From Sideroxydans sp. (GTDB lineage: Bacteria > Pseudomonadota > Gammaproteobacteria > Burkholderiales > Gallionellaceae), in assembly GCA_028710605.1 (NCBI GenBank), contig JAQTTU010000001.1, positions 186,001-250,000 on the forward strand: 64,000 nt of DNA. Reading direction: 5' to 3'. A program made the translations under genes and the position numbers. This document shows, piece by piece, positions 1-64,000 of the stretch. The notes beneath the pieces are model-generated. The model was not told where the DNA came from. It was given only the letters and a program-made list of their open reading frames with translations, and made no database searches. Positions within the stretch are counted from its first letter, which is position 1; each line of letters begins with the position of its first letter.

Positions 1-754
1 AGTGATTGTGAATCGACTCGAAGTTCTCGGATTCGATGGTGTATGCCTCAATGCGTTCGTCGGCATTCAGCACGGCAGCCACGTCGCGCACCATGTCTTC
101 CACGAACTTGGGGTTGTCGTAGGCGTGTTCGGTGACGAACTTTTCGTCCGGGCGTTTGAGCAGGCCGTACAGTTCGCTGGAGGCCTGGTCTTCGGCGAAG
201 CGCACCACTTCCTCGATCCACACCGAGCTGCGCGTGCGCACGGTGAGGGTGACATGCGAGCGCTGGTTGTGCGCGCCACGATCGGAGATTTCCTTGGAGC
301 ACGGGCACAGGCTGGTGACCGGGATCTGCACGCGCATGGTGAAACGGTAAGTGCCCTCGACGATCTCGCCGATGAAGGTCACGTCGTAATCAAGCAGGCT
401 TTGCACACCGGAAATCGGCGCGGTCTTGTTGACGAAATAAGGGAAGGCCATTTCGATGTAGCCGGATTGCGCTTCCAGTTTTTCCACCATTTCGCGCAGG
501 ATGCTCTCGAACGACTCGACCGAAATCTCGCGCCCGTGCTGGTTGAGAATCTGCACGAAGCGCGACATGTGCGTGCCTTTGAAATTGTGCGGCAGATGCA
601 CGTACATGTTGAACGTGGCGATGGTGTGCTGCACGCCCACGCTTTGATCCTTGACCATGATCGGATGGCGGATGCTCTTGATGCCGACTTTGTTGATCGC
701 CAGGTGGCGGGTATCGGCACTGCTTTGTACGTCGGCGATAGGTTTAGGGCTCAT
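1..754 (-). CDS. folE2: GTP cyclohydrolase FolE2 (type IB), 3' end outside window
   Basis: Cytosolic enzyme that turns GTP into 7,8-dihydroneopterin triphosphate, the entry step of folate (and queuosine) synthesis. About 251 residues are visible and the frame runs off the left edge. The segment [17 protein letters not shown] is the family's metal-binding Cys and active-site region, and the visible end ESIHNH is the conserved C-terminal signature, so only some 10-20 residues should be missing. The start is ATG at 754 ([12 protein letters not shown]); the upstream Shine-Dalgarno is weak. It lies 69 bp downstream of dxs on the same strand and may be read from the dxs operon. FolE2 is the zinc-independent alternative to FolE; whether folE also exists cannot be seen here. 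Confidence 0.93.
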
Positions 755-800
755 GGCTATTTCTCTAATTTAAATTTTGTAGTGGAATTATATCCAATGT

Positions 801-817
801 CCGACAAATATTGTCGG
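801..817. other. Short perfect hairpin between dxs and folE2
   Basis: A 7-bp perfect stem (CCGACAA / TTGTCGG) with a 3-base loop lies just after the dxs stop codon and before folE2. There is no U tract on either side, so it is not a typical terminator. It could be an mRNA-processing or stability hairpin in a dxs-folE2 transcript; this is inference. Confidence 0.35.
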
Positions 818-823
818 GCAATA

Positions 824-2668
824 TTATTCCGCGATCTTTTCGCGGATGGCGCGGGCTATTCCCGCCGCATCCAGCCCGCAATCGGCCAGCATCTGCACGG
901 GGTCGCCCTGCTCCAGGAATTCGTCCGGCAAGCCCAGATGCATGATGCTCACAGTCACGCCGTGTTGCGCCAGACATTCCGCGACCGCGCTGCCCGCGCC
1001 GCCTTGCAGCGCGTTTTCTTCCACGGTGACCAGCAGCACGTGCTCGCGCGCCAGCTTCAGTACCAGTTCCTTATCCAGCGGTTTGACGAAGCGCATGTTG
1101 GCGACCGTGGCATCAATTTGCGCGGCGGCTTGCAACGCGGGCGCCAGCATGGAACCGAAAGCGAGGATGGCGACCTGCTTGCCTTCGCGGCACACCTCAC
1201 CTTTTCCGACCGGCAACGTATCCAGATTTTTTTGCACTTCCGCGCCGGGGCCGCAGCCGCGCGGATAACGCACCGCGCTGGGCGTGTCCAGACTGAACGC
1301 GGTGCTCAGCATCTGCCTGCATTCGTTCTCGTCGGCGGGGGTCATCACCGTCATGTTGGGGATGCTGCGCAGATAGGACAAATCGAAACTACCCGCATGC
1401 GTCGCGCCGTCCGCGCCGACCAGTCCGCCACGGTCGATGGCCAATACCACCGGCAGATTCTGGATGGCGATGTCGTGGATCAGTTGGTCGTAAGCGCGTT
1501 GCAGGAAGGTGGAGTAGATCGCCACCACCGGTTTGAAGCCGTCACAGGCCAAGCCCGCCGCGAAGGTGAGCGCGTGCTGTTCGGCGATGCCCACATCGAA
1601 ATAACGCTCGGGAAATTTCTCGGCGAACTCGACCATGCCCGAGCCTTCGCACATGGCGGGCGTGATACCGAGCAGCCGCGTGTCTGCCTCCGCCGCATCG
1701 CACAGCCAGTCGCCGAACACTTGCGTGTAACTCATTTTGCAATTGGCCGTCGGTTTGACTCCGTGGTCGGGATCGAATTTGCCCACGCCGTGATACAGCA
1801 CGCAATCGTCTTCGGCCTTGGCGTAGCCTTTGCCTTTCTGCGTGACGATGTGCAGGAACTGCGGGCCTTCCAACTTGCGGATGTTGCTTAAGGTATCGAC
1901 CAGCGTATCCAGATCGTGGCCGTCGATGGGGCCGATGTAGTTGAAGCCGAACTCCTCGAACATGGTGCCGGGGATAACCATGCCTTTGAGGTGTTCTTCG
2001 GTGCGCTTGGCGAACTCCAGCACCGGCGGCATACCCTTCAATACTTTCTCGCTGCCGCGCCGCATCGCCGCGTAGAAACGCCCGGACATCAGCTTGGCCA
2101 GATAATTGTTCAGCGCGCCGACAGGGCGCGAGATGGACATGTCGTTGTCGTTGAGGATGACCAGCAGATTGGCGTCCATCGCGCCCGCGTTGTTCAGCGC
2201 CTCGAACGCCATGCCGCCGGTCAGCGCGCCGTCGCCGATGATGGCCACCGCGCGCTCGTCCGTGCCGCGCAGTTTGGCGGCCACGGCCATGCCCAGCGCG
2301 GCGGAGATGGAGGTGCTGGAGTGTCCGGTGCCGAAAGCATCGTAGGAACTTTCATTGCGTTTGGGAAAGCCGGAAATGCCGCCCGCCATGCGCAAGCCGC
2401 TCATCGCTTCGCGCCGCCCGGTGAGAATTTTGTGCGAATAGGTCTGGTGGCCGACATCCCACACCAGCTTGTCCTGCGGTGTGTCGAACACGTAATGCAA
2501 GGCGATGGTGAGTTCCACCGTGCCGAGATTGGATGAAAGATGGCCGCCGGTTTTGCTCACCGATTCGATGAGAAACGCGCGCAACTCGTCCGCCAGTTGC
2601 GGCAGTTGGGCGCGCTCCAGTTGGCGCAGATCGTCGGGAGAGTTGATGGAATCCAGTATGGGCTGCAT
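824..2668 (-). CDS. dxs: 1-deoxy-D-xylulose-5-phosphate synthase
   Basis: Thiamine-diphosphate enzyme that condenses pyruvate and glyceraldehyde 3-phosphate to 1-deoxyxylulose 5-phosphate, the first step of the MEP isoprenoid pathway, which also feeds thiamine and pyridoxal synthesis. At 614 residues it has the usual family length. Visible motifs are GGHLSSNLG (about residues 41-49, active-site His), the ThDP/Mg site GDGALTGG (145-152) to NDN (173-175), and the transketolase-like glutamate in VGIAEQHA. Its ATG at 2668 overlaps the ispA stop by one base (TGATG), which indicates translational coupling. Together with ispA and xseB it forms the common proteobacterial xseB-ispA-dxs operon. Confidence 0.97.
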
Positions 2669-3558
2669 CAGAATTTTCGCATCACGATGAAGTCGGCCAG
2701 TTCGCGCAGGCGTTGCGCCGGGACACCCAAATCCGCCAATGCTTCAAGCGCTTGCTGGTGCAGTTCAGCCGCCATTTTTTTTGCGGCTGAAACGCCGAGC
2801 AAACTGACATAAGTCGGCTTGTCGTTGTCGGCATCCTTGCCCGCCGTTTTGCCCAGCGTGGCGGTGTCGGCCTCGCTGTCGAGAATGTCGTCCACCACCT
2901 GAAAGGCCAACCCGATGCATTTGCCGTAACGGTCCAGCTGGTCGAACTGGGCTTGCGTCAGATGGCCGCAATGCGCGCCCAGCATGATGGCGCAGCGGAT
3001 CAGCGCGCCGGTTTTGTGGATGTGCATCTGCTCCAGTTCCGGCAGCGTGAGCTGTTTGCCCACGCTGTAAAGATCAATGGCCTGCCCGCCGCCCATGCCG
3101 CGCGAACCGCTGGCCACCGCCAGCAATCTGACCATCTGCAATTGCGTGGCGGCATCTTCGTTCAGCAAATGCTCGGACAATAACTGGAACGCCAGACTTT
3201 GCAGCGCGTCTCCCACCAGCAGCGCGGTGGCTTCGTCGTATTCCACGTGGCAAGTAGGTTTGCCGCGCCGCAACACGTCGTCGTCCATGCACGGCATGTC
3301 GTCGTGCACCAGCGAATAGGCGTGGATGATTTCCACGGCGGCGGCGGCGATTTCCACGCGCTCCTGCGGCGCACCCGCCAGTTCGCCCGCCGCAAAAGCC
3401 AGCAGCGGACGCACGCGCTTGCCGCCGTCCAGCACGCTGTAACGCATGGCGGCATGCAGGCGCTGCGGCATGATGTCCGGCTGCGGCAGCAGGCGCTTTA
3501 AAGTTTCTTCAAAACCGGATTGATGGGCGGAAGCCCAGGAAGAAAAATTCGACATCAT
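2668..3558 (-). CDS. ispA: (2E,6E)-farnesyl diphosphate synthase
   Basis: Cytosolic prenyltransferase that adds isopentenyl diphosphate to dimethylallyl and geranyl diphosphate to give farnesyl diphosphate, the precursor of quinone side chains, undecaprenol and hopanoids. The first aspartate-rich motif DDMPCMDDD is at residues 86-94 and the second, DDILDSEAD, is near residue 220. GGKRVRP (45-51) is the diphosphate-binding segment. The length of 296 is typical. Two consecutive ATGs (3558 and 3555) are possible starts, and both overlap or abut the xseB stop. It is followed by dxs with a one-base overlap, so one transcript covers the first and a later step of isoprenoid supply. Confidence 0.97.
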
Positions 3559-3794
3559 CAGTTCGCTTCGTTGCTGGCGGAGAAATCCTTGAGCGCGCCG
3601 TCTTCCAGCACGCGCACTTGCTGCTGCGCATCGTCCAGACGGGAGCGGCAGAAAGCCAGCAGTTCGGCACCGCGTTTGTAGGCCGCCAGCGAGTCTTCCA
3701 GCGACAACTTGCCGGACTCCATGTCCGCCACCACTTGCTCCAGTTCTGCGGTCGCTGCTTCGAAACTCTGTGTCTTGCCGGATTTAGCCGCCAT
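3558..3794 (-). CDS. xseB: Exodeoxyribonuclease VII small subunit
   Basis: Small partner of XseA in exonuclease VII, which degrades single-stranded DNA. The protein of 78 residues begins MAAKSGKTQSFEAA and carries the family pattern ELEQVVADMESGKLSLEDSL followed by an amphipathic helix. I chose ATG 3794 because the frame upstream of it (17 further codons) is unconserved-looking and the 78-residue length fits XseB. The stop overlaps the ispA start. xseB at the head of ispA-dxs is the usual arrangement in Beta- and Gammaproteobacteria. xseA is not in the window. Confidence 0.94.
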   Translation of the reverse strand: MAAKSGKTQSFEAATAELEQVVADMESGKLSLEDSLAAYKRGAELLAFCRSRLDDAQQQVRVLEDGALKDFSASNEAN

Positions 3795-3939
3795 CTCGAT
3801 TCCCAATATGCCTCGGTTTCTGCGTGAGGGCGGCATTTTACCCAAGCACCCCGCACAGAGCCAATTATTATTGCCCCCCCATTCGATTTCGGGGACAATC
3901 CCTGCCCCGAAAAATGGTATTCACAAGGATAAAGTGGGT

Positions 3940-5043
3940 ATGTCTGAAATCGCCAAAACACCTCAAATCAATCCCGTTTCAGCGCAGCCGCCGCTGCGCT
4001 GGTATTTCGATCCGAAAGTGCTGGAGATCGAGCAGCGCGTGCTGCTGGATGCTGGACCGAAGTACGTCGGCCACGAATTGATGGTGCCCAATCTCGGCGA
4101 TTATCATGTGATCGAGTGGATGAACAAAGCCAAGATGCTGGTGCGCAACGAGGGCGGCGTAGAGTTGCTGTCCAACATCTGCCGCCACCGCCAGGCCACC
4201 ATGCTGGAAGGACGCGGCAATGCCAAAAACATCGTGTGCCCGCTGCACCGCTGGACTTACGAGAACAACGGCGAGCTGATCGGTGCGCCGCATTTTCCCG
4301 AAAATCCCTGCCTGCATTTGAACAAAACCCCGCTGCAAAATTGGCACGGCCTGCTGTTCGCCGGGCAGCGCGATGTCGCCAAAGACCTGACCAACATGCC
4401 CGCGTTCAAGGAGATCGACTTCTCCGGCTACATGCTGGATCGCGTGGAAGTGGACGAATACAACTTCAACTGGAAGACGTTCATCGAGGTCTATCAGGAG
4501 GACTACCACGTGGTGCCGTTCCACCCCGGCCTGGGACAACTGGTCAATTGCGACGAACTGAACTGGACCTTCGGCGAGAATTTCAGCGTGCAGACCGTCG
4601 GCCTCAACGACCCTAAACGCAAAGCGGGCAGCGCGGTGTACCAGCAATGGGCCGACCAGCTAATGAAATACCACAAGGGCGAGTTGCCGAAATACGGCGC
4701 GATCTGGCTGACCTATTACCCCAACATCACGGTCGAGTGGTATCCCAACACGCTGGTGGTGAGCACCGTCGTGCCGCGCGGCACCGATGCCTGCACCAAC
4801 ATCGTGGAGTTCTACTATCCCGAAGATATCGTGCTGTTCGAGCGCGATTACGTGGAAGCGGAAAAGAAGGCCTACCGCGAAACGGCGGTGGAGGACGACA
4901 TCATCTGCCTGCGCATGCACGAAGGCCGCCGCTCTTTGTACAAAGCGGGCACGGAAGAAGTCGGCCCCTACCAGTCGCCCACCGAAGACGGCATGCGCCA
5001 TTACCACGAATGGCTGCTGCGCAATTTGCAACCGCATCTCTGA
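3940..5043 (+). CDS. Rieske non-haem iron oxygenase, alpha-subunit type
   Basis: A 367-residue member of the ring-hydroxylating oxygenase alpha-subunit family. The Rieske [2Fe-2S] site is C81-x-H83 and C100-x2-H103. The mononuclear iron site is EDYHVVPFH (about 187-195, giving the 2-His-1-carboxylate set). The start ATG 3940 has AAGGA at 3925-3929. No beta subunit, ferredoxin or reductase gene is near, so it probably uses generic electron-transfer proteins. It is divergent from xseB-ispA-dxs. The substrate cannot be named from sequence. The neighbourhood hints at an isoprenoid-derived or lipid substrate, but this is only inference. Confidence 0.88.
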   Translation: MSEIAKTPQINPVSAQPPLRWYFDPKVLEIEQRVLLDAGPKYVGHELMVPNLGDYHVIEWMNKAKMLVRNEGGVELLSNICRHRQATMLEGRGNAKNIVCPLHRWTYENNGELIGAPHFPENPCLHLNKTPLQNWHGLLFAGQRDVAKDLTNMPAFKEIDFSGYMLDRVEVDEYNFNWKTFIEVYQEDYHVVPFHPGLGQLVNCDELNWTFGENFSVQTVGLNDPKRKAGSAVYQQWADQLMKYHKGELPKYGAIWLTYYPNITVEWYPNTLVVSTVVPRGTDACTNIVEFYYPEDIVLFERDYVEAEKKAYRETAVEDDIICLRMHEGRRSLYKAGTEEVGPYQSPTEDGMRHYHEWLLRNLQPHL

Positions 5044-5076
5044 TTTTGAACAGGAATAATTCATTGGCGGTTTTTC

Positions 5077-5127
5077 GTAGGAGCCAGCTTGCTGGCGAAT
5101 GCTATTCGCGGCTAAAGCCGCTCCTAC
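5077..5127. repeat. Family A palindromic repeat
   Basis: Imperfect palindrome with arms GTAGGAGC and GCTCCTAC enclosing two small hairpins (CCAGCTTGCTGG and CGGCTAAAGCCG). It fills most of the gap between the Rieske gene and the exporter gene. Related copies are at 8855, 12172, 23615 and 34231. Confidence 0.85.
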
Positions 5128-5139
5128 AATAAACCGGGC

Positions 5140-5994
5140 ATGGGCGCGCTGTGGATGCTGGTCGCCGGTCTGCTGTTCGCCGTGATGGGAATGTGCGTCA
5201 AGTTCGGCTCGCCGCATTTCTCCACCGCCGAACTGGTGTTCTACCGTTCCTGCTTCGGCCTGTTCATCGTGTATGCGATGCTGCATCGCCAGAAAGCCTC
5301 GCTCGCCACGCCGCACTGGCGCGGCCATTTGTGGCGCGGGCTGACCGGCACGGTCGCCATGATGCTGTTTTTCTACTGCATCGCCACGCTGCCGCTGGCC
5401 ACCGCGATCACGCTGAACTACACCTCCGCGCTGTTCCTCACCGTGCTCACCATCTTGGTCTATAAGGATCATTTCCACCTGCCGCTCACCGCCAGTCTGG
5501 CGCTGGGTTTCGTCGGCGTGGTGGTGCTGCTGCACCCCACGCTGGAACGCGAACAATTCGGTAGCGGTTTGATGGGATTGCTTTCCGGATTCCTCGCCGG
5601 TTTCGCCATCCTCAACGTGCGCCAGCTCGGCTTGCTGGGCGAACCGGCGGTGCGCGTGGTGTTCTATTTCAATCTGGTCGCCACGATCTTCAGCGGCCTC
5701 TGGATGTTGCAGGGCGAGATGCATGCCGTGGCGTTGCGCGACCTGCCCCTGCTGCTGGCGCTGGGCGCATCGGCCACCTTCGCCCAGCTCGCCATGACGC
5801 GCGCCTACCGCATCGGACAAACGCAAGTGGTCAGCGCGCTGTCCTACAGCACCATCGTATTTTCCGCCCTGTTTGGATTATTTTTCTGGCAGGAATTGCT
5901 TTCGCCCGGTTCGTGGCTGGGCATCGCGCTCATCATCGCCAGCGGCATGTTAAGCTTGCGTCTGGCTCCAACTCACACACAGGCACGCAAATGA
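5140..5994 (+). CDS. EamA/DMT-superfamily membrane transporter
   Basis: A 284-residue inner-membrane protein of the drug/metabolite transporter superfamily, built of two EamA repeats of about five helices each (roughly residues 1-135 and 145-280). Hydrophobic segments run through the whole length with short loops. The closing PxxWxG-like pattern of EamA repeats is recognisable as ELLSPGSWLG. The substrate is unknown; relatives export metabolites or amino acids. ATG 5140 (MGALWML) has no clear Shine-Dalgarno because the family A repeat sits immediately upstream. Its TGA overlaps the ATG of the next gene (ATGA), so the two are translationally coupled. Confidence 0.88.
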   Translation: MGALWMLVAGLLFAVMGMCVKFGSPHFSTAELVFYRSCFGLFIVYAMLHRQKASLATPHWRGHLWRGLTGTVAMMLFFYCIATLPLATAITLNYTSALFLTVLTILVYKDHFHLPLTASLALGFVGVVVLLHPTLEREQFGSGLMGLLSGFLAGFAILNVRQLGLLGEPAVRVVFYFNLVATIFSGLWMLQGEMHAVALRDLPLLLALGASATFAQLAMTRAYRIGQTQVVSALSYSTIVFSALFGLFFWQELLSPGSWLGIALIIASGMLSLRLAPTHTQARK

Positions 5995-6338
5995 TTACCA
6001 TCGAAGAAAACAACAACCTCGTCAACATCGCCGTGATGGGCGAATTCACCATCGCCGACTTCAAACAATTCGAGGAACACGCGCTGCACCATCTCGCCGC
6101 GCCCGGCACAGTGAACCTGCTGTTCGATCTGCGCGGCATGCTGGCCTACACCCCGGACGTGGCCTGGGAAGAACTAAAATTTTTCAGCCGCCAGCACAAC
6201 CACGACTTCAACAAAATCGCCGTCGTCACCGACGACCAGTGGATCACCTGGCAGGCATGGCTGTCGCGCCTGTTCGTGGATGCCGACATCCGCGCGTTCG
6301 GCGATTACAGCGAAGCGCAGGGCTGGGCGCAGGTTTAA
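5991..6338 (+). CDS. SpoIIAA-like (STAS/SEC14-fold) protein
   Basis: A 115-residue soluble protein beginning MITIEENNNLVNIAVMG that matches the pattern of the SpoIIAA-like family (formerly DUF3478). The features seen are an N-terminal beta strand, FTIADFKQFE, the central LLFDLRGM strand and a Trp-rich C-terminal part WITWQAWLSRLF. Such proteins have an anti-sigma-antagonist fold but usually lack the phosphorylated serine, and bind small lipophilic ligands in solved structures. The start overlaps the exporter stop by four bases. The function in this pair is unknown. Confidence 0.75.
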   Translation: MITIEENNNLVNIAVMGEFTIADFKQFEEHALHHLAAPGTVNLLFDLRGMLAYTPDVAWEELKFFSRQHNHDFNKIAVVTDDQWITWQAWLSRLFVDADIRAFGDYSEAQGWAQV

Positions 6339-6355
6339 TTTGAACAAAAGCTTTT

Positions 6356-6482
6356 GCCCGCAGATTACGCAGATTCCCGCAGATTAAAAAATGTAACTTT
6401 GGGTTGTTTATTCACCTATTGGGTGATGCGGCGCTCATCCGCAACCGACTGAAAATCTGCGTAATCTGTGTAATCTGCGGGA
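6356..6482. repeat. Family M long inverted repeat
   Basis: Two arms of about 30 bases of the type GCCCGCAGATTACACAGATT in opposite orientation (6356-6387 and 6453-6482) flank about 65 bp of non-repeated sequence. Other pairs lie at 10264-10346, 39982-40105 and 48411-48532. Confidence 0.85.
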
Positions 6483-6503
6483 AGAACTAAGGTTTTAAGA
6501 ATC

Positions 6504-6529
6504 AACCCGCTCTCGCGGGTTTTATTTTG
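6504..6529 (+). terminator. Rho-independent terminator after the SpoIIAA-like gene
   Basis: Stem AACCCGC / GCGGGTT with a TCTC loop followed by TTATTTTG. It lies downstream of the exporter/SpoIIAA-like pair on the plus strand, beyond the family M repeat. Confidence 0.8.
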
Positions 6530-6755
6530 CCTCTCTCTTCCGCACATTCCCTACCCCAATTCCATTGCAGTTTGATGACATCGCGCAGCGCTGTTGCGCA
6601 TTAGACACGCCCGCGTGAATTTTTTGTTACACGGCGGGAATTTCAAAATTCCGCGACAGAATCCGCCCCGAATTCTCGCTCAAGAGAATTTATTTGATTG
6701 CGTCGGCATGCTCGTTTGCCGGTGAAACCAACCTAAAAATTAAGGAGTTTGAAAG

Positions 6756-7853
6756 ATGCAAAAGAAACTGATCGCGCTGGCAATCGCTACCGCATTTTCC
6801 GCACCCGCGTTCGCCGACAACGCGAACTTCACTTTTTACGGCAAGGCCGACGTGTCATTTGACATGGTTTCCACCGGCGACGGCACAACGACCGCCAACG
6901 GCGCAACCGCCGTTTCCGGCATCAGCAAGCGCGTGGTGTCCAGCAACGTTTCCAAGTTCGGCTTCAAGGGTTCCGAAGATCTGGGCGATGGTCTGAACGC
7001 AGTGTGGCAGATCGAGCAACAAATCAACTTCGACGACGCGGCCAAGAACACCTTTGCCAGCCGCAACACCTTCGCCGGTTTGAAGAGCGACAGCTACGGC
7101 ACGGTGCTGTTCGGAATTCACGATACGCCCTACAAGATGGCCGTGCGCAGCCTGGACGTGTTCGGTGACGGCATCGCCGACAACCGCGCTTTGCTCGGCG
7201 CTCCGAAACCTGCGGCTTCCGCCGCAGGTTTCGAACTGCGTCCTACCGATGTGCTGGCCTACGTCAGCCCGGCGTTTTCCGGCATCACTGCCGCAATCGC
7301 CACGGTCAATCTGAAAGAAGCCAACACCGACAGCACGCAAAAGGATGGCAGCGCGTTCAGTCTGGCTTTGATGTATAGCGGCGCGCCGTTCTACGGTTCT
7401 TTCGGTTATGAGTCACACAAACTGGAATACGTGGCTGCCGGCGACAAGGAATCCGCCACCCGTTTCGGCTTCGGCTACACCCAGGACGAATTGAGCGTGG
7501 GCGCGGTGTATGAAAAAACCACCGACACACTGGGAGCCGCCAATGCCGACAAGTACGGCCACAGCGCGTTTTATCTGGGTGCCAAGTACAAGATGGGCAA
7601 CGATGCGGTCAAGGTGGCGTTCGGCAGCGCGGGCAAACTGGCTTCCGTGGCAGACAGCAAAGCTTCGCAATTCTCCCTCGGCTACGACCACGGCCTGAGC
7701 AAGCGCACCAAGGTATATGCTGTTTACACCAAGCTTTCCAACGGCAAAGGCATCAACTACGCTTTCTCGCAAAACTCCGGCGCAGCCAGCACCACCTCCG
7801 GCTATGGCACATCGCCTTCCGCCTTCTCGCTGGGCATGCAAACCACTTTCTAA
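6756..7853 (+). CDS. Gram-negative outer-membrane porin
   Basis: A 365-residue general porin of the betaproteobacterial Porin_4 type. Residues 1-20 (ending APAFA) are a signal peptide. The mature part starts DNANFTFYGKADVSFD, typical of the first strand of a 16-stranded trimeric porin, and SKFGFKGSEDLGDGLNAVWQIEQ is a family hallmark. The chain ends in Phe (MQTTF), the signal recognised by the BAM complex. AAGGAG at 6742-6747 precedes ATG 6756. It is monocistronic, with terminators on both sides. Lysine and valine codons look like those of a highly expressed gene. Confidence 0.93.
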   Translation: MQKKLIALAIATAFSAPAFADNANFTFYGKADVSFDMVSTGDGTTTANGATAVSGISKRVVSSNVSKFGFKGSEDLGDGLNAVWQIEQQINFDDAAKNTFASRNTFAGLKSDSYGTVLFGIHDTPYKMAVRSLDVFGDGIADNRALLGAPKPAASAAGFELRPTDVLAYVSPAFSGITAAIATVNLKEANTDSTQKDGSAFSLALMYSGAPFYGSFGYESHKLEYVAAGDKESATRFGFGYTQDELSVGAVYEKTTDTLGAANADKYGHSAFYLGAKYKMGNDAVKVAFGSAGKLASVADSKASQFSLGYDHGLSKRTKVYAVYTKLSNGKGINYAFSQNSGAASTTSGYGTSPSAFSLGMQTTF

Positions 7854-7892
7854 TTCGGAAGGTGAGCACCGCGCTCACACGGTTTGTTTGAC

Positions 7893-7926
7893 GAAAAAAA
7901 CGGGCATCTTCGGATGCCCGTTTCAA
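7893..7926. terminator. Bidirectional terminator between porin and trpC
   Basis: Perfect stem CGGGCATC / GATGCCCG with a TTCG loop. A run of seven A lies on the left and TTTCAATTT on the right, so it can act for the porin (plus) and for trpC (minus). Confidence 0.85.
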
Positions 7927-7946
7927 TTTCCGATAACCTGCTTTAC

Positions 7947-7992
7947 GTAGGTCGGGCTTCAGCCTGACATGTCGGGTTGAAACCCGACCTAC
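7947..7992. repeat. Family C palindromic repeat touching the trpC stop
   Basis: Arms GTAGGTCGGG and CCCGACCTAC with internal hairpins. Read on the minus strand, its first TAG is the trpC stop codon. Other copies are at 41434 and 49970. Confidence 0.85.
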
Positions 7993-8780
7993 ATGAAAAA
8001 CACGCGCGCCAGCTCGACTCCGGGATCGTCGGCGCGCATGAATGCTTCGCCGACCAGAAATGAATGCACTTGATGGCTGCGCATCAGCTTCACATCATCC
8101 GATGTAAAGATGCCGCTCTCGGTGACGACGATGCGGTCGTGCGGGATGCCGGGCAGCAGGTCTAGCGTGTTTTGCAGGGTCACCTCGAAGGTGCGCAGGT
8201 TGCGGTTGTTGATGCCGATCAGCGGCGTGGCGAGTTGCAGTGCGACTTCCAGTTCTTTGGCATCGTGCACTTCCACCAGCACCGCCATGCCCAGCTTGTG
8301 CGCCAGCTTTTCCAGTGTCTTCATCTGGTTCAAAGTCAACGCCGCAGCGATCAGCAAAATAGCATCCGCCCCCATCGCCCGTGCCTGATAAATCTGGTGT
8401 TCATGCACCATGAAATCCTTGCGCAGCACCGGCAGCTCGCAGGCCGCGCGCGCCTGTTTCAAATATTCCGCGCTGCCCTGAAAAAATTGCTCGTCGGTCA
8501 GCACCGACAAACAGGCCGCGCCATGCTGAGCGTAACTGGCGGCGATTTCAGCCGGATGAAAATCGGCGCGGATGACCCCTTTGCTGGGGCTGGCTTTTTT
8601 GATTTCGGCGATCACGGCGGAGTGTCCGGCGGCGATCTTGTCGCGTATCGCGCCGACGAAATCGCGCGCCGGTGCGGCCTGCTCGGCCTCGGCGCGAATG
8701 ACCGGCAACGGCTTGGCGGACAGTGCGGCGGCGACTTCCTGACTTTTCACCGCGAGAATTTTATTGAGGATGTCGGACAT
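7989..8780 (-). CDS. trpC: Indole-3-glycerol phosphate synthase
   Basis: Cytosolic TIM-barrel enzyme of tryptophan synthesis that converts carboxyphenylamino-deoxyribulose phosphate to indole-3-glycerol phosphate. The 263 residues include the active-site strands [13 protein letters not shown] (catalytic Lys region), VLRKDF (second catalytic Lys), INNRNLRTF and VTESGI. It begins [12 protein letters not shown], normal for the single-function bacterial enzyme. Unlike many relatives it is not preceded by trpG/trpD; upstream there are only repeats and the divergent proA. Its stop codon TAG is contributed by a family C palindrome. Confidence 0.97.
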
Positions 8781-8789
8781 TTTTTCGTC

Positions 8790-8809
8790 ATTCCCGCGAA
8801 AGCGGGAAT
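8790..8809. repeat. 20-bp dRS3-like palindrome
   Basis: ATTCCCGCGAAAGCGGGAAT, an ATTCCC-N8-GGGAAT palindrome identical in form to the dRS3 repeats known from Neisseria. It lies right upstream of trpC. Confidence 0.75.
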
Positions 8810-8854
8810 CCAGTTATTCAAAAAGCCCACGCAGTGGGACAACGCCTCGGTTAT

Positions 8855-8913
8855 GTAGGAGCGAGCTTGCTCGCGAATATTACGGGGAAATTCGCCAGCA
8901 AGCTGGCTCCTAC
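8855..8913. repeat. Family A palindromic repeat
   Basis: Arms GTAGGAGCGAGCTTGCTCGC and the complement of GTAGGAGCCAGCTTGCTGGC flank a short AT-rich centre, between the divergent trpC and proA. Confidence 0.85.
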
Positions 8914-8994
8914 ACACGATACAAAACCAAGGAGCGCATTCTAGCGCAAGCGCAATGCTAAAATGCCCGTCGATTCCAAACATTGAGGTGTGCG

Positions 8995-10254
8995 ATGGAA
9001 AATATAAAAAAATATATGCAACAAGTCGGGCTGCAAGCGCGCGCCGCGTCGCGGGTGATGGCGCAAGCCGGCACCAATGCCAAGAACCACGCGCTGGAAA
9101 ATATTGCCACCGCCATTCTGCTCAACAGCGGCAAGCTCATCGCCGAAAACGCCAAGGATGTCGCCGCCGCCAAAACCGGCGGGCTGGATGCCGCCGCGAT
9201 CGACCGCCTCACGCTCACCGAAAAAACCGTGAAGTCGATGGCGGAAGGTCTGCGCCAGATCGCCACCTTGCCCGATCTCATCGGCGAAATAACCGACATG
9301 AAATTCCGCCCTTCCGGCATTCAGGTCGGCAGGATGCGCGTGCCGCTGGGCGTGATCGGCATCATCTACGAATCGCGCCCGAACGTGACGGCGGATGCCG
9401 CCGGGCTGTGCATAAAATCGGGCAACGCGGCCATCCTGCGCGGCGGTTCCGAAGCCTTGCATTCCAACCGCGCGATTGCGGCTTGCGTGCATCAGGGTTT
9501 GCGCGAAGCCGGATTGCCGGAGAATGCGGTGCAAGTGGTGAACACCACCGACCGCGCCGCCGTGGGCGAACTTATCACCATGAAAGAGTATGTGGACGTG
9601 ATCGTGCCGCGCGGCGGCAAGAGCCTGATCGCGCGCATCTCGGAAGAAGCCAGAGTGCCGGTCATCAAACATCTGGACGGCATCTGCCACGTGTATATCG
9701 ACGACGAGGCCGATCTGGCCAAAGCCATCCGCATCGCCGACAACGCCAAGACCCACCGCTACGGCGTGTGCAACGCGATGGAAACGCTGCTGGTAAACGC
9801 GAAGGTCGCGGCGCAGGTGTTGCCCGAGCTGGGCAAAATCTATCTCGGCAAAGGCGTGGAACTGCGCGGCGACGATGCCGCGCGCAAACTGGTGCCGCAG
9901 ATGAAGGTCGCCACCGAAGAAGACTGGCACACCGAATACCTCGCGCCGATTTTGAGCGTGCGCATCGTGGCCGATGTGGACGAAGCCATAGACCACATCA
10001 ACACCTACAGCTCGCAGCACACCGACAGCATCGTCACCGAAAATTATTCCAGGGCGATGCGCTTCCTGCGCGAAGTGGATTCCGCAAGCGTGATGGTGAA
10101 TGCCTCGACACGATTCGCCGACGGTTTCGAATACGGACTGGGCGCGGAGATCGGCATCTCTACCGACAAAATTCACGCGCGCGGCCCGGTCGGGCTGGAA
10201 GGCCTAACGTCGCAGAAATTTATCGTGCTGGGTAACGGGCAGATCAGGATTTAA
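8995..10254 (+). CDS. proA: Gamma-glutamyl phosphate reductase
   Basis: NADPH-dependent enzyme that reduces gamma-glutamyl phosphate to glutamate semialdehyde in proline synthesis; it belongs to the aldehyde dehydrogenase superfamily. The 419 residues contain the catalytic cysteine C231 in [10 protein letters not shown], the substrate segment [10 protein letters not shown]-like ([13 protein letters not shown]) and [13 protein letters not shown] chose ATG 8995 because GAGG at 8985-8988 is well placed; a TTG four codons upstream is a poorer start. proB is not adjacent. It is followed by a family M repeat and then lpdA. Confidence 0.97.
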
Positions 10255-10263
10255 AACATATCT

Positions 10264-10346
10264 GCCCGCAGATTACACAGATTCACACAGATTAAAGGCA
10301 AAACCATTTTGGGTTTGAATCTGTTTAATCTGCGTAATCTGCGGGA
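10264..10346. repeat. Family M inverted repeat
   Basis: Opposed arms (10264-10294 and about 10318-10346) of the GCCCGCAGATTACACAGATT type lie close together between proA and lpdA. Confidence 0.85.
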
Positions 10347-10367
10347 AACGCATTTTTAGGAAACAAC

Positions 10368-12158
10368 ATGAGCCAAACAATCGAAATCAAAGTCCCCGAC
10401 ATCGGCAATTTCAAAGACGTTGCCGTCATCGAAATCAGCGTGAAGCCCGGCGAGCCAGTCGAAAAAGAGCAGGCGCTCATTTCGCTGGAAACCGACAAGG
10501 CGACGATTGATGTGCCATCGCCGGTGGCGGGGGTGGTGAAAGAAATCAAACTTAAAGTCGGCGACAAGGTGAGCGAAGGTGCGGTGATTTTGATGTTGGA
10601 AACACAAGAGCAAACCCCTCCCGGTTTCCCCTTGTCAGGGGAGGTGACTACTCCCTCCCCTGACAAGGGGAGGGCTGGGGAGGGGTTAAAAGCTATGACA
10701 ACACCCGCCCCTCAATCCCCAATCCCCAATCCCCAATCCTCCGACATCCACGCCGAAGTCGTCGTCCTCGGTGCAGGCCCCGGCGGCTACACCGCCGCGT
10801 TCCGCGCGGCCGATCTGGGCAAGCAAGTGCTGCTGATCGAGAAGGAGAAAGTGCTGGGCGGCGTGTGCCTCAACGTTGGCTGCATTCCTTCCAAAGCGCT
10901 GCTGCATGTAGCCAAGGTCATCAACGAAGCGCAAGAGGTGTCGCACCACGGCGTGACTTTCGCCAAGCCCAAGATCGACATAGACGCGATTCGTACTTGG
11001 AAGGAAAGCGTGATCGCCAAGCTCACCGGCGGCCTCGCCGCGTTGGCCAAGCAGCGCAAGGTGCAAGTGTTGCGCGGCACGGCGAAGTTCACTTCGCCCA
11101 ACAGCATGACGGTGCAAACCGCCGACGGAGAAAAGATCGTCACCTTCGACCACGCCATCGTCGCCGCAGGCTCAAGCGTGGCGCGCATTCCCGGTTTCCC
11201 TTACGACGACCCGCGCATCATCGACTCCACCGGCGCGCTGGCGCTGCAAGACATTCCCAAGCGCATGCTGATTATCGGCGGCGGCATCATCGGGCTGGAA
11301 ATGGCCACGGTGTATGACGCGCTGGGCAGCAAAATTTCCGTAGTGGAACTGGCGGACGGTCTGATTCCCGGCGCGGATAAAGACTTGGTCAAACCCTTGC
11401 ACACGCGCATCGCCAAACGTTACGAGGCGATTTACCTGAAGACCAAAGTCACCAAGATCGAAGCGCAGAAAGCCGGACTGAAAGTGACGTTTGAAGGCGA
11501 GCAAGCACCCGCCGAAGCACAGGTTTACGACCGCGTGCTGATGGCCGTGGGTCGCCGTCCGAACGGGCGCGAGATCAACGCCGAAGCGGCGGGACTGACC
11601 GTGAACGAGCGCGGTTTCATTCCGGTGGATAAACAAATGCGCACCAACGTGCCGCACATTTTCGCCATCGGCGACATCGTGGGCGACCCGATGCTGGCGC
11701 ACAAGGCGGTGCACGAAGGCAAAGTGGCGGCGGAAAATATCGCCGGGCACAAATCCTTTTTCGAGCCGCTGACCATTCCTTCCGTGGCTTACACCGACCC
11801 GGAAATTTCGTGGATGGGACTGACCGAAACCCAAGCCAAAGCGCAAAACATCGAATACGAAAAAGCTGCGTTCCCGTGGGCGGCTTCCGGTCGCGCCTTG
11901 TCCATCGCGCGCGAAGAAGGTTCGACCAAAGTGCTGCTCGATCCCAAGACGCGCCGCATCCTCGGCATGGGCATCGTCGGCGTGAACGCGGGCGAGCTGA
12001 TCGCCGAAGGCGTGCTGGCATTGGAGATGGGCGCGGACATGGAAGACATCGGCCTCACCATTCACCCGCATCCGACGCTGTCGGAGACACTGTGCTTCGC
12101 GGCGGAAATGGCGGAAGGCACGATCACCGATTTGTTGGCACCGAAGAAAAAACATTAA
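10368..12158 (+). CDS. lpdA: Dihydrolipoyl dehydrogenase with N-terminal lipoyl domain
   Basis: E3 component of 2-oxoacid dehydrogenase complexes: reoxidises dihydrolipoamide with NAD+. Residues 1-80 are a lipoyl domain with the lipoylated lysine K44 in ETDKATID. A linker of about 50 residues follows. The flavoprotein part has VLGAGPGG (133-140), redox disulfide C167-x4-C172 (GGVCLNVGC) and the C-terminal His/Glu pair in HPHPTLSE. The 596-residue fused form is typical of betaproteobacterial pyruvate dehydrogenase E3. Here aceE and aceF are not adjacent. The linker is partly made of a family E palindrome (10613-10687) and a 7-bp tandem repeat. Confidence 0.95.
   Translation: MSQTIEIKVPDIGNFKDVAVIEISVKPGEPVEKEQALISLETDKATIDVPSPVAGVVKEIKLKVGDKVSEGAVILMLETQEQTPPGFPLSGEVTTPSPDKGRAGEGLKAMTTPAPQSPIPNPQSSDIHAEVVVLGAGPGGYTAAFRAADLGKQVLLIEKEKVLGGVCLNVGCIPSKALLHVAKVINEAQEVSHHGVTFAKPKIDIDAIRTWKESVIAKLTGGLAALAKQRKVQVLRGTAKFTSPNSMTVQTADGEKIVTFDHAIVAAGSSVARIPGFPYDDPRIIDSTGALALQDIPKRMLIIGGGIIGLEMATVYDALGSKISVVELADGLIPGADKDLVKPLHTRIAKRYEAIYLKTKVTKIEAQKAGLKVTFEGEQAPAEAQVYDRVLMAVGRRPNGREINAEAAGLTVNERGFIPVDKQMRTNVPHIFAIGDIVGDPMLAHKAVHEGKVAAENIAGHKSFFEPLTIPSVAYTDPEISWMGLTETQAKAQNIEYEKAAFPWAASGRALSIAREEGSTKVLLDPKTRRILGMGIVGVNAGELIAEGVLALEMGADMEDIGLTIHPHPTLSETLCFAAEMAEGTITDLLAPKKKH
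10613..10687. repeat. Family E palindromic repeat inside the lpdA linker
   Basis: Opposed arms CCCCTTGTCAGGGGAGG and CCTCCCCTGACAAGGGG lie within the coding sequence and are read through in frame as TPSPDKGRAGEG-type residues (about 83-107). Confidence 0.85.
10714..10739 (+). repeat. 7-bp tandem repeat in lpdA
   Basis: Three exact copies of AATCCCC followed by AATCC, encoding SPIPNPQS in the linker. The unit length is not a multiple of three. Confidence 0.8.
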
Positions 12159-12171
12159 ACCGAAATTTCGT

Positions 12172-12230
12172 GTAGGAGCGAGCTTGCTCGCGAATTTTCC
12201 GAACATTTTCGCGAGCAAGCTCGCTCCTAC
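12172..12230. repeat. Family A palindromic repeat
   Basis: Near-perfect long palindrome: GTAGGAGCGAGCTTGCTCGC and its complement separated by about 19 bases, between lpdA and the DUF4197 gene. Confidence 0.88.
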
Positions 12231-12267
12231 AATTCGGCATTCAAAATTGCACCCGCAGAGGAATAAC

Positions 12268-13065
12268 ATGAGACCGCTACTGCTGATTGCCTTGCTTGCT
12301 CTGAGTGTTCCAGCCAGCGCTTTCGACCTGAACTCGTTGCAAAAACGGCTGAACGACATCCGCCATCCGCCCGCCGCAACACCGGCAGCCGCTTCGGCTC
12401 CGGTCACGGCATCTGCTCCGGCAGCCGCACCCGTTTCCGGCCTCGCGCAATTCTCCGCGCAGGATCAAGTCGAAAGTCTGCGTCAGGCGCTCACCCAAGG
12501 CGCGGAAACGGCAGTGGCTTCTCTCGCCAAGGAAAACGGTTTTCTGGGCAATGAAAAAGTTCGCATTCCGCTGCCGGAGAATCTGCAAAAAGCCGAGCGC
12601 GCGATGCGCAAAATCGGCATGGGCAAGTATGCGGATGAGTTGACGACTTCGATGAACCGCGCCGCCGAAGCCGCCGTGCCGGAAGCGAAAACGCTGTTGG
12701 TGGATGCAGTGAAGAACATGACGGTGAACGATGCCAAGGACATTCTGTTGGGCAACGACGATGCGGCCACACAATATTTCCGCCGCAATACTGAAACTCA
12801 GCTTGCCGAAAAATTCAAACCTGTCGTCAACCAGTCCATGCAGCAAGTCAGCCTCGCGCAGACCTACGACCGCTTCGCGGGCAAGGCAAAAAAAGTGGGG
12901 CTGGTCAAGGAAAGCGACGCGCATCTCGACGACTACATCACGCGCAAAGCCTTGGACGGTTTGTTCCTGATGATGGCCGAACAAGAAAAAGAAATCCGCG
13001 CCCATCCGCTGCAAGCCAGCAGCAGCCTGGTGCAAAAAATCTTCTCGTTCCTGCTCGGAAAATAG
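12268..13065 (+). CDS. DUF4197 family exported protein
   Basis: A 265-residue secreted or periplasmic protein with signal peptide MRPLLLIALLALSVPASA. After an Ala/Pro-rich stretch the conserved DUF4197 region runs from about residue 75 to the end. Recognisable segments are KVRIPLPENLQKAERAMRK, MNRAAEAAVPEA, DAKDILLGNDDAATQYF and the C-terminal ALDGLFLMMAEQEKEIR. The function of the family is not known. ATG 12268 has AGAGGAA upstream; longer in-frame starts would begin inside the family A repeat. It stands alone between repeats. Confidence 0.88.
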   Translation: MRPLLLIALLALSVPASAFDLNSLQKRLNDIRHPPAATPAAASAPVTASAPAAAPVSGLAQFSAQDQVESLRQALTQGAETAVASLAKENGFLGNEKVRIPLPENLQKAERAMRKIGMGKYADELTTSMNRAAEAAVPEAKTLLVDAVKNMTVNDAKDILLGNDDAATQYFRRNTETQLAEKFKPVVNQSMQQVSLAQTYDRFAGKAKKVGLVKESDAHLDDYITRKALDGLFLMMAEQEKEIRAHPLQASSSLVQKIFSFLLGK

Positions 13066-13082
13066 ATTCTGTGAACGGCACT

Positions 13083-13157
13083 GCCCGCCAACGCCCTTCA
13101 ATAGCCGATCTACGCATATCACTTGATGGAGATGCCCGTATTTACTGCCTTGCGGGC
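13083..13157 (-). repeat. Family F repeat (reverse orientation)
   Basis: About 75 bp. Read on the minus strand it matches the copies at 42175 and 59407: GCCCGCAAGGCA, then CGGGCATCTCCATCAA, then GATCGGCTATTGA. Confidence 0.75.
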
Positions 13158-13198
13158 ATGTTACATTTAAAAAAACAGCTTCGAGCGCATCTCATCGA

Positions 13199-13591
13199 AT
13201 GACTGAAACCTACAGCCTCGCCGGGCTTTTCATCAGCAGCTTCCTCGCCGCCACCCTGCTGCCCGGCGGCTCGGAAGCGGTGCTGTTCGCCACGCTCAAG
13301 GCCTATCCCGAAACTTACTGGACAGCACTCACCCTCGCCACCATCGGTAACACACTGGGCGGCATGGTCAGCTTCGGCATGGGCTGGCTGTTGCCGATGA
13401 CGCAGCAACTCAAACACGTGGAAAAAGTTCGGAAGTTCGGCACGCCCGCGCTGCTGCTGGCGTGGACACCGCTGCTCGGCGATGCGCTATGCCTCGCGGC
13501 GGGATGGCTGCGCCTGAACCCGTGGCAGGCCGCTCTGTTTATGCTGATCGGCAAGGCCGCGCGCTATGCCGTCGTGGCGGCGTTGAGCTAG
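13199..13591 (+). CDS. YqaA-type small membrane protein
   Basis: A 130-residue inner-membrane protein resembling the YqaA branch of the DedA/SNARE-associated family. It has an N-terminal hydrophobic helix with the motif FLAATLLPGGSEAVL, a GNTLGGMVSFGMGWLL segment, and a C-terminal pair of helices ending KAARYAVVAALS. DedA-family proteins are lipid or undecaprenyl-phosphate flippases; the role of the YqaA branch is not established. There is no strong Shine-Dalgarno before ATG 13199. It converges on the hydrolase gene. Confidence 0.83.
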   Translation: MTETYSLAGLFISSFLAATLLPGGSEAVLFATLKAYPETYWTALTLATIGNTLGGMVSFGMGWLLPMTQQLKHVEKVRKFGTPALLLAWTPLLGDALCLAAGWLRLNPWQAALFMLIGKAARYAVVAALS

Positions 13592-13619
13592 GACACACCG
13601 GCTCTATGCAACCATGTAT

Positions 13620-14456
13620 TCACTTATCCAATACTTGCCGCAGGAATGCCGTGAGTTTCTCGCGCACTGGCGGGCTTTCCAGCGACTGGATATGCCCCGA
13701 GCCAGGGACGATCAATAATTCTTTGGGTTGTTTGGCTTGCTCGAACAACAGGTGCGCATAGCGCACCGATACCACTGTATCTTGATCGCCGTGAATAACG
13801 AGCAGCGGGATGGGGCTGATTTGTGCGACGGCATCCAGCGGCGCGTAGTCGTTATCGACCGCCACCCAGGGCAACCATTGCAACGGCCAGGTCAGCGCGA
13901 AGTGGGACAGGCTGTCGCGCGCGACCTGACGATAATCGGAGAACGCGCTGTCGCTGATGAGGGCGCGGATATTCGCGCGGTAGCTACTGTGCGCGGTGTA
14001 GTAAATCGCCAGCGCGCCGCCCAGACTCTGCCCCAAAATCACGATGCGCTGTGGATTCACATTCTTGTGCGTCAGCAAATGGCGCATCGCGGCATCGATG
14101 TCCATCTGCACGCCTTGCAGCGTGGGCAATCCATCCGATGCGCCATAACCGCGATAGTCCAATGCAAGCACGTTATAACCTTGTGCCGGCAGCCAGACCA
14201 CGCTGCGGAAATGGGTGCTAATATTTTCGGCATTGCCGTGCAGGAACAGCACAGTGCCTTTGGCTGCGCCCTGCGCGGGTAAAAACCACGCGTTCAGTTT
14301 CGTGCCATCACCGGCCTGAAAATTTTCGTTCTCATATTCCACACCCCAGCGCGTCGGCGTGTCTATGAGTTGACGGTGCGGTTGAAAAAACACCTGCGTG
14401 CAACCGCTTAGGCTGAACAGCAAACCCATCAAACAGATTGTTTTGAATGTGCGCAT
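13620..14456 (-). CDS. Alpha/beta-hydrolase lipoprotein
   Basis: A 278-residue alpha/beta-hydrolase with a lipoprotein signal (LLFSLSGC, lipidated Cys19). The nucleophile elbow is GQSLGG, the acid is likely the Asp in HGDQDTVV, and the base is His in GSGHIQ. LFLHGNAEN supplies the oxyanion-hole HG. The pattern fits the BEM46/YfhR-like group, whose substrates are unknown. The start ATG 14456 is one base after the stop of the DUF4105 gene, so the two are in one operon and probably coupled. It is a membrane-anchored, periplasm-facing esterase-like protein by inference. Confidence 0.85.
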   Translation of the reverse strand: MRTFKTICLMGLLFSLSGCTQVFFQPHRQLIDTPTRWGVEYENENFQAGDGTKLNAWFLPAQGAAKGTVLFLHGNAENISTHFRSVVWLPAQGYNVLALDYRGYGASDGLPTLQGVQMDIDAAMRHLLTHKNVNPQRIVILGQSLGGALAIYYTAHSSYRANIRALISDSAFSDYRQVARDSLSHFALTWPLQWLPWVAVDNDYAPLDAVAQISPIPLLVIHGDQDTVVSVRYAHLLFEQAKQPKELLIVPGSGHIQSLESPPVREKLTAFLRQVLDK

Positions 14457-14457
14457 A

Positions 14458-16392
14458 TTAGAAATAGAGCAGCAGCGAGATGGCTGCCGTATTGTAGATT
14501 TTTTTCAGTTCGCGCAAGCGCGCAACATCCGCACGCAAGGCCAGATTGCGGCTCAACGCGATTCGTTGCTCCAACCCGAGGTTCAAAGTGCTGTCCTGTT
14601 GCCCGGCGAAGTAGCGCATCGTTTTAAAGTAGGGATGAACACGCCATGCCGGACTGAGATCGATATAGCTGCCGCTGCTCGCGCCGATACCAAGAGCATA
14701 AGCCTTGTTCAATGCGCCGCTAAAGCGCATACCGGTATCGCAGAAGGCGTAAGCGAGTGCCGCATTTTGAGTGATGCTCCAAGCCCCGCCCATGCCGCCA
14801 TCCAGCACCGTTGCCAGCGGTTCGCTGCCGTTAACCGCCTTGACGCGCTGCCAGCCGCCGGAAATATGCCAGGAAGGCGAGTGGAAAAATTCATCGCGCG
14901 GCGAGATCGACAGAATGTTGACGGGCACAAAACTCTCCACCCGCGAGGCGGCGGAATCGTAGTGGCGCAGTGTCATGCTAAAGAATTCGATGCCCGCTCC
15001 GCGCACATAGCCCGCGTCCTGATCCATCAGATCGTGATATGTGGCACGCACCTGCACTTCCTGGAAATTTTGCGCGGCGCGCCTTCCCGCGCCCAGCGTG
15101 ATGCGCGATGAACTGTGGCCTTGATCGGGTTTTGTCTCCGGCTCCGGCAAATTTTCCTGCGGCGTAATGATGTCCAAACGGCTGCGCGCAGTCTGTAATG
15201 TTTGTACCCATTGTGCGGGATCGGCGACATCGTGATGGCCGGTGACTTGACGGTAATTGATGTAGTCCAGGCTGGTTTCCAGTACGGCGGCTTCACGCGC
15301 CAGCGGCAGCGCAAGCAAGGCCGGATCGGCATCCGCGATCTGGCCCCGACTGAGTGCCAGCACCAGATTTCGATCTTGCGTAGCCATCAGCCCGAACCGG
15401 TTGCGCAACAGCGTGGCATTGGACGGGCGGAATACAGTGCGCTCTACCAAACCGGGATGCGAGGTGATTTCGCGCACGGTGTCGGAGGGAATCGCGCCCC
15501 GGCGAAAATTCTCGGTGAACTCGAATTCCGGGCGCGCCACCTGCAACAATCCCAGCAGATGGTAAGAACAATTTTCATCGAAGAAAAAATAATCGAAATA
15601 CTGCGGCCCCAATTCCCAGGCATGCATCAGCACGCGGTCAATTTCTTCGGGAGTGAGTCGCAAGTGGTATTCCCATATATCGCGGTTCTCAAAGTCGCTG
15701 TATTCGCGCACCTTGGCGTAATAAGGCAGCATGGAAAACGCGCCCGCATAGCCGCCGAACAGACCGTTCACGGCAAAAGCAAAGCCGTTCGTTTCGCCGG
15801 TATTCGCGGCAAAATTTACCGAGTACGCGAGCAGACGGGTGTGCTCATCCTGATCTTTGGCATCGACGCGCAAAAAAGTGTGGCCGTACATTGACGATGG
15901 ATTGTTCATATAAGCCGACGCGAAGATCAGCGTCAGGCCGGAAGGGTTCAGCGAGGCATGCCAGTTTTCGTAGCGCTTGCAGGTATGCGGAGGCAAACGC
16001 GCCGCATCAAATTTCAGTTGGGTATCGAGCCAGGTATAACGCGCGATAAATGCGCACTGGGGATTTTGTACGGTGGCGGTTTCCTCGATGTTCGAATAAA
16101 AGCTGGTCAGCGTGGCATCCAGTTCGGCTTGCGGATCGGTCTTGCCATCCGCCGCCAGATAAAACTGCGGACTATCCACCAACCCCTTGTATCCGGGGGC
16201 TATGAGCCTTGGCACATAGTGCATCAGCTTGCGCCATTCGGGACGTTCGGCCAGTTTCATCTGCCGCGCCTGCGCCTGCAATTGCGCGAGGTATGCGCTA
16301 TCGGTCGCGGCATATACGGCGGCAGGTTGCAATAACAAAACGACAAGCCAAATCCAGCGCATGAGAGTAGGTAATACTGAAAACGGATTCAT
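14458..16392 (-). CDS. DUF4105 domain protein, exported
   Basis: A 644-residue protein with an N-terminal signal/anchor (MRWIWLVVLLLQPAAVYA). The DUF4105 domain (roughly residues 110-300) carries CxxRY-like CKRYENW, SMYGHTFLRVD and FFFDENCSYHLL, with conserved Cys and His that suggest a NlpC/P60-like papain fold; enzymatic activity is inferred only. The C-terminal half looks like beta strands of an outer-membrane or surface barrel and ends in YF. Two starts are possible: ATG 16392, which directly follows the U tract of a terminator, and ATG 16362. Neither has a clear Shine-Dalgarno. It is coupled to the downstream hydrolase gene. Confidence 0.85.
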   Translation of the reverse strand: MNPFSVLPTLMRWIWLVVLLLQPAAVYAATDSAYLAQLQAQARQMKLAERPEWRKLMHYVPRLIAPGYKGLVDSPQFYLAADGKTDPQAELDATLTSFYSNIEETATVQNPQCAFIARYTWLDTQLKFDAARLPPHTCKRYENWHASLNPSGLTLIFASAYMNNPSSMYGHTFLRVDAKDQDEHTRLLAYSVNFAANTGETNGFAFAVNGLFGGYAGAFSMLPYYAKVREYSDFENRDIWEYHLRLTPEEIDRVLMHAWELGPQYFDYFFFDENCSYHLLGLLQVARPEFEFTENFRRGAIPSDTVREITSHPGLVERTVFRPSNATLLRNRFGLMATQDRNLVLALSRGQIADADPALLALPLAREAAVLETSLDYINYRQVTGHHDVADPAQWVQTLQTARSRLDIITPQENLPEPETKPDQGHSSSRITLGAGRRAAQNFQEVQVRATYHDLMDQDAGYVRGAGIEFFSMTLRHYDSAASRVESFVPVNILSISPRDEFFHSPSWHISGGWQRVKAVNGSEPLATVLDGGMGGAWSITQNAALAYAFCDTGMRFSGALNKAYALGIGASSGSYIDLSPAWRVHPYFKTMRYFAGQQDSTLNLGLEQRIALSRNLALRADVARLRELKKIYNTAAISLLLYF

Positions 16393-16426
16393 AAAAAAAC
16401 CCAGTAGATGACTACTGGGTTTTTAT
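16393..16426 (-). terminator. Terminator after DUF3015 gene, abutting DUF4105 start
   Basis: A 9-bp perfect stem (ACCCAGTAG / CTACTGGGT) with a four-base loop and a run of T on each side. On the minus strand the seven-T tract ends at the base before the ATG at 16392. Confidence 0.88.
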
Positions 16427-16442
16427 TCAAACTGACCGGCTG

Positions 16443-16931
16443 TTACAGCGCAGCTTGATAGCGGGACAGTTGTGCGTCAGATGCCAACACTTCGCGCAGG
16501 GCAACGATGACTTGCTCCGTCGCAACCTGGTCGGTGGTGAAAATGCGAGCCAGATTGTCTTTGGCTGCACGGTTAAACGCGGCCTGGTCTTTTGCTTCAA
16601 CACCCATCAGGTGAGACAACGAAGCCAGCGTTTCGCCGCTGCCGACAGACATGTCGCGCGCCAGTTGCTGTTTATTGTTTTCGATAAACATGGCGGTCTT
16701 CATGTTTGAACTCACAGTACCATCAGGGGTGCAGCCCAGCGTGCCGGTAGAAATACCGAAAGTCTGGTTGCCGGATGTACCGTTTGTGGTAACCGCCATA
16801 ACTTGTGGAGCAATACCGGACTGGCCCTTGAAAACCATGGAGCCCAAACCGCACCCGCCCACGTTATCTGCCGCAAATGCGGCTGTCGGCAAGGCAATAA
16901 CCAAAGACAATACTGTAATGATTTTCTTCAT
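16443..16931 (-). CDS. DUF3015 family periplasmic protein
   Basis: A 162-residue exported protein with signal peptide MKKIITVLSLVIALPTAAFA and a mature part starting ADNVGGCGLGSMVFKG, the hallmark of DUF3015. A second conserved piece is STGTLGCTPDG; the two cysteines probably form a disulfide. Its function is unknown; family members are small envelope proteins. AGGGAG lies seven bases upstream of ATG 16931. A strong terminator follows directly, so it can be expressed separately from the DUF4105 gene downstream. Confidence 0.88.
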   Translation of the reverse strand: MKKIITVLSLVIALPTAAFAADNVGGCGLGSMVFKGQSGIAPQVMAVTTNGTSGNQTFGISTGTLGCTPDGTVSSNMKTAMFIENNKQQLARDMSVGSGETLASLSHLMGVEAKDQAAFNRAAKDNLARIFTTDQVATEQVIVALREVLASDAQLSRYQAAL

Positions 16932-17041
16932 GTTTGCTCCCTAGATGAGTTAATGATAAATCGCTGTGCAATCCCCGAATTATTGGCGGAACGCGACAAC
17001 CTTATACCGCTTGCATTTTATCGTTGTCAACTTGCGCGACA

Positions 17042-18535
17042 TCAGTGCAACATTTTCAGCATCGCCACCCCCCAACCCACACCAAACCCGTTGACTTCGT
17101 GCGCAACAATACCCAACCCGCCGTCGCAGCGGCTGGCTGAAAGATCGACATGCAGCCACGGCGTGTCGTGTTCGACGAAGCGTTTGAGGAAGCGCGTGGC
17201 GAGGATGTGGTCGGCTTCGCCATCGAGGGTGCATTGTTTGATGTCGGCGACTTTGGAATCGAGCGCGGGTTCGTAGTCTTCGTCCTGCGGAAAAGCGCAT
17301 AGACGTTCGCCGCTTTGTTTGCCGACACTCACCGCGCGTTGCGCCAATTCGTCTGTCGTGCCGAACACGCCGCTGTAACGCGCGCCCAGCGCCATCGCCA
17401 TGCTGCCGGTCAACGTGGCGAAGTCGATCATCAGTTTCGGCTTCGCTCTTGACGCAAGCGTGAGTGTGTCGGCCAGCACCATGCGCCCTTCGGCATCGGT
17501 GTGCATCACTTCGATGGTTGTGCCGTTGAGCGCCTTGACGATGTCGTTTTGTTTGTAGGCTTTGGGGCTGATGTGGTTCTGCGCCAGCGCCAGCCAGCAG
17601 TCGATGTTCACCACTAACTTCTGCTGCGTGGCGGCGAGCAGAATGCCCAGCGTCACCGCCGAGCCGTTCATGTCTTCGTGCATGTTGTGCATGTAGCGCG
17701 ACGGTTTGAGGTTGTGTCCGCCGGTGTCGAAGCAAATGCCTTTGCCCACCAGCGCCACGGTCTGCTTGGCTTTCGGATGGGTGTAAGTCAGATGCACGAT
17801 GGCCGCGTCCTCCGTCTCGCTGCCCTGCGCCACCGCCACAAACGCGCCCGCGCCCATCTTGCGCAGCGCCTTCATGTCGAACTCTTCATGTTTCCAACCG
17901 TTGTCCTGCGCCAGTTTTTTTACGCGCTGGCGGTATATGCCGGGCGTGAGTTCGTTCGGCGGCAGCACGGTCAGTTCGCGGCACAGCAGATTGCCTGCGG
18001 CTTGCGCCTTGAGCGCGTCGAACGTTTCTTGTAGGGGCGAATTTATTCGCCCGTTTGTGCGCCGCTGGGCGAATGAATTCGCCCCTACATCCAACCCGTA
18101 CACCTCGATCTTCTGCAACGCCTTGCGCTCGTCCTTCTTCTTGTGCACCGGCAACAGCGCGCCGTTCACCCACGCGCCATACACCGCCAGTTCGGCGGCG
18201 CGTTGCGCGTGTTCGCCCGACACCGAGATCGCAAGCGTCTTCGGCTGCTCCTCCAACAACAACTGCAAACCCTTGCGCACCTGCACTTGCTGCGCAAACG
18301 TATCCTTGTCTGAATCCACCATCGCCCACGCCACCAGCGCGCCGTCGGCCGCGTTCGCCGCCACGGGCGACTTCGCCAGCTCGTCCGCTTTCATGGCGCG
18401 GCGTTTGAGGACGGCGGTGAGCAATTCGCCGTGCGGCACATCCTTGGGCAGGGTTTTGGATTTGGGCAACAGCACCAGCAGGTGCGTGATGGAAGATGAA
18501 AGTGTTGCGGGAAAAGATAGTTGAGCGAGTTTCAT
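17042..18535 (-). CDS. Leucyl aminopeptidase family (M17) protein
   Basis: Cytosolic dinuclear-metal aminopeptidase of family M17, 497 residues. Metal ligands are K265 (VGKG), D270 (CFDTGG), D288 (HEDMNG), D347 and E349 (HTDAEGR); the catalytic lysine of NLKP and Arg351 are present. The HTDAEGR variant and the divergent CFDTGGHNLKP place it in a side branch rather than with canonical PepA. Residues about 150-168 (VGANSFAQ to RINSPLQ) are encoded by a family D palindrome read in frame, in the region between the N-terminal and catalytic domains. Start ATG 18535. Confidence 0.9.
   Translation of the reverse strand: MKLAQLSFPATLSSSITHLLVLLPKSKTLPKDVPHGELLTAVLKRRAMKADELAKSPVAANAADGALVAWAMVDSDKDTFAQQVQVRKGLQLLLEEQPKTLAISVSGEHAQRAAELAVYGAWVNGALLPVHKKKDERKALQKIEVYGLDVGANSFAQRRTNGRINSPLQETFDALKAQAAGNLLCRELTVLPPNELTPGIYRQRVKKLAQDNGWKHEEFDMKALRKMGAGAFVAVAQGSETEDAAIVHLTYTHPKAKQTVALVGKGICFDTGGHNLKPSRYMHNMHEDMNGSAVTLGILLAATQQKLVVNIDCWLALAQNHISPKAYKQNDIVKALNGTTIEVMHTDAEGRMVLADTLTLASRAKPKLMIDFATLTGSMAMALGARYSGVFGTTDELAQRAVSVGKQSGERLCAFPQDEDYEPALDSKVADIKQCTLDGEADHILATRFLKRFVEHDTPWLHVDLSASRCDGGLGIVAHEVNGFGVGWGVAMLKMLH
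18031..18088. repeat. Family D palindrome inside the M17 peptidase gene
   Basis: Arms GTAGGGGCGAATT and AATTCGCCCCTAC with inner hairpins, 58 bp, lying entirely within coding sequence and translated without a stop. Confidence 0.88.
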
Positions 18536-18620
18536 TGGTCTTGATCTGGAATGAATTGATGGCGCGATTATACGAAGCTTCGCGAAAAAACATCATTCAT
18601 TTGCCACCATCACAACAGAA

Positions 18621-19007
18621 TCACACCACCAAAACCAACTCCGAATATTTTGCCAGAATCGCGTCGGCAGTCAGCAAATGGCATGGCTCTATCATGGCTT
18701 GCGCCATGAGAATTCGGTCAAACGGGTCGCGGTGGTGTAACGGCAAACTTGCTACTTTTGCGCCGTGACCAAAACGCACGGGCAATTCGACAAATCCGCT
18801 GTCCAATGCCGCCTGCGCAATTTCTTCGGGAGAAATATTGAAATTCATCCTTTCAAGCTGCGATTTGATGGCGATCTCCCAAATGCTGGCGGCGGAGAAC
18901 ATCACTTCGTTGAGCGGAGATTCCAGTGCATTGCGCGCGTCCTTGGGCAAACGCTTGGGTTCGCCCAGCGCCCAGATGAGAATGTGGGTGTCCAGCAACA
19001 GTCTCAT
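18621..19007 (-). CDS. vapC: PIN-domain toxin (VapC-type)
   Basis: A 128-residue PIN-domain ribonuclease, the likely toxin of a type II toxin-antitoxin pair. Acidic active-site residues are visible: D6 (LLLDTHIL), E44 (SIWEIAIK), D94/D97 (RDPFDRIL) and the final Asp in LLTADA. The form matches the VapC subgroup usually paired with Phd/YefM-type antitoxins. The ATG overlaps the antitoxin stop (TAATG). Relatives cleave tRNA or rRNA; the target here is unknown. It is downstream of its antitoxin, as usual. Confidence 0.9.
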   Translation of the reverse strand: MRLLLDTHILIWALGEPKRLPKDARNALESPLNEVMFSAASIWEIAIKSQLERMNFNISPEEIAQAALDSGFVELPVRFGHGAKVASLPLHHRDPFDRILMAQAMIEPCHLLTADAILAKYSELVLVV

Positions 19008-19243
19008 TACCGCCCCTCGAACGAGGCCAGCACTTCTTCCGGCAACGGCGCATCAAAATCCGCCGGAACGGTGAGCTTTCCCGCCAGTATGCCTAGCTTG
19101 CGTTTTTTACTGGGCGAGACAAAGGGAATCAGCTTCGCCATCGGTTTGCCCGCCTTGGCGATCACCACCTCATCCCCCGCCACCACCTCGTCCAGCAAAC
19201 GTGAGAGGTGCGTTTTTGCTTCATGGATATTGACGGTGGGCAT
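19007..19243 (-). CDS. Phd/YefM-type antitoxin
   Basis: A 78-residue antitoxin beginning MPTVNIHEAKTHLSRLLDEV, the classic Phd/YefM DNA-binding N-terminus. The segment GDEVVIAKAGKPMAKLIPF follows, then a C-terminal tail that should wrap the PIN toxin. ATG 19243 with GGAG eight bases upstream is clearly the start; the open frame extends far upstream without conservation. It is expected to repress its own operon from the 123-bp gap shared with thyA, which is divergent. Confidence 0.9.
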   Translation of the reverse strand: MPTVNIHEAKTHLSRLLDEVVAGDEVVIAKAGKPMAKLIPFVSPSKKRKLGILAGKLTVPADFDAPLPEEVLASFEGR

Positions 19244-19366
19244 GGCATTCTCCTTGGTTAGTCCAGTTAGTTTAACCAATGCGCAGGCAAGAAACAACGA
19301 GAGTTGGTTTATGCTAGGATTCACGCCCTGCAATTCACTCAACGCCGCAATCACACGACTTTCACC

Positions 19367-20161
19367 ATGCGCCAATACCTAGACCTCATGCAGCACGTGC
19401 TCAACCACGGCACACACAAATCCGACCGCACCGGCACGGGAACCACCAGCGTGTTCGGTTACCAGATGCGCTTCGATCTGGCGCAGGGCTTTCCGCTGGT
19501 CACCACCAAGAAGTGCCACCTGAAATCCATCGTCCACGAATTGCTGTGGTTTTTGCAGGGCAGCACCAACACCAAATATTTGAAGGAAAACGGCGTTTCC
19601 ATCTGGGACGAATGGGCGGACGCGAACGGCGATCTCGGGCCGGTGTACGGCAAGCAGTGGCGTTCGTGGGAAACCGTGGACGGGCGCGTGATAGACCAGA
19701 TATGGGATGCCGTCGAACAGATCAAATACAACCCCGATTCGCGCCGCATCATCGTCTCGGCATGGAACGTGGGCGAGTTGAACCGGATGGCGCTCGCCCC
19801 TTGCCATGCGTTTTTCCAGTTCTATGTGGCGGACGGCAAGCTGTCGTGCCAGCTATACCAGCGCAGCGCCGACATCTTCCTCGGCGTGCCGTTCAACATC
19901 GCCAGCTATGCGCTGCTCACGCTGATGATGGCGCAAGTGTGCGGCTTGCAGCCCGGCGATTTCGTGCACACTTTGGGCGACGCGCATCTGTATTCCAACC
20001 ATATCGAGCAGACGCGCGAACAGTTGTCGCGTCAACCGCGACCATTGCCAAATATGAAGATTGATCCCAATGTAAAAGACATCTTTGGATTCACTTATGA
20101 AAGTTTCACATTGGAAGGCTACGATCCTCACCCCGCCATCAAAGCGCCGGTGGCGGTTTAG
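19367..20161 (+). CDS. thyA: Thymidylate synthase
   Basis: Cytosolic enzyme that methylates dUMP to dTMP with 5,10-methylene-tetrahydrofolate. It has exactly 264 residues, the length of E. coli ThyA, with catalytic C146 in [11 protein letters not shown], the phosphate-binding [12 protein letters not shown] and [19 protein letters not shown]. The start ATG 19367 (MRQYLDLM) is set by the conserved N-terminus although the Shine-Dalgarno is poor. folA follows two genes later, giving the usual thyA/folA partnership (ThyA makes the dihydrofolate that FolA recycles), but here they are separated by a pyruvate-kinase-like gene and repeats. Confidence 0.98.
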
Positions 20162-20180
20162 GTTGAGCAAATGAAGAAAA

Positions 20181-20261
20181 ACCCAACCCCTCCCAACCTC
20201 CCCTTATCAGGGGAGGAGCCGAGCGGCTTCCTCCCTGACAAGGGAGGGCTGGGGTGGGTTG
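20181..20261. repeat. Family E palindromic repeat
   Basis: Arms AACCCAACCCCTCCC... and ...GGGCTGGGGTGGGTT around an inner CTCCCC/GGGGAG hairpin. It occupies the gap between thyA and the next gene. Confidence 0.85.
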
Positions 20262-20304
20262 GTTTTGATTTGTTTTAAAACCACATCTGGCAACCAACAA
20301 ACCG

Positions 20305-22203
20305 ATGAATACTCCCAAGCCCGCCGACAACGTCATTGACGAAGCGCAACTAACCAAACTCCTGCTCGACTTGAAACATTTCCGCGCGGAAGCGGAGAAA
20401 ATTCAGCAGAGTCTGCTGAAGAGTTGGCAGCCGCATATCCACAACACGGAGTTCGTCGATTCCGCCAGCAATATGGCGGCTTACATCGGTTTGCGCCGCC
20501 ACGATTTGCGCGAGGTTCAGAACGTGCTGGCTTCTATCGGTCTGTCTTCGCTGGGGCGCACCGAGGGGCATGTGCTGGCGAATCTGGATGCGGTGATCCA
20601 TGCGCTGGAAGCGCTGACCGGCGCGCCGACGCAGCTGAAAAAATTGCTGGCTGCCGCGCAGACTTTCAACGAGATCGGCTCGCGACTGACACACCGCACC
20701 AACCGCCTGTTCGGCCCGGCGCACAAGCATCGCGCGGTGCGCATCATGGTGACGTTTCCGAGCGAGGCGGCGGCAGACTTTCCCTTCGTCAAGGAACTGG
20801 TGCAGCGCGGCATGGATTGCGCGCGCATCAACTGCGCGCACGATTCACCCGAGGTGTGGCAGAAGATGGTGGAGAACGTGCGCCGCGCGGAGCAGGAACT
20901 GCAACGCAATTGCAAAGTAATGATGGATCTGGCGGGACCGAAACTGCGCACGGGTTCGTTGGCCACCGAACAAACCGTGATCCACCTCAAACCGCTGCGC
21001 AACAATCGCGGTGTCATCACCGCGCCCGCCACGGTGATCCTCGACGGCAGCGGCAACCCCGGTTGCAACGCGGGCAAGGACGGCCTCGGACGCAGGTTGC
21101 CCGCGCGCCTCGGCGTGGATGCCGACTGGCAGCGCCGCCTGAAAAAAAACGACCACATCAGCTTCATCGACCTGCGCGGCAAGGATGGCACGCTGGTGGT
21201 GGAAGAGCGTTTGTCCGACAGCGAAGTGCGCGCTTCGTGCCAGGCCACCGCGTATCTGGAAGAAAATATTGCGCTGAAACATATCGCGCACATCAAACAC
21301 AATCACCCGGTGTTCGAGGCGTTTGTCGGGCCGATTGCGCCCACGCCGCTGACCATTTTGCTGCGCGACGGCGACATGCTGATGCTCACGCGCGAAGCCA
21401 TCCCCGGCGAACCCGCCGAGATCGACGAAGCGGACAACAGCATCATCCCCGCGCACATCAGTTGCGCGCAACCCGCCGTGCTGGAGCACCTCAAAGTCGG
21501 CCAGCGCGTGCTGATCGACGACGGCCACATCACCACCGTGTTGGAAACGCTGAACGAAGAAGGCGCGCTGCTGCGCGTCACCCGCGCCAATGCGGCGGGT
21601 TCCAAGCTGATGGCGGAGAAAGGCCTCAACTTTCCCGACAGCGATCTGGCGCTGCCCGCGCTCACCGAAAAGGATTTGCTCGATCTGGATTTCGTCGCGG
21701 CGTATGCCGACATCGTCGGCTATTCCTTCGTGCAATCCGCCGCCGACATGCAGGCGCTGATCGAGGCGATGGCCGCGCGCGCTGCCGACAAGCTGGGCAT
21801 CGTCGCCAAGATAGAAACCAAAAACGGCTTGCGCAATCTGCCCGAGATCATCGTGCGCGGCGCGGGCCGGCATCCGTTCGGTGTGATGATCGCGCGCGGC
21901 GATCTGGCGGTGGAGATCGGCTACGAACTGCTGGCGGAAACGCAGGAAGAAATTCTATGGCTGTGCGAATCGGCGCATGTGCCGGTGATCTGGGCGACGC
22001 AAGTGCTGGAAGGCTTGGTCAAGGCAAACCTGCCCTCGCGCGCCGAAGTCACCGACGCGGCCATGGCCGAACGCGCCGAATGCATCATGCTCAACAAAGG
22101 CCCGTTCGTGCTGGATGCCATCGACGTGCTCGACCACGTCGTGGCCAGAATGGAATCGCACCAGCAAAAGAAAAGCTCGCGCATGAGAACGCTGCACTGG
22201 TGA
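20305..22203 (+). CDS. Pyruvate-kinase-like protein, long divergent form
   Basis: 632 residues. Residues about 1-135 are a helical extension found in a separate branch of the family. The remainder is a pyruvate-kinase barrel with ARINCAHDSPEVW (in place of ARLNFSHG), MMDLAGPKLRTG (in place of the DTKGPEIRTG strand), catalytic-Lys strand IVAKIETKNGLRNL, GVMIARGDLAVEIG and PSRAEVTDAAMAERAECIML. The regulatory C-terminal domain is absent. The substrate-site changes mean pyruvate kinase activity is uncertain. ATG 20305 is the only sensible start. It lies between thyA and folA. Confidence 0.8.
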   Translation: MNTPKPADNVIDEAQLTKLLLDLKHFRAEAEKIQQSLLKSWQPHIHNTEFVDSASNMAAYIGLRRHDLREVQNVLASIGLSSLGRTEGHVLANLDAVIHALEALTGAPTQLKKLLAAAQTFNEIGSRLTHRTNRLFGPAHKHRAVRIMVTFPSEAAADFPFVKELVQRGMDCARINCAHDSPEVWQKMVENVRRAEQELQRNCKVMMDLAGPKLRTGSLATEQTVIHLKPLRNNRGVITAPATVILDGSGNPGCNAGKDGLGRRLPARLGVDADWQRRLKKNDHISFIDLRGKDGTLVVEERLSDSEVRASCQATAYLEENIALKHIAHIKHNHPVFEAFVGPIAPTPLTILLRDGDMLMLTREAIPGEPAEIDEADNSIIPAHISCAQPAVLEHLKVGQRVLIDDGHITTVLETLNEEGALLRVTRANAAGSKLMAEKGLNFPDSDLALPALTEKDLLDLDFVAAYADIVGYSFVQSAADMQALIEAMAARAADKLGIVAKIETKNGLRNLPEIIVRGAGRHPFGVMIARGDLAVEIGYELLAETQEEILWLCESAHVPVIWATQVLEGLVKANLPSRAEVTDAAMAERAECIMLNKGPFVLDAIDVLDHVVARMESHQQKKSSRMRTLHW

Positions 22204-22220
22204 AATAACCGCCATGCTTG

Positions 22221-22335
22221 CTCCCTTCTCCCGCAGGCGGGAGAAGGGCTGGGGATGAGGGTCAGTGCGATGCAACCAGCTTGGCGAATACTCAACGACC
22301 CTCACCCTAACCCTCTCCCGCCTGCGGGAGAGGGG
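22221..22335. repeat. Family E palindromic repeat, two arms
   Basis: CTCCCTTCTCCCGCAGGCGG hairpin at the left and CCTCTCCCGCCTGCGGGAG at the right, with outer GATGAGGGTC / GACCCTCACC arms in opposite orientation. It fills the gap before folA. Confidence 0.85.
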
Positions 22336-22351
22336 ATTTTAAGGACAAATT

Positions 22352-22858
22352 GTGACTGACCAACCCAAACTCTCCCTCATCGTCGCCATGGCGAAAAACC
22401 GCACCATAGGCGTGAACAACACCCTGCCTTGGCGCTGCCCGGAAGACTTGAAGCATTTCAAAGCGCTGACCATGGGGCACCACATGATTATGGGGCGCAA
22501 GACCTTCGATTCCATCGGCAAGCCGCTGCCGGGGCGCACCACGGTGATCGTCACGCGCAACACGGAATTGAAAATCGAAGGCTGCCTCATCGCGCACTCG
22601 TTGCCAGAGGCGATCCAATTGTGCGCGGGCGATGACGAGATTTTTGTGGTGGGCGGCGCGGAGCTTTACGCGCAAGCGCTGCCGCTGGTGAACACACTGT
22701 ACATCACCGAGATTCAGCAGGATGTCGAAGGCGACGCGCATTTTCCGGCATTCGATAAAAACACGTGGCGGGAAAGCTCACGCGAAGTGCGTGCGCAGGA
22801 AACGCCGCAGGCGTTGGTGTATCACTTCGTAAGTTACCGCAAGATAGGTTCGAACTAA
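22352..22858 (+). CDS. folA: Dihydrofolate reductase
   Basis: Cytosolic NADPH-dependent enzyme that reduces dihydrofolate to tetrahydrofolate; target of trimethoprim. 168 residues with LIVAMAKNRTIGVNNTLPW, the catalytic Asp in PEDLKHFK, cofactor motif MGRKTFDSIGKPLPGR and IFVVGGAELY. The start is GTG at 22352 with AAGGA at 22341-22345. It follows thyA and the pyruvate-kinase-like gene on the same strand and is followed by a family J repeat. Confidence 0.97.
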   Translation: MTDQPKLSLIVAMAKNRTIGVNNTLPWRCPEDLKHFKALTMGHHMIMGRKTFDSIGKPLPGRTTVIVTRNTELKIEGCLIAHSLPEAIQLCAGDDEIFVVGGAELYAQALPLVNTLYITEIQQDVEGDAHFPAFDKNTWRESSREVRAQETPQALVYHFVSYRKIGSN

Positions 22859-22871
22859 GAAACTAAACCCT

Positions 22872-22961
22872 CACCACAGAGACACAGAGGCACAGAGGAA
22901 AAACCCGGAGAAAGGCCAACAGGGTATTGCTCTGATTTTGTGACTCTGTGTCTCTGTGGTG
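22872..22961. repeat. Family J inverted repeat
   Basis: CACCACAGAGACACAGAGGC and its complement (TCTGTGTCTCTGTGGTG) flank about 45 bp, between the convergent folA and HEXXH-protein genes. Confidence 0.85.
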
Positions 22962-22988
22962 AATGGTTTTACCCCTCCAAGGACATCG

Positions 22989-23582
22989 TCAATACGTCCA
23001 TATCCAGACCATGTTCACGCCCTTGCTCATCACCGCGATTTGCGGCACAAACTGCGGCACGTCGTTGCCGAACAAGCGCCACGCATCGAGCATTCCGGGA
23101 ACGGCCAGCAGCAAGGCAAGCCGGTCGTTGGACAGCCCCGTCGCTTGCGACATCCCCACTGTGTCGCCGCGCGGATGATTTTTCAGGAAGGTGAGGTAAG
23201 CCAGCGTTGTGCCGAGTTGCGCGCACACCATGCCCGCGCCGAAGTTGCTCGGCTTGCGCTTGGATGCGCCGCGATCCTGCAGCGCCACTTCGTCCAGCAT
23301 CCATTGCGTTTGAAAACCCGCCGAAGCGATTTGCAATTGGTCGCCATGTTTGAATTGAGCGTGGGGATAAGTGATGGATAAACCGTCGTGCCCGACTTCA
23401 TAACCTTTCGCTTTCGCCACCACAAAATGCCCCGCTTCGTGCGCGGCAAGACTGGCGGCAAAGCCCAGCGCGAAGTCGCCGAAGCCGGAACGCGCATCGG
23501 CTAGCATCCAGGCTTGCGCGCGCACAGTCATTGGCGCGAACAGCGCCACCCACAAAACAGCAATTCCCAATCGTCTCAACAA
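22989..23582 (-). CDS. Exported or membrane protein with HEXXH motif
   Basis: A 197-residue protein that I do not assign to a named family. Residues 1-22 (MLRRLGIAVLWVALFAPMTVRA) are a signal peptide or first membrane segment. LAAHEAGHFVVAK at about 46-58 contains HEAGH, the zinc-binding pattern of metallopeptidases (as in M50 site-2 proteases). Two or three more hydrophobic stretches follow, one with a Gly-rich NDRLALLLAVPGMLDAW. I chose TTG 23582 as start because GAGGTGAG lies seven bases upstream and the next Met would cut the signal peptide. Protease activity is inference. Confidence 0.7.
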   Translation of the reverse strand: MLRRLGIAVLWVALFAPMTVRAQAWMLADARSGFGDFALGFAASLAAHEAGHFVVAKAKGYEVGHDGLSITYPHAQFKHGDQLQIASAGFQTQWMLDEVALQDRGASKRKPSNFGAGMVCAQLGTTLAYLTFLKNHPRGDTVGMSQATGLSNDRLALLLAVPGMLDAWRLFGNDVPQFVPQIAVMSKGVNMVWIWTY

Positions 23583-23614
23583 AGCTCACCTCAAAATTTG
23601 CAAATTTGTTTGCT

Positions 23615-23675
23615 GTAGGAGCCAGCTTGCTGGCGAATTTTTCCCCATAATATTCGCCAGCAAGCTGGCTCCTAC
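23615..23675. repeat. Family A palindromic repeat
   Basis: GTAGGAGCCAGCTTGCTGGC and its exact complement, separated by about 20 AT-rich bases, between divergent genes. Confidence 0.88.
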
Positions 23676-23712
23676 AAAAATTTCAATTTCACCCTCCGGT
23701 ATAATCCGCATC

Positions 23713-25761
23713 ATGCCAGAACACACCCAATCTCTCGAACTGCTCGCCCCCGCCAAAACCGCCGCCATCGCCCGCGAAGCCATTCTGCACGGCGCGGACG
23801 CGGTGTATATCGGCGGCCCAAGTTTCGGCGCGCGCGACAAGGCGGGCAACGCCCTGTCCGACATCGCCGAGCTGGTGAATTTCGCCCACCGCTTCCACGC
23901 GAAGATTTACGTCACGCTCAACACCATGCTGCACGAAGCCGAGTTGGAAGCCGCGCGCAAGCTGGCGTGGGATTATTATGAAGCGGGCGTGGATGCGCTG
24001 ATCGTGCAGGACATGGGCTTACTCGAACTCGATCTGCCGCCCATAGATTTGCATGCCTCGACGCAATGCGACATCCGCACGCCGGAGAAAGCGCGCTTTT
24101 TGGCCGATGTCGGCTTTTCGCAACTGGTGCTGGCGCGCGAACTGACTGTCGCCGAGATCGCCAGAGTGCGCGCCGCCGTGCCCGCCGATACCGTCATCGA
24201 ACACTTCATCCATGGCGCGCTGTGCGTGGCGTATTCCGGCCAGTGCTACATCAGCCATGCGCACACCGGACGCAGCGCCAATCGCGGCGATTGTTCGCAA
24301 GCCTGCCGCCTGCCCTACACCCTGCAAGACGCGCAAGGGCGCGTGGTCGCTTACGAAAAGCATTTGCTGTCGCTGAAGGACAACAACCAGAGCGCCAACC
24401 TGCGCGCGCTGATAGCCGCAGGCGTGCGCAGCTTCAAGATCGAAGGGCGCTACAAGGATGCGCCTTACGTGAAGAACATCACCGGCCACTATCGTGTGTT
24501 GCTCGATGAGATTTTGCACGAGCGCCCCGAGTTGCACGCCGCCTCCAGCGGAAAAACCAAACTGCTGTTCATGCCCGACCCCGACAAAACTTTCCATCGA
24601 GGCGCGACAGATTATTTTTCGCAAGGCCGCAAGATGGACATCGGCGCATTCGATACGCCCACTTTTGTCGGGCTGGAATTGGGCACGGTAACGCAGCTCG
24701 GCGACAAGTGGTTCGAAATGGAATCGAATGAAGAGTTGGCGAACAGCGACGGCCTGAATTATTTGTACAAACGCGAAGTGATCGGCCTGCAAGCCAACGT
24801 GGTCGAGCGCCGTGGGAAAGTGTGGCGCGTGTTTCCCAATGAAGCTATGCACACGCTGCAAGGATTGCGCGTAGGTCTCGCCATCAGCCGCAACCGCGAC
24901 CACGCGTGGGAACAGGCGCTTGCCAAAAAATCTGCGGAGCGGCGCATCGCGGTGAGCGCCACGTTTGCCGAGGCTCCCAGCGGATTCTCTCTCACGCTGC
25001 AAGATGAAGATGGCATCGCGGCTACGGCCAGCGCCGATTTTGAGAAACAGCCTGCAAAGAATCCGACAGAAGCGGAAGGCAATGTGCGCGAGCAACTGGC
25101 GCGTTTCGGCAGCACGGATTTCGAGTTGCGCCCCGTCAACTCATCCCCCATCCCCCCTCCAACTCCCCCCTTGAAGGGGGGAGAGCGCAATGCTCGATCA
25201 ACTTCACTCCCTCCCCTTCAAGGGGAGGGTTGGGGTGGGGATGGGGTAAAAGCCATCACCATCAACTGGTCGCAACCCCGCTTCGTACCCGGTTCGTTGC
25301 TCAACAAACTGCGCCGCGAAGCCGCAGAAAAACTCGCCGCCGCGCGCCTCGCAGCGCACGCCCGCCTGCCGCGCAAACCCGCCGCCGAACCGCCCGCGAA
25401 GCATCCCGAAGAATCCCTGTCCTACCTCGCCAACGTCAACAACTCCGCTGCGCAAAATTTCTACGTCAAACACGGCGTAAAACTGATTGAGGCGGCCTAC
25501 GAGCAACACCGGGAAGCGGGCGAAGTCTCGCTGATGATTACCCGCCACTGCATCCGCTATTCGTTGAGCCTGTGCCCCAAACAAGCCAAAGGCGTGATCG
25601 GCGTGCAAGGCCAGGTGCGCGCCGAGCCGATGACTTTAGTCAACGGCAGCGAAAAGCTGCGACTGGAATTCGACTGCAAGAAATGCGAGATGCACGTGAT
25701 GGGCAAGATGAAGAAACATGTGCTGAAATCATCGGAGAAGCCCGTTACCTTTCATCGCTAG
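23713..25761 (+). CDS. rlhA: 23S rRNA 5-hydroxycytidine C2501 synthase (U32 family)
   Basis: A 682-residue U32 'peptidase'-family protein of the RlhA (YdcP) type, which with prephenate-dependent chemistry hydroxylates C2501 of 23S rRNA. The U32 core has LELLAPAKT, HGADAVYIGGPSFGAR, the signature EHFIHGALCVAYSGQCYIS and the Fe-S cysteines in GDCSQACRLPY. The C-terminal part has the further Cys pair KKCEMHVMG, and CIRYSLSLCPKQ. This long form with a C-terminal DUF3656-like region separates RlhA from the shorter UbiU/UbiV/TrhP. Residues about 477-511 are encoded by a family E palindrome. ATG 23713; the promoter must overlap the family A repeat. Confidence 0.9.
   Translation: MPEHTQSLELLAPAKTAAIAREAILHGADAVYIGGPSFGARDKAGNALSDIAELVNFAHRFHAKIYVTLNTMLHEAELEAARKLAWDYYEAGVDALIVQDMGLLELDLPPIDLHASTQCDIRTPEKARFLADVGFSQLVLARELTVAEIARVRAAVPADTVIEHFIHGALCVAYSGQCYISHAHTGRSANRGDCSQACRLPYTLQDAQGRVVAYEKHLLSLKDNNQSANLRALIAAGVRSFKIEGRYKDAPYVKNITGHYRVLLDEILHERPELHAASSGKTKLLFMPDPDKTFHRGATDYFSQGRKMDIGAFDTPTFVGLELGTVTQLGDKWFEMESNEELANSDGLNYLYKREVIGLQANVVERRGKVWRVFPNEAMHTLQGLRVGLAISRNRDHAWEQALAKKSAERRIAVSATFAEAPSGFSLTLQDEDGIAATASADFEKQPAKNPTEAEGNVREQLARFGSTDFELRPVNSSPIPPPTPPLKGGERNARSTSLPPLQGEGWGGDGVKAITINWSQPRFVPGSLLNKLRREAAEKLAAARLAAHARLPRKPAAEPPAKHPEESLSYLANVNNSAAQNFYVKHGVKLIEAAYEQHREAGEVSLMITRHCIRYSLSLCPKQAKGVIGVQGQVRAEPMTLVNGSEKLRLEFDCKKCEMHVMGKMKKHVLKSSEKPVTFHR
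25144..25247. repeat. Family E palindrome inside rlhA
   Basis: Arms CATCCCCCCTCCAACTCCCC and GGGAGGGTTGGGGTGGGGATG with inner CCCCTTGAAGGGG and CCCCTTCAAGGGG. It is read in frame as a Pro/Gly-rich stretch of about 35 residues. Confidence 0.88.
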
Positions 25762-25850
25762 ATTAAAGCGGCTTCTCCCGATACAATGAAAAAACCTTTG
25801 TCGCACCATGCCTATGACAAAGACAACTCACTTAATTAAGGGAATGAATC

Positions 25851-26378
25851 ATGGGAAATAAGGGGAATATCGACATACCTTTGCCGAGCGGCATGAAATT
25901 ACTTGAAGACGGCCAGCATGCGCAGGATGCGCTTTGCAACATGCTCAAGGATGTCAAAGGCTTCGAGGTTTTTGACCGCGCCGATCTCGAATTTCTCGCC
26001 CGGCACATGAAGGCTTACCGCGTGCAGGCGGGATCAACCATTTTCCGCGAAGGCGATAGAAACAGCTATTTGAGTGTGCTGATCGAAGGGCGTGTCGGTG
26101 TTTACAAGGAAGACAGCGACGACGAAGTCAAATTTTTCGCCGCCATTTCTCCGGGCAGGATTTTCGGCGAAATTTCGGTGATCGATAACCTCCCGTACTC
26201 GGCCAGCATCGTGGCCGAATCCGATGCCACCATCATCACCATGAGCCGCGAAAGTTTCCGCCAGTGCGTCGATGCCAACCCCGCCATCGGCGTGCGCATG
26301 CTGGACCTCATCGCCAACCTGCTTTGCGCGCGGCTAAGATCCGTCAGCAATCAGCTGGTGGATTACATTGATGTTTAA
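25851..26378 (+). CDS. Cyclic-nucleotide-binding-fold protein without HTH
   Basis: A 175-residue protein with one cNMP-binding beta-barrel (about residues 38-150). The phosphate-binding cassette reads FGEISVIDNLPYSA (105-118): the glutamate is present but the arginine that normally binds the cyclic phosphate is Tyr116. No helix-turn-helix follows, and the chain ends soon after the barrel. So it is a stand-alone regulator or protein-interaction module, perhaps not binding cAMP. ATG 25851 has AGGGAATGA upstream. It sits alone after rlhA. Confidence 0.82.
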   Translation: MGNKGNIDIPLPSGMKLLEDGQHAQDALCNMLKDVKGFEVFDRADLEFLARHMKAYRVQAGSTIFREGDRNSYLSVLIEGRVGVYKEDSDDEVKFFAAISPGRIFGEISVIDNLPYSASIVAESDATIITMSRESFRQCVDANPAIGVRMLDLIANLLCARLRSVSNQLVDYIDV

Positions 26379-26438
26379 CGTCTGAATGTTGCGAGAGGCC
26401 ATGCAGAGGAGCTCCTTTGGGTGCTCCCTGCCTGCCCC

Positions 26439-26864
26439 TCAGCCCTGCGGCACGGTCTTGGCCCACGACAGATACAGCTCCCACTTGGGGTCGGCTTTGG
26501 CTTCGGATTCGATGCGGTAATCGGGATATTTTTGTTTCAGCGCAGGGGCGACTTTTTCGAGTTCGGCATCGCCGCCGAAGTAAAAGAAATATTCGCGCAG
26601 TCCCGCCGATACCAGACGGCGGGTGTAAACCGCCCAGCCGTGGCCGTAGTTCGAGACGAGTTGCAGCAGATCGTTCTCGATCTTGTCCAGCATCTCGGCT
26701 TCTTCTGGATGCCAGTACGATCCTTCCGGTTTTTTCTGACACCACACGCCGACCCACGCGAGATTGGGCAGCTCTTCGCCGGGCAGTTCGCCCACGAAAC
26801 TGTCGTCGAGTAGAACCTGCGATTGGTTGCCGAGGATTTCCGTATCGTATAGTTGCCAAGTCAT
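26439..26864 (-). CDS. DUF695-like hypothetical protein
   Basis: A 141-residue soluble protein beginning MTWQLYDTEILGNQSQVLLD. The pattern of a short N-terminal strand, LDKIENDLLQLV, then AVYTRRLVSAGLREYFFYFGG resembles the DUF695 family, members of which have no known function. There is no signal peptide. Codon use is like the neighbours. It is convergent with the cNMP-fold gene and stands alone on its strand. The family call is by eye. Confidence 0.6.
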   Translation of the reverse strand: MTWQLYDTEILGNQSQVLLDDSFVGELPGEELPNLAWVGVWCQKKPEGSYWHPEEAEMLDKIENDLLQLVSNYGHGWAVYTRRLVSAGLREYFFYFGGDAELEKVAPALKQKYPDYRIESEAKADPKWELYLSWAKTVPQG

Positions 26865-26948
26865 TTGCGTATGTCCGTGTTGGGTGAAAGAAACGGAATT
26901 ATATATTCAGCCGCTTCCCGCAAAGTTCATTTTGCAAGCCGCAACATC

Positions 26949-26992
26949 GTGGAGAAGCCCGTCAATAGGCAATCTTCATGCATGATGCCACG
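26949..26992 (-). repeat. Partial family F repeat
   Basis: GTGGAGAAGCCCGTCAATAGG then CAATCTTCATGCATGATG, a degenerate and incomplete reverse copy of the family at 42175/59407. The rest of the 26865-27152 gap shows nothing recognisable. Confidence 0.6.
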
Positions 26993-27152
26993 CGGCAGCC
27001 GCACTGCATGGCCGCGCTCCATATTTGCTTGCGCTCCCGGTTTATTTTGCAAAATGCCGGAGTATGATGGCGACCGTCGGCGCGGGCTTTGCGCTCGGAT
27101 CTTTTCCGACCTCATTATCTTTTTTCCGCTTTGACTTTTGAAGGAGGGTTTC

Positions 27153-27404
27153 ATGAACAAAATTTTTCTGTTCGTACTCGCGTCTCTCGTCTGGACATCG
27201 GCCAATGCCGGTCAATACAACCCGAAAATGAAGGCGTGCCGCCAGGATTTTGAAAAGTATTGTTTCACCGTCGAAGAAGGCGGAGGCCGCCAGATGAAGT
27301 GTCTCTACGATGTCCGCGACAAACTGACCCCCGCTTGCGCGAAGCTCATCAAGAGTAAATATCCGCGCTATGTGAAGCAGCACAAGAACATGAATGCCCA
27401 GTAG
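27153..27404 (+). CDS. Small secreted cysteine-rich-repeat protein
   Basis: An 83-residue exported protein: signal peptide MNKIFLFVLASLVWTSANA, then one Cys-rich repeat of the GLG1 type with cysteines in ACRQDFEKYCF, MKCLYD and TPACAKLI (C-x7-C ... C ... C spacing). In eukaryotes this repeat is found in Golgi glycoprotein 1; the bacterial forms are short periplasmic proteins of unknown role. GAAGGAGGG precedes ATG 27153, which I prefer over an ATG five codons upstream. A strong terminator follows. Confidence 0.82.
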   Translation: MNKIFLFVLASLVWTSANAGQYNPKMKACRQDFEKYCFTVEEGGGRQMKCLYDVRDKLTPACAKLIKSKYPRYVKQHKNMNAQ

Positions 27405-27442
27405 GAACCGGTTCGCATCCGCAGTTGTTTGTCCATCACAGC

Positions 27443-27475
27443 AAAAAGGCAGCGCTATGCGCTGCCTTTTTTATT
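27443..27475. terminator. Intrinsic terminator, likely bidirectional
   Basis: Stem GGCAGCGC / GCGCTGCC with a TAT loop, AAAAA before and TTTTTTATT after. It serves the Cys-rich-repeat gene on the plus strand and could serve the convergent lipoprotein gene. Confidence 0.9.
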
Positions 27476-27493
27476 GCCACAACCCGGATCGCT

Positions 27494-28105
27494 TCATTCA
27501 TCCGACAGCGCTTTGCCCAGACACGCCGCACTCATCGCGCAGAGTTGCGCCCATGCGCTCAGCGCAAGCTTGTGCTGCCCGTATTCCGAGAAACTTGCCT
27601 TGATGTTGAACACGCTGCCGCTCAGACGCTCGATGCGGTGCGCCTGTATCGTCCCCGCTTCATCGCGGTAAGTTGTTTCTACCGTCACCGCGCCCGTGTC
27701 CAGCGGCACGAAAGCCAGCACGATGCTCACCATGTTGAGCGCGGGCGATACCGGCTGAATGTCTTGCAGGCGGATGTCCATGCGCAAACGCGGGGTGGAA
27801 GCGTGCGGCGTGATAAGTTTGCCGAGTTGCGCTTGCAGCTCCGCGCCCAATTTTTCCTGTTCATTTTTTTGTTGCGCGTTCAGCGATGCATCGGTCTGCA
27901 CTTCAACCCGTTCAAGTGCGAATTGCCCGAAACGCGCCGGGTCGAAACCCGCCCGTTCGTACAGCCGCAGCGATTTATCCTGATGGATGAGCACCAGCCC
28001 GCTGTCGGTAGCAACCTCGTTGCGCACATGTTGCGGCAGACTGGCGCATGCGGCTAGCAGACTCAAACACAGAGCCGCAAACGCGACTTTCTTTTTATTT
28101 TCCAT
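27494..28105 (-). CDS. DUF3313-like lipoprotein
   Basis: A 203-residue lipoprotein: signal MENKKKVAFAALCLSLLAAC with lipobox LAAC. The mature chain has ERAGFDPARFGQFALERVEV and LRMDIRLQDIQPVSPALN, reminiscent of the DUF3313 family of outer-membrane lipoproteins; a later hydrophobic strand pair follows. The function is unknown. Its start lies inside the end of the tetR gene (11-base overlap), so it is the last gene of an Acg-like/TetR/lipoprotein operon. Confidence 0.7.
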   Translation of the reverse strand: MENKKKVAFAALCLSLLAACASLPQHVRNEVATDSGLVLIHQDKSLRLYERAGFDPARFGQFALERVEVQTDASLNAQQKNEQEKLGAELQAQLGKLITPHASTPRLRMDIRLQDIQPVSPALNMVSIVLAFVPLDTGAVTVETTYRDEAGTIQAHRIERLSGSVFNIKASFSEYGQHKLALSAWAQLCAMSAACLGKALSDE

Positions 28106-28763
28106 GCGGCATCCCCCCGTTGCTTAGCATGCGCGGCACCAACCATGCGATGCCGTGTTTGATTGCATCCCAACCTTGCTCTTGCTGGATCGGGATGCCG
28201 CTCCATGCCACCGTGCGCCGCGCGCGCACCATCAAATGCAGCGCGCCCGCCACGATAAGGTTGATGCTGACGTTGAGTTCGACCGTGTCGGGATGGGTGT
28301 CGCCGCCCAGCACTTTCGCCACCTGCCTGCCCCACTCTTCTCGGACTTCGTCCAGCACTTGCGACAGCGCGTTGGGCGCGTCGATTTCCATCGCCAGAAT
28401 CTCAATGGTCAGCGGGCGTTTGCGCAGCGCGTCGATGAAGCGCGACAGGAAAGCGGTGAGCAATTCTGCGATGGGTTGTTCGCGCAATGCGGCGATGTCC
28501 GGCAACAGCTCTTCGATACTTGTCCAGAAATTTCCGCGCTCGCCGAAGGCGCGCAGCAGCTCGGGCAAGCCGCCGTAGTAACGGTAAATGAGCACCTTAT
28601 CCACGCCCGCCTGACGTGCGATTTCATTGATGCCCAGCGCGGAGAAACCGTCGCGCGCCAATATCTGCTCGACGGCGGCGAGAATCTTTTCTTCGGTCGC
28701 GGCGCGGTCGCGCGTGCGCGGCGCTTCTTTGGTTTTCTTGCTGCCGGATAGGCTGGCGCTCAT
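28095..28763 (-). CDS. TetR-family transcriptional regulator
   Basis: A 222-residue TetR-type repressor. After a basic leader (MSASLSGSKKTKEAPRTRDR) the HTH domain spans about residues 22-70: ILAAVEQILARDGFSALGIN, EIARQAGVDKVLIYRYYGG. The rest is an all-helical ligand domain. The ATG overlaps the stop of the flavoprotein gene (ATGA) and the end overlaps the lipoprotein start, so all three are one transcription unit. The regulator probably controls this operon itself, from the gap upstream of 29917. The ligand is unknown. Confidence 0.9.
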   Translation of the reverse strand: MSASLSGSKKTKEAPRTRDRAATEEKILAAVEQILARDGFSALGINEIARQAGVDKVLIYRYYGGLPELLRAFGERGNFWTSIEELLPDIAALREQPIAELLTAFLSRFIDALRKRPLTIEILAMEIDAPNALSQVLDEVREEWGRQVAKVLGGDTHPDTVELNVSINLIVAGALHLMVRARRTVAWSGIPIQQEQGWDAIKHGIAWLVPRMLSNGGMPHGK

Positions 28764-29917
28764 GTCGCACTCCTGATGAGATCGCTCAATTTTCTGCGCG
28801 GCGCGGGCGCAGTATCCGGCGCATAACCGATGCGCGCCAGCATTTGAATGGTGTCGCGTTGCGGGTCGGTGCCGAGGTCGCGGTGCAAGCCGAGAAATTG
28901 TTCGCGCATCTCGGGGTACTCCTGCAATGCCTGCGACATCGGATGCAGGGCGACACCGCACTGCGTCGCTGCGAGTTGCATGCGCACAAACGCGCGCCCC
29001 GCCTCGACTTGCTGGCTGCGCGAGTTGCCGCGCGTCACCTGCCATATCCAGCCCATCGCCGAATTCGCCAGCGGCACGACGCTGTCGCGCATCCTCTCCG
29101 AGGCCATTGAACCGGGCGCAGGCGGCGCATCGCGGCGGAACAAACCGATGGCTGCGGCGAACTCCGGCACGATGCCGGTCACGGTGAGGCCGTCTCGGTG
29201 CGCTTCGATTTCCTGCTGCCCGACGCGCAGCATCTGCAACGTTTCCATGACCGCCGCATCGGTCTGCTGCTCCGCCATCCACGCCGCCGCAGCGCGACTG
29301 CGCAATTTGTTCACTTGCCCGATTTCCAGCGTCGCGCCGATTTGCATGGCGGGTCGTTGCGCGGCGAGCACGATGGCATCCAGTTTTTCCTTGGGCACGG
29401 GGCGCTGTACATCGAACGGCATACGGTTGGTGCGCCGCAGCAGCACTTGCGCGAACAGCGGATCACTGACCGCCTGCGCCGAGCGTCGAAACGTCAGCCT
29501 CGCCAGCGGTCGGCCGTCCACCGCATTCGCGCCGAATTCGCCATCGGGAAACAGCACCACCTCGCTCGCAAATCCATCCGCGCCAGCCGCCATCACCAGC
29601 AACTCGATGAACGTGCCGTGCCCGATCACGATCTGTCTGCTATAGGGATCGGTCGCGGGCAACAGGCGCTGCTTGTCCACATACAGCGTCAACTCGTCCG
29701 GCTGCGCGCGCAAATCGACCAGCCAGGGCTGGATGTTGTGCGGATTGGGCGCGAGCAGCGCGTAACTCAGCCAGCGCAGCCGGTTATCCTGCTTGGCAGC
29801 CGGGCCTTGCCAAGCCTCAGTTGATGCGACTTTCACCGTCGTGCATCCCGTCTGTCCAAAGCCTGCTCCCACCAGCAAACCGCCGCCGACCAGGCGGATA
29901 AAATCGCGTCGTTGCAT
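28760..29917 (-). CDS. Acg-like nitroreductase-fold protein, twin-arginine signal
   Basis: A 385-residue protein. MQRRDFIRLVGGGLLVGAGF is a twin-arginine-type signal, and the following GC may also be lipidated (GQTGC). The rest matches the Acg family, a double-length nitroreductase fold with one FMN pocket usually capped by its own lid: ALLAPNPHNIQPW, RRTNRMPFD and VALHPMSQALQEYPEMR. Acg of Mycobacterium is thought to sequester FMN rather than reduce substrates; the role here is open. It heads the operon with tetR and a lipoprotein gene. Confidence 0.82.
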   Translation of the reverse strand: MQRRDFIRLVGGGLLVGAGFGQTGCTTVKVASTEAWQGPAAKQDNRLRWLSYALLAPNPHNIQPWLVDLRAQPDELTLYVDKQRLLPATDPYSRQIVIGHGTFIELLVMAAGADGFASEVVLFPDGEFGANAVDGRPLARLTFRRSAQAVSDPLFAQVLLRRTNRMPFDVQRPVPKEKLDAIVLAAQRPAMQIGATLEIGQVNKLRSRAAAAWMAEQQTDAAVMETLQMLRVGQQEIEAHRDGLTVTGIVPEFAAAIGLFRRDAPPAPGSMASERMRDSVVPLANSAMGWIWQVTRGNSRSQQVEAGRAFVRMQLAATQCGVALHPMSQALQEYPEMREQFLGLHRDLGTDPQRDTIQMLARIGYAPDTAPAPRRKLSDLIRSAT

Positions 29918-30145
29918 TGTCTCCCCCCTCTTCCTGAGCCTTGAGTCTTGCGTCTTGTCACTTGTCGGTGACTTTAAGCGAGGGGCGGTGAATTGGTCAA
30001 GCCGAATTTTTGAATCCCATTTTTTGGCATTGCCCGCTCAGTGCATTAACGCACAGAGAATTCATCGGGAAAGAGCGGTGCTCCCGTTGGCGCCGATGCA
30101 CTTTCCGCAGCGGATTGCGTTCAATCAACCAATAAGGAGTTCGAC

Positions 30146-30367
30146 ATGAACTGGGATCGTATCGCAGGCAACTGGAAGCTACTCAAAGGCAACGTCACGC
30201 AGCAGTGGGGAATGTTTAGCGACGATGAATTTGATGTGTTGCACGGAAAACACGAACAAGTAGCCGGAAAAATTCTGAAGTCGTATGCCATCAACCGTGA
30301 CGAAGCCAACAAGCAGCTTGGCGCATGGCTGGCACGGCAAGAATTGATGCCGCAAAAGCGGCATTGA
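30146..30367 (+). CDS. CsbD-family stress protein
   Basis: A 73-residue soluble protein starting MNWDRIAGNWKLLKGNVTQQWG, the signature of the CsbD family (B. subtilis CsbD is sigma-B controlled; E. coli YjbJ is abundant in stationary phase). A central GKHEQVAGKILKSYAI is also conserved. AAGGAG lies nine bases upstream. It is monocistronic. The molecular function is unknown. Confidence 0.92.
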   Translation: MNWDRIAGNWKLLKGNVTQQWGMFSDDEFDVLHGKHEQVAGKILKSYAINRDEANKQLGAWLARQELMPQKRH

Positions 30368-30569
30368 ACCCGCGTCAATCTCATGCGGCTTGAGGAATGA
30401 AAATTTTCCGCTGCCGAAACCGGCAATCCCCCTGTAGCGCCAAGGCTTACGCGGCACAAAAGCTGTAAGTATTTGTAAGTTTTGATATGTAAAGTATTTG
30501 CTATTGTTGCCCCGCAAACGCTATGGCACGATGTTCGCGTCTGCAATAAAAATAATATCGGGAGTTGTA

Positions 30570-32618
30570 ATGGGAGGTTTCATCGAGAATTTCAAACACC
30601 TCACGCTGGGGCGTTTGCTCATCATGATTTCGCTCGTGGCGGTGGCGGTTTCTTTCCTGCTGATTTTCTTTTTATCGCAGATCGTCAGAGATCATGCCGT
30701 GCATACTTTGGCGCGCGAGGATGCGCGGCAGACTTCCAAACTGGTGTTCCAGAGTTTGTATTCCGCCATGCGCAAAGGCTGGAACAAGCAGGAGATCAAC
30801 GATTCCATCCAGCGCCTGAACTCATCGTTTCCCGATTTGAGGATACGCGTTTTTCGCGGCGAAGCGGTGGCCGCGCAGTTCGGTGCGATGCAGGGCGAAC
30901 TGGATCAAATCGGCCGCGATGCCGCGCTGGCGCAGGCATTGCAGAGCGGCCAGGAAGCGTTGACCTTCCCCGACAAGAATTCCATCCGCTACCTGTTTCC
31001 GGTGGTGGCCACCGAGGAATGTCTGGTGTGCCATACTCAGTCGCACGTGGGCGCGGTGCACGGCGTGATCGACATCACCTACCCGATCACTTCGCTGAAA
31101 GTGTCGTTCGACGATGTGATCAATTCGATTGTCGCTTACACCTTGTTCACCATCCTGCTGGTGTTCGCCATTCTGTATTTGAAGCTGCGTTTCCTGGTCG
31201 CCAACCCCATCGCCAACCTGGTGGGCGTAATGCGCAAGATGACGCTGGATATGGATTTAAACCAGCGCGTCAAAAGCAACAACTGGCTGATCGAACTCAA
31301 ACACCTGACCGAGTATTTCAACCACCTGCTGCAAACGGTGCAGGATTACAACGCCAAGCTGGAAGAAATGTCGGTGCGCGACCCGCTGACCGGAATGTAC
31401 AACCGGCGCAAGTTCAACGAATTTCTGCGCTACGAAATCATCCGCGCGGAACGCCACGAACACGGCTTTTCGCTCATCATGATCGACCTGGATAACTTCA
31501 AGTACATCAACGACACCTACGGCCATCCCATCGGCGACATGGTGCTCAAGGAACTGACGGCAATGCTGCTCGAAGGGCTGCGCAAAGGCGACGTGCTGGC
31601 GCGCATGGGCGGCGACGAATTCGCCATCATCCTGCCGGAAACGCCGGTCGCCAACGGCATATTGGTGGCGAACAAATTGCACCAGAAACTGGTCGGGCGC
31701 GAGTTCGAATTGCCGGTCGGCAAAATACGCACCACGGCCAGTTTCAGCATGGTGAGCTATCCCGAGGACGGCAAAACCGAGGACGAGCTGTATGCCGCGA
31801 TGGACGTGGTTTTATACAAAGCCAAAATGCACGGCAAGAACCAGGTCATGGTGGCCGATCCTGCTGAGGACCGCAGCATGATGACCGTCTTCAAGCAGGG
31901 CGATTTCCTGCGCAGCGCGCTGCGCGAGGACAGGATAGAAGCCTTCCTGCAACCCATCGTCGAACTGAAAACCAATACGGTGATGGCCTTTGAAGTGCTG
32001 GTGCGCATCCGCGACAACGGCAAAATCATCCAGGCGTGCGACTTTATCGAAGTGGCCGAAGAGTTGGGCATGGCGCAGGAACTCGACCGCGAACTATTCC
32101 GCAAGGGTCTGGCGCATTACGCGTATATCGCCAAAATACATCCGCAGGCCAAAATGTTTTTCAACCTGTTCCCGCGCACCTTCAGCAATTTCGAATGGGT
32201 GCGCGGCATTCCCGCCATGGTGCGCGCGGCGGGCGTGCCCTGCGAAAACATCGTGCTGGAAATCACCGAGCGCGAAGCCCTGCCCAACCTGATGCAGGTG
32301 CGCGCGATGATAGAAGAGCTGCGCGCCAGCAAAATCTCGGTGGCGCTGGACGATTTCGGCAGCGGCTTCTCGTCGTTCCTGTACCTGAAATATCTGGAGA
32401 TCGACTACGTCAAAATCGAGGGCAGCTTCATCCGCCAGATCGTCGCCGACCAGCGCGACCGCATCATGGTCGAACACATCAACAGCATGGCGCACCAGTT
32501 CGGTTTGAAGACCGTGGCCGAATTCGTCGAAGATGAAATGACCGCGCAGATACTCGCCGAGATCGGCGTGGATTACGCGCAGGGCTATTACTACGGGCGG
32601 CCCGCGTTGCCGGAGTGA
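30570..32618 (+). CDS. Membrane GGDEF-EAL protein with a periplasmic CxxCH sensor domain
   Basis: 682 residues, predicted to make and/or hydrolyse cyclic di-GMP. The layout is TM1 about 14-36, a periplasmic domain of about 150 residues with one c-type haem site CLVCH (151-155), TM2 about 188-206, a HAMP-like linker, GGDEF at 347-351 with MIDLDNFKYINDTYGH, then an EAL-type domain from about 440. The EAL triplet is EVL, but the catalytic residues look intact (LEITERE, ALDDFGSGFSS, DYVKIEGSFI, KTVAEFVE). The periplasmic part resembles the Tll0287-like haem-binding fold. ATG 30570 has CGGGAG six bases upstream. Redox or gas sensing is inferred. Confidence 0.9.
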   Translation: MGGFIENFKHLTLGRLLIMISLVAVAVSFLLIFFLSQIVRDHAVHTLAREDARQTSKLVFQSLYSAMRKGWNKQEINDSIQRLNSSFPDLRIRVFRGEAVAAQFGAMQGELDQIGRDAALAQALQSGQEALTFPDKNSIRYLFPVVATEECLVCHTQSHVGAVHGVIDITYPITSLKVSFDDVINSIVAYTLFTILLVFAILYLKLRFLVANPIANLVGVMRKMTLDMDLNQRVKSNNWLIELKHLTEYFNHLLQTVQDYNAKLEEMSVRDPLTGMYNRRKFNEFLRYEIIRAERHEHGFSLIMIDLDNFKYINDTYGHPIGDMVLKELTAMLLEGLRKGDVLARMGGDEFAIILPETPVANGILVANKLHQKLVGREFELPVGKIRTTASFSMVSYPEDGKTEDELYAAMDVVLYKAKMHGKNQVMVADPAEDRSMMTVFKQGDFLRSALREDRIEAFLQPIVELKTNTVMAFEVLVRIRDNGKIIQACDFIEVAEELGMAQELDRELFRKGLAHYAYIAKIHPQAKMFFNLFPRTFSNFEWVRGIPAMVRAAGVPCENIVLEITEREALPNLMQVRAMIEELRASKISVALDDFGSGFSSFLYLKYLEIDYVKIEGSFIRQIVADQRDRIMVEHINSMAHQFGLKTVAEFVEDEMTAQILAEIGVDYAQGYYYGRPALPE

Positions 32619-32634
32619 AGCTGTTGGCTGGTTT

Positions 32635-32715
32635 GGTAGGATGGGTGGAGCGCAGCGATACCCATCGTAGATTGAAAATTATTGATGGGTATCGCTGCGC
32701 TCCACCCATCCTACC
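32635..32715. repeat. Family G inverted repeat
   Basis: GGTAGGATGGGTGGAGCGCA and its exact complement, extended to about 32-bp arms, around a 17-bp AT-rich loop. It lies between the convergent GGDEF-EAL and histidine kinase genes and may end transcription in both directions. Confidence 0.9.
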
Positions 32716-32727
32716 TGCTGTTTCAAA

Positions 32728-34062
32728 TTACGAGTTGAGCGGCAACACCACATGCGCTTCCAGCCCACCCGCCGGATGGTTCATCAAAATCAACTCCCCG
32801 TTGTGGCGTTGCACGATGTTGCGCGCGATGGAAAGTCCCAGCCCCGTGCCGCCGGTTTCGCGCGAGCGCGAATGTTCGATGCGGTAGAACGGGGTGAACA
32901 CTTTTTCCAGCAGTTCCGGCGCGATGCCGGGGCCAGAATCGCGGATACGGATGTGGCACTGGCGCGCGTCGCGGCGCAGCGACACTTCGGCGCGCTGGCC
33001 GTATTTCACGGCGTTGTCCAGCAGGTTGGACAGCGCGCGGCGCAAGGCCAGCGGGTACGCTTTCAGTTGCACCGGCGTGTGCTCGATGTAGGCCACCGGT
33101 TGTCCGGCATCCGCTGAGTCGCTGCACAAACTATCCAGCAGCGAATCGAGATCGAGCAGTTGTTTTTCCTCGCTGCTATCCAGACTGCGCGCCAGTTCCA
33201 AGCCCTCCTGCAACATCTGCTGCATGGCCTGCATGTCGCCCACCAGTTTGTTGCGCAAGGTTTCGTCCGGCAGTTTTTCCAGACGCAAGCGCATGCGCGT
33301 CAGCGGCGTTTGCAAATCATGAGTGATCGCGGCCAGCATGCCGGTACGCTCGCGCACGTCTTCGTAAATGCGTTGCTGCATGCGGTTGAACGCGCGCGTG
33401 GCGGCGCGCACTTCGTTGCTGCCCTGCTCCGGCAACGTTTCGCCCGCGCGCGAAATGTCCAGCCGGTCGGCGGCATCGGCCAGTTGCCGCAACGGTCGCG
33501 TGGCGATGCGCGCCACCAGCCAGGCCAGCAGGCCGATGCACAGCGCGAACAGCAGCAGCGCGCTCCACACCGGCGGCGGCGAACGCATGGGCGGCACGGG
33601 AACGGTCAGCGCCAGCGTGCTGCCGTCCTGCAAAGTGAGGTTCAAACGCTGGCACTGCGGCGGTGCCGGCATGCGCCGCCGCCATCCCGGAGCGTCATCG
33701 CCGCAGGCGAAATTCCCGGCCAGTTCGGCTTCGACCTTCACCTCTTCCAGACGCTGATGCAACGCCTCTTCCAGCGCCGTATCCCGTTCACCCAGCCCGG
33801 ACACAACGCCGCGCATCAGATGCCCGCGAATGCCCATGCCGTGCGGCTCGCGCAAAAAATCTTCGCGCTGCGGCGGCGGCATTTTTTCCAGCGTCTCGAC
33901 CAGCGAGGCGATCTCGCCGGACAGATGCTGGGCGCGCACGCGCTCGAACATTTCCTGCTGCCGCGAATGGGTGAACAGCACCGTACCGGCGGCGGCCACG
34001 ATCATGCCCAGCAACAAAATCAGAAACAGGCGACCGTGCATGGAACGGAAAATTGTTGTCAT
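32728..34062 (-). CDS. Sensor histidine kinase (EnvZ/CpxA-like)
   Basis: About 444 residues: TM1 (10-30), a periplasmic region of about 130 residues with two cysteines (FACGDDAP, PPQCQRL), TM2, HAMP, H-box AITHDLQTPLTRMRLR with the phospho-accepting His, N-box ALSNLLDNAVKYGQ, G1 DSGPGIAPE and G2 GGTGLGLSIA. I take ATG 34062; a TTG four codons upstream is also possible. It pairs with the OmpR-type regulator upstream on the same strand, but 440 bp of repeats lie between the two. The nearby Spy-like and efflux genes suggest an envelope-stress sensor. Confidence 0.93.
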   Translation of the reverse strand: MTTIFRSMHGRLFLILLLGMIVAAAGTVLFTHSRQQEMFERVRAQHLSGEIASLVETLEKMPPPQREDFLREPHGMGIRGHLMRGVVSGLGERDTALEEALHQRLEEVKVEAELAGNFACGDDAPGWRRRMPAPPQCQRLNLTLQDGSTLALTVPVPPMRSPPPVWSALLLFALCIGLLAWLVARIATRPLRQLADAADRLDISRAGETLPEQGSNEVRAATRAFNRMQQRIYEDVRERTGMLAAITHDLQTPLTRMRLRLEKLPDETLRNKLVGDMQAMQQMLQEGLELARSLDSSEEKQLLDLDSLLDSLCSDSADAGQPVAYIEHTPVQLKAYPLALRRALSNLLDNAVKYGQRAEVSLRRDARQCHIRIRDSGPGIAPELLEKVFTPFYRIEHSRSRETGGTGLGLSIARNIVQRHNGELILMNHPAGGLEAHVVLPLNS

Positions 34063-34230
34063 TTCATTTACCAAAAAACAAATTTAGCCACGGATGTACA
34101 CGGATGAAACACGGATTTTATAAATGAAAATTCCCTGAAATATGTATCACTCTGCGCGTGTCGATCAATCGTCACGACTTCAGGTTTTATCTGTGTTAAT
34201 CCCTGATAGTTCATTAGGCCGAGCGTGCTT

Positions 34231-34281
34231 GCAGGAGCGAGCCAGATCGCGAAAGCACTTCGCGAGCAAGCTCGCTCCTAC
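34231..34281. repeat. Family A palindromic repeat
   Basis: GCAGGAGCGAGC with the complement of GTAGGAGCGAGCTTGCTCGC; the left half is degenerate. It is nested inside the family K pair. Confidence 0.8.
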
Positions 34282-34305
34282 AGTGAAAATACGGCTAACG
34301 GATAA

Positions 34306-34473
34306 TCCGGGTTTATCCCAAATAATCCATTAGAACCGAACTCACTCCTTCCCCCTTGCAGGGGGAAGGCTGGGATGGGGGTAGAGTTGCTGAACGGCCA
34401 CATTTCTACCCCCTCCCTAACCCTCCCCCTGCAAGGGGGAGGGGACGTTTCGGCTAATGAATTATCTGGGTTA
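34306..34473. repeat. Composite element L, copy 1
   Basis: Ends AATAATCCATTAGAACCGAA and CGGCTAATGAATTAT in opposite orientation enclose CTTCCCCCTTGCAGGGGGAA, a short variable middle and CCCTCCCCCTGCAAGGGGGA. Copies 2 and 3 are at 59323 and 60370. Confidence 0.85.
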
Positions 34474-34502
34474 ATCCGTGTGCATCCGTGGCTGACTGAT
34501 TC

Positions 34503-35234
34503 TCAAAATGCACCCCGCTTCACATTCGCCGCCAGCAAATACCCTTCGTTGCGCAGCGTCTTGATGAGTTTGGGCTGTCGCGCATCGTCGCCCAGTTTCT
34601 GGCGCAGGCGGCTGATGTGCAGGTCGATGGATCGGTCCAGCGGATCGGTCTCGCGGCCTTGGGTCAGGCCAAGCAACTGGTCGCGGTTGAGCGCGCGGTT
34701 GGGGCGTTCCAGCAGGGCCTTGAGCAAACGGTATTCGCCGCCGGAAAGCATGACCACCAAGCCTTGGCTGTTCTGCACTTGGCGCGTGGTTTCGTCCAGT
34801 GTCCAATCGGCGAAATGCCATAGCGCGGACGAGCTGCTTGCATCGTTCATCGGCGCGCTGCTGCGGCGCAACACGTTGCGGATGCGCACCAGCAACTCGC
34901 GCGGTTCGAACGGTTTGCACAAGTAATCGTCCGCACCCATTTCCAGTCCCAGAATCCTGTCCAGCGGTGCGCTGCGCGCGGTGAGCATGATGACCGGAAT
35001 GGCGGAATGCGCGCGCAGATCGCGGCACAGCGTCAGCCCGTCGCTGCCGGGCAGTGTGAGATCCAGCACGATCAGGTCAATCGGCGTAGTGTCCAGCATC
35101 TGCTGCATGGCCGCGCCATCCTGCGCGGTGCTGATATGCCAACCTTGCTCGCCGAGATAATCGGCCAGCAGGCTGCGAATATCCGCATCGTCATCTACAA
35201 TCAGGATGCGCGGCGCTGTGGTTGAGGTATTCAT
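34503..35234 (-). CDS. OmpR-family response regulator
   Basis: A 243-residue regulator: receiver domain with acidic pocket DDD (in LIVDDDADIRSLL), phospho-acceptor Asp in LIVLDLTLPGSDG, Thr in IMLTARS and Lys in DYLCKPF; then a winged-helix DNA-binding domain (LSGGEYRLLKALLERPNRAL, DRSIDLHISRLRQKLG, IKTLRNEGYLLA). ATG 35234 (MNTSTTAPRI) is preferred to a longer frame without conserved residues. The partner kinase is downstream on the same strand. The divergent Spy-like gene is a likely target. Confidence 0.94.
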   Translation of the reverse strand: MNTSTTAPRILIVDDDADIRSLLADYLGEQGWHISTAQDGAAMQQMLDTTPIDLIVLDLTLPGSDGLTLCRDLRAHSAIPVIMLTARSAPLDRILGLEMGADDYLCKPFEPRELLVRIRNVLRRSSAPMNDASSSSALWHFADWTLDETTRQVQNSQGLVVMLSGGEYRLLKALLERPNRALNRDQLLGLTQGRETDPLDRSIDLHISRLRQKLGDDARQPKLIKTLRNEGYLLAANVKRGAF

Positions 35235-35602
35235 GCGGCGGACATTACAACGAAATTTGCAATCGCGGGCAACCGATACAAATCTGTACAAAACACTTGT
35301 TGCCGGACATACGCCGGATACATGCGGCGGGTTAAATGGGCACCGTGCTTAGAGGCACTTCTTTCAACCTTAAAAACTTTTTGCCACAGAGGACACAGAG
35401 TTCACAGAGAAGACAGTTGTAACATCATGGAGAAATTGCTTTCGGAAAATCCGCGACACCTTGAGTGTTCGCATCTTTCTCTGTGTCCTCTGTACCCGCA
35501 AGGGGTAGGCCGTGGTTGTACGGGGCTAAAGCCCCAACAACACACGCACTGGTCTCTGTGGCAAATTGGGTTTCAGGTTTAACAAAACAATGGAGAACGA
35601 AC
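35235..35602. other. Divergent control region between regulator and Spy-like gene
   Basis: 368 bp. Close to the regulator start there is ATACAAATCTGTACA and then a tandem CCGGACATACG/CCGGATACATG (about 35305-35325), possible operator sites. The remainder (35383-35562) is a family J pair whose arms are pushed apart by an unrelated hairpin-rich insert. Confidence 0.45.
35383..35562. repeat. Family J inverted repeat with inner insert
   Basis: Left arm GCCACAGAGGACACAGAG; right arm broken into TTCTCTGTGTCCTCTGTA (about 35478-35495) and GTCTCTGTGGC (35552-35562). Between the two right-arm pieces sits a hairpin-bearing segment with CGGGGCTAAAGCCCC. Confidence 0.75.
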
Positions 35603-36076
35603 ATGAATAAGTCGGTGAAGATGATAATGGCGGGTGTGGCGATCGCGGCTTTGTCGGCCAGTGTGTATGCGCGCGGCGGCGACTGCGGCGACTGGGGCGG
35701 TGGCCCGATGATGGGCGGGGGTTCGATGAAAGGCGGCATGAATATCGAGCGCATGCAAAAGATGCACGATGCGCGCATGACCAACCTGCACGACAAACTG
35801 AAACTGACTTCGAAACAGGAAGCCGCGTGGAAAAAATTTGCGGCCTTCGATCCGGTGCGCGGAACAAATCGTCCCGACCCCGCCGAGATGGACAAGCTGA
35901 ACGCGCCGCAGCGCATGGAAAAAGGTCTGGAGCGCATGCGCGAGATGGAAACGAAAATGGCCGAACATCTGGCCGTGCTGAAAGAGTTCTACGCGGTGCT
36001 GACACCGGAACAGCAAAAAGTGTTCGACGATGAAATGCCTGCACCCGGCGCACGCGGACAGCGTCGCGGCCGCTAA
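35603..36076 (+). CDS. Spy/CpxP-like periplasmic LTxxQ protein
   Basis: A 157-residue exported protein: signal peptide MNKSVKMIMAGVAIAALSASVYA, a Gly/Met-rich stretch, then an all-helical Spy/CpxP-type fold with two LTxxQ-like motifs, LTSKQEAAW and LTPEQQKVF. Spy is an ATP-independent chaperone and CpxP an inhibitor of CpxA; both respond to envelope stress. The Met/His-rich N-terminus (GGGPMMGGGSMKGGMN) could bind metal. GGAGAACGA precedes ATG 35603. It is divergent from an OmpR/EnvZ-type pair, which probably controls it. Confidence 0.88.
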   Translation: MNKSVKMIMAGVAIAALSASVYARGGDCGDWGGGPMMGGGSMKGGMNIERMQKMHDARMTNLHDKLKLTSKQEAAWKKFAAFDPVRGTNRPDPAEMDKLNAPQRMEKGLERMREMETKMAEHLAVLKEFYAVLTPEQQKVFDDEMPAPGARGQRRGR

Positions 36077-36083
36077 GCAAACC

Positions 36084-36160
36084 TCGTGAAGAAGCCCGTC
36101 AATAGGCGATCTACGCCATATACATAGCATAGAATGCCTATTGACGCGCTTCTTCGCGTG
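36084..36160. repeat. Family F repeat forming a long hairpin
   Basis: Two half-copies in opposite orientation: GAAGAAGCCCGTCAATAGGC and GCCTATTGACGCGCTTCTTC, with about 35 bases between them. It directly follows the Spy-like gene. Confidence 0.8.
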
Positions 36161-36169
36161 GACGCTTGT

Positions 36170-36227
36170 GTAGGTGCGAATTCATTCGCACATCACGCGC
36201 GATTCGTGCGAATGAATTCGCGCCTAC
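36170..36227. repeat. Family B palindromic repeat
   Basis: GTAGGTGCGAATTCATTCGC and the near-exact complement. Other copies are at 39132 and 42079. Confidence 0.88.
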
Positions 36228-36264
36228 AAGAATTTTTATTTTCTGAATTACCGAAAGGCTGCAC

Positions 36265-37770
36265 GTGAAAAGTTTGTCGCGGATTTTTCTGCTGGTCGTT
36301 CCGCTGTTCGGTTGCGCGGTCGGGCCGGATTACGTCAAGCGCGATCCCGCCGCGCCCGCCGCATGGGCAAATGCTGCCGCGATTAACACCAAGCAAAACA
36401 CCGGAGATATTTCGCGCTGGTGGCAACGTTTAAACGATCCGCTGTTGACCGAATTGATTGACGAAGCGCTGCGCAACAGCCCCGACTTGCGCAGCGCTCA
36501 GGCCAAGTTGCGCGAGTCGCGCGCGCGGCTTGATCTGGCGGACGGCGCGCTGTGGCCCACACTGAAAGGTTCGCTCTCCGCCAGCCGCAGCAAGGGCAGC
36601 GCCGCCACCGGCTCGGGCGCGACCGGTAACTTGTACAACGCCGGATTCGATGCGAGCTGGGAACCGGATGTGTTCGGCGGGCAACGCCGCGCGATTGAAG
36701 CCGCCGCTGCCGACGCGGATGCCACGCTGGCGAATCTGCACAACACGCAAGTTTCGCTGTGCGGCGAAGTGGCGCTGAATTATGTGCAGTTGCGCAGCTA
36801 TCAAATCCGTCTCGACATCGCGCGCAACAATCTGGCGGCGCAGCGCGAGACGCTGCAAATCACCGAGTGGCGCGAGCAGGCCGGGCTGGTCACCGCGCTG
36901 GAAGTGGAGCAGGCGCGCGCCAATTTGCAACAGACGCTGGCCGGCGTTCCCGCACTCAACACCAGCCTGACAAAGGCCGAGAACCGGCTGGCGATATTGC
37001 TCGGCAAATTCCCCGCCGCGCTGCACGACAAATTATCCGCCGCCGCTGCCCTGCCCGCCTTGCCGGATGAAATCGCGCTGGGCATTCCCGCCGACACGCT
37101 GCGCCAGCGTCCCGATGTGCAAGCCGCAGAACGGCAAGTCGCCGCCGAAACCGCGCGCATCGGCCAGCAGACTGCCGCGCTGTACCCGAGCTTCAGCCTG
37201 AGCGGCAGCTTGGGCTGGAAGGCCTTCACGGCAGGCGCACTGGGCACGAGCGATGCGCTGGCGCGCCAGGTTTCCGCCAGCCTCGCGCAGACGATTTTCG
37301 ACGGCGGCCAAACCCGCAGCCGCATCAACGCGCAAAACGCCGTGCAGGAACAAGCCCGGATCGCCTACGAAAAAACCGTGCTGTCGGCGCTGGAAGATGT
37401 GGAAAATTCGCTGGTCGCTTACGCCAACAACCGCGAACGCGCGGCGGCGCTGCAACTGTCTGCCAGCGCGGCGCGCAGCGCGGCAGAGATGGCGAAGCAA
37501 CGCTACGACAGCGGGCTGATAGACTACCAGAGCGTGCTGGATACCGAGCGCAGCCGCCTGTCCAGCGAAGACACTCTGGCCAGCGCCGAAGCCGATCAAC
37601 TGACTGCGCTGATTGCTTTGTACAAGGCACTGGGTGGTGGGTGGAGCGATAACAATTCAAGTCCCTCTCCCGCAGGCGGGATAACCAGCGACTTGGCTGG
37701 CGTTTTGGGCCAGCCTAGTCGAATGGCTAGTAGTTCCACCAGAGGGGTTGGGGTGAGGGTTGGCGAGTGA
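36265..37770 (+). CDS. Outer-membrane efflux lipoprotein, NodT/TolC family
   Basis: A 501-residue outer-membrane channel of the RND/MacAB export type. GTG 36265 is the start (AAAGG upstream); the signal ends LFGCAVGPDY with a lipidated Cys17. Two OEP repeats follow, with RWWQRLNDPLLTELIDEALRNSP-type opening (RWWQRLNDPLL), ASWEPDVFGGQRR and SLAQTIFDGGQTRSRINAQ. The conserved ending YKALGGGW is at about residue 458. The last 43 residues (from SDNNSSPSPAGG) are encoded by family E repeats and are not part of the family. It heads a NodT-MacA-MacB set. Confidence 0.92.
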   Translation: MKSLSRIFLLVVPLFGCAVGPDYVKRDPAAPAAWANAAAINTKQNTGDISRWWQRLNDPLLTELIDEALRNSPDLRSAQAKLRESRARLDLADGALWPTLKGSLSASRSKGSAATGSGATGNLYNAGFDASWEPDVFGGQRRAIEAAAADADATLANLHNTQVSLCGEVALNYVQLRSYQIRLDIARNNLAAQRETLQITEWREQAGLVTALEVEQARANLQQTLAGVPALNTSLTKAENRLAILLGKFPAALHDKLSAAAALPALPDEIALGIPADTLRQRPDVQAAERQVAAETARIGQQTAALYPSFSLSGSLGWKAFTAGALGTSDALARQVSASLAQTIFDGGQTRSRINAQNAVQEQARIAYEKTVLSALEDVENSLVAYANNRERAAALQLSASAARSAAEMAKQRYDSGLIDYQSVLDTERSRLSSEDTLASAEADQLTALIALYKALGGGWSDNNSSPSPAGGITSDLAGVLGQPSRMASSSTRGVGVRVGE

Positions 37771-37836
37771 CAAAGACTCTTTTGGTTTCTCACAGACCCT
37801 CATCCCCAGCCCTTCTCCCGCCTGCGGGAGAAGGGA
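37661..37836. repeat. Family E repeats at the 3' end of the nodT-like gene
   Basis: CCCTCTCCCGCAGGCGGGAT, then GAGGGGTTGGGGTGAGGGT, then the reverse arm ACCCTCATCCCCAGCCCTTC with CTCCCGCCTGCGGGAG. The first part is translated as the C-terminus of the efflux protein and the rest fills the gap before macA. Confidence 0.82.
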
Positions 37837-37887
37837 GCAAAGCGGACAATACATTTTGTTTTTCGAATAATCTGAAAGCGTAAAACC

Positions 37888-39117
37888 ATGAACCTCTCCG
37901 CCATCACTTCACGAATAACTTTGCGCTGGAGCATCGCCGCACTCGCCGCCCTCGCGCTAGTCTGGTATTTCTATCCCTCCTCCGCCAACGGCAACGGCGT
38001 GCGCTATCTCACCGAGGAAATATCCAAAGGCGATCTGGCGGTGACGGTGTCGGCCACCGGCAATTTGTTGCCCACCAATCAGGTGGATGTGGGCAGCGAG
38101 CTTTCCGGCATTGTGGAGTCGGTGCTGGTGGATGAGAACGACAGCGTCACACGCGGGCAGGTGTTGGTGCGGCTGGACCTGTCCAAACTGAACGATCAGG
38201 TGACCAAATCCAAAGCCGCCGTGGATGCCGCCGAGGCGCAAGTGGCGCAGATGCAGGCCACGGTGAAAGAGGCCAAGGCCAATCTGGCGCGCTTGAGTTG
38301 GGTGTCCGAGTTGTCGCACGGCAAAGTGCCATCCAAAGCCGAGCTGGATGGTGCGGTGGCGACGTTTGCGCGCGCCGAAGCGAACGAGGCCAGCGCGCGC
38401 GCTTCGGCGGCGCAGGCGGTTGCCGCGCTGCGTTCGGATCAGACCAATCTGTCCAAGGCCACTATCCGTTCGCCGATCAACGGCATTGTGCTCACGCGCA
38501 AGATCGAACCGGGGCAGACCGTGGCCGCTTCGCTGCAAGCGCCGGTGCTGTTCACGCTGGCGGAAGATTTGTCGAATATGGAATTGCAGGTGAATGTGGA
38601 CGAGGCCGATGTAAGCCAGGTCAAGCCGGGACAACCCGCGCACTTCACCGTGGATGCCTGGCCGGGTCGCAAATATCCGGCGCAGATTTTGCGCGTGGGC
38701 TACGGCGCGCAAACCACGGACGGCGTGGTGACTTACAAAACCATGCTCAAGGTTTCCAACAGCGATCTGAGCCTGCGCCCCGGCATGACGGCCACGGCGG
38801 AAATCTCCACGGCCAAACGCGACGGCGTGCTGCTGGTGCCCAATGCGGCGCTGCGCTTCACGCCCGCGCAAACTGTGCAGGCGGAAAAGAAAAGTTCCTT
38901 CGTTTCCGGGCTGATGCCGCGCCCGCCTTCGCAACCCAAACGGGTGAAAGAAAATGCCGCAGGCGCAAGCAAACAAATCTGGATTTTGCGCGACAACAAA
39001 CCCGTCGCCATCGAAGTCAAAACCGGATTGACCAACGGGCGCTACACCGAGATCGTCAGCGGCGAATTGCAGCCCGGCATGGCGGTGATTACCGGAACGC
39101 AAAAGGCCGCGAAATGA
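37888..39117 (+). CDS. macA: Periplasmic adaptor protein, MacA/HlyD type
   Basis: A 409-residue membrane-fusion protein that links the MacB transporter to the outer-membrane channel. A single N-terminal membrane helix (about 14-30) anchors it. The lipoyl/barrel-sandwich halves are GNLLPTNQVDVGSELSGIV and ATIRSPINGIVLTRKIEPGQ; between them is a coiled-coil hairpin (about 108-185). The beta-barrel part has MELQVNVDEADVSQVKPGQ, and PGMTATAEI is typical. It is followed by the ATPase and permease genes. Substrates of MacAB-type pumps include macrolides, toxins and lipopeptides; not resolvable here. Confidence 0.92.
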   Translation: MNLSAITSRITLRWSIAALAALALVWYFYPSSANGNGVRYLTEEISKGDLAVTVSATGNLLPTNQVDVGSELSGIVESVLVDENDSVTRGQVLVRLDLSKLNDQVTKSKAAVDAAEAQVAQMQATVKEAKANLARLSWVSELSHGKVPSKAELDGAVATFARAEANEASARASAAQAVAALRSDQTNLSKATIRSPINGIVLTRKIEPGQTVAASLQAPVLFTLAEDLSNMELQVNVDEADVSQVKPGQPAHFTVDAWPGRKYPAQILRVGYGAQTTDGVVTYKTMLKVSNSDLSLRPGMTATAEISTAKRDGVLLVPNAALRFTPAQTVQAEKKSSFVSGLMPRPPSQPKRVKENAAGASKQIWILRDNKPVAIEVKTGLTNGRYTEIVSGELQPGMAVITGTQKAAK

Positions 39118-39131
39118 AGTTCATCTCTGCT

Positions 39132-39189
39132 GTAGGTGCGAATTTATTCGCACATCACAAGAAATTCGTGCGAATAAATTCGCACCTAC
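39132..39189. repeat. Family B palindromic repeat
   Basis: GTAGGTGCGAATTTATTCGC and the exact complement, between macA and the ATPase gene. Confidence 0.88.
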
Positions 39190-39214
39190 AAGCGCATTGA
39201 ATGAGGAATTCAGG

Positions 39215-39952
39215 ATGACTCAGGAAAATCGTCCCAACTCCCACGTACCCATCATCACCCTGTCCGCCATCACCAAAACTTACGGCCAGGGACAGGCGGC
39301 GTTTCAGGCGCTGGGCGGTGTGGATTTGTCGGTGCAGCAGGGCGAGTTCGTGGCGATCATGGGACCCAGCGGTTCGGGCAAATCGACGGCGATGAACATC
39401 CTCGGCTGTCTGGATACGCCGACTTCCGGCGCGTATATTTTCGACGGGCAGCATGTGGAAAATCTGACGCGCGACCAGCGCGCATTGTTGCGCCGCGATT
39501 ATCTCGGCTTCGTGTTTCAGGGCTTCAATCTGCTGGCGCGCACTTCGGCGCTGGAGAATGTGGAACTGCCATTGTTGTATCGCGGCGAGTCCGTCGAAGC
39601 GCGCCACCGCATGGCCAAAGCGGCGCTCAAGTCGGTGGGGCTGGACGGCTGGGAACACCATACGTCATCGGAACTTTCCGGCGGCCAGCAGCAGCGCGTG
39701 GCCATCGCGCGCGCCATCGTGACCAACCCCAAAGTGCTGCTCGCCGACGAGCCGACCGGCAATCTGGATTCCAAGCGCGGCCACGAGATCATGGATCTGC
39801 TGGTCGGCATGAACCGCGATCTGGGCATCACCATTTTGATGGTGACGCACGAGCCGGACATCGCCGCTTACGCCGGGCGCATCGTGCATTTCGTCGATGG
39901 ACATGTCGAAAGCGACACGTCTAATTCAAAAACCAAATCAGCCACGGATTAA
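39215..39952 (+). CDS. ABC transporter ATP-binding protein, MacB/LolD type
   Basis: A 245-residue nucleotide-binding subunit: Walker A GPSGSGKST, Q-loop VFQGFNLL, signature ELSGGQQQRVAIARA, Walker B VLLADEPT and H-loop MVTHEPDIA. The start is ATG 39215 with GAGGAA upstream; a TTG six codons earlier is unlikely. It energises the separate MacB-like permease encoded next, so the usual fused MacB is split here. The last residues (SATD) and the TAA stop come from a family K repeat arm. Confidence 0.94.
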   Translation: MTQENRPNSHVPIITLSAITKTYGQGQAAFQALGGVDLSVQQGEFVAIMGPSGSGKSTAMNILGCLDTPTSGAYIFDGQHVENLTRDQRALLRRDYLGFVFQGFNLLARTSALENVELPLLYRGESVEARHRMAKAALKSVGLDGWEHHTSSELSGGQQQRVAIARAIVTNPKVLLADEPTGNLDSKRGHEIMDLLVGMNRDLGITILMVTHEPDIAAYAGRIVHFVDGHVESDTSNSKTKSATD

Positions 39953-39962
39953 CACGGATTTT
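39940..39962. repeat. Single family K arm overlapping a stop codon
   Basis: AGCCACGGATTAACACGGAT; the TAA inside it ends the ABC ATPase gene. Confidence 0.8.
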
Positions 39963-39981
39963 CAATAAACACTGAAAAACA

Positions 39982-40105
39982 TTTGCCCGCAGATTACACA
40001 GATTTACGCAGATTCTCATGCGAATTTAAATCATCCAAAAAGTGAATATACGGCCAATGTTTTTGTTTTTTTAATCTGCGTTAATCTGTGTAATCTGCGG
40101 GCAAA
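39982..40105. repeat. Family M inverted repeat
   Basis: TTTGCCCGCAGATTACACAG and the exact complement CTGTGTAATCTGCGGGCAAA, around about 60 bp. It lies between the ATPase and permease genes of one transporter. Confidence 0.88.
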
Positions 40106-40135
40106 ACTGTTTTTATTATTAGGAGCTGCAACTAA

Positions 40136-41344
40136 ATGGGCTGGACAACCTTACTGCTGGCGCTGCGCGAAATCCGGCGCAACCTGATGCGCTCTTTTCT
40201 CACCGTGCTAGGCATCGTGATCGGGGTGGCGGCGGTGGTCACCATGGTCACGCTGGGCAACGGCGCGACGCAATCGGTGTCGGATCAAATCTCCAGCCTG
40301 GGCAGCAATCTGCTGATGTTGCGCCCCGGCCAGCGCATGGGGCCGGGCAGCAGCAGTGCGGGCGCGCCCAATTTCAAAATCGAGGATGTCGAGGCGATCA
40401 AAAGCCAGATCGGCCAGCTCGCCGCCGTCGCGCCGTCGGTGAGCCGCTCGGCGGTGCTGGTGGTGGGCACGCGCAACTGGATGTCTTCCATCACCGGCAC
40501 CGACAGCGAATATTTTGCGGCGGGCAACTGGACGCTGGCTGAAGGACGCGCGTTCTTCGTCTCCGAAGAACGTGCGGGCAAAGCGGTGTGCGTGATCGGT
40601 GCGACGGTGCAAAAAGAATTGTTCGGCGAGCGCAGTCCCGTGGGCGAAGAAATGCGCATCAAGAATTTTTCTTGCGAAGTCATCGGCGTGCTCGCCGCCA
40701 AAGGACAAAGCGGCATGGGGCGCGATCAGGACGACACCGTGCTGATGCCGCTGCGCGCCGTGCAGCGGCGGCTGACCGGCAAGCAGGATGTGAGCATGAT
40801 TTTGATCTCGATGGCGGATGGCGCATCTTCCGAACAAGTGGTCGCCGACATCAATTCGCTGATGCGCGAACGGCGCAAACTGGCGGATAACGAAGACGAC
40901 AATTTCAACGTGATGGACACCAAGGAAATCGCCAAGACGCTGTCCGGCGCAATCGGCACCATGACCGCGCTGCTGGGCGCGGTGGCCGCCGTCAGCCTGC
41001 TGGTGGGCGGCATCGGCATCATGAACATCATGCTGGTGTCGGTCACCGAACGCACGCGCGAGATCGGCATCCGCCTCGCCATCGGCGCGCTGGAAAAAGA
41101 AGTGCTGATGCAGTTCCTCACCGAGGCGGTGGCGCTGTCGGCATTCGGCGGATTGATCGGCATTTTGCTGGCGGTACTCGCCTGCTACGGCCTGTCCAGC
41201 CTGATCGACATTCCATTCGCATTCGACCCCGGCATCAACCTGCTGGCCTTCGGCTTCTCCGCCGCCATCGGCGTGATCTTCGGCTACGTCCCGGCAAGAC
41301 GCGCGGCGCAGCTTGATCCGATTGAGGCGCTAAGGCACGAGTAG
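40136..41344 (+). CDS. ABC transporter permease, MacB/FtsX type
   Basis: A 402-residue permease with four membrane helices: TM1 about 20-42 (SFLTVLGIVIGVAAVVTMVT), a large periplasmic MacB_PCD domain (about 45-270), then three helices in the FtsX domain with GGIGIMNIMLVSVTERTREI and the ending PARRAAQLDPIEALRHE. This is the membrane part of the same pump as the two preceding genes. AGGAG is upstream of ATG 40136. The pump works as a mechanotransmitter moving substrates from the periplasm through the NodT-like channel. Confidence 0.94.
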   Translation: MGWTTLLLALREIRRNLMRSFLTVLGIVIGVAAVVTMVTLGNGATQSVSDQISSLGSNLLMLRPGQRMGPGSSSAGAPNFKIEDVEAIKSQIGQLAAVAPSVSRSAVLVVGTRNWMSSITGTDSEYFAAGNWTLAEGRAFFVSEERAGKAVCVIGATVQKELFGERSPVGEEMRIKNFSCEVIGVLAAKGQSGMGRDQDDTVLMPLRAVQRRLTGKQDVSMILISMADGASSEQVVADINSLMRERRKLADNEDDNFNVMDTKEIAKTLSGAIGTMTALLGAVAAVSLLVGGIGIMNIMLVSVTERTREIGIRLAIGALEKEVLMQFLTEAVALSAFGGLIGILLAVLACYGLSSLIDIPFAFDPGINLLAFGFSAAIGVIFGYVPARRAAQLDPIEALRHE

Positions 41345-41433
41345 CGGCTTCACTCCCTTCTACCCGCAGACTGGAGCGAACACTGTCGCCAATATTTCGC
41401 CCGGATTGAATCTCATGAGTCATGCCGAATTTC

Positions 41434-41501
41434 GTAGGTCGGGATTTATCCCGACGCTGTTGGCAGTTTGAGAAAAAACGTCGGGATAAATCCCGACCTA
41501 C
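41434..41501. repeat. Family C palindromic repeat
   Basis: GTAGGTCGGGATTTATCCCG and the exact complement around about 25 bp, downstream of the permease gene. Confidence 0.88.
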
Positions 41502-41552
41502 GAAAGCGTGTGGTTCACAGATAGGGAATGTAAAACACGGTTCAACAGTGAT

Positions 41553-42059
41553 TCAAATCCCCGCCCACCACAACCGCAATCTGATGCCGATCTCCGTGGT
41601 GTAGCCCACCTCGACAAAACTGATCTTGCCATCCGGCGCAATGATGAAACTGGCGGGCACGGCATGCACGCCCCACGTGGTCGAGACGCGGCTGTCCGGG
41701 TCGTTTATCACCGGAAATGTGATGCCGTTTTCCTTGATGTATTGCGCGACTTGCTGCGGCGTGCCGCTCTGCATGGCGATGCTGATGACATCGTGATTGT
41801 CATGCGCGAGGTCTGCTATGGAACCCTGTTCGGCGCGGCAAACGGGACACCATGTCGCCCAGAAATGCACCAGCACCGGATGGTCGGGATGCGCGGGTAA
41901 AGTAAACGGTTGGCCGCTGAGCGTCACGCCCTGCAACGCAGGCGCTGCGCCGCTGACCATGTCGCGTTGCTGCCAGAGGCGGATGCCTGCGACAACGACA
42001 ATGAACAGCAGCACTTCAATGGCAATGCCGCGCCATTTGTTTTTGGATTGATTGGCCAT
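41553..42059 (-). CDS. TlpA/ScsD-like membrane-anchored thioredoxin
   Basis: A 168-residue protein with one N-terminal membrane helix (about 10-27) and a periplasmic thioredoxin fold. The redox motif is WCPVC in HFWATWCPVCRAEQG, and the cis-Pro is in VHAVPASFIIAPDG. The arrangement resembles ScsD/TlpA disulfide reductases that keep periplasmic thiols reduced. It is monocistronic and bordered by family C and B repeats. Its client proteins and electron donor (DsbD/CcdA) are not in the window. Confidence 0.9.
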   Translation of the reverse strand: MANQSKNKWRGIAIEVLLFIVVVAGIRLWQQRDMVSGAAPALQGVTLSGQPFTLPAHPDHPVLVHFWATWCPVCRAEQGSIADLAHDNHDVISIAMQSGTPQQVAQYIKENGITFPVINDPDSRVSTTWGVHAVPASFIIAPDGKISFVEVGYTTEIGIRLRLWWAGI

Positions 42060-42078
42060 ATAAAAAGTTGGACGGTTT

Positions 42079-42136
42079 GTAGGTGCGAATTCATTCGCAC
42101 ATAACTCTTCATTCGTGCGAATGAATTCGCACCTAC
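42079..42136. repeat. Family B palindromic repeat
   Basis: GTAGGTGCGAATTCATTCGC and the exact complement, directly upstream of the thioredoxin-like gene. Confidence 0.88.
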
Positions 42137-42174
42137 ATCAAAATGCAGAACCAAGCGCCAACCAAAATCACCTC

Positions 42175-42249
42175 GCCCGCAAGCCAATAAACACGGGCAT
42201 CTCCATCAATTGCAATGTGTAGATCGCCTATTGACGGGCTTCTTCGGGC
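42175..42249 (+). repeat. Family F repeat, full-length copy
   Basis: GCCCGCAAGCCAATAAACAC, GGGCATCTCCATCAATTGC, TAGATCGCCTATTGACGGGC and a CTTCTTCGGGC end; about 75 bp. It ends just before the hslR stop codon. Confidence 0.8.
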
Positions 42250-42255
42250 TATTGC

Positions 42256-42678
42256 CTATTCAAAATCGCCCCACGGATTTTTGCTGCCGCTTTTGCCGCC
42301 GCTGTGCAAACGCTCGATCTCGCGCCGGTCGCGTTTGGTGGGTCTGCCTTTGAATGCGGGCAGCGGCAGGGCTTTGTTCTGTTCGGCGATCTCGGCGCGG
42401 CGCGCGCGGCTGGCTTCGGTTTCGCGGTAGAGTTTCTGCGCTTCCGGTGCGGGGCCGCGCCGGTTGGAGATGCCCAGCACTTCGATTTCAAAATGGTATT
42501 GGCCGAGCCGGATCACCAGCATGTCGCCCGCACCGACGGTCTTGGCCGGTTTGATGCGCACTTCGTTCATCGTCACTTTGCCGCTCTCCACGGCATCCAC
42601 CGCCAGCGCGCGTGTCTTGAAAAATCGCGCCGCCCACAGCCATTTGTCGATGCGCAGTTTGTCTGGAGAGTCGGTCAT
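42256..42678 (-). CDS. hslR: S4-domain heat-shock protein Hsp15
   Basis: A 140-residue RNA-binding protein with an S4 domain at the start: LRIDKWLWAARFFKTRALAV and GKVTMNEVRIKPAKTVGAGD. A basic C-terminal tail (KGRPTKRDRREIERLH) follows. Hsp15 binds free 50S subunits that carry a nascent chain and helps rescue stalled ribosomes; it is heat-inducible in E. coli. The stop TAG lies at the edge of a family F repeat. Upstream is a long family J repeat. Confidence 0.94.
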   Translation of the reverse strand: MTDSPDKLRIDKWLWAARFFKTRALAVDAVESGKVTMNEVRIKPAKTVGAGDMLVIRLGQYHFEIEVLGISNRRGPAPEAQKLYRETEASRARRAEIAEQNKALPLPAFKGRPTKRDRREIERLHSGGKSGSKNPWGDFE

Positions 42679-42697
42679 TAAAGAGTTGAAAACCTTT

Positions 42698-42815
42698 CAC
42701 CACAGAGACACAGAGGCACAGAGAAAGTCACAAGCAAAAAACTTCAATCAATATCTGAGAGGGTTTCTCTGTGTCGTTTTTCTCTGTGCCTCTGTGCCTC
42801 TGTGTCTCTGTGGTG
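42698..42815. repeat. Family J inverted repeat
   Basis: CACCACAGAGACACAGAGGC and the complementary right arm with an extra TCTGTGCC unit, between hslR and the decarboxylase gene. Confidence 0.88.
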
Positions 42816-42834
42816 ATGGTTTTGATTTTGATAT

Positions 42835-45081
42835 TTATTTCACACAGTCCACGTAATACACCCTCTCGCCGTTGCTCTTCTCCGCCACCAGGCCGTGGAT
42901 GTCAGTTTCAAACCCTGGAAAACGTTTGTTGAAGTCGCGCGCGAACTTGAGGTAATCGACGATGGTCTTGTTGAAGCGCTCGCCGGGGATCAGCAGCGGG
43001 ATGCCCGGCGGATACGGCGTGAGCAGCACGGCGGTGATGCGGCCTTCGAGCTCGTCGATGCTTACGCGCTCGATCTCGCCGTGCGCCATTCTGGCGAAAG
43101 CATCCGACGGTTTCATCGCGGGCACCATGTCGGACAAATACATTTCCGTGGTCAGGCGCGCCACGTCGTTGGCCTTGTAGATGCCGTGGATATGGTCGCA
43201 CAAATCGCGCAGGCCGACCTTCTCGTAGCGCGGGTTCTTGGCGATGAATTCGGGCAGCACGCGCCACAGCGGCTGGTTCTGGTCGTAGTCGTCCTTGAAC
43301 TGTTGCAGCTCGGTCACCATGCTGTTCCAGCGGCCTTTGGTGATGCCGATGGTGAACATGATGAAGAACGAATACAGGCCGCATTTTTCCACCACCACGC
43401 CGTGCTCGGCCAGATATTTGGTGACAATGTTGGCGGGGATGCCGCTGTCGGCAAAGTCGCCATCGACATCCAGTCCCGGCGTGACCACGGTGGCCTTGAT
43501 CGGGTCGAGCATGTTGAAGCCTTCGGCCAGTTTGCCGAAGCCGTGCCAGCGGTCGTCGCCGCGCAACACCCAGTCTTCGCGGTCGGCCATGCCTTCTTCC
43601 GACAGGTAATCGGGGCCCCACACCTTGAACCACCAGTCCGCGCCGAACTCGGCTTCCACCTTGCGCATGGCGCGGCGGAAGTTAAGCGCTTCGGCGATGC
43701 TTTCTTCCACCAGTGCGGTGCCGCCGGGCGGCTCCATCATCGCGGCGGCCACGTCGCACGAGGCGATGATGGCGTACTGCGGCGAGGTGGAGGTGTGCAT
43801 CAGGTAGGCTTCATTGAAACAGTCGCGATCCAGTTTACGCGTCTCGCTGTCGCGCACCAGAATCTGCGAGGCTTGCGACAATCCCGCCAGCAGTTTGTGC
43901 GTGGATTGCGTGGAGAAGATCATCGACTCTTTGGCGCGCGGGCGGCCGCGCCCGATGGCGTGCATGCTGCGGTAGAAATCGTGGAACGCCGCATGCGGCA
44001 ACCACGCTTCGTCGAAGTGCAGCGCGTCGATCCTGCCGTCCAGCATCTCTTTCAGCATTTCCACGTTGTACATCACGCCGTCATAAGTGCTCTGGGTGAT
44101 GGTGAGGATGCGCGGCTTCTTGGTCTTGTCCTTGATGAACGGGTTCGCGTCGATCTTGCGCTGAATGGTTTCCATCTCGAATTCCGATTTCGGAATCGGA
44201 CCGATGATGCCGAAGTTGTTGCGCGTCGGCGTGAGGAACACCGGCACCGCGCCGGTCATCATGATCGCGTGCAATATGGACTTGTGGCAGTTGCGGTCCA
44301 CCACCACGATGTCGTCCGGCGCGACCATGGAGTGCCATACGATCTTGTTGGAAGTCGAAGTACCGTTGGTGACGAAGAACAGATGGTCGGCATTGAAGAT
44401 GCGCGCCGCATTGCGCTCGGAAGCCGCTACCGGGCCGGTGTGGTCGAGCAACTGACCGAGTTCGTCCACCGCGTTGCACACGTCGGCGCGCAGCATGTTC
44501 TCGCCAAAGAACTGGTGGAACATGCGCCCCACCGGCGACTTCAGGAACGCCACGCCGCCGGAGTGACCGGGGCAATGCCAGGAATACGAGCCGTCCTGCG
44601 CATAACCCACCAGCGCGCGGAAGAACGGGGGAGCCAGCGAATCCAGGTACGACTTCGCCTCGCGGATGATGTGGCGCGCCACGAATTCCGGCGTGTCCTC
44701 GTGCATGTGAATGAAGCCGTGCAACTCGCGCAGGATGTCGTTCGGGATGTGGCGCGAGGTACGCGTCTCGCCGTACAGATAGATCGGAATATCGGAATTC
44801 TTGAAACGGATTTCCTCGACGAAGGCACGCAAGGTACGCAACGCGACTTCCGTCTCTTCCACGCTGCCCGCGCCGAATTCCTCATCGTCGATGGACAGCA
44901 CGAACGCCGAGGCACGGCTTTGCTGCTGCGCAAATGAAGTCAGATCGCCGTAACTGGTCATGCCCACCACCTCAATCCCCTCTTTTATGATGGCATCGGC
45001 CAGCGCACGAATACCGTGACCGCTGGCGTTCTCCGAACGGTAATCCTCGTCGATGATGATGATAGGGAAGTTGAATTTCAT
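42835..45081 (-). CDS. Arginine/lysine/ornithine decarboxylase, fold-type I PLP
   Basis: 748 residues, the size of the E. coli AdiA/CadA/SpeC group. A CheY-like N-terminal wing domain (about 1-125) is followed by the PLP domain with HCPGHSGGVAFLKS, HFDEAWLPHA and the PLP-binding lysine in STHKLLAGLSQAS, and a C-terminal domain with PYPPGIPLLIPGE. It produces a polyamine (putrescine, cadaverine or agmatine). Which amino acid is used cannot be decided by eye. It is alone, without an antiporter gene, which favours polyamine biosynthesis over acid resistance. ATG 45081 has AGGAGTCACCC upstream. Confidence 0.92.
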   Translation of the reverse strand: MKFNFPIIIIDEDYRSENASGHGIRALADAIIKEGIEVVGMTSYGDLTSFAQQQSRASAFVLSIDDEEFGAGSVEETEVALRTLRAFVEEIRFKNSDIPIYLYGETRTSRHIPNDILRELHGFIHMHEDTPEFVARHIIREAKSYLDSLAPPFFRALVGYAQDGSYSWHCPGHSGGVAFLKSPVGRMFHQFFGENMLRADVCNAVDELGQLLDHTGPVAASERNAARIFNADHLFFVTNGTSTSNKIVWHSMVAPDDIVVVDRNCHKSILHAIMMTGAVPVFLTPTRNNFGIIGPIPKSEFEMETIQRKIDANPFIKDKTKKPRILTITQSTYDGVMYNVEMLKEMLDGRIDALHFDEAWLPHAAFHDFYRSMHAIGRGRPRAKESMIFSTQSTHKLLAGLSQASQILVRDSETRKLDRDCFNEAYLMHTSTSPQYAIIASCDVAAAMMEPPGGTALVEESIAEALNFRRAMRKVEAEFGADWWFKVWGPDYLSEEGMADREDWVLRGDDRWHGFGKLAEGFNMLDPIKATVVTPGLDVDGDFADSGIPANIVTKYLAEHGVVVEKCGLYSFFIMFTIGITKGRWNSMVTELQQFKDDYDQNQPLWRVLPEFIAKNPRYEKVGLRDLCDHIHGIYKANDVARLTTEMYLSDMVPAMKPSDAFARMAHGEIERVSIDELEGRITAVLLTPYPPGIPLLIPGERFNKTIVDYLKFARDFNKRFPGFETDIHGLVAEKSNGERVYYVDCVK

Positions 45082-45167
45082 GGGTGACTCCTGACTGCGG
45101 GTAACGGGTTAAAAAGTGGCGCGGATTGTCGCAGGTTTTTTTGGCGACGTGGGAAATACGAAAGGCG

Positions 45168-45389
45168 CTATTCGCGTGGTGGAAAGGGGTTTTTGAGCCG
45201 CTGCACCAGCTCCGCCAGCACCCCGCGAAACTGCTGTTCGTCGCAGCCCATGAGCACGGCATCTTGCAGTGCGTCCTCGCAGACCTGACGGATCTCGGCG
45301 AGATTCTCTTGCAGGACTTTGTTCTTTTCCACGCAGGCGATGACCTTGCCTTCGGTGGAACGCCAGATGACGTGATGGACTTGATTCAT
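45168..45389 (-). CDS. Conserved small hypothetical protein
   Basis: 73 residues beginning MNQVHHVIWRSTEGKVIACV, then a helical part LQENLAEIRQVCEDALQDAV and MGCDEQQFRGVLAELVQRL. There is no signal peptide or membrane segment; it is likely a small soluble helical protein. I take ATG 45389; the Shine-Dalgarno is poor. It lies between dcd and the decarboxylase on the same strand. The base composition and codon use are ordinary for this genome. I recognise no named family. Confidence 0.6.
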   Translation of the reverse strand: MNQVHHVIWRSTEGKVIACVEKNKVLQENLAEIRQVCEDALQDAVLMGCDEQQFRGVLAELVQRLKNPFPPRE

Positions 45390-45416
45390 ATCAAAAGACT
45401 CAGGCAAAAACCGTTA

Positions 45417-45496
45417 GCCACAGAGGACACAGAGACCACAGAGAAAACCTCTTCGATCTCCCTCGCTCTCTCTGTGACCTCTGTGTTCTCTGTGGC
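45417..45496. repeat. Family J inverted repeat
   Basis: GCCACAGAGGACACAGAGAC and a complementary right arm ending GTTCTCTGTGGC, between dcd and the small gene. Confidence 0.88.
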
Positions 45497-45507
45497 AAAA
45501 AAGGTTT

Positions 45508-46074
45508 TCATGTCTTCGGCAACGTCACGCCGACCTGGCCCTGATACTTGCCGCCACGGTCTTTGTACGAGGTTTCGCACACTTCGTCGCTCTCGAAGAA
45601 CAGCACCTGCGCCACACCTTCGTTGGCGTAGATCTTCGCGGGCAGCGGGGTGGTGTTGGAGAATTCCAGCGTGACGTAACCTTCCCACTCGGGCTCAAAA
45701 GGGGTCACATTCACAATAATCCCGCAGCGCGCGTAGGTGGATTTGCCCAGGCAGATGGTCAGCACGTTGCGCGGGATGCGGAAGTATTCGACGGTGCGCG
45801 CCAGCGCGAACGAGTTGGGCGGAATCACGCAGTAGTCGGCTTCCACATTGACGAAGGAATTCGGGTCGAAATTTTTGGGATCGACGATGGTGCTGTTGAT
45901 GTTGGTGAACAGCTTGAATTCACGCGCGCAGCGGATGTCGTAGCCGTAGCTCGATGTGCCGTAGGACACGATCTTGTGCCCGTTCACTTCCTTCACCTGA
46001 CCCGGCTCGAATGGCTCGATCATGCCGGTTTGTTCCGCCATACGGCGTATCCATTTGTCTGACTTGATGCTCAT
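45508..46074 (-). CDS. dcd: dCTP deaminase
   Basis: A 188-residue cytosolic enzyme of the dUTPase superfamily that deaminates dCTP to dUTP, feeding dUTPase and then thymidylate synthase. Visible motifs are [13 protein letters not shown], the catalytic-Glu and Ser/Arg region [38 protein letters not shown] and the C-terminal KYQGQVG. The length equals that of the proteobacterial family. It is divergent from metG across a 101-bp gap. With thyA and folA it completes dTMP supply genes in this window. Confidence 0.97.
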
Positions 46075-46175
46075 CTTGCTTCCTTGGCTGGGTTTGTGCG
46101 GGCGGGATTTTACCCAATTCCGCTGGCACGCGTGGGTTTTGCTACAATCGCGCCTCGCTAAAGGAATCGTGCAAA

Positions 46176-48386
46176 ATGTCCAGTCAATCCCCCCGTAAAA
46201 TCCTCGTTACCTCCGCCCTGCCCTACGCCAACGGCAGCATCCATCTGGGCCACCTGGTCGAATACATCCAGACCGACATCTGGGTGCGCTTCCAGAAGAT
46301 GCAGGGCAATGAATGCCACTACGTCTGCGCCGACGATACCCACGGCACGCCCATCATGCTCCGCGCCGAAAAGGAAGGCATCACGCCGGAACAACTGATC
46401 GCCCGCGTGTGGCAGGAACACTACGACGACTTCGCCGCCTTCCACGTGCAGTTCGACAACTACGGCTCGACCAATTCCGCCGAAAACAAGCAATGCGCGC
46501 AAGACATCTACCGCACGCTGAAAGCCAGCGGCCTGATCGAAGTGCGCTCCATCGAACAATATTACGACCCGGTAAAGAACATGTTCCTGCCGGATCGCTT
46601 CATCAAGGGCGAATGCCCCAAGTGCCACGCCAAAGACCAATACGGCGACAACTGCGAAGCCTGCGGCGCGGCGTATGCGCCCACCGATTTGATTAACCCG
46701 TTCTCCGCCGTGTCGGGTGCGAAGCCGGAATTGCGCAATTCCGACCACTACTTCTTCAAACTTTCCGCCGACACCTGCCAGCAGTTTTTGCGCGAATGGA
46801 CACGCAGCGGCGCACTGCAAGCCGAAGCCGCCAACAAGATGCAGGAATGGCTGGGTGCGGAAGACGAGAACAAACTCAGCGACTGGGACATCTCGCGCGA
46901 CGCGCCCTACTTCGGCTTCGAGATACCCGATGCGCCGGGGAAATATTTTTATGTGTGGCTGGATGCGCCGGTGGGGTATATGGGGAGTTTCAAACAGTTG
47001 TGCGCGAAGAACACCCTCACCCCCAGCCCCTCTCCCGGTGGGCGAGGGGAGCAAGAGCTCCCTCTCCCTCTGGGAGAGGGGTGGGGTGAGGGAACGCCTT
47101 TGAATTTCGACGACTACTGGAAACAAGGCTCCGACACCGAGCTATACCACTTCATCGGCAAGGACATCCTGTATTTCCACGCGCTGTTCTGGCCGGCCAT
47201 GTTGCAACACGCCGGTTTCCGCACGCCGACCAAACTGTTCGCGCACGGCTGGCTCACCGTCAACGGCACGAAGATGAGCAAATCGCGCGGCACCTTCATC
47301 ACCGCGCGCAGTTATGTCGATCACATCAAAAACACCGAATACCTGCGCTACTACTACGCCGCCAAACTCAACGGCAGCATGGAAGACCTCGACTTGAACC
47401 TTGAGGATTTTGTGGCGAAGGTGAACAGCGACTTGATTGGGAAGTACGTCAACATCGCATCAAGAGCCAGTGGCTTTATCACCAAACATTTTGACGGCAC
47501 TATCCAATCACTCGCTGATGAGAAATTTCAGATATTGATAAACGAGACAAGAGGGCGAGTTGCAGAAGCTTATGAAGCTAGAGATTATGCCAAAGCCGTT
47601 AGGGAAATTATGTCTCTTGCCGACCACATCAACGCCGATTTTGATTCTTCTAAACCTTGGGAGAAAGCAAAGAAGCTGGACGATGCTGGCGCGAAGGAAC
47701 TGCTGCACATAATTTGTTCGAAAGCTCTGCATGGTTTCAAAGCCATGTCTTTGATGCTTTTTCCTGTGCTCCCAAAAACTGCAAGGGCAGGACTTGGTCT
47801 TTTCCGTGCAGGCAATAATCCACAGTGGCATGACATTGGCCTTAGTCTTGAGCAGAAAATTAACACCTATGCACACTTGATGACTCGTCTTGATCCAGAA
47901 CTAATCAAGGCAATGGTCGCTGCCAACCAAGAAAGTTTGAAGCCAGCACCTGAATCTCATTCACCCACTCGTCATGCTGAGGCACAGCAACATCAACCCT
48001 CACCCCTAGCCCCTCTCCCGCCAGCGGGCGAGGGGAACATGATTGCGCCCATCGCCGAGACCATCAGCATCGACGACTTCAGCAAGATCGACCTGCGCGT
48101 GGCGCACATCGTCAATGCCGAGCATGTGGAAGGGGCGGAGAAGTTGTTGAAGCTGACGCTGGACATCGGCGAGGAAAAACCGCGCACGGTGTTTGCGGGC
48201 ATCAAGTCGGCTTACGATCCCGAAAAACTCAAAGGCCGCATGACGGTGATGGTCGCCAATCTCGCGCCGCGCAAGATGAAATTCGGCATGTCGGAAGGCA
48301 TGGTGCTGGCGGCTTCGGGCGAAACGCCGGGATTGTTTGTTCTGTCGCCGGACGATGGCGCGATGCCGGGGATGCGCATCAAGTAA
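46176..48386 (+). CDS. metG: Methionyl-tRNA synthetase (mosaic, with two repeat-coded inserts)
   Basis: A 736-residue class I synthetase that charges tRNA-Met. Catalytic motifs are HLGH and KMSKS (in [10 protein letters not shown]). A zinc finger CPKC...CEAC sits in the CP1 region, and an EMAP/Trbp111 tRNA-binding domain covers the last 110 residues. Two stretches are foreign to the family: about residues 281-306, encoded by a family E repeat, and about 607-622, encoded by another at the anticodon-domain/EMAP junction. The segment from about 47430 to 47995 (anticodon-binding domain) has markedly lower GC and different codon use than the rest, suggesting recombination. Confidence 0.95.
47013..47093. 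repeat. Family E palindrome inside metG (first)
   Basis: CCCTCACCCCCAGCCCCTCT and GAGAGGGGTGGGGTGAGGG are opposed arms; inner hairpins use CTCCC/GGGAG. Read in frame as a Pro/Gly/Glu-rich stretch. Confidence 0.88.
47996..48036. repeat. Family E palindrome inside metG (second, half copy)
   Basis: ACCCTCACCCCTAGCCCCTC followed by a CCCGCCAGCGGGCGAGGGG hairpin. It marks the right-hand border of the low-GC segment. Confidence 0.82.
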
Positions 48387-48410
48387 AGCGAAAAACCTGA
48401 AAACCTGTTT

Positions 48411-48532
48411 GCCCGCAGATTACACAGATTAGCGCAGATTATTTTCAACATATTCCACTTCACGCAGATGGTCGAGCTAACCATCTTATGAATGTGGCTG
48501 TTCAATCTGCGTAATCTGTGTAATCTGCGGGG
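48411..48532. repeat. Family M inverted repeat
   Basis: GCCCGCAGATTACACAGATT and the complement around about 60 bp, between metG and sthA. Confidence 0.88.
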
Positions 48533-48581
48533 AGCTTTTGATTTTCAGATTCGACCAACCTCAACAACACCGGAGCACCCC

Positions 48582-49973
48582 ATGGACTACGACGTTCTCA
48601 TCATCGGTTCCGGCCCTGCCGGTCAGCATGCGGCATGGCAGGCGGCGCGCATGGGCAAGCGGGCGGCGATCATCGAGCGCAAGCCGAAGATAGGCGGCGC
48701 GGGTTTGCAGACGGGGACGATTCCCAGCAAGGCGTTGCGCGAGGTGGCTTATCAGCTCTCGCGTTCCGGCGGCATGCGTCAGGCGTTCTCGCCCGACAGC
48801 CGCGTGCGTTACGGGCTGCTGGCCGATGCGGTGCGGCGCAAGGAAGGTGTGATCGCACAGCAGGAATCGGTGCTGCTGCAACGCATCTTGCGTCACGGTG
48901 TGGCGCTGATTCCGGGCGAGGCTTCGTTTGTGGATGCGCACACCATGCAGGTGGTGGATGCGGCGGGCAAGACGCGCAATATTTCGGCTGAGGTCATCAT
49001 TCTCGCCAGCGGCTCGCGCCCGCGCCGCCCCGCCGCGATCCCGTTCGACAAAAAAACCGTGCTGGATTCCACTTCGATTTTGAATCTGCGCCAGATGCCC
49101 AACAGTTTGCTGGTAGTCGGCGGCGGTGTGATCGCTTGCGAATTCGTGTCCATCTTCGCCTCGCTAGGCACGCAAGTGAGTGTGGTGGATAGTCACGCGC
49201 AATTGCTGGAATATCTGAGCGAAGATGTGGTGGATGTGTTGTGCGAAAGCTTTTGCAGCATGGGTGTGACGCTGCACATGCAGGAGCGGGTGAAAGAAAT
49301 TCGCCGCGAAGCCAGCGGCACGCTCACTGTGCTGGAAAGCGGCAAACAAATTCGCACCGATGCCGTGCTGTTCGCGCAAGGCCGCGAGCCGAACAGCGAA
49401 GGGCTGCAAGTGAGCAATGCGGGCATCAACATCAAGGACGGCTGGATCGGTGTCGATCAACATTTCCAGACCAACGTGCCGCACATCTTCGCCGTGGGCG
49501 ATTTGATCGGCCGCCCCGCGTTGGCCTCCACCGGCATGGAACAGGGACGCGCGGCAGTGATGTACGCCTTCGGCGGTGGCACACAGGAGATGGCGGAAAA
49601 TCTGCCGATGGCGGTTTACACCATCCCGGAAATTTCCTACGTCGGCAAAACCGAAAAAGAAGTGCAGCAGGAAAACATCCCCTACCTCATCGGGCGCGCC
49701 TATTTCAAACACAGCGCACGCGGCCAGATCATCGGCGACGCGCAGGGCATGCTGAAACTGATCGTGGATACGCGTAACGAGAAACTGTTGGGCGTGCACA
49801 TCGTCGGCGAACAGGCCAGCGAACTGGTGCACATCGGACAGCTGGTGATGAACCTGGGCGGCACAGTGCGCGACCTGGTCAGCAACGTGTTCAACTACCC
49901 AACGCTGGCCGAATGCTACAAACTCGCGGCGGTGGATTGCACACATCAGTTGGAGCAGCGGAGAACGATGTAG
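48582..49973 (+). CDS. sthA: Soluble pyridine nucleotide transhydrogenase
   Basis: A 463-residue FAD protein that exchanges hydride between NADPH and NAD+, mainly draining excess NADPH. It has the disulfide-reductase fold: FAD motif IIGSGPAGQHAA, NAD motif LLVVGGGVIACEF and the FAD end motif HIFAVGDLIGRPALAS. As in SthA the redox cysteines of the family are missing: the segment reads GGAGLQTGTIPSKALRE. ATG 48582 is set by GGAG and the FAD motif. The stop TAG is the first triplet of a family C palindrome. Confidence 0.93.
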   Translation: MDYDVLIIGSGPAGQHAAWQAARMGKRAAIIERKPKIGGAGLQTGTIPSKALREVAYQLSRSGGMRQAFSPDSRVRYGLLADAVRRKEGVIAQQESVLLQRILRHGVALIPGEASFVDAHTMQVVDAAGKTRNISAEVIILASGSRPRRPAAIPFDKKTVLDSTSILNLRQMPNSLLVVGGGVIACEFVSIFASLGTQVSVVDSHAQLLEYLSEDVVDVLCESFCSMGVTLHMQERVKEIRREASGTLTVLESGKQIRTDAVLFAQGREPNSEGLQVSNAGINIKDGWIGVDQHFQTNVPHIFAVGDLIGRPALASTGMEQGRAAVMYAFGGGTQEMAENLPMAVYTIPEISYVGKTEKEVQQENIPYLIGRAYFKHSARGQIIGDAQGMLKLIVDTRNEKLLGVHIVGEQASELVHIGQLVMNLGGTVRDLVSNVFNYPTLAECYKLAAVDCTHQLEQRRTM

Positions 49974-50015
49974 GTCGGGTTTTAACCCGACAAGTCGGGC
50001 TAAAGCCCGACCTAC
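49970..50015. repeat. Family C palindrome supplying the sthA stop
   Basis: GTAGGTCGGGTTTTAACCCG and the complementary arm CGGGCTAAAGCCCGACCTAC. Confidence 0.88.
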
Positions 50016-50036
50016 AAGTGTTCGCGCATTAGTTAT

Positions 50037-50085
50037 GTAGGGTGCGTTTACGCACCAAAGAAAATGGTGCGCAAGCGCACCCTAC
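50037..50085. repeat. Palindromic repeat (family I)
   Basis: GTAGGGTGCGTTTACGCACC and the complement GGTGCGCAAGCGCACCCTAC with a short loop. Confidence 0.85.
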
Positions 50086-50110
50086 CCGATTGAATAGACA
50101 GCATCACCTT

Positions 50111-50179
50111 GCCCGCAAGCCAGCAAATATGGGTATCTCCAAGCACCGACCAATGCGGATCGCCTATTGACGCGGCTCT
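50111..50179 (+). repeat. Family F repeat
   Basis: GCCCGCAAGCCAGCAAATAT, GGGTATCTCCAAGC and GCGGATCGCCTATTGACGCG; similar to the copies at 42175 and 59407. Confidence 0.75.
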
Positions 50180-50203
50180 ACAAGGAGATTGCGCTGCGGA
50201 AAT

Positions 50204-50614
50204 TTATTTCTGGTCGGCACTCAGCTGATACACCGCGCCCGCCGGGGAGCGGCATTCGCCGATGGCGCGTCTGGACTCGAACAGGAATTCGCAGCTCAGG
50301 CGCTGGCCCGTGTCCGAGGTCAGTTGCGCGCGTACCGAGTTGGATGAATACGTCGCCACCATGTTGCGCGAAAAAGGGCTCGCGCCGCCGAAAGATTGCG
50401 AGTACGCCACGCCGCTGGCGACAATGTAAAACCCTTTGTAGAGTTGCCCGTCCACCACCGCTTCGATGCGTTGCCCGTCAGGAAAAATCGTGCCCTTTTG
50501 AATTTTGGATGCGGGATCGACCAGTTGAAACGGCACGGGCTGCGGAGCGGAACAGCCCGTTGTCATGGCCAAAATAAACACGCTTGCGCTAATACTTTTG
50601 ATGGTTGTTTTCAT
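50204..50614 (-). CDS. Small hypothetical lipoprotein
   Basis: A 136-residue lipoprotein, signal MKTTIKSISASVFILAMTTGC with lipobox TTGC. The mature part is beta-rich (GQLYKGFYIVASGVAYSQSF, VRAQLTSDTGQRLSCEFLF) and ends with a second Cys in IGECRSPAGAVY, so a disulfide with SCEF is possible. I recognise no family. AGGAG precedes ATG 50614. It starts 21 bp after the patatin gene stop, so the two probably form an operon. Confidence 0.72.
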   Translation of the reverse strand: MKTTIKSISASVFILAMTTGCSAPQPVPFQLVDPASKIQKGTIFPDGQRIEAVVDGQLYKGFYIVASGVAYSQSFGGASPFSRNMVATYSSNSVRAQLTSDTGQRLSCEFLFESRRAIGECRSPAGAVYQLSADQK

Positions 50615-50635
50615 TTTTATTCTCCTTGCAGACGG

Positions 50636-51568
50636 TTATTGGACGGAGTGTTTCAGCAGCTTTTCATCGGCTGTTTTTTTCAGCCAGAAGTGTATCTCCG
50701 GCAGTGCCGCGTTGGCCGCATCTTCGCCGGACTTGAGCAGAACTTGTTTCGAGGCCGGATTGATTTTTGGCGTTGCGCCGATCTGCGGGCGGATCACCAC
50801 CTGCGCCGCCCTGATTTCATTTTCGGCGATGGTCTGCTGCATGATACGCGCGCCCTGTATCCATATCTGTAGCGCGTTCGACAGCTTCTGTCCATTCATC
50901 GGCAAACTTGAAACATCCACCGCAATCACAATATCGGCTCCCATCTGCTGCGCGATTTTTACCGGCACGGGATCTTTCAGACCGCCATCGACATATTCCG
51001 TTCCGTCGATTTCCACCGGCAGGAACACACCGGGAATGCTGCTGGATGCGCGCACCGCCATGCCGGTGTTGCCGCGATTGAACGCCGCCGACTTGCCGCC
51101 GGACAGCTCGGTGGCGACTGCGGCAAACGGCTTGTCGAGTTGCTCTATGGTGCGGTCGTGCAGTTCGGTGTTGATGAAATCCTGCAAGCGCTCGCCGCGA
51201 ATGTAGCCTTCAAACGAAAGCTCGAAATCGTTCAACTGCCCCTGCTCCAGATTGAGCGCCAGCTTCTCCAGTTGCGCCGCGTTGAATCCGCCCGCGTAAA
51301 GTGCTCCCACAAAACTGCCGACGCTGGTGCCGACCACCATGTCCACCGGAATATGGTTTTCTTCCAGCACTTTAATCACGCCGACATGGGCGAAGCCCCG
51401 ACTGCCGCCGCTGCCCAGCACCAGCGCGACCAAAGGACGGTCGGAAGTGTGCGCGACGATAGGCAAGGCTTGCGGCGGCGGAAGGATGTTTTTGATTGGT
51501 GCGCTGGCGCAGGCTGCGAGCAACAGCAGCGGCAACAACAGGCAGAAGCGGTTGAAAAAATTATTCAT
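50636..51568 (-). CDS. Patatin-like phospholipase lipoprotein
   Basis: A 310-residue patatin-family lipid hydrolase attached to the envelope (signal MNNFFNRFCLLLPLLLLAAC). The oxyanion-hole loop is GSGGSRGFAHVG, the nucleophile is in GTSVGSFVG (GxSxG) and the catalytic Asp in EYVDGGLKDPVP, so the Ser-Asp dyad is complete. ATG 51568 is chosen because the lipoprotein signal begins there; an upstream start would add 12 residues before it. It is co-oriented with the small lipoprotein gene. RssA-like patatins remodel membrane phospholipids. Confidence 0.92.
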   Translation of the reverse strand: MNNFFNRFCLLLPLLLLAACASAPIKNILPPPQALPIVAHTSDRPLVALVLGSGGSRGFAHVGVIKVLEENHIPVDMVVGTSVGSFVGALYAGGFNAAQLEKLALNLEQGQLNDFELSFEGYIRGERLQDFINTELHDRTIEQLDKPFAAVATELSGGKSAAFNRGNTGMAVRASSSIPGVFLPVEIDGTEYVDGGLKDPVPVKIAQQMGADIVIAVDVSSLPMNGQKLSNALQIWIQGARIMQQTIAENEIRAAQVVIRPQIGATPKINPASKQVLLKSGEDAANAALPEIHFWLKKTADEKLLKHSVQ

Positions 51569-51588
51569 TTGATTGCCATTCCACGCTG

Positions 51589-51798
51589 GGTGGGCACGTT
51601 TCATGCGCCCACGCGGTTTGCTTCATGGCGCTGTTCCGCCTTTGCAGGGGCGAATTTACCTCGAAGAGGTCCATGCACCCTGTGGGTGTTCGCCCGTTTT
51701 GTGTTGGGTTGGGCGAATGAATTCGCCCCTACAACCCGATCCGCCCACGCGGTCAACGTTCAACAATCAACGCGTGGGCACATGAAACGTGCCCCCTA
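51589..51798. repeat. Nested repeats: family N outer arms around a family D palindrome
   Basis: Outer arms TGGGCACGTTTCATGCGCCC (about 51590) and GGGCACATGAAACGTGCCC (about 51776) are opposed with one mismatch. Inside are arms GCAGGGGCGAATT (51644) and AATTCGCCCCTAC (51732). The right outer end contains the TAG stop of the hyfI-like gene. Confidence 0.85.
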
Positions 51799-52302
51799 CT
51801 TGCTGATCGCGGTGAGTATGCCTTGCAGGATGGCGACCGGCGTGGGCGGACAACCTTGCACCACCACATCGACCGGAATGACGTTGGAAATTTTGCCGCA
51901 GCTGGCGTAGCTCTCGCCGAAGATGCCGCCGTCGCAGGCGCAATCGCCGATGGCGACCACCAGCTTGGGTTCGGGCGTGGCATCGTAGGTGCGCTTGAGC
52001 GCGATCTCCATGTGGCGCGACACGGGGCCTGTGACCAGCAGCAGGTCGGCGTGGCGCGGGCTGGCGACGAATTTGATGCCCAGCCCTTCGATGTTGTAAT
52101 AGGCATTGTTGACCGCATGAATCTCCAGCTCGCAGCCGTTGCACGAACCGGCATCCACCATGCGGATCGCCAGCGCGCCGCCGAACGCATCCAGAATGGA
52201 TTGCTGCAAACGCTGTTCGACCGGGCGCATGGCTTCGTCCGCCTGCGGCGGCGTTTCGGTTTTGATGCCGGTCTTGATGATCTGTTTGAGTATCTGGTAC
52301 AT
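51796..52302 (-). CDS. hyfI: Hydrogenase-4-like small subunit (HyfI/NuoB type)
   Basis: A 168-residue subunit of a group 4 hydrogenase/complex I-like enzyme that holds the proximal [4Fe-4S] cluster. Ligands are C54 and C57 (GSCNGCELE), C121 (GDCACDGGIFG) and C151 (GCPPTP). The CxxC spacing is of hydrogenase type rather than the tandem CC of NuoB. The cluster is therefore retained even though the large subunit has no [NiFe] ligands. ATG 52302 overlaps the hyfG stop (TGATG). The stop codon comes from a repeat. It is the last gene of the operon. Confidence 0.9.
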   Translation of the reverse strand: MYQILKQIIKTGIKTETPPQADEAMRPVEQRLQQSILDAFGGALAIRMVDAGSCNGCELEIHAVNNAYYNIEGLGIKFVASPRHADLLLVTGPVSRHMEIALKRTYDATPEPKLVVAIGDCACDGGIFGESYASCGKISNVIPVDVVVQGCPPTPVAILQGILTAISK

Positions 52303-53924
52303 CAGAGATCCTGTCCGCTGTAACTCAAGTTGAACGATTTGTTGATGAGCGGGAAATCCGGCACGATGTTGTCGATGATGGCGTGTTCCAGCAGCGGCCA
52401 GTTTTGCCACGACGGATCGTGCGGATGCACGCGCGCGAGCTTGCCCTCGCCATCGGTGTGGATCGCCACCATCACTTCGCCGCGCCAGCCTTCCACCATG
52501 CCGATGCCGAAACCATTGGCGGGCAATTTTTCCAGCGGGGTTGGCTCGCCTTCTTCATAGATCATGTTGGCCAATATTTCGCGCTGCAAGCGCAGCGATT
52601 CGAACAGCTCGTCGAAACGCACGATGGCGCGCGCCGCCACGTCGCCGTTGCGGTAGGTCGCCATGCGCACGTCCAGCTTGTCGTAGGGCGCACAGGGGAA
52701 CTGTACGCGCGCATCCCACGCCTGCGCGCTGGCACGTCCGGCAAGACCGCACAGTCCGAGCTGGTCGGCCAGTTTCGGCGTGACCGTGCCGGTACTGATG
52801 AAACGATCCTGCAAGCCCGCATGTTCGTCGTAGATGCCGCGCAGGATGCTCACTTCACGTTGCAGCATGGCGCATTCTTCCTCGATGATGCGCTTGCCTT
52901 CGGCGCTGATATTCGCGCTGCCCCCGCCCGGCACAATCTTGTCCATCAGATAACGGTGGCCAAACAGCTTGGCGTTGTTGCGCAGCACTTGTTCCTTGAG
53001 TATCCAGAATTGCGCGAAACCAAAAGCCAGCGCCACATCGTTGCCCAGATAGCCGAGGTCGCCCAGATGATTGGCGACGCGCTCGCGTTCCAGCAGCAGT
53101 GCACGCAGCCACAGCGCGCGCTTGGTCGGCGCGATGTTGGCGATGCTTTCCGCCGCCATCGCATACGCCCACGCATACGCCACCGTGCTGTCGCCGCTGA
53201 CGCGCCCGACCAGCTTTGCACCTTGCTGCAAGCTCATGCTCTCGAAACGTTTCTCTGTGCCCTTGTGCACGTAGCCCAAACGTTCTTCCAGACGCAACAC
53301 GCGCTCGCCGATAATGGAGAAACGGAAGTGCCCCGGCTCGATGATGCCCGCATGTACCGGGCCGACCGGAATCTCGTGCACGCCCTGGCCTTCGACTTGC
53401 ACAAAAGCGTAATCATCAAGGGTTTGGATTCCATTCTCCGCAGGAGAATGGACGTTTGCTCCCTCTCCCGCAGGCGGGAGAGGGTTGGGGTGAGGGGCGT
53501 TGAGATGCGAACTGCCATCAAAATCCTTGCGCAACGGAAAACTGCCGCTGTGCCACGACGCGTGGCGCAACCACTTGCGGTGATCGTGACCTTCCTGCGC
53601 GTACAGGCCGAGCATGTCGTAAGCCGCGCGCTGCATGCGGTTGGCGGCGGGGAAAATGCGGCTGATGTCGGGATATACCGGCTGCACCGCAGACAGTTTC
53701 ACGTTCAGGCAAATCAGTCCGCTTTCGGTCATCAGCGTCACATGCAGCATGAAACAATTTTTTTCAATGCGCGCATCGCTGCCCCACAACGCCACCAGTC
53801 TGCCGCCGCCTTCGCGCACTTGCTGGCAGATGGCATACAGATCATCCGGCGCGATGTCGCCCGACCATGCCGGAACGGCGTCGGTCATTCTGTTGAGTTT
53901 CAGGTTGGGATGTTTAATCGGCAT
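52302..53924 (-). CDS. hyfG: Hydrogenase-4-like large subunit (HyfG/NuoCD type) without [NiFe] cysteines
   Basis: 540 residues. The NuoC-like part is 1-135 (ending WHSGSFPLRKDF) and the NuoD/hydrogenase-like part runs from about 167. The [NiFe] ligand motifs are gone: R-x-C-G-x-C-x3-H reads RVSGDSTVAY (241-250), and the C-terminal DPCxxC reads DPSWQN (503-508). So no [NiFe] centre can form, although the fold and the RVANHLGDLG helix are kept. Residues about 140-166 come from a family E palindrome at the NuoC/NuoD junction. ATG 53924 lacks a clear Shine-Dalgarno; ATG 53888 is an alternative. Confidence 0.92.
   Translation of the reverse strand: MPIKHPNLKLNRMTDAVPAWSGDIAPDDLYAICQQVREGGGRLVALWGSDARIEKNCFMLHVTLMTESGLICLNVKLSAVQPVYPDISRIFPAANRMQRAAYDMLGLYAQEGHDHRKWLRHASWHSGSFPLRKDFDGSSHLNAPHPNPLPPAGEGANVHSPAENGIQTLDDYAFVQVEGQGVHEIPVGPVHAGIIEPGHFRFSIIGERVLRLEERLGYVHKGTEKRFESMSLQQGAKLVGRVSGDSTVAYAWAYAMAAESIANIAPTKRALWLRALLLERERVANHLGDLGYLGNDVALAFGFAQFWILKEQVLRNNAKLFGHRYLMDKIVPGGGSANISAEGKRIIEEECAMLQREVSILRGIYDEHAGLQDRFISTGTVTPKLADQLGLCGLAGRASAQAWDARVQFPCAPYDKLDVRMATYRNGDVAARAIVRFDELFESLRLQREILANMIYEEGEPTPLEKLPANGFGIGMVEGWRGEVMVAIHTDGEGKLARVHPHDPSWQNWPLLEHAIIDNIVPDFPLINKSFNLSYSGQDL
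53431..53498. repeat. Family E palindrome inside hyfG
   Basis: CCATTCTCCGCAGGAGAATG hairpin followed by CCCTCTCCCGCAGGCGGGAG and GGTTGGGGTGAGGGG. Read in frame on the minus strand. Confidence 0.85.
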
Positions 53925-53951
53925 TGTTTATTTTAAAGTCAAAACCATTCA

Positions 53952-54070
53952 GCCACAGAGGACACAGAGATCACAGAGAAAAGCAAAACCTGCCTCTCAG
54001 CCATTGAAGCGCTCCCCGCCAAACTTGAATCTACCTGTGTCATCTCTGTGTCCTCTGTGTTCTCTGTGGC
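53952..54070. repeat. Family J inverted repeat between hyfF and hyfG
   Basis: GCCACAGAGGACACAGAGAT and the complement ending GTTCTCTGTGGC around about 60 bp, inside an otherwise overlapping operon. Confidence 0.88.
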
Positions 54071-54088
54071 AAAAAAGGTTTTCAAGAA

Positions 54089-55546
54089 TTATCCCAGCAG
54101 CGCCGCAGCCTGACGATACCAGTCGGCCAGATACGGCGGCATGTACAAACCGAGCATCAGCACCAGCAGCAAATGGGCGAATACCGGCACCAGCGCGGGC
54201 GAATGCGGCAGCGGTTTGGCCGTGGTTTCGCCGAACACCACGGGCTGGATTTTGCCGAAGATGGCGGCGAAGGCCACGCCCAGCGAGATCAGCAGAACCG
54301 GCGTTGCCCACGGATAGGAATGCATGGCGGTGGTGATGATGAGGAACTCGCTGGAGAACACGCCGAACGGCGGCATGCCGAGAATGGCGAACGTGCCCAG
54401 CGCCAAGCCCCAGCCCACGGTGGGGCTGACTTGCAGCAGGCCGCGAATATTTTCCATCTGCTGCGTGCCGACTTTTTGCACGGCATGGCCGACCGCGAAG
54501 AAGATCGCCGATTTGGTCAGCGAATGCACGGTCATGTGCAACATGCCGGCGAAGGTCGCCACCGGCCCGCCCATGCCGAAGGCGAAGGTGATGAGCCCCA
54601 TGTGCTCGATGGAGGAATAGGCGAACATGCGCTTGATGTCACGCTGTCTGAACAGCGAGAACGAAGCCACCGCCACCGACAGCAGGCCGAAGCCCATCAT
54701 CAAATTGCCCGCGAAGTGCGTGCCGAGCGAACCGTCCACCAGCACTTTGCTGCGCACCACCGCGCAAAACGCCACGTTGAGCAACAAGCCGGACAGCACG
54801 GCGGATACCGGGGTCGGACCTTCCGCGTGCGCGTCCGGCAACCAGCTATGCAGCGGCACCAGGCCGACTTTGGTGCCGTAGCCCACCAGCAAAAATACGA
54901 AGGCCAGTTTGAGCACGGTCGGTTCCAGATCGCCTTTCACTTCATTCAAATGCGTCCACAGCAGCGCCGTGCCGCCTTCGCCCAGCACGCGCTCGGCGGC
55001 GAAGTACAACAGAATCGTGCCGAACAAAGCCAACGCAATGCCCACGCCACACAGGATGAAATATTTCCATGCCGCTTCCAGACTGGCCGGGGTGCGATAC
55101 AACGACACCAGCAACACCGTGGTCAGCGTCGCCGCTTCCATGGCCACCCACACAATGCCCATGTTGTTGGTGGTCAGCGCGATTAGCATGGCGAAGGTGA
55201 ACAACTGGTACATGCTGTAGTACAGGTGCAGCATGCCGGTGGAGAGTTTGCCGTGGTGCTGTTCGATGCGCATGTAGGGGCGCGAAAACAGCGAAGTGGT
55301 GAAGGCGACGAAGGCGGTCAGCGCCACCAGAAACACGTTGAACTGGTCGATGAAAAACTGTTCGCCGAACGCGACTTGCGGGCCGGAGTCGATCACGCGC
55401 ATAGTCAAAAAAGCCGACGCGATGAAGGTGAAAAAACTCATCAGCGAGTTGAGTTCCGCCGCCCACGGGCGCGAGCCGAACAGCGCCAGCAGCACGCCGC
55501 CCAGCAGCGGGATCAGCAACAGCGCCATGAGTTGCACATCAATCAT
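54089..55546 (-). CDS. hyfF: Hydrogenase-4-like antiporter subunit (HyfF/NuoN-L type)
   Basis: A 485-residue membrane protein with about 13-14 helices of the Mrp-antiporter/NuoL-M-N family. The channel helices bear the expected charged residues: Glu in WVAMEAATLTTVLLV, Lys in GYGTKVGLVPLHSWLPDAHA, and Lys/His in HMTVHSLTKSAIFFAVGH. ATG 55546 overlaps the hyfE end by eight bases. Together with HyfB it should form the two ion-pumping modules of the complex. It is followed by a repeat-filled 164-bp gap before hyfG. Confidence 0.92.
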   Translation of the reverse strand: MIDVQLMALLLIPLLGGVLLALFGSRPWAAELNSLMSFFTFIASAFLTMRVIDSGPQVAFGEQFFIDQFNVFLVALTAFVAFTTSLFSRPYMRIEQHHGKLSTGMLHLYYSMYQLFTFAMLIALTTNNMGIVWVAMEAATLTTVLLVSLYRTPASLEAAWKYFILCGVGIALALFGTILLYFAAERVLGEGGTALLWTHLNEVKGDLEPTVLKLAFVFLLVGYGTKVGLVPLHSWLPDAHAEGPTPVSAVLSGLLLNVAFCAVVRSKVLVDGSLGTHFAGNLMMGFGLLSVAVASFSLFRQRDIKRMFAYSSIEHMGLITFAFGMGGPVATFAGMLHMTVHSLTKSAIFFAVGHAVQKVGTQQMENIRGLLQVSPTVGWGLALGTFAILGMPPFGVFSSEFLIITTAMHSYPWATPVLLISLGVAFAAIFGKIQPVVFGETTAKPLPHSPALVPVFAHLLLVLMLGLYMPPYLADWYRQAAALLG

Positions 55547-56201
55547 CTTTAAGCTTTTCCATGTTGGTGATGTCCAGACTGTCGAAGGTCTCGCGGATCT
55601 GGAAGAAAAAGATACCGAAAATGAAGGTGGCGACCAGCACGTCCAGCGCGATGCCCAGCTCGACCACCAGCGGCATGCCTTGTGTGGCGCTGGTGGCGGC
55701 AAAGAACAGGCCGTTTTCCAGCGACAGGAAGGCCACCACTTGGGTAACCGCCTTGCGCCGCGTCAGCATCATCAGCATCGACAGCAGCACGCTGGCCAGC
55801 GCGATGCCGATCAGTCCGCGCGTGATGCCTTCGGCCAGTTGCGAGATCGGCGCAGCCAGGTTGAACGCGAAGATCACCAGCGCGATGCCGACCAGCATGG
55901 TGGTCGGGATGTTAATCATGGTCTCCACATCCCAGCGCACGTTGAGCTTGCGGATCAGGCGGTGCAGCAGCCACGGCAACAGCAGCACTTTGAGCAGCAG
56001 CGTCAGCCCCGCCGAGTAATACAGGTGATGCTGGCCGGTGGAATACGCCACGACGAATGTGCTCAAGGCGAGCAGCGCGCCCTGCCACGCGAACAGGTTG
56101 ATCAGCGACAAAATTCTGCGCTGCGCCAGCATGGCGAACGCGATCAGCAGCAGCAGCGCGGCCAGCAGGTTGATGAATTGCAGGGTGAGTGGAATCTGCA
56201 T
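55539..56201 (-). CDS. hyfE: Hydrogenase-4-like membrane subunit HyfE
   Basis: A 220-residue membrane protein with about six or seven helices, NuoK-like in its C-terminal half (FLSLENGLFFAATSATQGMP, with the conserved Glu of LSLENG). HyfE-type subunits occur only in hydrogenase-4/FHL-2 and related complexes and not in complex I. ATG 56201 (MQIPLTLQFINLL) is two bases past the hyfC stop. It is part of the tightly coupled hyfB-C-E-F string. Confidence 0.9.
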   Translation of the reverse strand: MQIPLTLQFINLLAALLLLIAFAMLAQRRILSLINLFAWQGALLALSTFVVAYSTGQHHLYYSAGLTLLLKVLLLPWLLHRLIRKLNVRWDVETMINIPTTMLVGIALVIFAFNLAAPISQLAEGITRGLIGIALASVLLSMLMMLTRRKAVTQVVAFLSLENGLFFAATSATQGMPLVVELGIALDVLVATFIFGIFFFQIRETFDSLDITNMEKLKDD

Positions 56202-56203
56202 CG

Positions 56204-57169
56204 TTATGCGCCCAGCAGGAAATGGATCAACAAGCCCAGCACGGCCAGCAGGAAGGCGGTGCCGAGGAATTCGGGCGCGCGGAAGATGCGCATCTTGGCG
56301 GTCACTGTTTCCAGTACGGCCAGCCCCGCGCCCGCCACCAGCAATTTCAGCAGCAGCCACACCACCGCCAGCGGCAGCCCCGCCCAGTTGCCCGCTTCGA
56401 CGATGCCGTAAGGGAAGAACAGCGCGACACCGATGGAAATATAGGCCAGCAATTTTAGGCTGCTCGCCCATTCGATCAGCGCCAGATGGCGCGCGGAATA
56501 TTCCAGAATCATCGCCTCGTGGATCATGGTGAGTTCGAGATGGGTGCTGGGATTATCCACCGGGATGCGCGCATTCTCGGCCAGCAGCACGATCAAAAAC
56601 GCCAGCGCGGCGAAAGCCAGACTGGGATACAGCACGAACTGGTGATAGGCCAGCGACTCAACGATGCGCGGCAACTGGGTGGAGTGGCTGATCATCGACG
56701 CGGTGAACAACACCATCAGCAGCGCCGGTTCGGCGAGGAAGGACACCAGCATTTCGCGCCGTGCGCCCAGCGTGCCGAACGAGGTGCCGATGTCCATCGC
56801 GGCCAGCGCGATGAACACGCGCGCCAGCGCGAACACGCCGACCAGCGCGATCACGTCGGCAGCTTGCGAGAACGGCAAGTCCACCGCGATGATAGGAATA
56901 ATCGCCGCCGCCAGCCACATGCAGCCGAACACGATATACGGCGTAACGCGGAACAACCACGAGGCGTTGTGCGCCATCACCGCATCCTTGTGGAACAGTT
57001 TGCGCAGCACGCGATAAGGTTGCAACACGCCCGCGCCGGAACGGTTTTGCAGCCACGCCTGACACTGGTTGACCCAGCCGGTTAGCAAGGGCGCGAGCAG
57101 CACCACCACCAGCAGTTGCGCGAGCTGGAACAGGATGGCGAAGAAGAGATTGAGGTTGAAGTTTTCCAT
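56204..57169 (-). CDS. hyfC: Hydrogenase-4-like membrane anchor subunit (HyfC/NuoH type)
   Basis: A 321-residue NuoH-like membrane protein of about eight helices, beginning MENFNLNLFFAILFQLAQLL. The loop GAGVLQPYRVLRKLFHKDA and EDARIPVDNPSTHLELTM-type segment (NARIPVDNPSTHLELTMIHE) are the conserved faces that contact the hydrophilic arm. NuoH/HyfC couples redox chemistry to the ion pumps. Its ATG overlaps the hyfB stop (TGATG). Confidence 0.92.
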   Translation of the reverse strand: MENFNLNLFFAILFQLAQLLVVVLLAPLLTGWVNQCQAWLQNRSGAGVLQPYRVLRKLFHKDAVMAHNASWLFRVTPYIVFGCMWLAAAIIPIIAVDLPFSQAADVIALVGVFALARVFIALAAMDIGTSFGTLGARREMLVSFLAEPALLMVLFTASMISHSTQLPRIVESLAYHQFVLYPSLAFAALAFLIVLLAENARIPVDNPSTHLELTMIHEAMILEYSARHLALIEWASSLKLLAYISIGVALFFPYGIVEAGNWAGLPLAVVWLLLKLLVAGAGLAVLETVTAKMRIFRAPEFLGTAFLLAVLGLLIHFLLGA

Positions 57170-59178
57170 CACACGAACACCAGCAACACGATCAACGTGA
57201 CAAACGTGTAAGTCAGATACAAATGGATGCGCCCGTGCTGCAACAGCCCGGCCAGCGCCGCGAGTTTTTCGGTGATGTGTTTGATCGGCAGATACAGGAT
57301 GTACCACAGCCGGTCTTCGGTTTGTCCGTGATAGCGCGGGTGCGTGTCGAACGGGCTGGGCACATCGCGTTCGATCTGGAAAAACGGTTCGAAGATGCGG
57401 CGTATCGGCTGGCCGAAACCTTCGGCGGTATCCTGCATGCGCGGCGTTTGCGCGGGGAAGCCGCAATCCCACGGCGGGCTGCGGCGCAGGCGGCCATGAT
57501 AAAAGCGCCGCACCAATACGCTGGTCAACAGCATCACGCCCAGCACCGCCAGCAGGAAATACAGCGGGCTGTAGCTGGCGCGTTCGGTATCCACAGGCGC
57601 GAGGAATACCCAATCATTCGCGGCATTGCCCAGGTGCGTGCCCAGCAGCATTTGCGACACTTGATCCAGTTGCCCCACCACCATCACCGGAGCCAGCCCC
57701 AGCACCACGCAGGCCAGCGCCAGCCAGCCCATGCCCATGCATTCCCATTTGCCCGCGTCATGTGCGTGCTCCAGCGATTTCTCGCGCGGCTGGCCAAGGA
57801 AAATCACGCCGTAGAATTTCACCATCACGTAAGCGGCCAGCGCCGCCGCCAGCGCGATCACCGCCGCCGCCACGGGAACCAGCATGTTGATGTAGTTGTT
57901 GGGCAAGCCCGGCGACAGCAGGAAGGCTTGCAACATCAGCCATTCCGAGACGAAGCCGTTCAGCGGCGGCAGACCCGCAATCGCCAGCACACCCACCAGC
58001 ATCAGCGCCGCCGCCCACGGCATGCGCTGGATCAACCCGCCCAAGCGCCCCATGTTGCGCTCGCCGGTGGCATGCAGAATCGAACCCGTGCCGATGAACA
58101 GCAGGCTCTTGAACATGGCGTGGTTCAGGCTGTGATACAGCGTGGCGATCAGCGACAGTGCGGCCAGCGTGTCTTTGCCGTAAACGTGGAAAATAATCGT
58201 GAGGCCGATACCGACCAGCAGCAGGCCGATGTTCTCGATGGAGGAATAGGCCAGCAGGCGTTTCATGTCGCCCTGCACCGCCGCGAACATCACGCCGAAC
58301 ACCGCCGTCAGCAGCCCCAACCCCAGCGCCAGCACGCCCCACCACCATAATTGCGTGCCGAGCAGATCGAACGTCACGCGCAGGATGCCGTAGATGGCGG
58401 TCTTCAGCATCACGCCGCTCATCAGCGCGGACACCGGCGACGGCGCGGCGGGATGCGCCTCGGGCAACCACACGTGCATCGGCAACACACCGGCTTTCGC
58501 GCCGAAGCCGAACAGCGCCAGCAAGAACGCCACCGACGACCAGAATTCGGTCAGGTGCCCGGCGCGCATGGTGTCGAAGGTGTAAGCGCCGATGCCGAGC
58601 CCGGCCTGCATCACGCCGAAGCTCAACAGAATCGCGATCGCGCCGACGTGCGCGATCAGCAAATACAGGTAGCCCGCTTTGCGGATGTCGGGAATGCTGT
58701 GATCGGTGGTGACCAGAAAGTAGGAAGACAGCGCCATGGTTTCCCATGCCACCATGAACATGTAGGCATCGTCCGCCACCAGCACCAGCGTCATGCCGAC
58801 CAGGAACAAGTGATATTCGAGGCACAGCAGACCCAGCGTTTCGCCCGCCATGGATTTGAAATAGCCCGCGCTGTAAAGCGACACGCCGAACGACGCGCCG
58901 CCCAGCAAAATCAGAAAGAAACCGGACAGCGGATCGAGACGCAGATGGAAAGGCAGATCGGGCAAGCCCAGCGGCAGCACCATGATGTTTGGCGTTGCGG
59001 CCAGCGCCCACACGCCGACAGCCGCCAGCAGCAGCGAGGTCAGCGCGCTGAGCGGAAAAACAAAACGATTGATGAACTGCGGAGTCCGTTGCAGCAGCAA
59101 CCCGGCCCCCCCGAGCGCTATCCAGAACTGAACCAGCCAGCCGACCACATCCAACGGTAATATTCCCACAGCGTCCAT
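57169..59178 (-). CDS. hyfB: Hydrogenase-4-like antiporter subunit (HyfB/NuoL type)
   Basis: A 669-residue membrane protein, first gene of the operon. The central Mrp-type core has MAWETMALSSYFLV (conserved Glu), GFGAKAGVLPMHVWLPEAHP (Lys) and YHSLNHAMFKSLLFIGTGS (His/Lys). The long C-terminal part with a soluble loop (RRSPPWDCGFPAQTPRMQDT) and a last helix resembles the HyfB/NuoL lateral-helix extension. There is no clear Shine-Dalgarno before ATG 59178. The promoter should lie in 59179-59320. Confidence 0.92.
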   Translation of the reverse strand: MDAVGILPLDVVGWLVQFWIALGGAGLLLQRTPQFINRFVFPLSALTSLLLAAVGVWALAATPNIMVLPLGLPDLPFHLRLDPLSGFFLILLGGASFGVSLYSAGYFKSMAGETLGLLCLEYHLFLVGMTLVLVADDAYMFMVAWETMALSSYFLVTTDHSIPDIRKAGYLYLLIAHVGAIAILLSFGVMQAGLGIGAYTFDTMRAGHLTEFWSSVAFLLALFGFGAKAGVLPMHVWLPEAHPAAPSPVSALMSGVMLKTAIYGILRVTFDLLGTQLWWWGVLALGLGLLTAVFGVMFAAVQGDMKRLLAYSSIENIGLLLVGIGLTIIFHVYGKDTLAALSLIATLYHSLNHAMFKSLLFIGTGSILHATGERNMGRLGGLIQRMPWAAALMLVGVLAIAGLPPLNGFVSEWLMLQAFLLSPGLPNNYINMLVPVAAAVIALAAALAAYVMVKFYGVIFLGQPREKSLEHAHDAGKWECMGMGWLALACVVLGLAPVMVVGQLDQVSQMLLGTHLGNAANDWVFLAPVDTERASYSPLYFLLAVLGVMLLTSVLVRRFYHGRLRRSPPWDCGFPAQTPRMQDTAEGFGQPIRRIFEPFFQIERDVPSPFDTHPRYHGQTEDRLWYILYLPIKHITEKLAALAGLLQHGRIHLYLTYTFVTLIVLLVFV

Positions 59179-59322
59179 CCGGCGTTACGTGCCTTTAATT
59201 GAATGCCAAAAACAACAGGCGGCGATTCTACTACCGCGCTCGGAAGCTGTTCAAGAAACCGATCTCCGATGCACACCAAATACCCCATGAGCGTAACCCG
59301 AACGAGTCAGCCAACCCCTATT

Positions 59323-59406
59323 GCCCGGATAATCCATTAGAACCGAACCTGCTCCTTCCCCCTTGCAGGGGGAGGGGACGTGATAGCTAATGGATTATTT
59401 GGGTTG
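59323..59406. repeat. Composite element L, copy 2 (internally deleted)
   Basis: GGATAATCCATTAGAACCGA at the left and GCTAATGGATTATTTGGGTT at the right around CTTCCCCCTTGCAGGGGGAG only. The second inner hairpin of copies 1 and 3 is missing. Confidence 0.85.
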
Positions 59407-59482
59407 ACCGCAAGGCAATAACGGCGGGCATCTCCGTGATGCGCATCGCGCGGATCGCCTATTGACGGGCTTCTCCGTGAGG
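59407..59482 (+). repeat. Family F repeat
   Basis: CCGCAAGGCAATAACGGCGG, GCATCTCCGTGATGCGCATC and GGATCGCCTATTGACGGGC. It is directly adjacent to composite element L. Confidence 0.8.
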
Positions 59483-59490
59483 TTGCAGTT

Positions 59491-59540
59491 TAGTATTTCG
59501 CGTTGCGCTGCCGGTACCAGGCGATGAAATCCCTGACGGT
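59491..59540 (-). pseudogene. Remnant of the 3' end of a GGDEF-EAL gene
   Basis: On the minus strand this reads RDFIAWYRQRNAKY-stop, nearly identical in DNA (about 45 of 50 bases) to the last codons of the large sensor gene ending at 60522 (KDFIDWYRQRNAKY-stop). No further EAL sequence precedes it; the toxin gene begins at once. Confidence 0.75.
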
Positions 59541-59562
59541 GCGGGCGTTGACACTGTCCGCG

Positions 59563-59859
59563 CTATTTGTAGTCATGTTCTTTTTGGTGCTTGATCGCCA
59601 GTATTGTCACGATATCCAAGGGAGGTTCGTGGCAATACAAGGCGAGGTAGCCGCTAGTTCCAAAGTCGATGACAAGCTCACGAAAACCGGGGCGATCTTC
59701 CGTCGGTCTTCCTATCAGGGGCGATTGTTTGAGTGGGACAAGTGCTTCGCGGATGGCAAGCAAAGCGCGTCTGGCGGCGCTTGCGTCTTTTTCGAGCAGA
59801 AAAGCGTGAAGTCTGGCAATGTCTGATCTAGCCCGTTCGGACAGTATTACGTGTGGCAT
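59563..59859 (-). CDS. RelE/ParE-family toxin
   Basis: A 98-residue type II toxin with the ParE/RelE fold: SERARSDIARLHAFL at the start, GRPTEDRPGFRELVIDFG in the middle and the C-terminal VTILAIKHQKEHDY, where RelE/ParE toxins carry their key basic or aromatic residues. Its ATG lies inside the end of the antitoxin gene (13-base overlap). ParE-type toxins poison gyrase and RelE-type cut mRNA; the sequence does not decide between them. Confidence 0.88.
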   Translation of the reverse strand: MPHVILSERARSDIARLHAFLLEKDASAARRALLAIREALVPLKQSPLIGRPTEDRPGFRELVIDFGTSGYLALYCHEPPLDIVTILAIKHQKEHDYK

Positions 59860-60155
59860 GTTGCGATGGGAGCGTTAGGATTTTGTTGAGCTTCATCCAC
59901 CCATGCGCCGAATTCATCGAGCGTAATGTGCAAACCCGTTTCTTTGTAGTGCTCGAAAGAAACCTCGGCGGCCTTGATGAAATTTTGGCGCGCCTCTTCA
60001 CGCTGCACATATTCAAGAATGGCTTCCTTCATAAGGTAGTGCGGAGTGCGTTTTTTCAAGGCGGCCAGCGAAGCAATCCGATCACGGTCGGAGGGATCAA
60101 GTTTGACCGTGACCATACTCGGAGAGCGCGGCTTTTCGACAGAAATTGTTTTCAT
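59847..60155 (-). CDS. Ribbon-helix-helix antitoxin
   Basis: A 102-residue antitoxin with a CopG/RHH-like DNA-binding segment MVTVKLDPSDRDRIASLAAL and a helix KKRTPHYLMKEAILEYVQRE. The C-terminal part is helical and should bind the toxin. It precedes and overlaps the toxin gene, the usual order. ATG 60155 has AATGCCATG context with only a weak Shine-Dalgarno (GGGTAATG). Autoregulation from the 60156-60250 gap is expected. Confidence 0.85.
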   Translation of the reverse strand: MKTISVEKPRSPSMVTVKLDPSDRDRIASLAALKKRTPHYLMKEAILEYVQREEARQNFIKAAEVSFEHYKETGLHITLDEFGAWVDEAQQNPNAPIATCHT

Positions 60156-60521
60156 GGCATTACCCGATACTAATAGGTGATACCCATTCTAATGGACTAC
60201 CCAGTGTAGTCAAGGCGAAACGCAGTCGTCCGCAAACTGTCGGTTGAATAATGCCGGACTCGGCATATTTCCGGGATGCTCAACGCTGCTATTTAAAGAA
60301 CGGAAATCACCATCAATCGCATGATGCGGATCGCCTATTGACGGGCATCTCCGTGAGGTGGGTATTTAACAAAAATCCATTAGAACCAAACCCGCTCCTT
60401 CCCCCTTGCAGGGGGAAGGTTGGGATGGGGGTAGAGTTGAGGAACGGTAGCGTTTCTACCCCCTCCCTAACCCTCCCCCTGCAAGGGGGAGGGGATGTTT
60501 CGGCTAATGAATTATCCGGGG
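60156..60521. other. 366-bp region between antitoxin and sensor genes
   Basis: No gene is present. After about 145 bp of unique sequence (antitoxin promoter region) there is a partial family F repeat (60301-60358) and a full composite element L (60370-60525) that reaches the sensor gene's stop codon. Confidence 0.7.
60301..60358 (+). repeat. Partial family F repeat
   Basis: ATGCGGATCGCCTATTGACG followed by GGCATCTCCGTGAGG; the left third is degenerate. Confidence 0.75.
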
Positions 60522-60525
60522 TTAA
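60370..60525. repeat. Composite element L, copy 3
   Basis: AAAATCCATTAGAACCAAAC at the left, CGGCTAATGAATTATCCGGG at the right, both inner CTTCCCCCTTGCAGGGGGAA-type hairpins present. Nearly identical to copy 1 at 34306-34473. Confidence 0.88.
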
Positions 60526-63500
60526 TATTTCGCGTTGCGCTGCCGGTACCAGTCGATGAAATCCTTGGCGGGCATGGGGTGGGCGATGCCGTAGCCTTGC
60601 ACGTAGCCGCAGCCCATGTCGGTGAGGGTTTGCAGCAGCGCGGGGTCTTCCATGCCTTCGGCCACGGTTTTGCGGCCGAAGGTTTTGGCCAGCGCGATCA
60701 CGCCTTGCACGATGGCGCGGTCGGCTTCGTTGCTGGCCATGTCCTGCACGAAGGACTGGTCGATCTTGAGCGTGTCGGCGGACAGTTTGCGCAGATAGAC
60801 CAGCGAGGAGTAGCCAGTGCCGAAATCGTCCAGCGCGAAGGTGACTCCCAGTTTGCGGCAGGCTTCGATCACGGCGGAGGATTGCCCCATGTCTTCCAGC
60901 GCGGCGGTTTCCAGCACTTCGATCTGCAACCTGCCGTGTTCCAGTTTGGGGTATTGCGCCAGTTTGAGCTGCAATTCATCGACGAAATCCGGCGATTGCA
61001 AATGGCGCGCGGCGATGTTGATGCTGACTTCCATCGACACGCCCGCGCGCTCCCAGGCGTGCAGTTGCGCCAGCGCGGTGTCCAGCACCCAGATGCCGAG
61101 GCGGGTTTCGATTTCGGAATTTTCGATCAGCGGCAGAAACTCTGCCGGGTGCAGCAGGCCGCGTTCGGGGTGGTGCCAGCGGATCAGCGCCTCGACTCCG
61201 ACGACGTTGTTGGTCGCCAGTTCCAGCTTGGGCTGGTAATACAGTTCGAACTCGTCATGCTCGAAACCGGACTGGATGCGCGACCTGAATTCGTGCAGCG
61301 AGCGCACCATCTGGTCGTTGATGATGTCGTAGGCGTGGTAGCGGTTCTTGCCGGTCTGCTTGGCCACGTACATCGCCTGGTCGGCGTGGCGCAGCAAGGT
61401 ATCGCCGTCTTCGTCGTCGTTGGGATAGAAGGTCACGCCGATGCTGGCCGACACGGCGATTTGCTGCTCGCCGATCTGCATGGGCGCGGAGATGGTATGC
61501 ATGATGCGCTCCAGCACTTGGAAGCATTCGACCTCGTGCATCAGGTCGTTGAACAGCACCACGAATTCGTCGCCGCCCAACCGCGCCAGGGTATCGCCCG
61601 CCCGCAACACTTCGTGCAGGCGGCGCGTGATGTCGATCAGCAGCAAGTCGCCCGTGCCGTGCCCGTACTGGTCGTTGACGCTCTTGAAACCGTCGAGGTC
61701 GATGTAGCAGATGGCCAGCATTTTTCCGCTGCGCTGCGCGTGCACGATGGCTTGGCGCAGACGGTCGGCGAGCAGGCGGCGGTTGGGCACGCCGGTGAGC
61801 AAATCGTAGTTGGCGGCGCGGCTCAGTTCGGCCTCGTGGTCCTTGAAATAAGTGATGTCAGAGAACACGCCGACATGGCGCTGCACCTTGCCCGCGTCGT
61901 CGCAGATGGCCGAGATGGCAAGCAGTTCCGCATAGATTTCGCCGCTCTTGCGCCGGTTCCAGATTTCGCCGCGCCACGCCCGCTTCTCTTTCAGCGAGCG
62001 CCACATCTCGGCGTAGAACACCGGGTCCTGGCGGCCCGAACTGAGCATCTTGGGGTTCTTGCCCAGCACTTCTTCGCGGCTGTAACCGGTGATGCGCGTG
62101 AACGCCGGATTGACATCGATGATGATGTTGTCGGCATCGGTGATGGTGATCGCTTCCTGCGTGTTGTCGAACACGCTGGCCGCGATGCGCAAGCCCGCTT
62201 CCGCCCGCTTCAGCTCGCTGATGTCGCGCCCGACGATAACCAGCCCTTTGCGGCTGCCGTCGTCGTTGAACAGCGGCACTTTAATGACATCGAACGTCAG
62301 TTTGTCGCCGTCCGGCATGGGCATGATTTCTTCCACGCGCAGCATGCCGCCCGCTTGCCACGCCTGCTGATCCGTCTCCGCGCATTGCAGCAGCGCGGCC
62401 TTGTTGTGCGGCTCGACCATCTCCGCCAGTTCCGCGTCGCGCTTGCCGCGACTGGTTCGCGCATCCAGGCCGAATGCCGCGCGCGCGGCGGAATTGGATT
62501 CCAACCAGCGCCCTTCGCCGTCCTTGAATTCGATGGCATCGGGAATCGCCTCGATCAGCGTGCGCAGCAGCTCTTCGCTCTGGCGCAGTTCGGCGGATTT
62601 CACATACACCATCTGCTCCAGCTCTTCCTTGCTGCGCCGCATTTCGGTAATGTCAACCAGCGTGCCGATGATGGCCGGTCTGCCCTGATATTCGATTTTG
62701 CGCCCGTGCACATCGACCGCGATGGGCGAACCGTCGCGTTTGGACGCGGTGAAGCTGTAGCGCAAATCGCCCACCTCGCCGTCGAGACGGCGACGGATAT
62801 TTTCCGCGACCAGCGATTGATCGTCATCGTGGATGAACTGGCGCACTGGAATCGCATCCACCATGCCGTCCGCCGATTCGTAGCCGAACATCTTGACCAG
62901 GCCGGGGTTGACGTAGCGGAACACGCCGTCCTGAATGATGTAAATGCCGACCAGCGACTGCTCGACCAGCGCGCGGAATTTGGTGGATTCCTCGGCCACC
63001 AGCCCTTCCAGCCGCCGCCGGTATTCTTCCAGTTGCAGCATGGATTGTTTGCGGCTGGTGACATCGCGCACCACCGCGTGGATGCGCGGTTTGCCGCCGA
63101 GCTCAATACTGTTCAGGGTGATCTCGACATCGAACGGCGTGCCGTCAACGCGCAACGATTGCCACTCGACCAGCAGCGACTCGCCGCGCAAGACTTGTTG
63201 GTATTTCTCGAAAAATGCCTGCGACGACAATTGGCCGCCCGGTTGCCGTTCCGGCGCAAATTCCAGCGGCGAACGTCCGATGAGCTCCGCCGCCGTAACG
63301 CCGTACATGTCCGCGCCCTTGGGGTTGCACTCGATGATTTTGCCGCTCTCGTCCAGCAGGAAAAAACCGTCGTTGGCCGAGGTGAACAGCGTGCGGTATT
63401 TGAGTTCGTTTTCGGCCAGTGTTTGTTCCAGACGTTTGCGCTCGGTGATGTCGCGGCCTATGCCCAGTGCGCCATCTACTGCTCCGCTCTTGTCCCGCTC

Positions 63501-64000
63501 GGCGACGAAAATGACGTGATGCCAATGCAGGCTGCGGTCCGGGTGCAATATCTCGAATTCGACTTCCACCCGCTCGCCGCTTTCGATGACCTGCTCGACG
63601 AGCGCTTGCAGGCCGCGCAACTGCGCCGATCCGGGATCGGACTCAAACGGCAGATTTCCCACCACCGGCAAGAATTCGGGCGCGATGGTGAGCGCCATGG
63701 CCGGATTGACATAGATCACCCGGCAATTCCGGTCGTAGCGGATGACGTTGTCCGGCGTATTCTCGGCCAGCGTGCGGAATTCGCGCTCGCTTTCCTGCAA
63801 CGCGCGCCGGTTGCGTTCGCGTTCGGAAATGTCGCGCGCGATGCCCAGCACGCCGATCAGTTTTCCCCGGCTGTCGCGCATCGGCGACTTGATGGTCTCG
63901 AACAATCCGCGATAGCCGTCCGCCGCAAACGTCAGCCATTCTTCGTTGACGTTAGCGCTGTCCGACACCATCACTTTGCGGTCGTTCGCGCGGAAAGAAT
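60522..64000 (-). CDS. Multi-PAS GGDEF-EAL sensor protein, 5' end outside window
   Basis: At least 1159 residues; the frame runs off the right edge. From the N-terminal side: the end of a PAS/PAC domain (VLGIARDISERE), then five more PAS domains (starting about EFRTLAENTPDN, YRTLFTSANDGFF, FRALVEQSLVGIY, LRTLIEAIPDAIE and AASVFDNTQEAIT), a GGDEF domain with intact LARLGGDEFVVL and an EAL domain with GVEALIRWHHP, EVLETAALED and ALDDFGTGYSSL. It is a predicted bifunctional cyclic di-GMP enzyme with several sensory inputs; the C-terminal part shows no membrane helix. Its 3' end is duplicated at 59491-59540. Confidence 0.92.
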   Translation of the reverse strand, partial: SFRANDRKVMVSDSANVNEEWLTFAADGYRGLFETIKSPMRDSRGKLIGVLGIARDISERERNRRALQESEREFRTLAENTPDNVIRYDRNCRVIYVNPAMALTIAPEFLPVVGNLPFESDPGSAQLRGLQALVEQVIESGERVEVEFEILHPDRSLHWHHVIFVAERDKSGAVDGALGIGRDITERKRLEQTLAENELKYRTLFTSANDGFFLLDESGKIIECNPKGADMYGVTAAELIGRSPLEFAPERQPGGQLSSQAFFEKYQQVLRGESLLVEWQSLRVDGTPFDVEITLNSIELGGKPRIHAVVRDVTSRKQSMLQLEEYRRRLEGLVAEESTKFRALVEQSLVGIYIIQDGVFRYVNPGLVKMFGYESADGMVDAIPVRQFIHDDDQSLVAENIRRRLDGEVGDLRYSFTASKRDGSPIAVDVHGRKIEYQGRPAIIGTLVDITEMRRSKEELEQMVYVKSAELRQSEELLRTLIEAIPDAIEFKDGEGRWLESNSAARAAFGLDARTSRGKRDAELAEMVEPHNKAALLQCAETDQQAWQAGGMLRVEEIMPMPDGDKLTFDVIKVPLFNDDGSRKGLVIVGRDISELKRAEAGLRIAASVFDNTQEAITITDADNIIIDVNPAFTRITGYSREEVLGKNPKMLSSGRQDPVFYAEMWRSLKEKRAWRGEIWNRRKSGEIYAELLAISAICDDAGKVQRHVGVFSDITYFKDHEAELSRAANYDLLTGVPNRRLLADRLRQAIVHAQRSGKMLAICYIDLDGFKSVNDQYGHGTGDLLLIDITRRLHEVLRAGDTLARLGGDEFVVLFNDLMHEVECFQVLERIMHTISAPMQIGEQQIAVSASIGVTFYPNDDEDGDTLLRHADQAMYVAKQTGKNRYHAYDIINDQMVRSLHEFRSRIQSGFEHDEFELYYQPKLELATNNVVGVEALIRWHHPERGLLHPAEFLPLIENSEIETRLGIWVLDTALAQLHAWERAGVSMEVSINIAARHLQSPDFVDELQLKLAQYPKLEHGRLQIEVLETAALEDMGQSSAVIEACRKLGVTFALDDFGTGYSSLVYLRKLSADTLKIDQSFVQDMASNEADRAIVQGVIALAKTFGRKTVAEGMEDPALLQTLTDMGCGYVQGYGIAHPMPAKDFIDWYRQRNAKY

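Follow-up and report, generated by a model that had tools for sequence, protein, structure and literature searches.

The window analysed here, a stretch of 64,000 nucleotides from a Sideroxydans sp. genome, carries on its minus strand (59178-51796) a unit of six genes in the order hyfB-C-E-F-G-I, and profile matches as well as translations bear out this reading from the preliminary description of the locus. For four of these genes we chose likely starts by alignment and gene spacing that lie downstream of the longest-ORF starts, i.e., those of C (57169), E (56201), F (55546), and I (52302). The genes and the features of interest within HyfG are as follows:

57169..59178, minus strand: hyfB-like gene, NuoL/antiporter-like subunit of 669 aa (NCBIfam hydrogenase 4 subunit B, 931 bits, cut-off 667)
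56204..57169, minus strand: hyfC-like gene, NuoH-like subunit of 321 aa, likely start MENFNL, longest ORF from 57613 (Pfam NADHdh, 1.5e-36)
55539..56201, minus strand: hyfE-like gene, 220 aa, likely start MQIPLT, longest ORF from 56471
54089..55546, minus strand: hyfF-like gene, antiporter-like subunit of 485 aa, likely start MIDVQL, longest ORF from 55702
52302..53924, minus strand: hyfG-like gene, fused NuoC/NuoD-type large subunit of 540 aa without [NiFe] ligands (Pfam Complex1_30kDa and Complex1_49kDa)
53461..53504, minus strand: copy of a repeat that is dispersed in the genome; it is in frame and forms part of the HyfG linker (about residues 141-155)
53166..53204, minus strand: first [NiFe] motif position (L1) in HyfG, residues 241-253: RVSGDSTVAYAWA
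52305..52337, minus strand: true second [NiFe] motif position (L2) in HyfG, residues 530-540: SFNLSYSGQDL
51796..52302, minus strand: hyfI-like gene, NuoB-like small subunit of 168 aa with one [4Fe-4S] site (Pfam Oxidored_q6, 2.8e-31)

HyfF matches the NCBIfam model of hydrogenase 4 subunit F with 873 bits (cut-off 543). The hyfE-like product matches the hydrogenase 4 membrane subunit model (1.4e-22) below its curated cut-off and gave no match in the Pfam search. HyfI, with its likely start MYQILK (longest ORF from 52410), has MbhJ and formate hydrogenlyase subunit 7 as best solved relatives. All six genes lie in order on one strand at 95 of 118 distinct loci, and the remaining loci mostly reflect contig ends or chosen ORF starts.

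The [NiFe] position of HyfG and the residues that are kept

We aligned HyfG with two large subunits that have all four cysteines (L166 and L167, RICGICGSVH at the first motif). The first motif indeed reads RVSGDSTVAY instead of CxxC..H, with Ser243 and Ser246 at the cysteine positions and Tyr250 in place of the histidine, as had been described. By contrast, the earlier placement of the second motif at DPSWQN was mistaken: this segment aligns with RAATYANWP of HycE and APTFTN of the two reference subunits, while their true second motif (SIDPCFSCTDR; SLDPCYSC in HycE) aligns with the HyfG C-terminus SFNLSYSGQDL. Across 119 HyfG rows (the window counted in, three rows duplicating others), a cysteine pair occurs neither at 243 and 246 nor at 534 and 537. 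Position 243 is S in 102 rows, A in 9, and C in 8; position 246 is S in 106, T in 8, A in 4, and M in 1; position 534 is S in 102, N in 8, A in 6, and C in 1 with two gaps; and position 537 is G in 116 and A in 1, again with two gaps. Asp245 is kept in 119 of 119 rows. Judged by these alignments, HyfG has lost its [NiFe] site at both motifs.

The nearest solved chain of HyfG is HycE (7z0s_E) both by sequence and by fold, the latter determined with a structure model of mean pLDDT 79 in which residues 142-221 and 534-540 fall below 50; the best solved sequence matches are HycE and MBH alpha. The cluster cysteines of HyfI, which the preliminary description had seen as intact, are kept in every ungapped row of 120 (Cys54 and Cys57 in 120/120; 119 cysteines and one gap at 121; 118 and two gaps at 151). 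The same is true of its claim that charged residues of the antiporter subunits remain: the alignment of relatives shows HyfB Glu146, Lys228, His235, His353, Lys357, and Glu412 at least 98% conserved among 105 sequences, and charged and His residues of HyfF are conserved too. Some of these Glu, Lys, and His residues of HyfB and HyfF would form the ion path.

Because the cysteine pairs are absent from all 119 HyfG rows while the HyfI cysteines are kept, the motif change is no sequencing error. A working [NiFe] hydrogenase disguised by such errors, or a dying relic, is thus vanishingly improbable. We found no evidence for either, and both are in effect rejected by conservation, the replacement residues of HyfG being mostly conserved themselves. 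The conserved six-gene order argues against them as well, and so do 32 of 80 carrier genomes that give no HypD match, 19 of which are at least 95% complete.

Partner genes were sought in the window, in the rest of the genome, and beside the units of relatives. Within the window there is no match to HypD, molybdopterin oxidoreductases, or HycF/HyfH-like proteins, in line with the first description. A motif search for ORFs with two C..C..C...C[PA] motifs found no two-cluster ferredoxin within 1.5 kb of 100 out of 100 units, and no NuoI-type ORF beside them. The candidate of a detached ferredoxin subunit elsewhere was dropped, as the genome search for HycF/HyfH-like genes gave only NuoI (the best match) and weaker matches. 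The nuo genes lie on another contig (C16, located by eye and BLAST), and hypD is found on contig C10, in a region that also encodes a separate [NiFe] hydrogenase. Repeat matches aside, the only other large-subunit match in the genome is the NuoD-like gene on C16, so that no adjacent operon supplies a cysteine-bearing large subunit to the complex here; in one relative (L097), such a subunit (CGVC...CYSC) is encoded in an operon adjoining the cysteine-less unit. Four molybdopterin oxidoreductase matches lie on other contigs (C30, C16, C17, and C9), of which one is NuoG by position, while that on C9 scores best against PhsA, below cut-off.

By its composition, the six-gene complex is an Ehr-type complex, i.e., of an already known kind. 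Published accounts portray Ehr complexes as resembling group 4 but devoid of metal ligands (PMC6349859, PMC10284858), which agrees with the group-4-related large subunit without metal-ligand cysteines and the antiporter-like, HyfE-like, and small subunits seen here; the assignment, already proposed in the preliminary description, is supported by this subunit make-up, the 119 HyfG rows, HycE as nearest solved relative, and the published accounts. The CxxC...CxxC ligands of an active hydrogenase-4 are absent, and the motif search beside the units found neither its HyfA/HyfH-type ferredoxin subunit nor the NuoI expected for complex I. Complex I would also have NuoEFG with the operon, but the nuo genes of this genome sit on C16.

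Gene neighborhoods and co-occurrence in relatives

A new observation is that a SulP permease gene lies directly upstream of the unit in some relatives, where genes for carbonic anhydrase, cbb genes, or carboxysome genes sometimes accompany it. A same-strand SulP gene immediately precedes hyfB, with gaps of 7-410 bp, at 13 of 105 loci (13/102 without three duplicates), and SulP is found near the unit at 20 of 121 loci (20/118 without duplicates), so that most relatives have no SulP neighbor. Among 57 SulP-bearing genomes, 18 have SulP within 10 kb of hyfG against 0.75 expected under random placement and independent genomes. On the tree, SulP linkage must have changed 13 times, or no fewer than 7 times when counted by starred branches, though 7 of its 27 linked rows had been fetched because SulP was near. 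A gamma-carbonic anhydrase lies directly upstream of hyfB at four loci, always behind SulP and/or an SLC13/CitMHS permease, and profile matches identify the carbonic anhydrases near units as CsoSCA-like and CcmM/Cam-like. RuBisCO adjoins the unit at four loci (L053, L056, L095, and L125), and at another (L048) an alpha-carboxysome operon (CsoS2, CsoSCA, CcmL-type, BMC, CbbQ) is convergent with it. RuBisCO itself does not lie significantly close: it is within 10 kb in 2 of 52 cases (P 0.12), within 20 kb in 3 of 52 (P 0.11), and within 30 kb in 6 of 52 (P 0.008). The operon in the window has no SulP, carbonic anhydrase, cbb, or carboxysome neighbors, and the SulP and cbb genes of this organism lie apart from it; in a quick tree, the window clade and one with carboxysome and cbb neighbors are sisters (SH-aLRT 84). 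Among the matches listed in our literature search, which covered openly available articles, none connected SulP, carbonic anhydrases, or carboxysomes with complexes of the Ehr or Hyf-like type.

For the one SulP that we compared, the permease at locus L093, the plant transporter SULTR4;1 (1.1e-101) is a far closer match than 6ki1 (7.9e-30), which we take to be BicA and which is deposited as a low affinity sulfate transporter. This permease may therefore carry sulfate, and a BicA-like identity of the neighboring SulP is unsupported by this comparison.

For co-occurrence we counted 80 carrier genomes, some of them incomplete or with the gene in pieces, i.e., 86 matched genomes minus six with about 28-35% identity (G190, G004, G139, G177, G208, and G270). 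RuBisCO is found in 56 of 80 Ehr genomes versus 54 of 220 genomes (family-stratified OR 6.0, P 0.0018). The association with HypD is as strong (family-stratified OR 8.0, P 0.003), and the Ehr profile may therefore only mark lithoautotrophy. Sulfur oxidation as a hidden cause was rejected, since the association with SoxB (OR 3.6 unstratified) vanishes upon family stratification (OR 1.05). A strong RuBisCO match is absent from 24 of the 80 Ehr genomes, and carriers include Paraburkholderia and Rhodanobacter; conversely, 5 of 9 genomes in the window's family have RuBisCO without the Ehr complex. DabA and Ehr, whose mutual exclusion would have hinted at equivalent functions, are not clearly exclusive (overall OR 1.02; family-stratified 0.59, P 0.27; among RuBisCO carriers OR 0.52, P 0.15; logistic regression OR 0.45, z -2.1).

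Proposed function and alternatives

Ehr complexes are familiar from earlier work, but to our knowledge no donor, acceptor, or role has been established for them. The preliminary description proposed a quinone-, ferredoxin-, or metal-linked redox step for reverse electron flow, which may hold; the gene neighborhoods of relatives speak no less for transport of anions or inorganic carbon, and our tentative preferred reading (probability roughly 0.42) is that the complex may be an ion pump serving inorganic-carbon uptake. Its subunit set, dead [NiFe] site, and retained cluster ligands and membrane-arm charges, all read from sequence, suggest a membrane-bound, ion-translocating complex with HyfB and HyfF as antiporter-like subunits alongside the NuoH-like and HyfE-like ones, and with a cytoplasmic head of HyfG and HyfI holding one iron-sulfur cluster. 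Pumping would be coupled to electron flow through the HyfI cluster, probably with a soluble carrier or quinone as partner because no ferredoxin subunit was found with the complex. In autotrophs, as the relatives suggest, its job would be inorganic-carbon acquisition: the redox-made ion gradient, or a carbonic anhydrase docked on the complex as hinted at by the gene order of Thiobacillus-type relatives, could drive bicarbonate accumulation via SulP-type permeases for RuBisCO. This role would extend to the window organism by kinship only, because its operon lies apart from SulP and cbb genes.

Among the alternatives, reverse electron transport comes close to the view of the preliminary description and is unlikely in our estimate, if a serious contender. 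The proton motive force would here be spent on lifting electrons of quinol, or of a soluble carrier, onto an acceptor of low potential, e.g., ferredoxin, a step that iron- and sulfur-oxidizing autotrophs need. Kept HyfI ligands and membrane-arm residues fit a redox-coupled pump or its reverse, and the associations with RuBisCO and HypD mark lithoautotrophs. However, neither the motif search beside the units nor, beyond NuoI and weaker matches, the genome search yielded a ferredoxin subunit, the nuo genes of this genome could do the same job, and the tyrosine beside the first motif in its NuoD (RLDYV), which presumably binds quinone, is Gly in HyfG; moreover, the linkage to permeases and carbonic anhydrases is left unexplained. 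That linkage could instead reflect anion and pH/ion homeostasis, with the complex energizing or compensating anion transport generally rather than carbon uptake in particular, which we find distinctly unlikely. The anion would be sulfate or another substrate of SulP and, in a distant class, fluoride. The similarity of the SulP neighbor to SULTR4;1 speaks for it, as do SLC13/CitMHS neighbors at 5 of 121 loci and that distant class with C-E-F-G-I-B gene order, in which CrcB, DUF190, or enolase genes accompany a fluoride riboswitch at 4 of 4 loci; yet carbonic anhydrase, cbb, and carboxysome genes adjoin several units, and the stratified association is with RuBisCO and not with SoxB. Control of the window operon itself by a fluoride riboswitch was discarded, as Rfam found no match in the window; nor did it in L172, L177, and L041. 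Very unlikely, finally, is partnership with a formate dehydrogenase, as proposed in print for Geobacter and Margulisbacteria (PMC7894505, PMC6349859). All Ehr subunits of Geobacter are reported there as more abundant on formate than on hydrogen, while none of the molybdopterin oxidoreductase matches in the window genome shares a contig with the operon.

Returning to inorganic-carbon uptake, the full form of the idea is speculative and rather improbable: in autotrophs of the Thiobacillus, Sulfuritalea, and Gallionella types, the complex could be a third energy-coupled machine for concentrating inorganic carbon beside NDH-1MS and DAB, hydrogenase-derived, redox-driven via one iron-sulfur cluster, with the [NiFe] cavity rebuilt around the conserved RVSGDS...NKSFNLSYSG site, and working with SulP permeases and with carbonic anhydrases of the gamma or CsoSCA-like kind. 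If carbon uptake is the role, iron- and sulfur-oxidizing autotrophs would own a separate hydrogenase-derived CO2-concentrating pump, also in some cases where DAB is missing, as in the window organism. The linkage in relatives offers a concrete and cheap test of the Ehr role, i.e., CO2 dependence, and if it is not carbon uptake, the conserved HyfG site would still show the [NiFe] fold put to a new use.

Comparison with known systems

The Ehr complexes of Geobacter (GSU0739-0745), Margulisbacteria/Saganbacteria, and comammox Nitrospira likewise have hydrogenase-4/Ech-like membrane and head subunits including a HyfE-like one and a large subunit without CxxC ligands, and their function is called unknown; linkage to SulP, carbonic anhydrase, or cbb genes is not mentioned in the passages considered (PMC7894505, PMC8691401, PMC6349859, PMC10284858). 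Hydrogenase-4/formate hydrogenlyase provides the best HyfG match (HycE, PDB 7z0s) and NCBIfam models that B and F match above cut-offs, but HyfG differs in lacking the [NiFe] ligands and the C-terminal extension, no ferredoxin-type subunit was found, and the complex is also present where the genome gives no match to HypD. Complex I (NuoB, CD, H, L, M/N) has a homologous membrane arm and head in which the metal site is likewise absent, whereas HyfG has no counterpart of NuoD's DY at the first motif and the nuo genes are separate in the genome. Cyanobacterial NDH-1MS is a complex I relative tied to inorganic-carbon accumulation, as proposed here for the Ehr complex; it has its own CO2-hydrating subunits, while none is among the six Ehr genes. 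These CO2-hydrating complexes are described as ferredoxin-driven, and the vectorial carbonic anhydrase DAB2 (DabA-DabB), which serves carbon uptake of chemolithoautotrophs, as working without electron transfer and without ion-pair motifs (PMC13144422). DabA (PF10070) has no match in the window genome. The Ehr complex shares an antiporter-like membrane subunit with DAB2 but, unlike it, keeps both cluster ligands and charged residues.

Subunits and metal site of the Hyf-like complex

The six HyfB-, HyfC-, HyfE-, HyfF-, HyfG- and HyfI-like genes named in the preliminary description are indeed present in the window and form what we call the hyf unit:

59178 to 51796, minus strand: hyf unit, six genes in the order hyfB-C-E-F-G-I

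Against NCBIfam, HyfB scores above cut-off as hydrogenase 4 subunit B and HyfF as subunit F; against Pfam, HyfC does so for NADHdh, HyfG for both the 30 kDa and the 49 kDa family of complex I, and HyfI for Oxidored_q6. HyfE matches the NCBIfam hydrogenase 4 membrane subunit with a score under cut-off. Among solved structures, HyfG and HyfI come closest to subunits of formate hydrogenlyase and MBH, and the predicted fold of HyfG (pTM 0.82) is closest to the formate hydrogenlyase large subunit HycE (7z0s_E, TMq 0.81), followed by E. coli NuoCD (TMq 0.73-0.78). The linker joining the NuoC-like and NuoD-like parts of HyfG contains, in frame, a dispersed genomic repeat (window 53461-53504, about residues 141-155) with about 40 further short matches in a genome search. 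Copies occur elsewhere in the window (e.g., 22291-22334), and one relative (L009) has a different insert at the same position.

As references for the [NiFe] motifs we used two large subunits from the same order that have all four cysteines (L166, L167). Their first motif, RICGICGSVH, aligns with RVSGDSTVAY of the window, which bears out the previously described loss of this motif. Their second, SIDPCFSCTDR, aligns with SFNLSYSGQDL, whereas the stretch DPSWQN that had been taken for it is a separate conserved element (APTFTN in the references). None of 119 HyfG rows (at least 44% identity, window included, three duplicates) has both cysteines of either pair. Asp245 is invariant across the 119, and N528-K529-S530 is present in 117, the other two being gaps. 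The preliminary description had also held that the HyfI cluster cysteines and the charged residues of the antiporter subunits remain, and this is so among the relatives as well: the cysteines are found in 120, 120, 119 and 118 of 120 rows (the remainder being gaps), and for HyfB, HyfC, HyfE and HyfF conservation of 98% or more across 105-112 sequences extends to many charged and His residues, among which are the Glu, Lys and His of the presumed antiporter ion path. Because the [NiFe] cysteine pairs are absent but the HyfG residues, HyfI cysteines and membrane charges are conserved, the hyf unit is, judged from its sequence, a retained complex with a redesigned head rather than a damaged hydrogenase. 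Its anatomy says that it would work as a redox-coupled ion pump, or as the reverse of one.

Distribution and variants among relatives

P0002 matches were found in 86 of 300 Burkholderiales genomes (E 1e-25), from which restriction to the window's clade leaves the 80 genomes counted here as carriers. A scan of GTDB contigs confirmed at least 572 of 586 stretches, the best 80 of which include Gallionella, Sideroxyarcus, Thiobacillus, Rhodoferax, Accumulibacter, Thiomonas, Paraburkholderia, Rhodanobacter, Myxococcaceae and others. Of 118 distinct loci, 95 show the complete BCEFGI order on a single strand; most of the remaining 23 run into a contig end or have their order upset by over-long ORF starts. 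None of the 100 units having HyfB and HyfI has, within 1.5 kb, an ORF carrying two [4Fe-4S] ferredoxin motifs, and a search of the window genome for the detached ferredoxin subunit considered in the preliminary description returned NuoI as best match. A HypD match is absent from 32 of the 80 carriers, and 19 of these 32 are at least 95% complete.

An operon immediately upstream of the complete Cys-less unit in L097 encodes a large subunit with cysteines (CGVC...ELCYSCTDR, without a C-terminal extension), a possible intermediate or partner. Genomes G132, G182 and G103 have a second copy (L041, L076, L169) whose HyfG is divergent, at about 42-45% identity; the copies at L041 and L076 are Cys-less, and at L041 the two units stand in tandem. 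A small ribbon-helix-helix protein (Pfam RHH_9), a candidate regulator, is present in 15/121 loci (e.g., L108, L126, L139, L151, L154); in 9 of 102 distinct loci its gene is the immediate upstream neighbour of hyfB, on either strand. A distant Cys-less class has the order C-E-F-G-I-B and HyfG about 29-35% identical, and all four loci examined contain a fluoride riboswitch (RF01734):

L163, 4535-4598: fluoride riboswitch
L164, 8930-9004 and 10409-10472: fluoride riboswitches
L165, 5413-5475: fluoride riboswitch
L168, 14326-14392: fluoride riboswitch

With CrcB (L163, L164, L168), DUF190 (L165, L168) and enolase (L164, L165) as neighbours, this class is predicted to be a fluoride-responsive hydrogenase-like complex.

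Permease, carbonic anhydrase and RuBisCO genes near hyf units

SulP permease genes occur in 20/121 loci (20/118 after removal of duplicates); in 13/105 (13/102 without duplicates) the gene next upstream of hyfB, on its strand and at a gap of 7-410 bp, is SulP. Counted on the positions listed, and with genomes treated as independent, 18 of 57 SulP-bearing genomes have SulP within 10 kb of hyfG against 0.75 expected, and 21 of 57 within 20 kb against 1.5 expected. On the HyfG tree, a quick one, SulP linkage requires 13 changes, at least 7 of which follow from its starred branches; 7 of the 27 SulP-linked rows had been picked for SulP. A gamma carbonic anhydrase gene lies directly upstream in four loci (L057, L064, L095, L101), each time behind SulP and/or an SLC13/CitMHS permease. 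Loci fetched for a nearby SulP add the orders SulP, gamma carbonic anhydrase, SulP, hyf unit (L172) and SulP, gamma carbonic anhydrase, small ORF, hyf unit (L177), both genes convergent with the unit (L171), and SulP, hyf unit and a CsoSCA-like gene past hyfI (L174). The gamma enzyme has its best scores with CcmM and carbonic anhydrase models, and TIGR02701 is the top model for the L174 protein, each score being under the NCBIfam cut-off; one CsoSCA-like relative passes the Pfam CsoSCA_cat cut-off.

RuBisCO adjoins the hyf unit in L053, L056, L095 and L125, the last (Thiomonas) having hyf unit, RuBisCO and CbbQ- and CbbO-like genes on one strand. In L048, a carboxysome operon (CsoS2, CsoSCA, CcmL-type, two BMC proteins, CbbQ) is convergent with the unit, the one such case seen among the 17 of 80 carriers that have a BMC match. 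Proximity of RuBisCO to hyfG is not significant within 10 kb (2/52) or 20 kb (3/52) and reaches P 0.008 within 30 kb (6/52). Strong RuBisCO matches occur in 56/80 genomes with the complex versus 54/220 without it. Stratified by family (11 informative families for each marker), the odds ratio is 6.0 for RuBisCO (P 0.0018), 8.0 for HypD (P 0.003), 1.05 for SoxB (P 0.84) and 0.59 for DabA (P 0.27).

The window genome itself (3.36 Mb, 99.7% complete, Gallionellaceae-like by its closest named relatives) has nuo genes on contig C16, a RuBisCO gene adjoining CbbQ- and CbbO-like genes on C22, hypD and a [NiFe] hydrogenase closest to NiFeSe-type models (under cut-off) on C10, and SulP genes on C7 and C9, none of them near the hyf operon. 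Its other HyfG matches, linker-repeat matches aside, are confined to a NuoD-like gene. The C9 locus has two tandem SulP genes adjoining a DMSO-reductase-family molybdoenzyme operon.

Proposed role in inorganic-carbon acquisition and comparison with known complexes

The neighbours of hyf units speak of anion transport and, in several lineages, of CO2 chemistry. Since genes for permeases, carbonic anhydrases, RuBisCO and carboxysomes gather around the unit, and since the association with RuBisCO survives family stratification while that with SoxB does not, we tentatively consider inorganic-carbon acquisition the most likely role, at a probability of roughly 0.4. Against it count the window locus and most other loci, which have no SulP, carbonic anhydrase, RuBisCO or carboxysome neighbours, the one SulP neighbour compared, which resembles a sulphate transporter more closely than it does 6ki1 (a solved SulP deposited as low affinity sulfate transporter), the HypD association, which matches that of RuBisCO, and the 24 of 80 carriers without a strong RuBisCO match.

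Papers on Ehr complexes describe them as group-4-like, lacking the metal ligands and having no known function (PMC6349859, PMC10284858, PMC7894505, PMC8691401). Term searches found no hydrogenase, NDH-1, complex I, Thiobacillus or Gallionella in the searched text of a 2024 review of carbon-uptake toolkits (PMC10880623) and no Hyf in that of the DAB2 structure paper (PMC13144422). Because Ehr complexes are already in print and our literature search found no paper linking them or Hyf-like complexes to SulP, carbonic anhydrase or carboxysomes, the hyf unit belongs to a known kind of complex, and the linkage to these genes is the new part.
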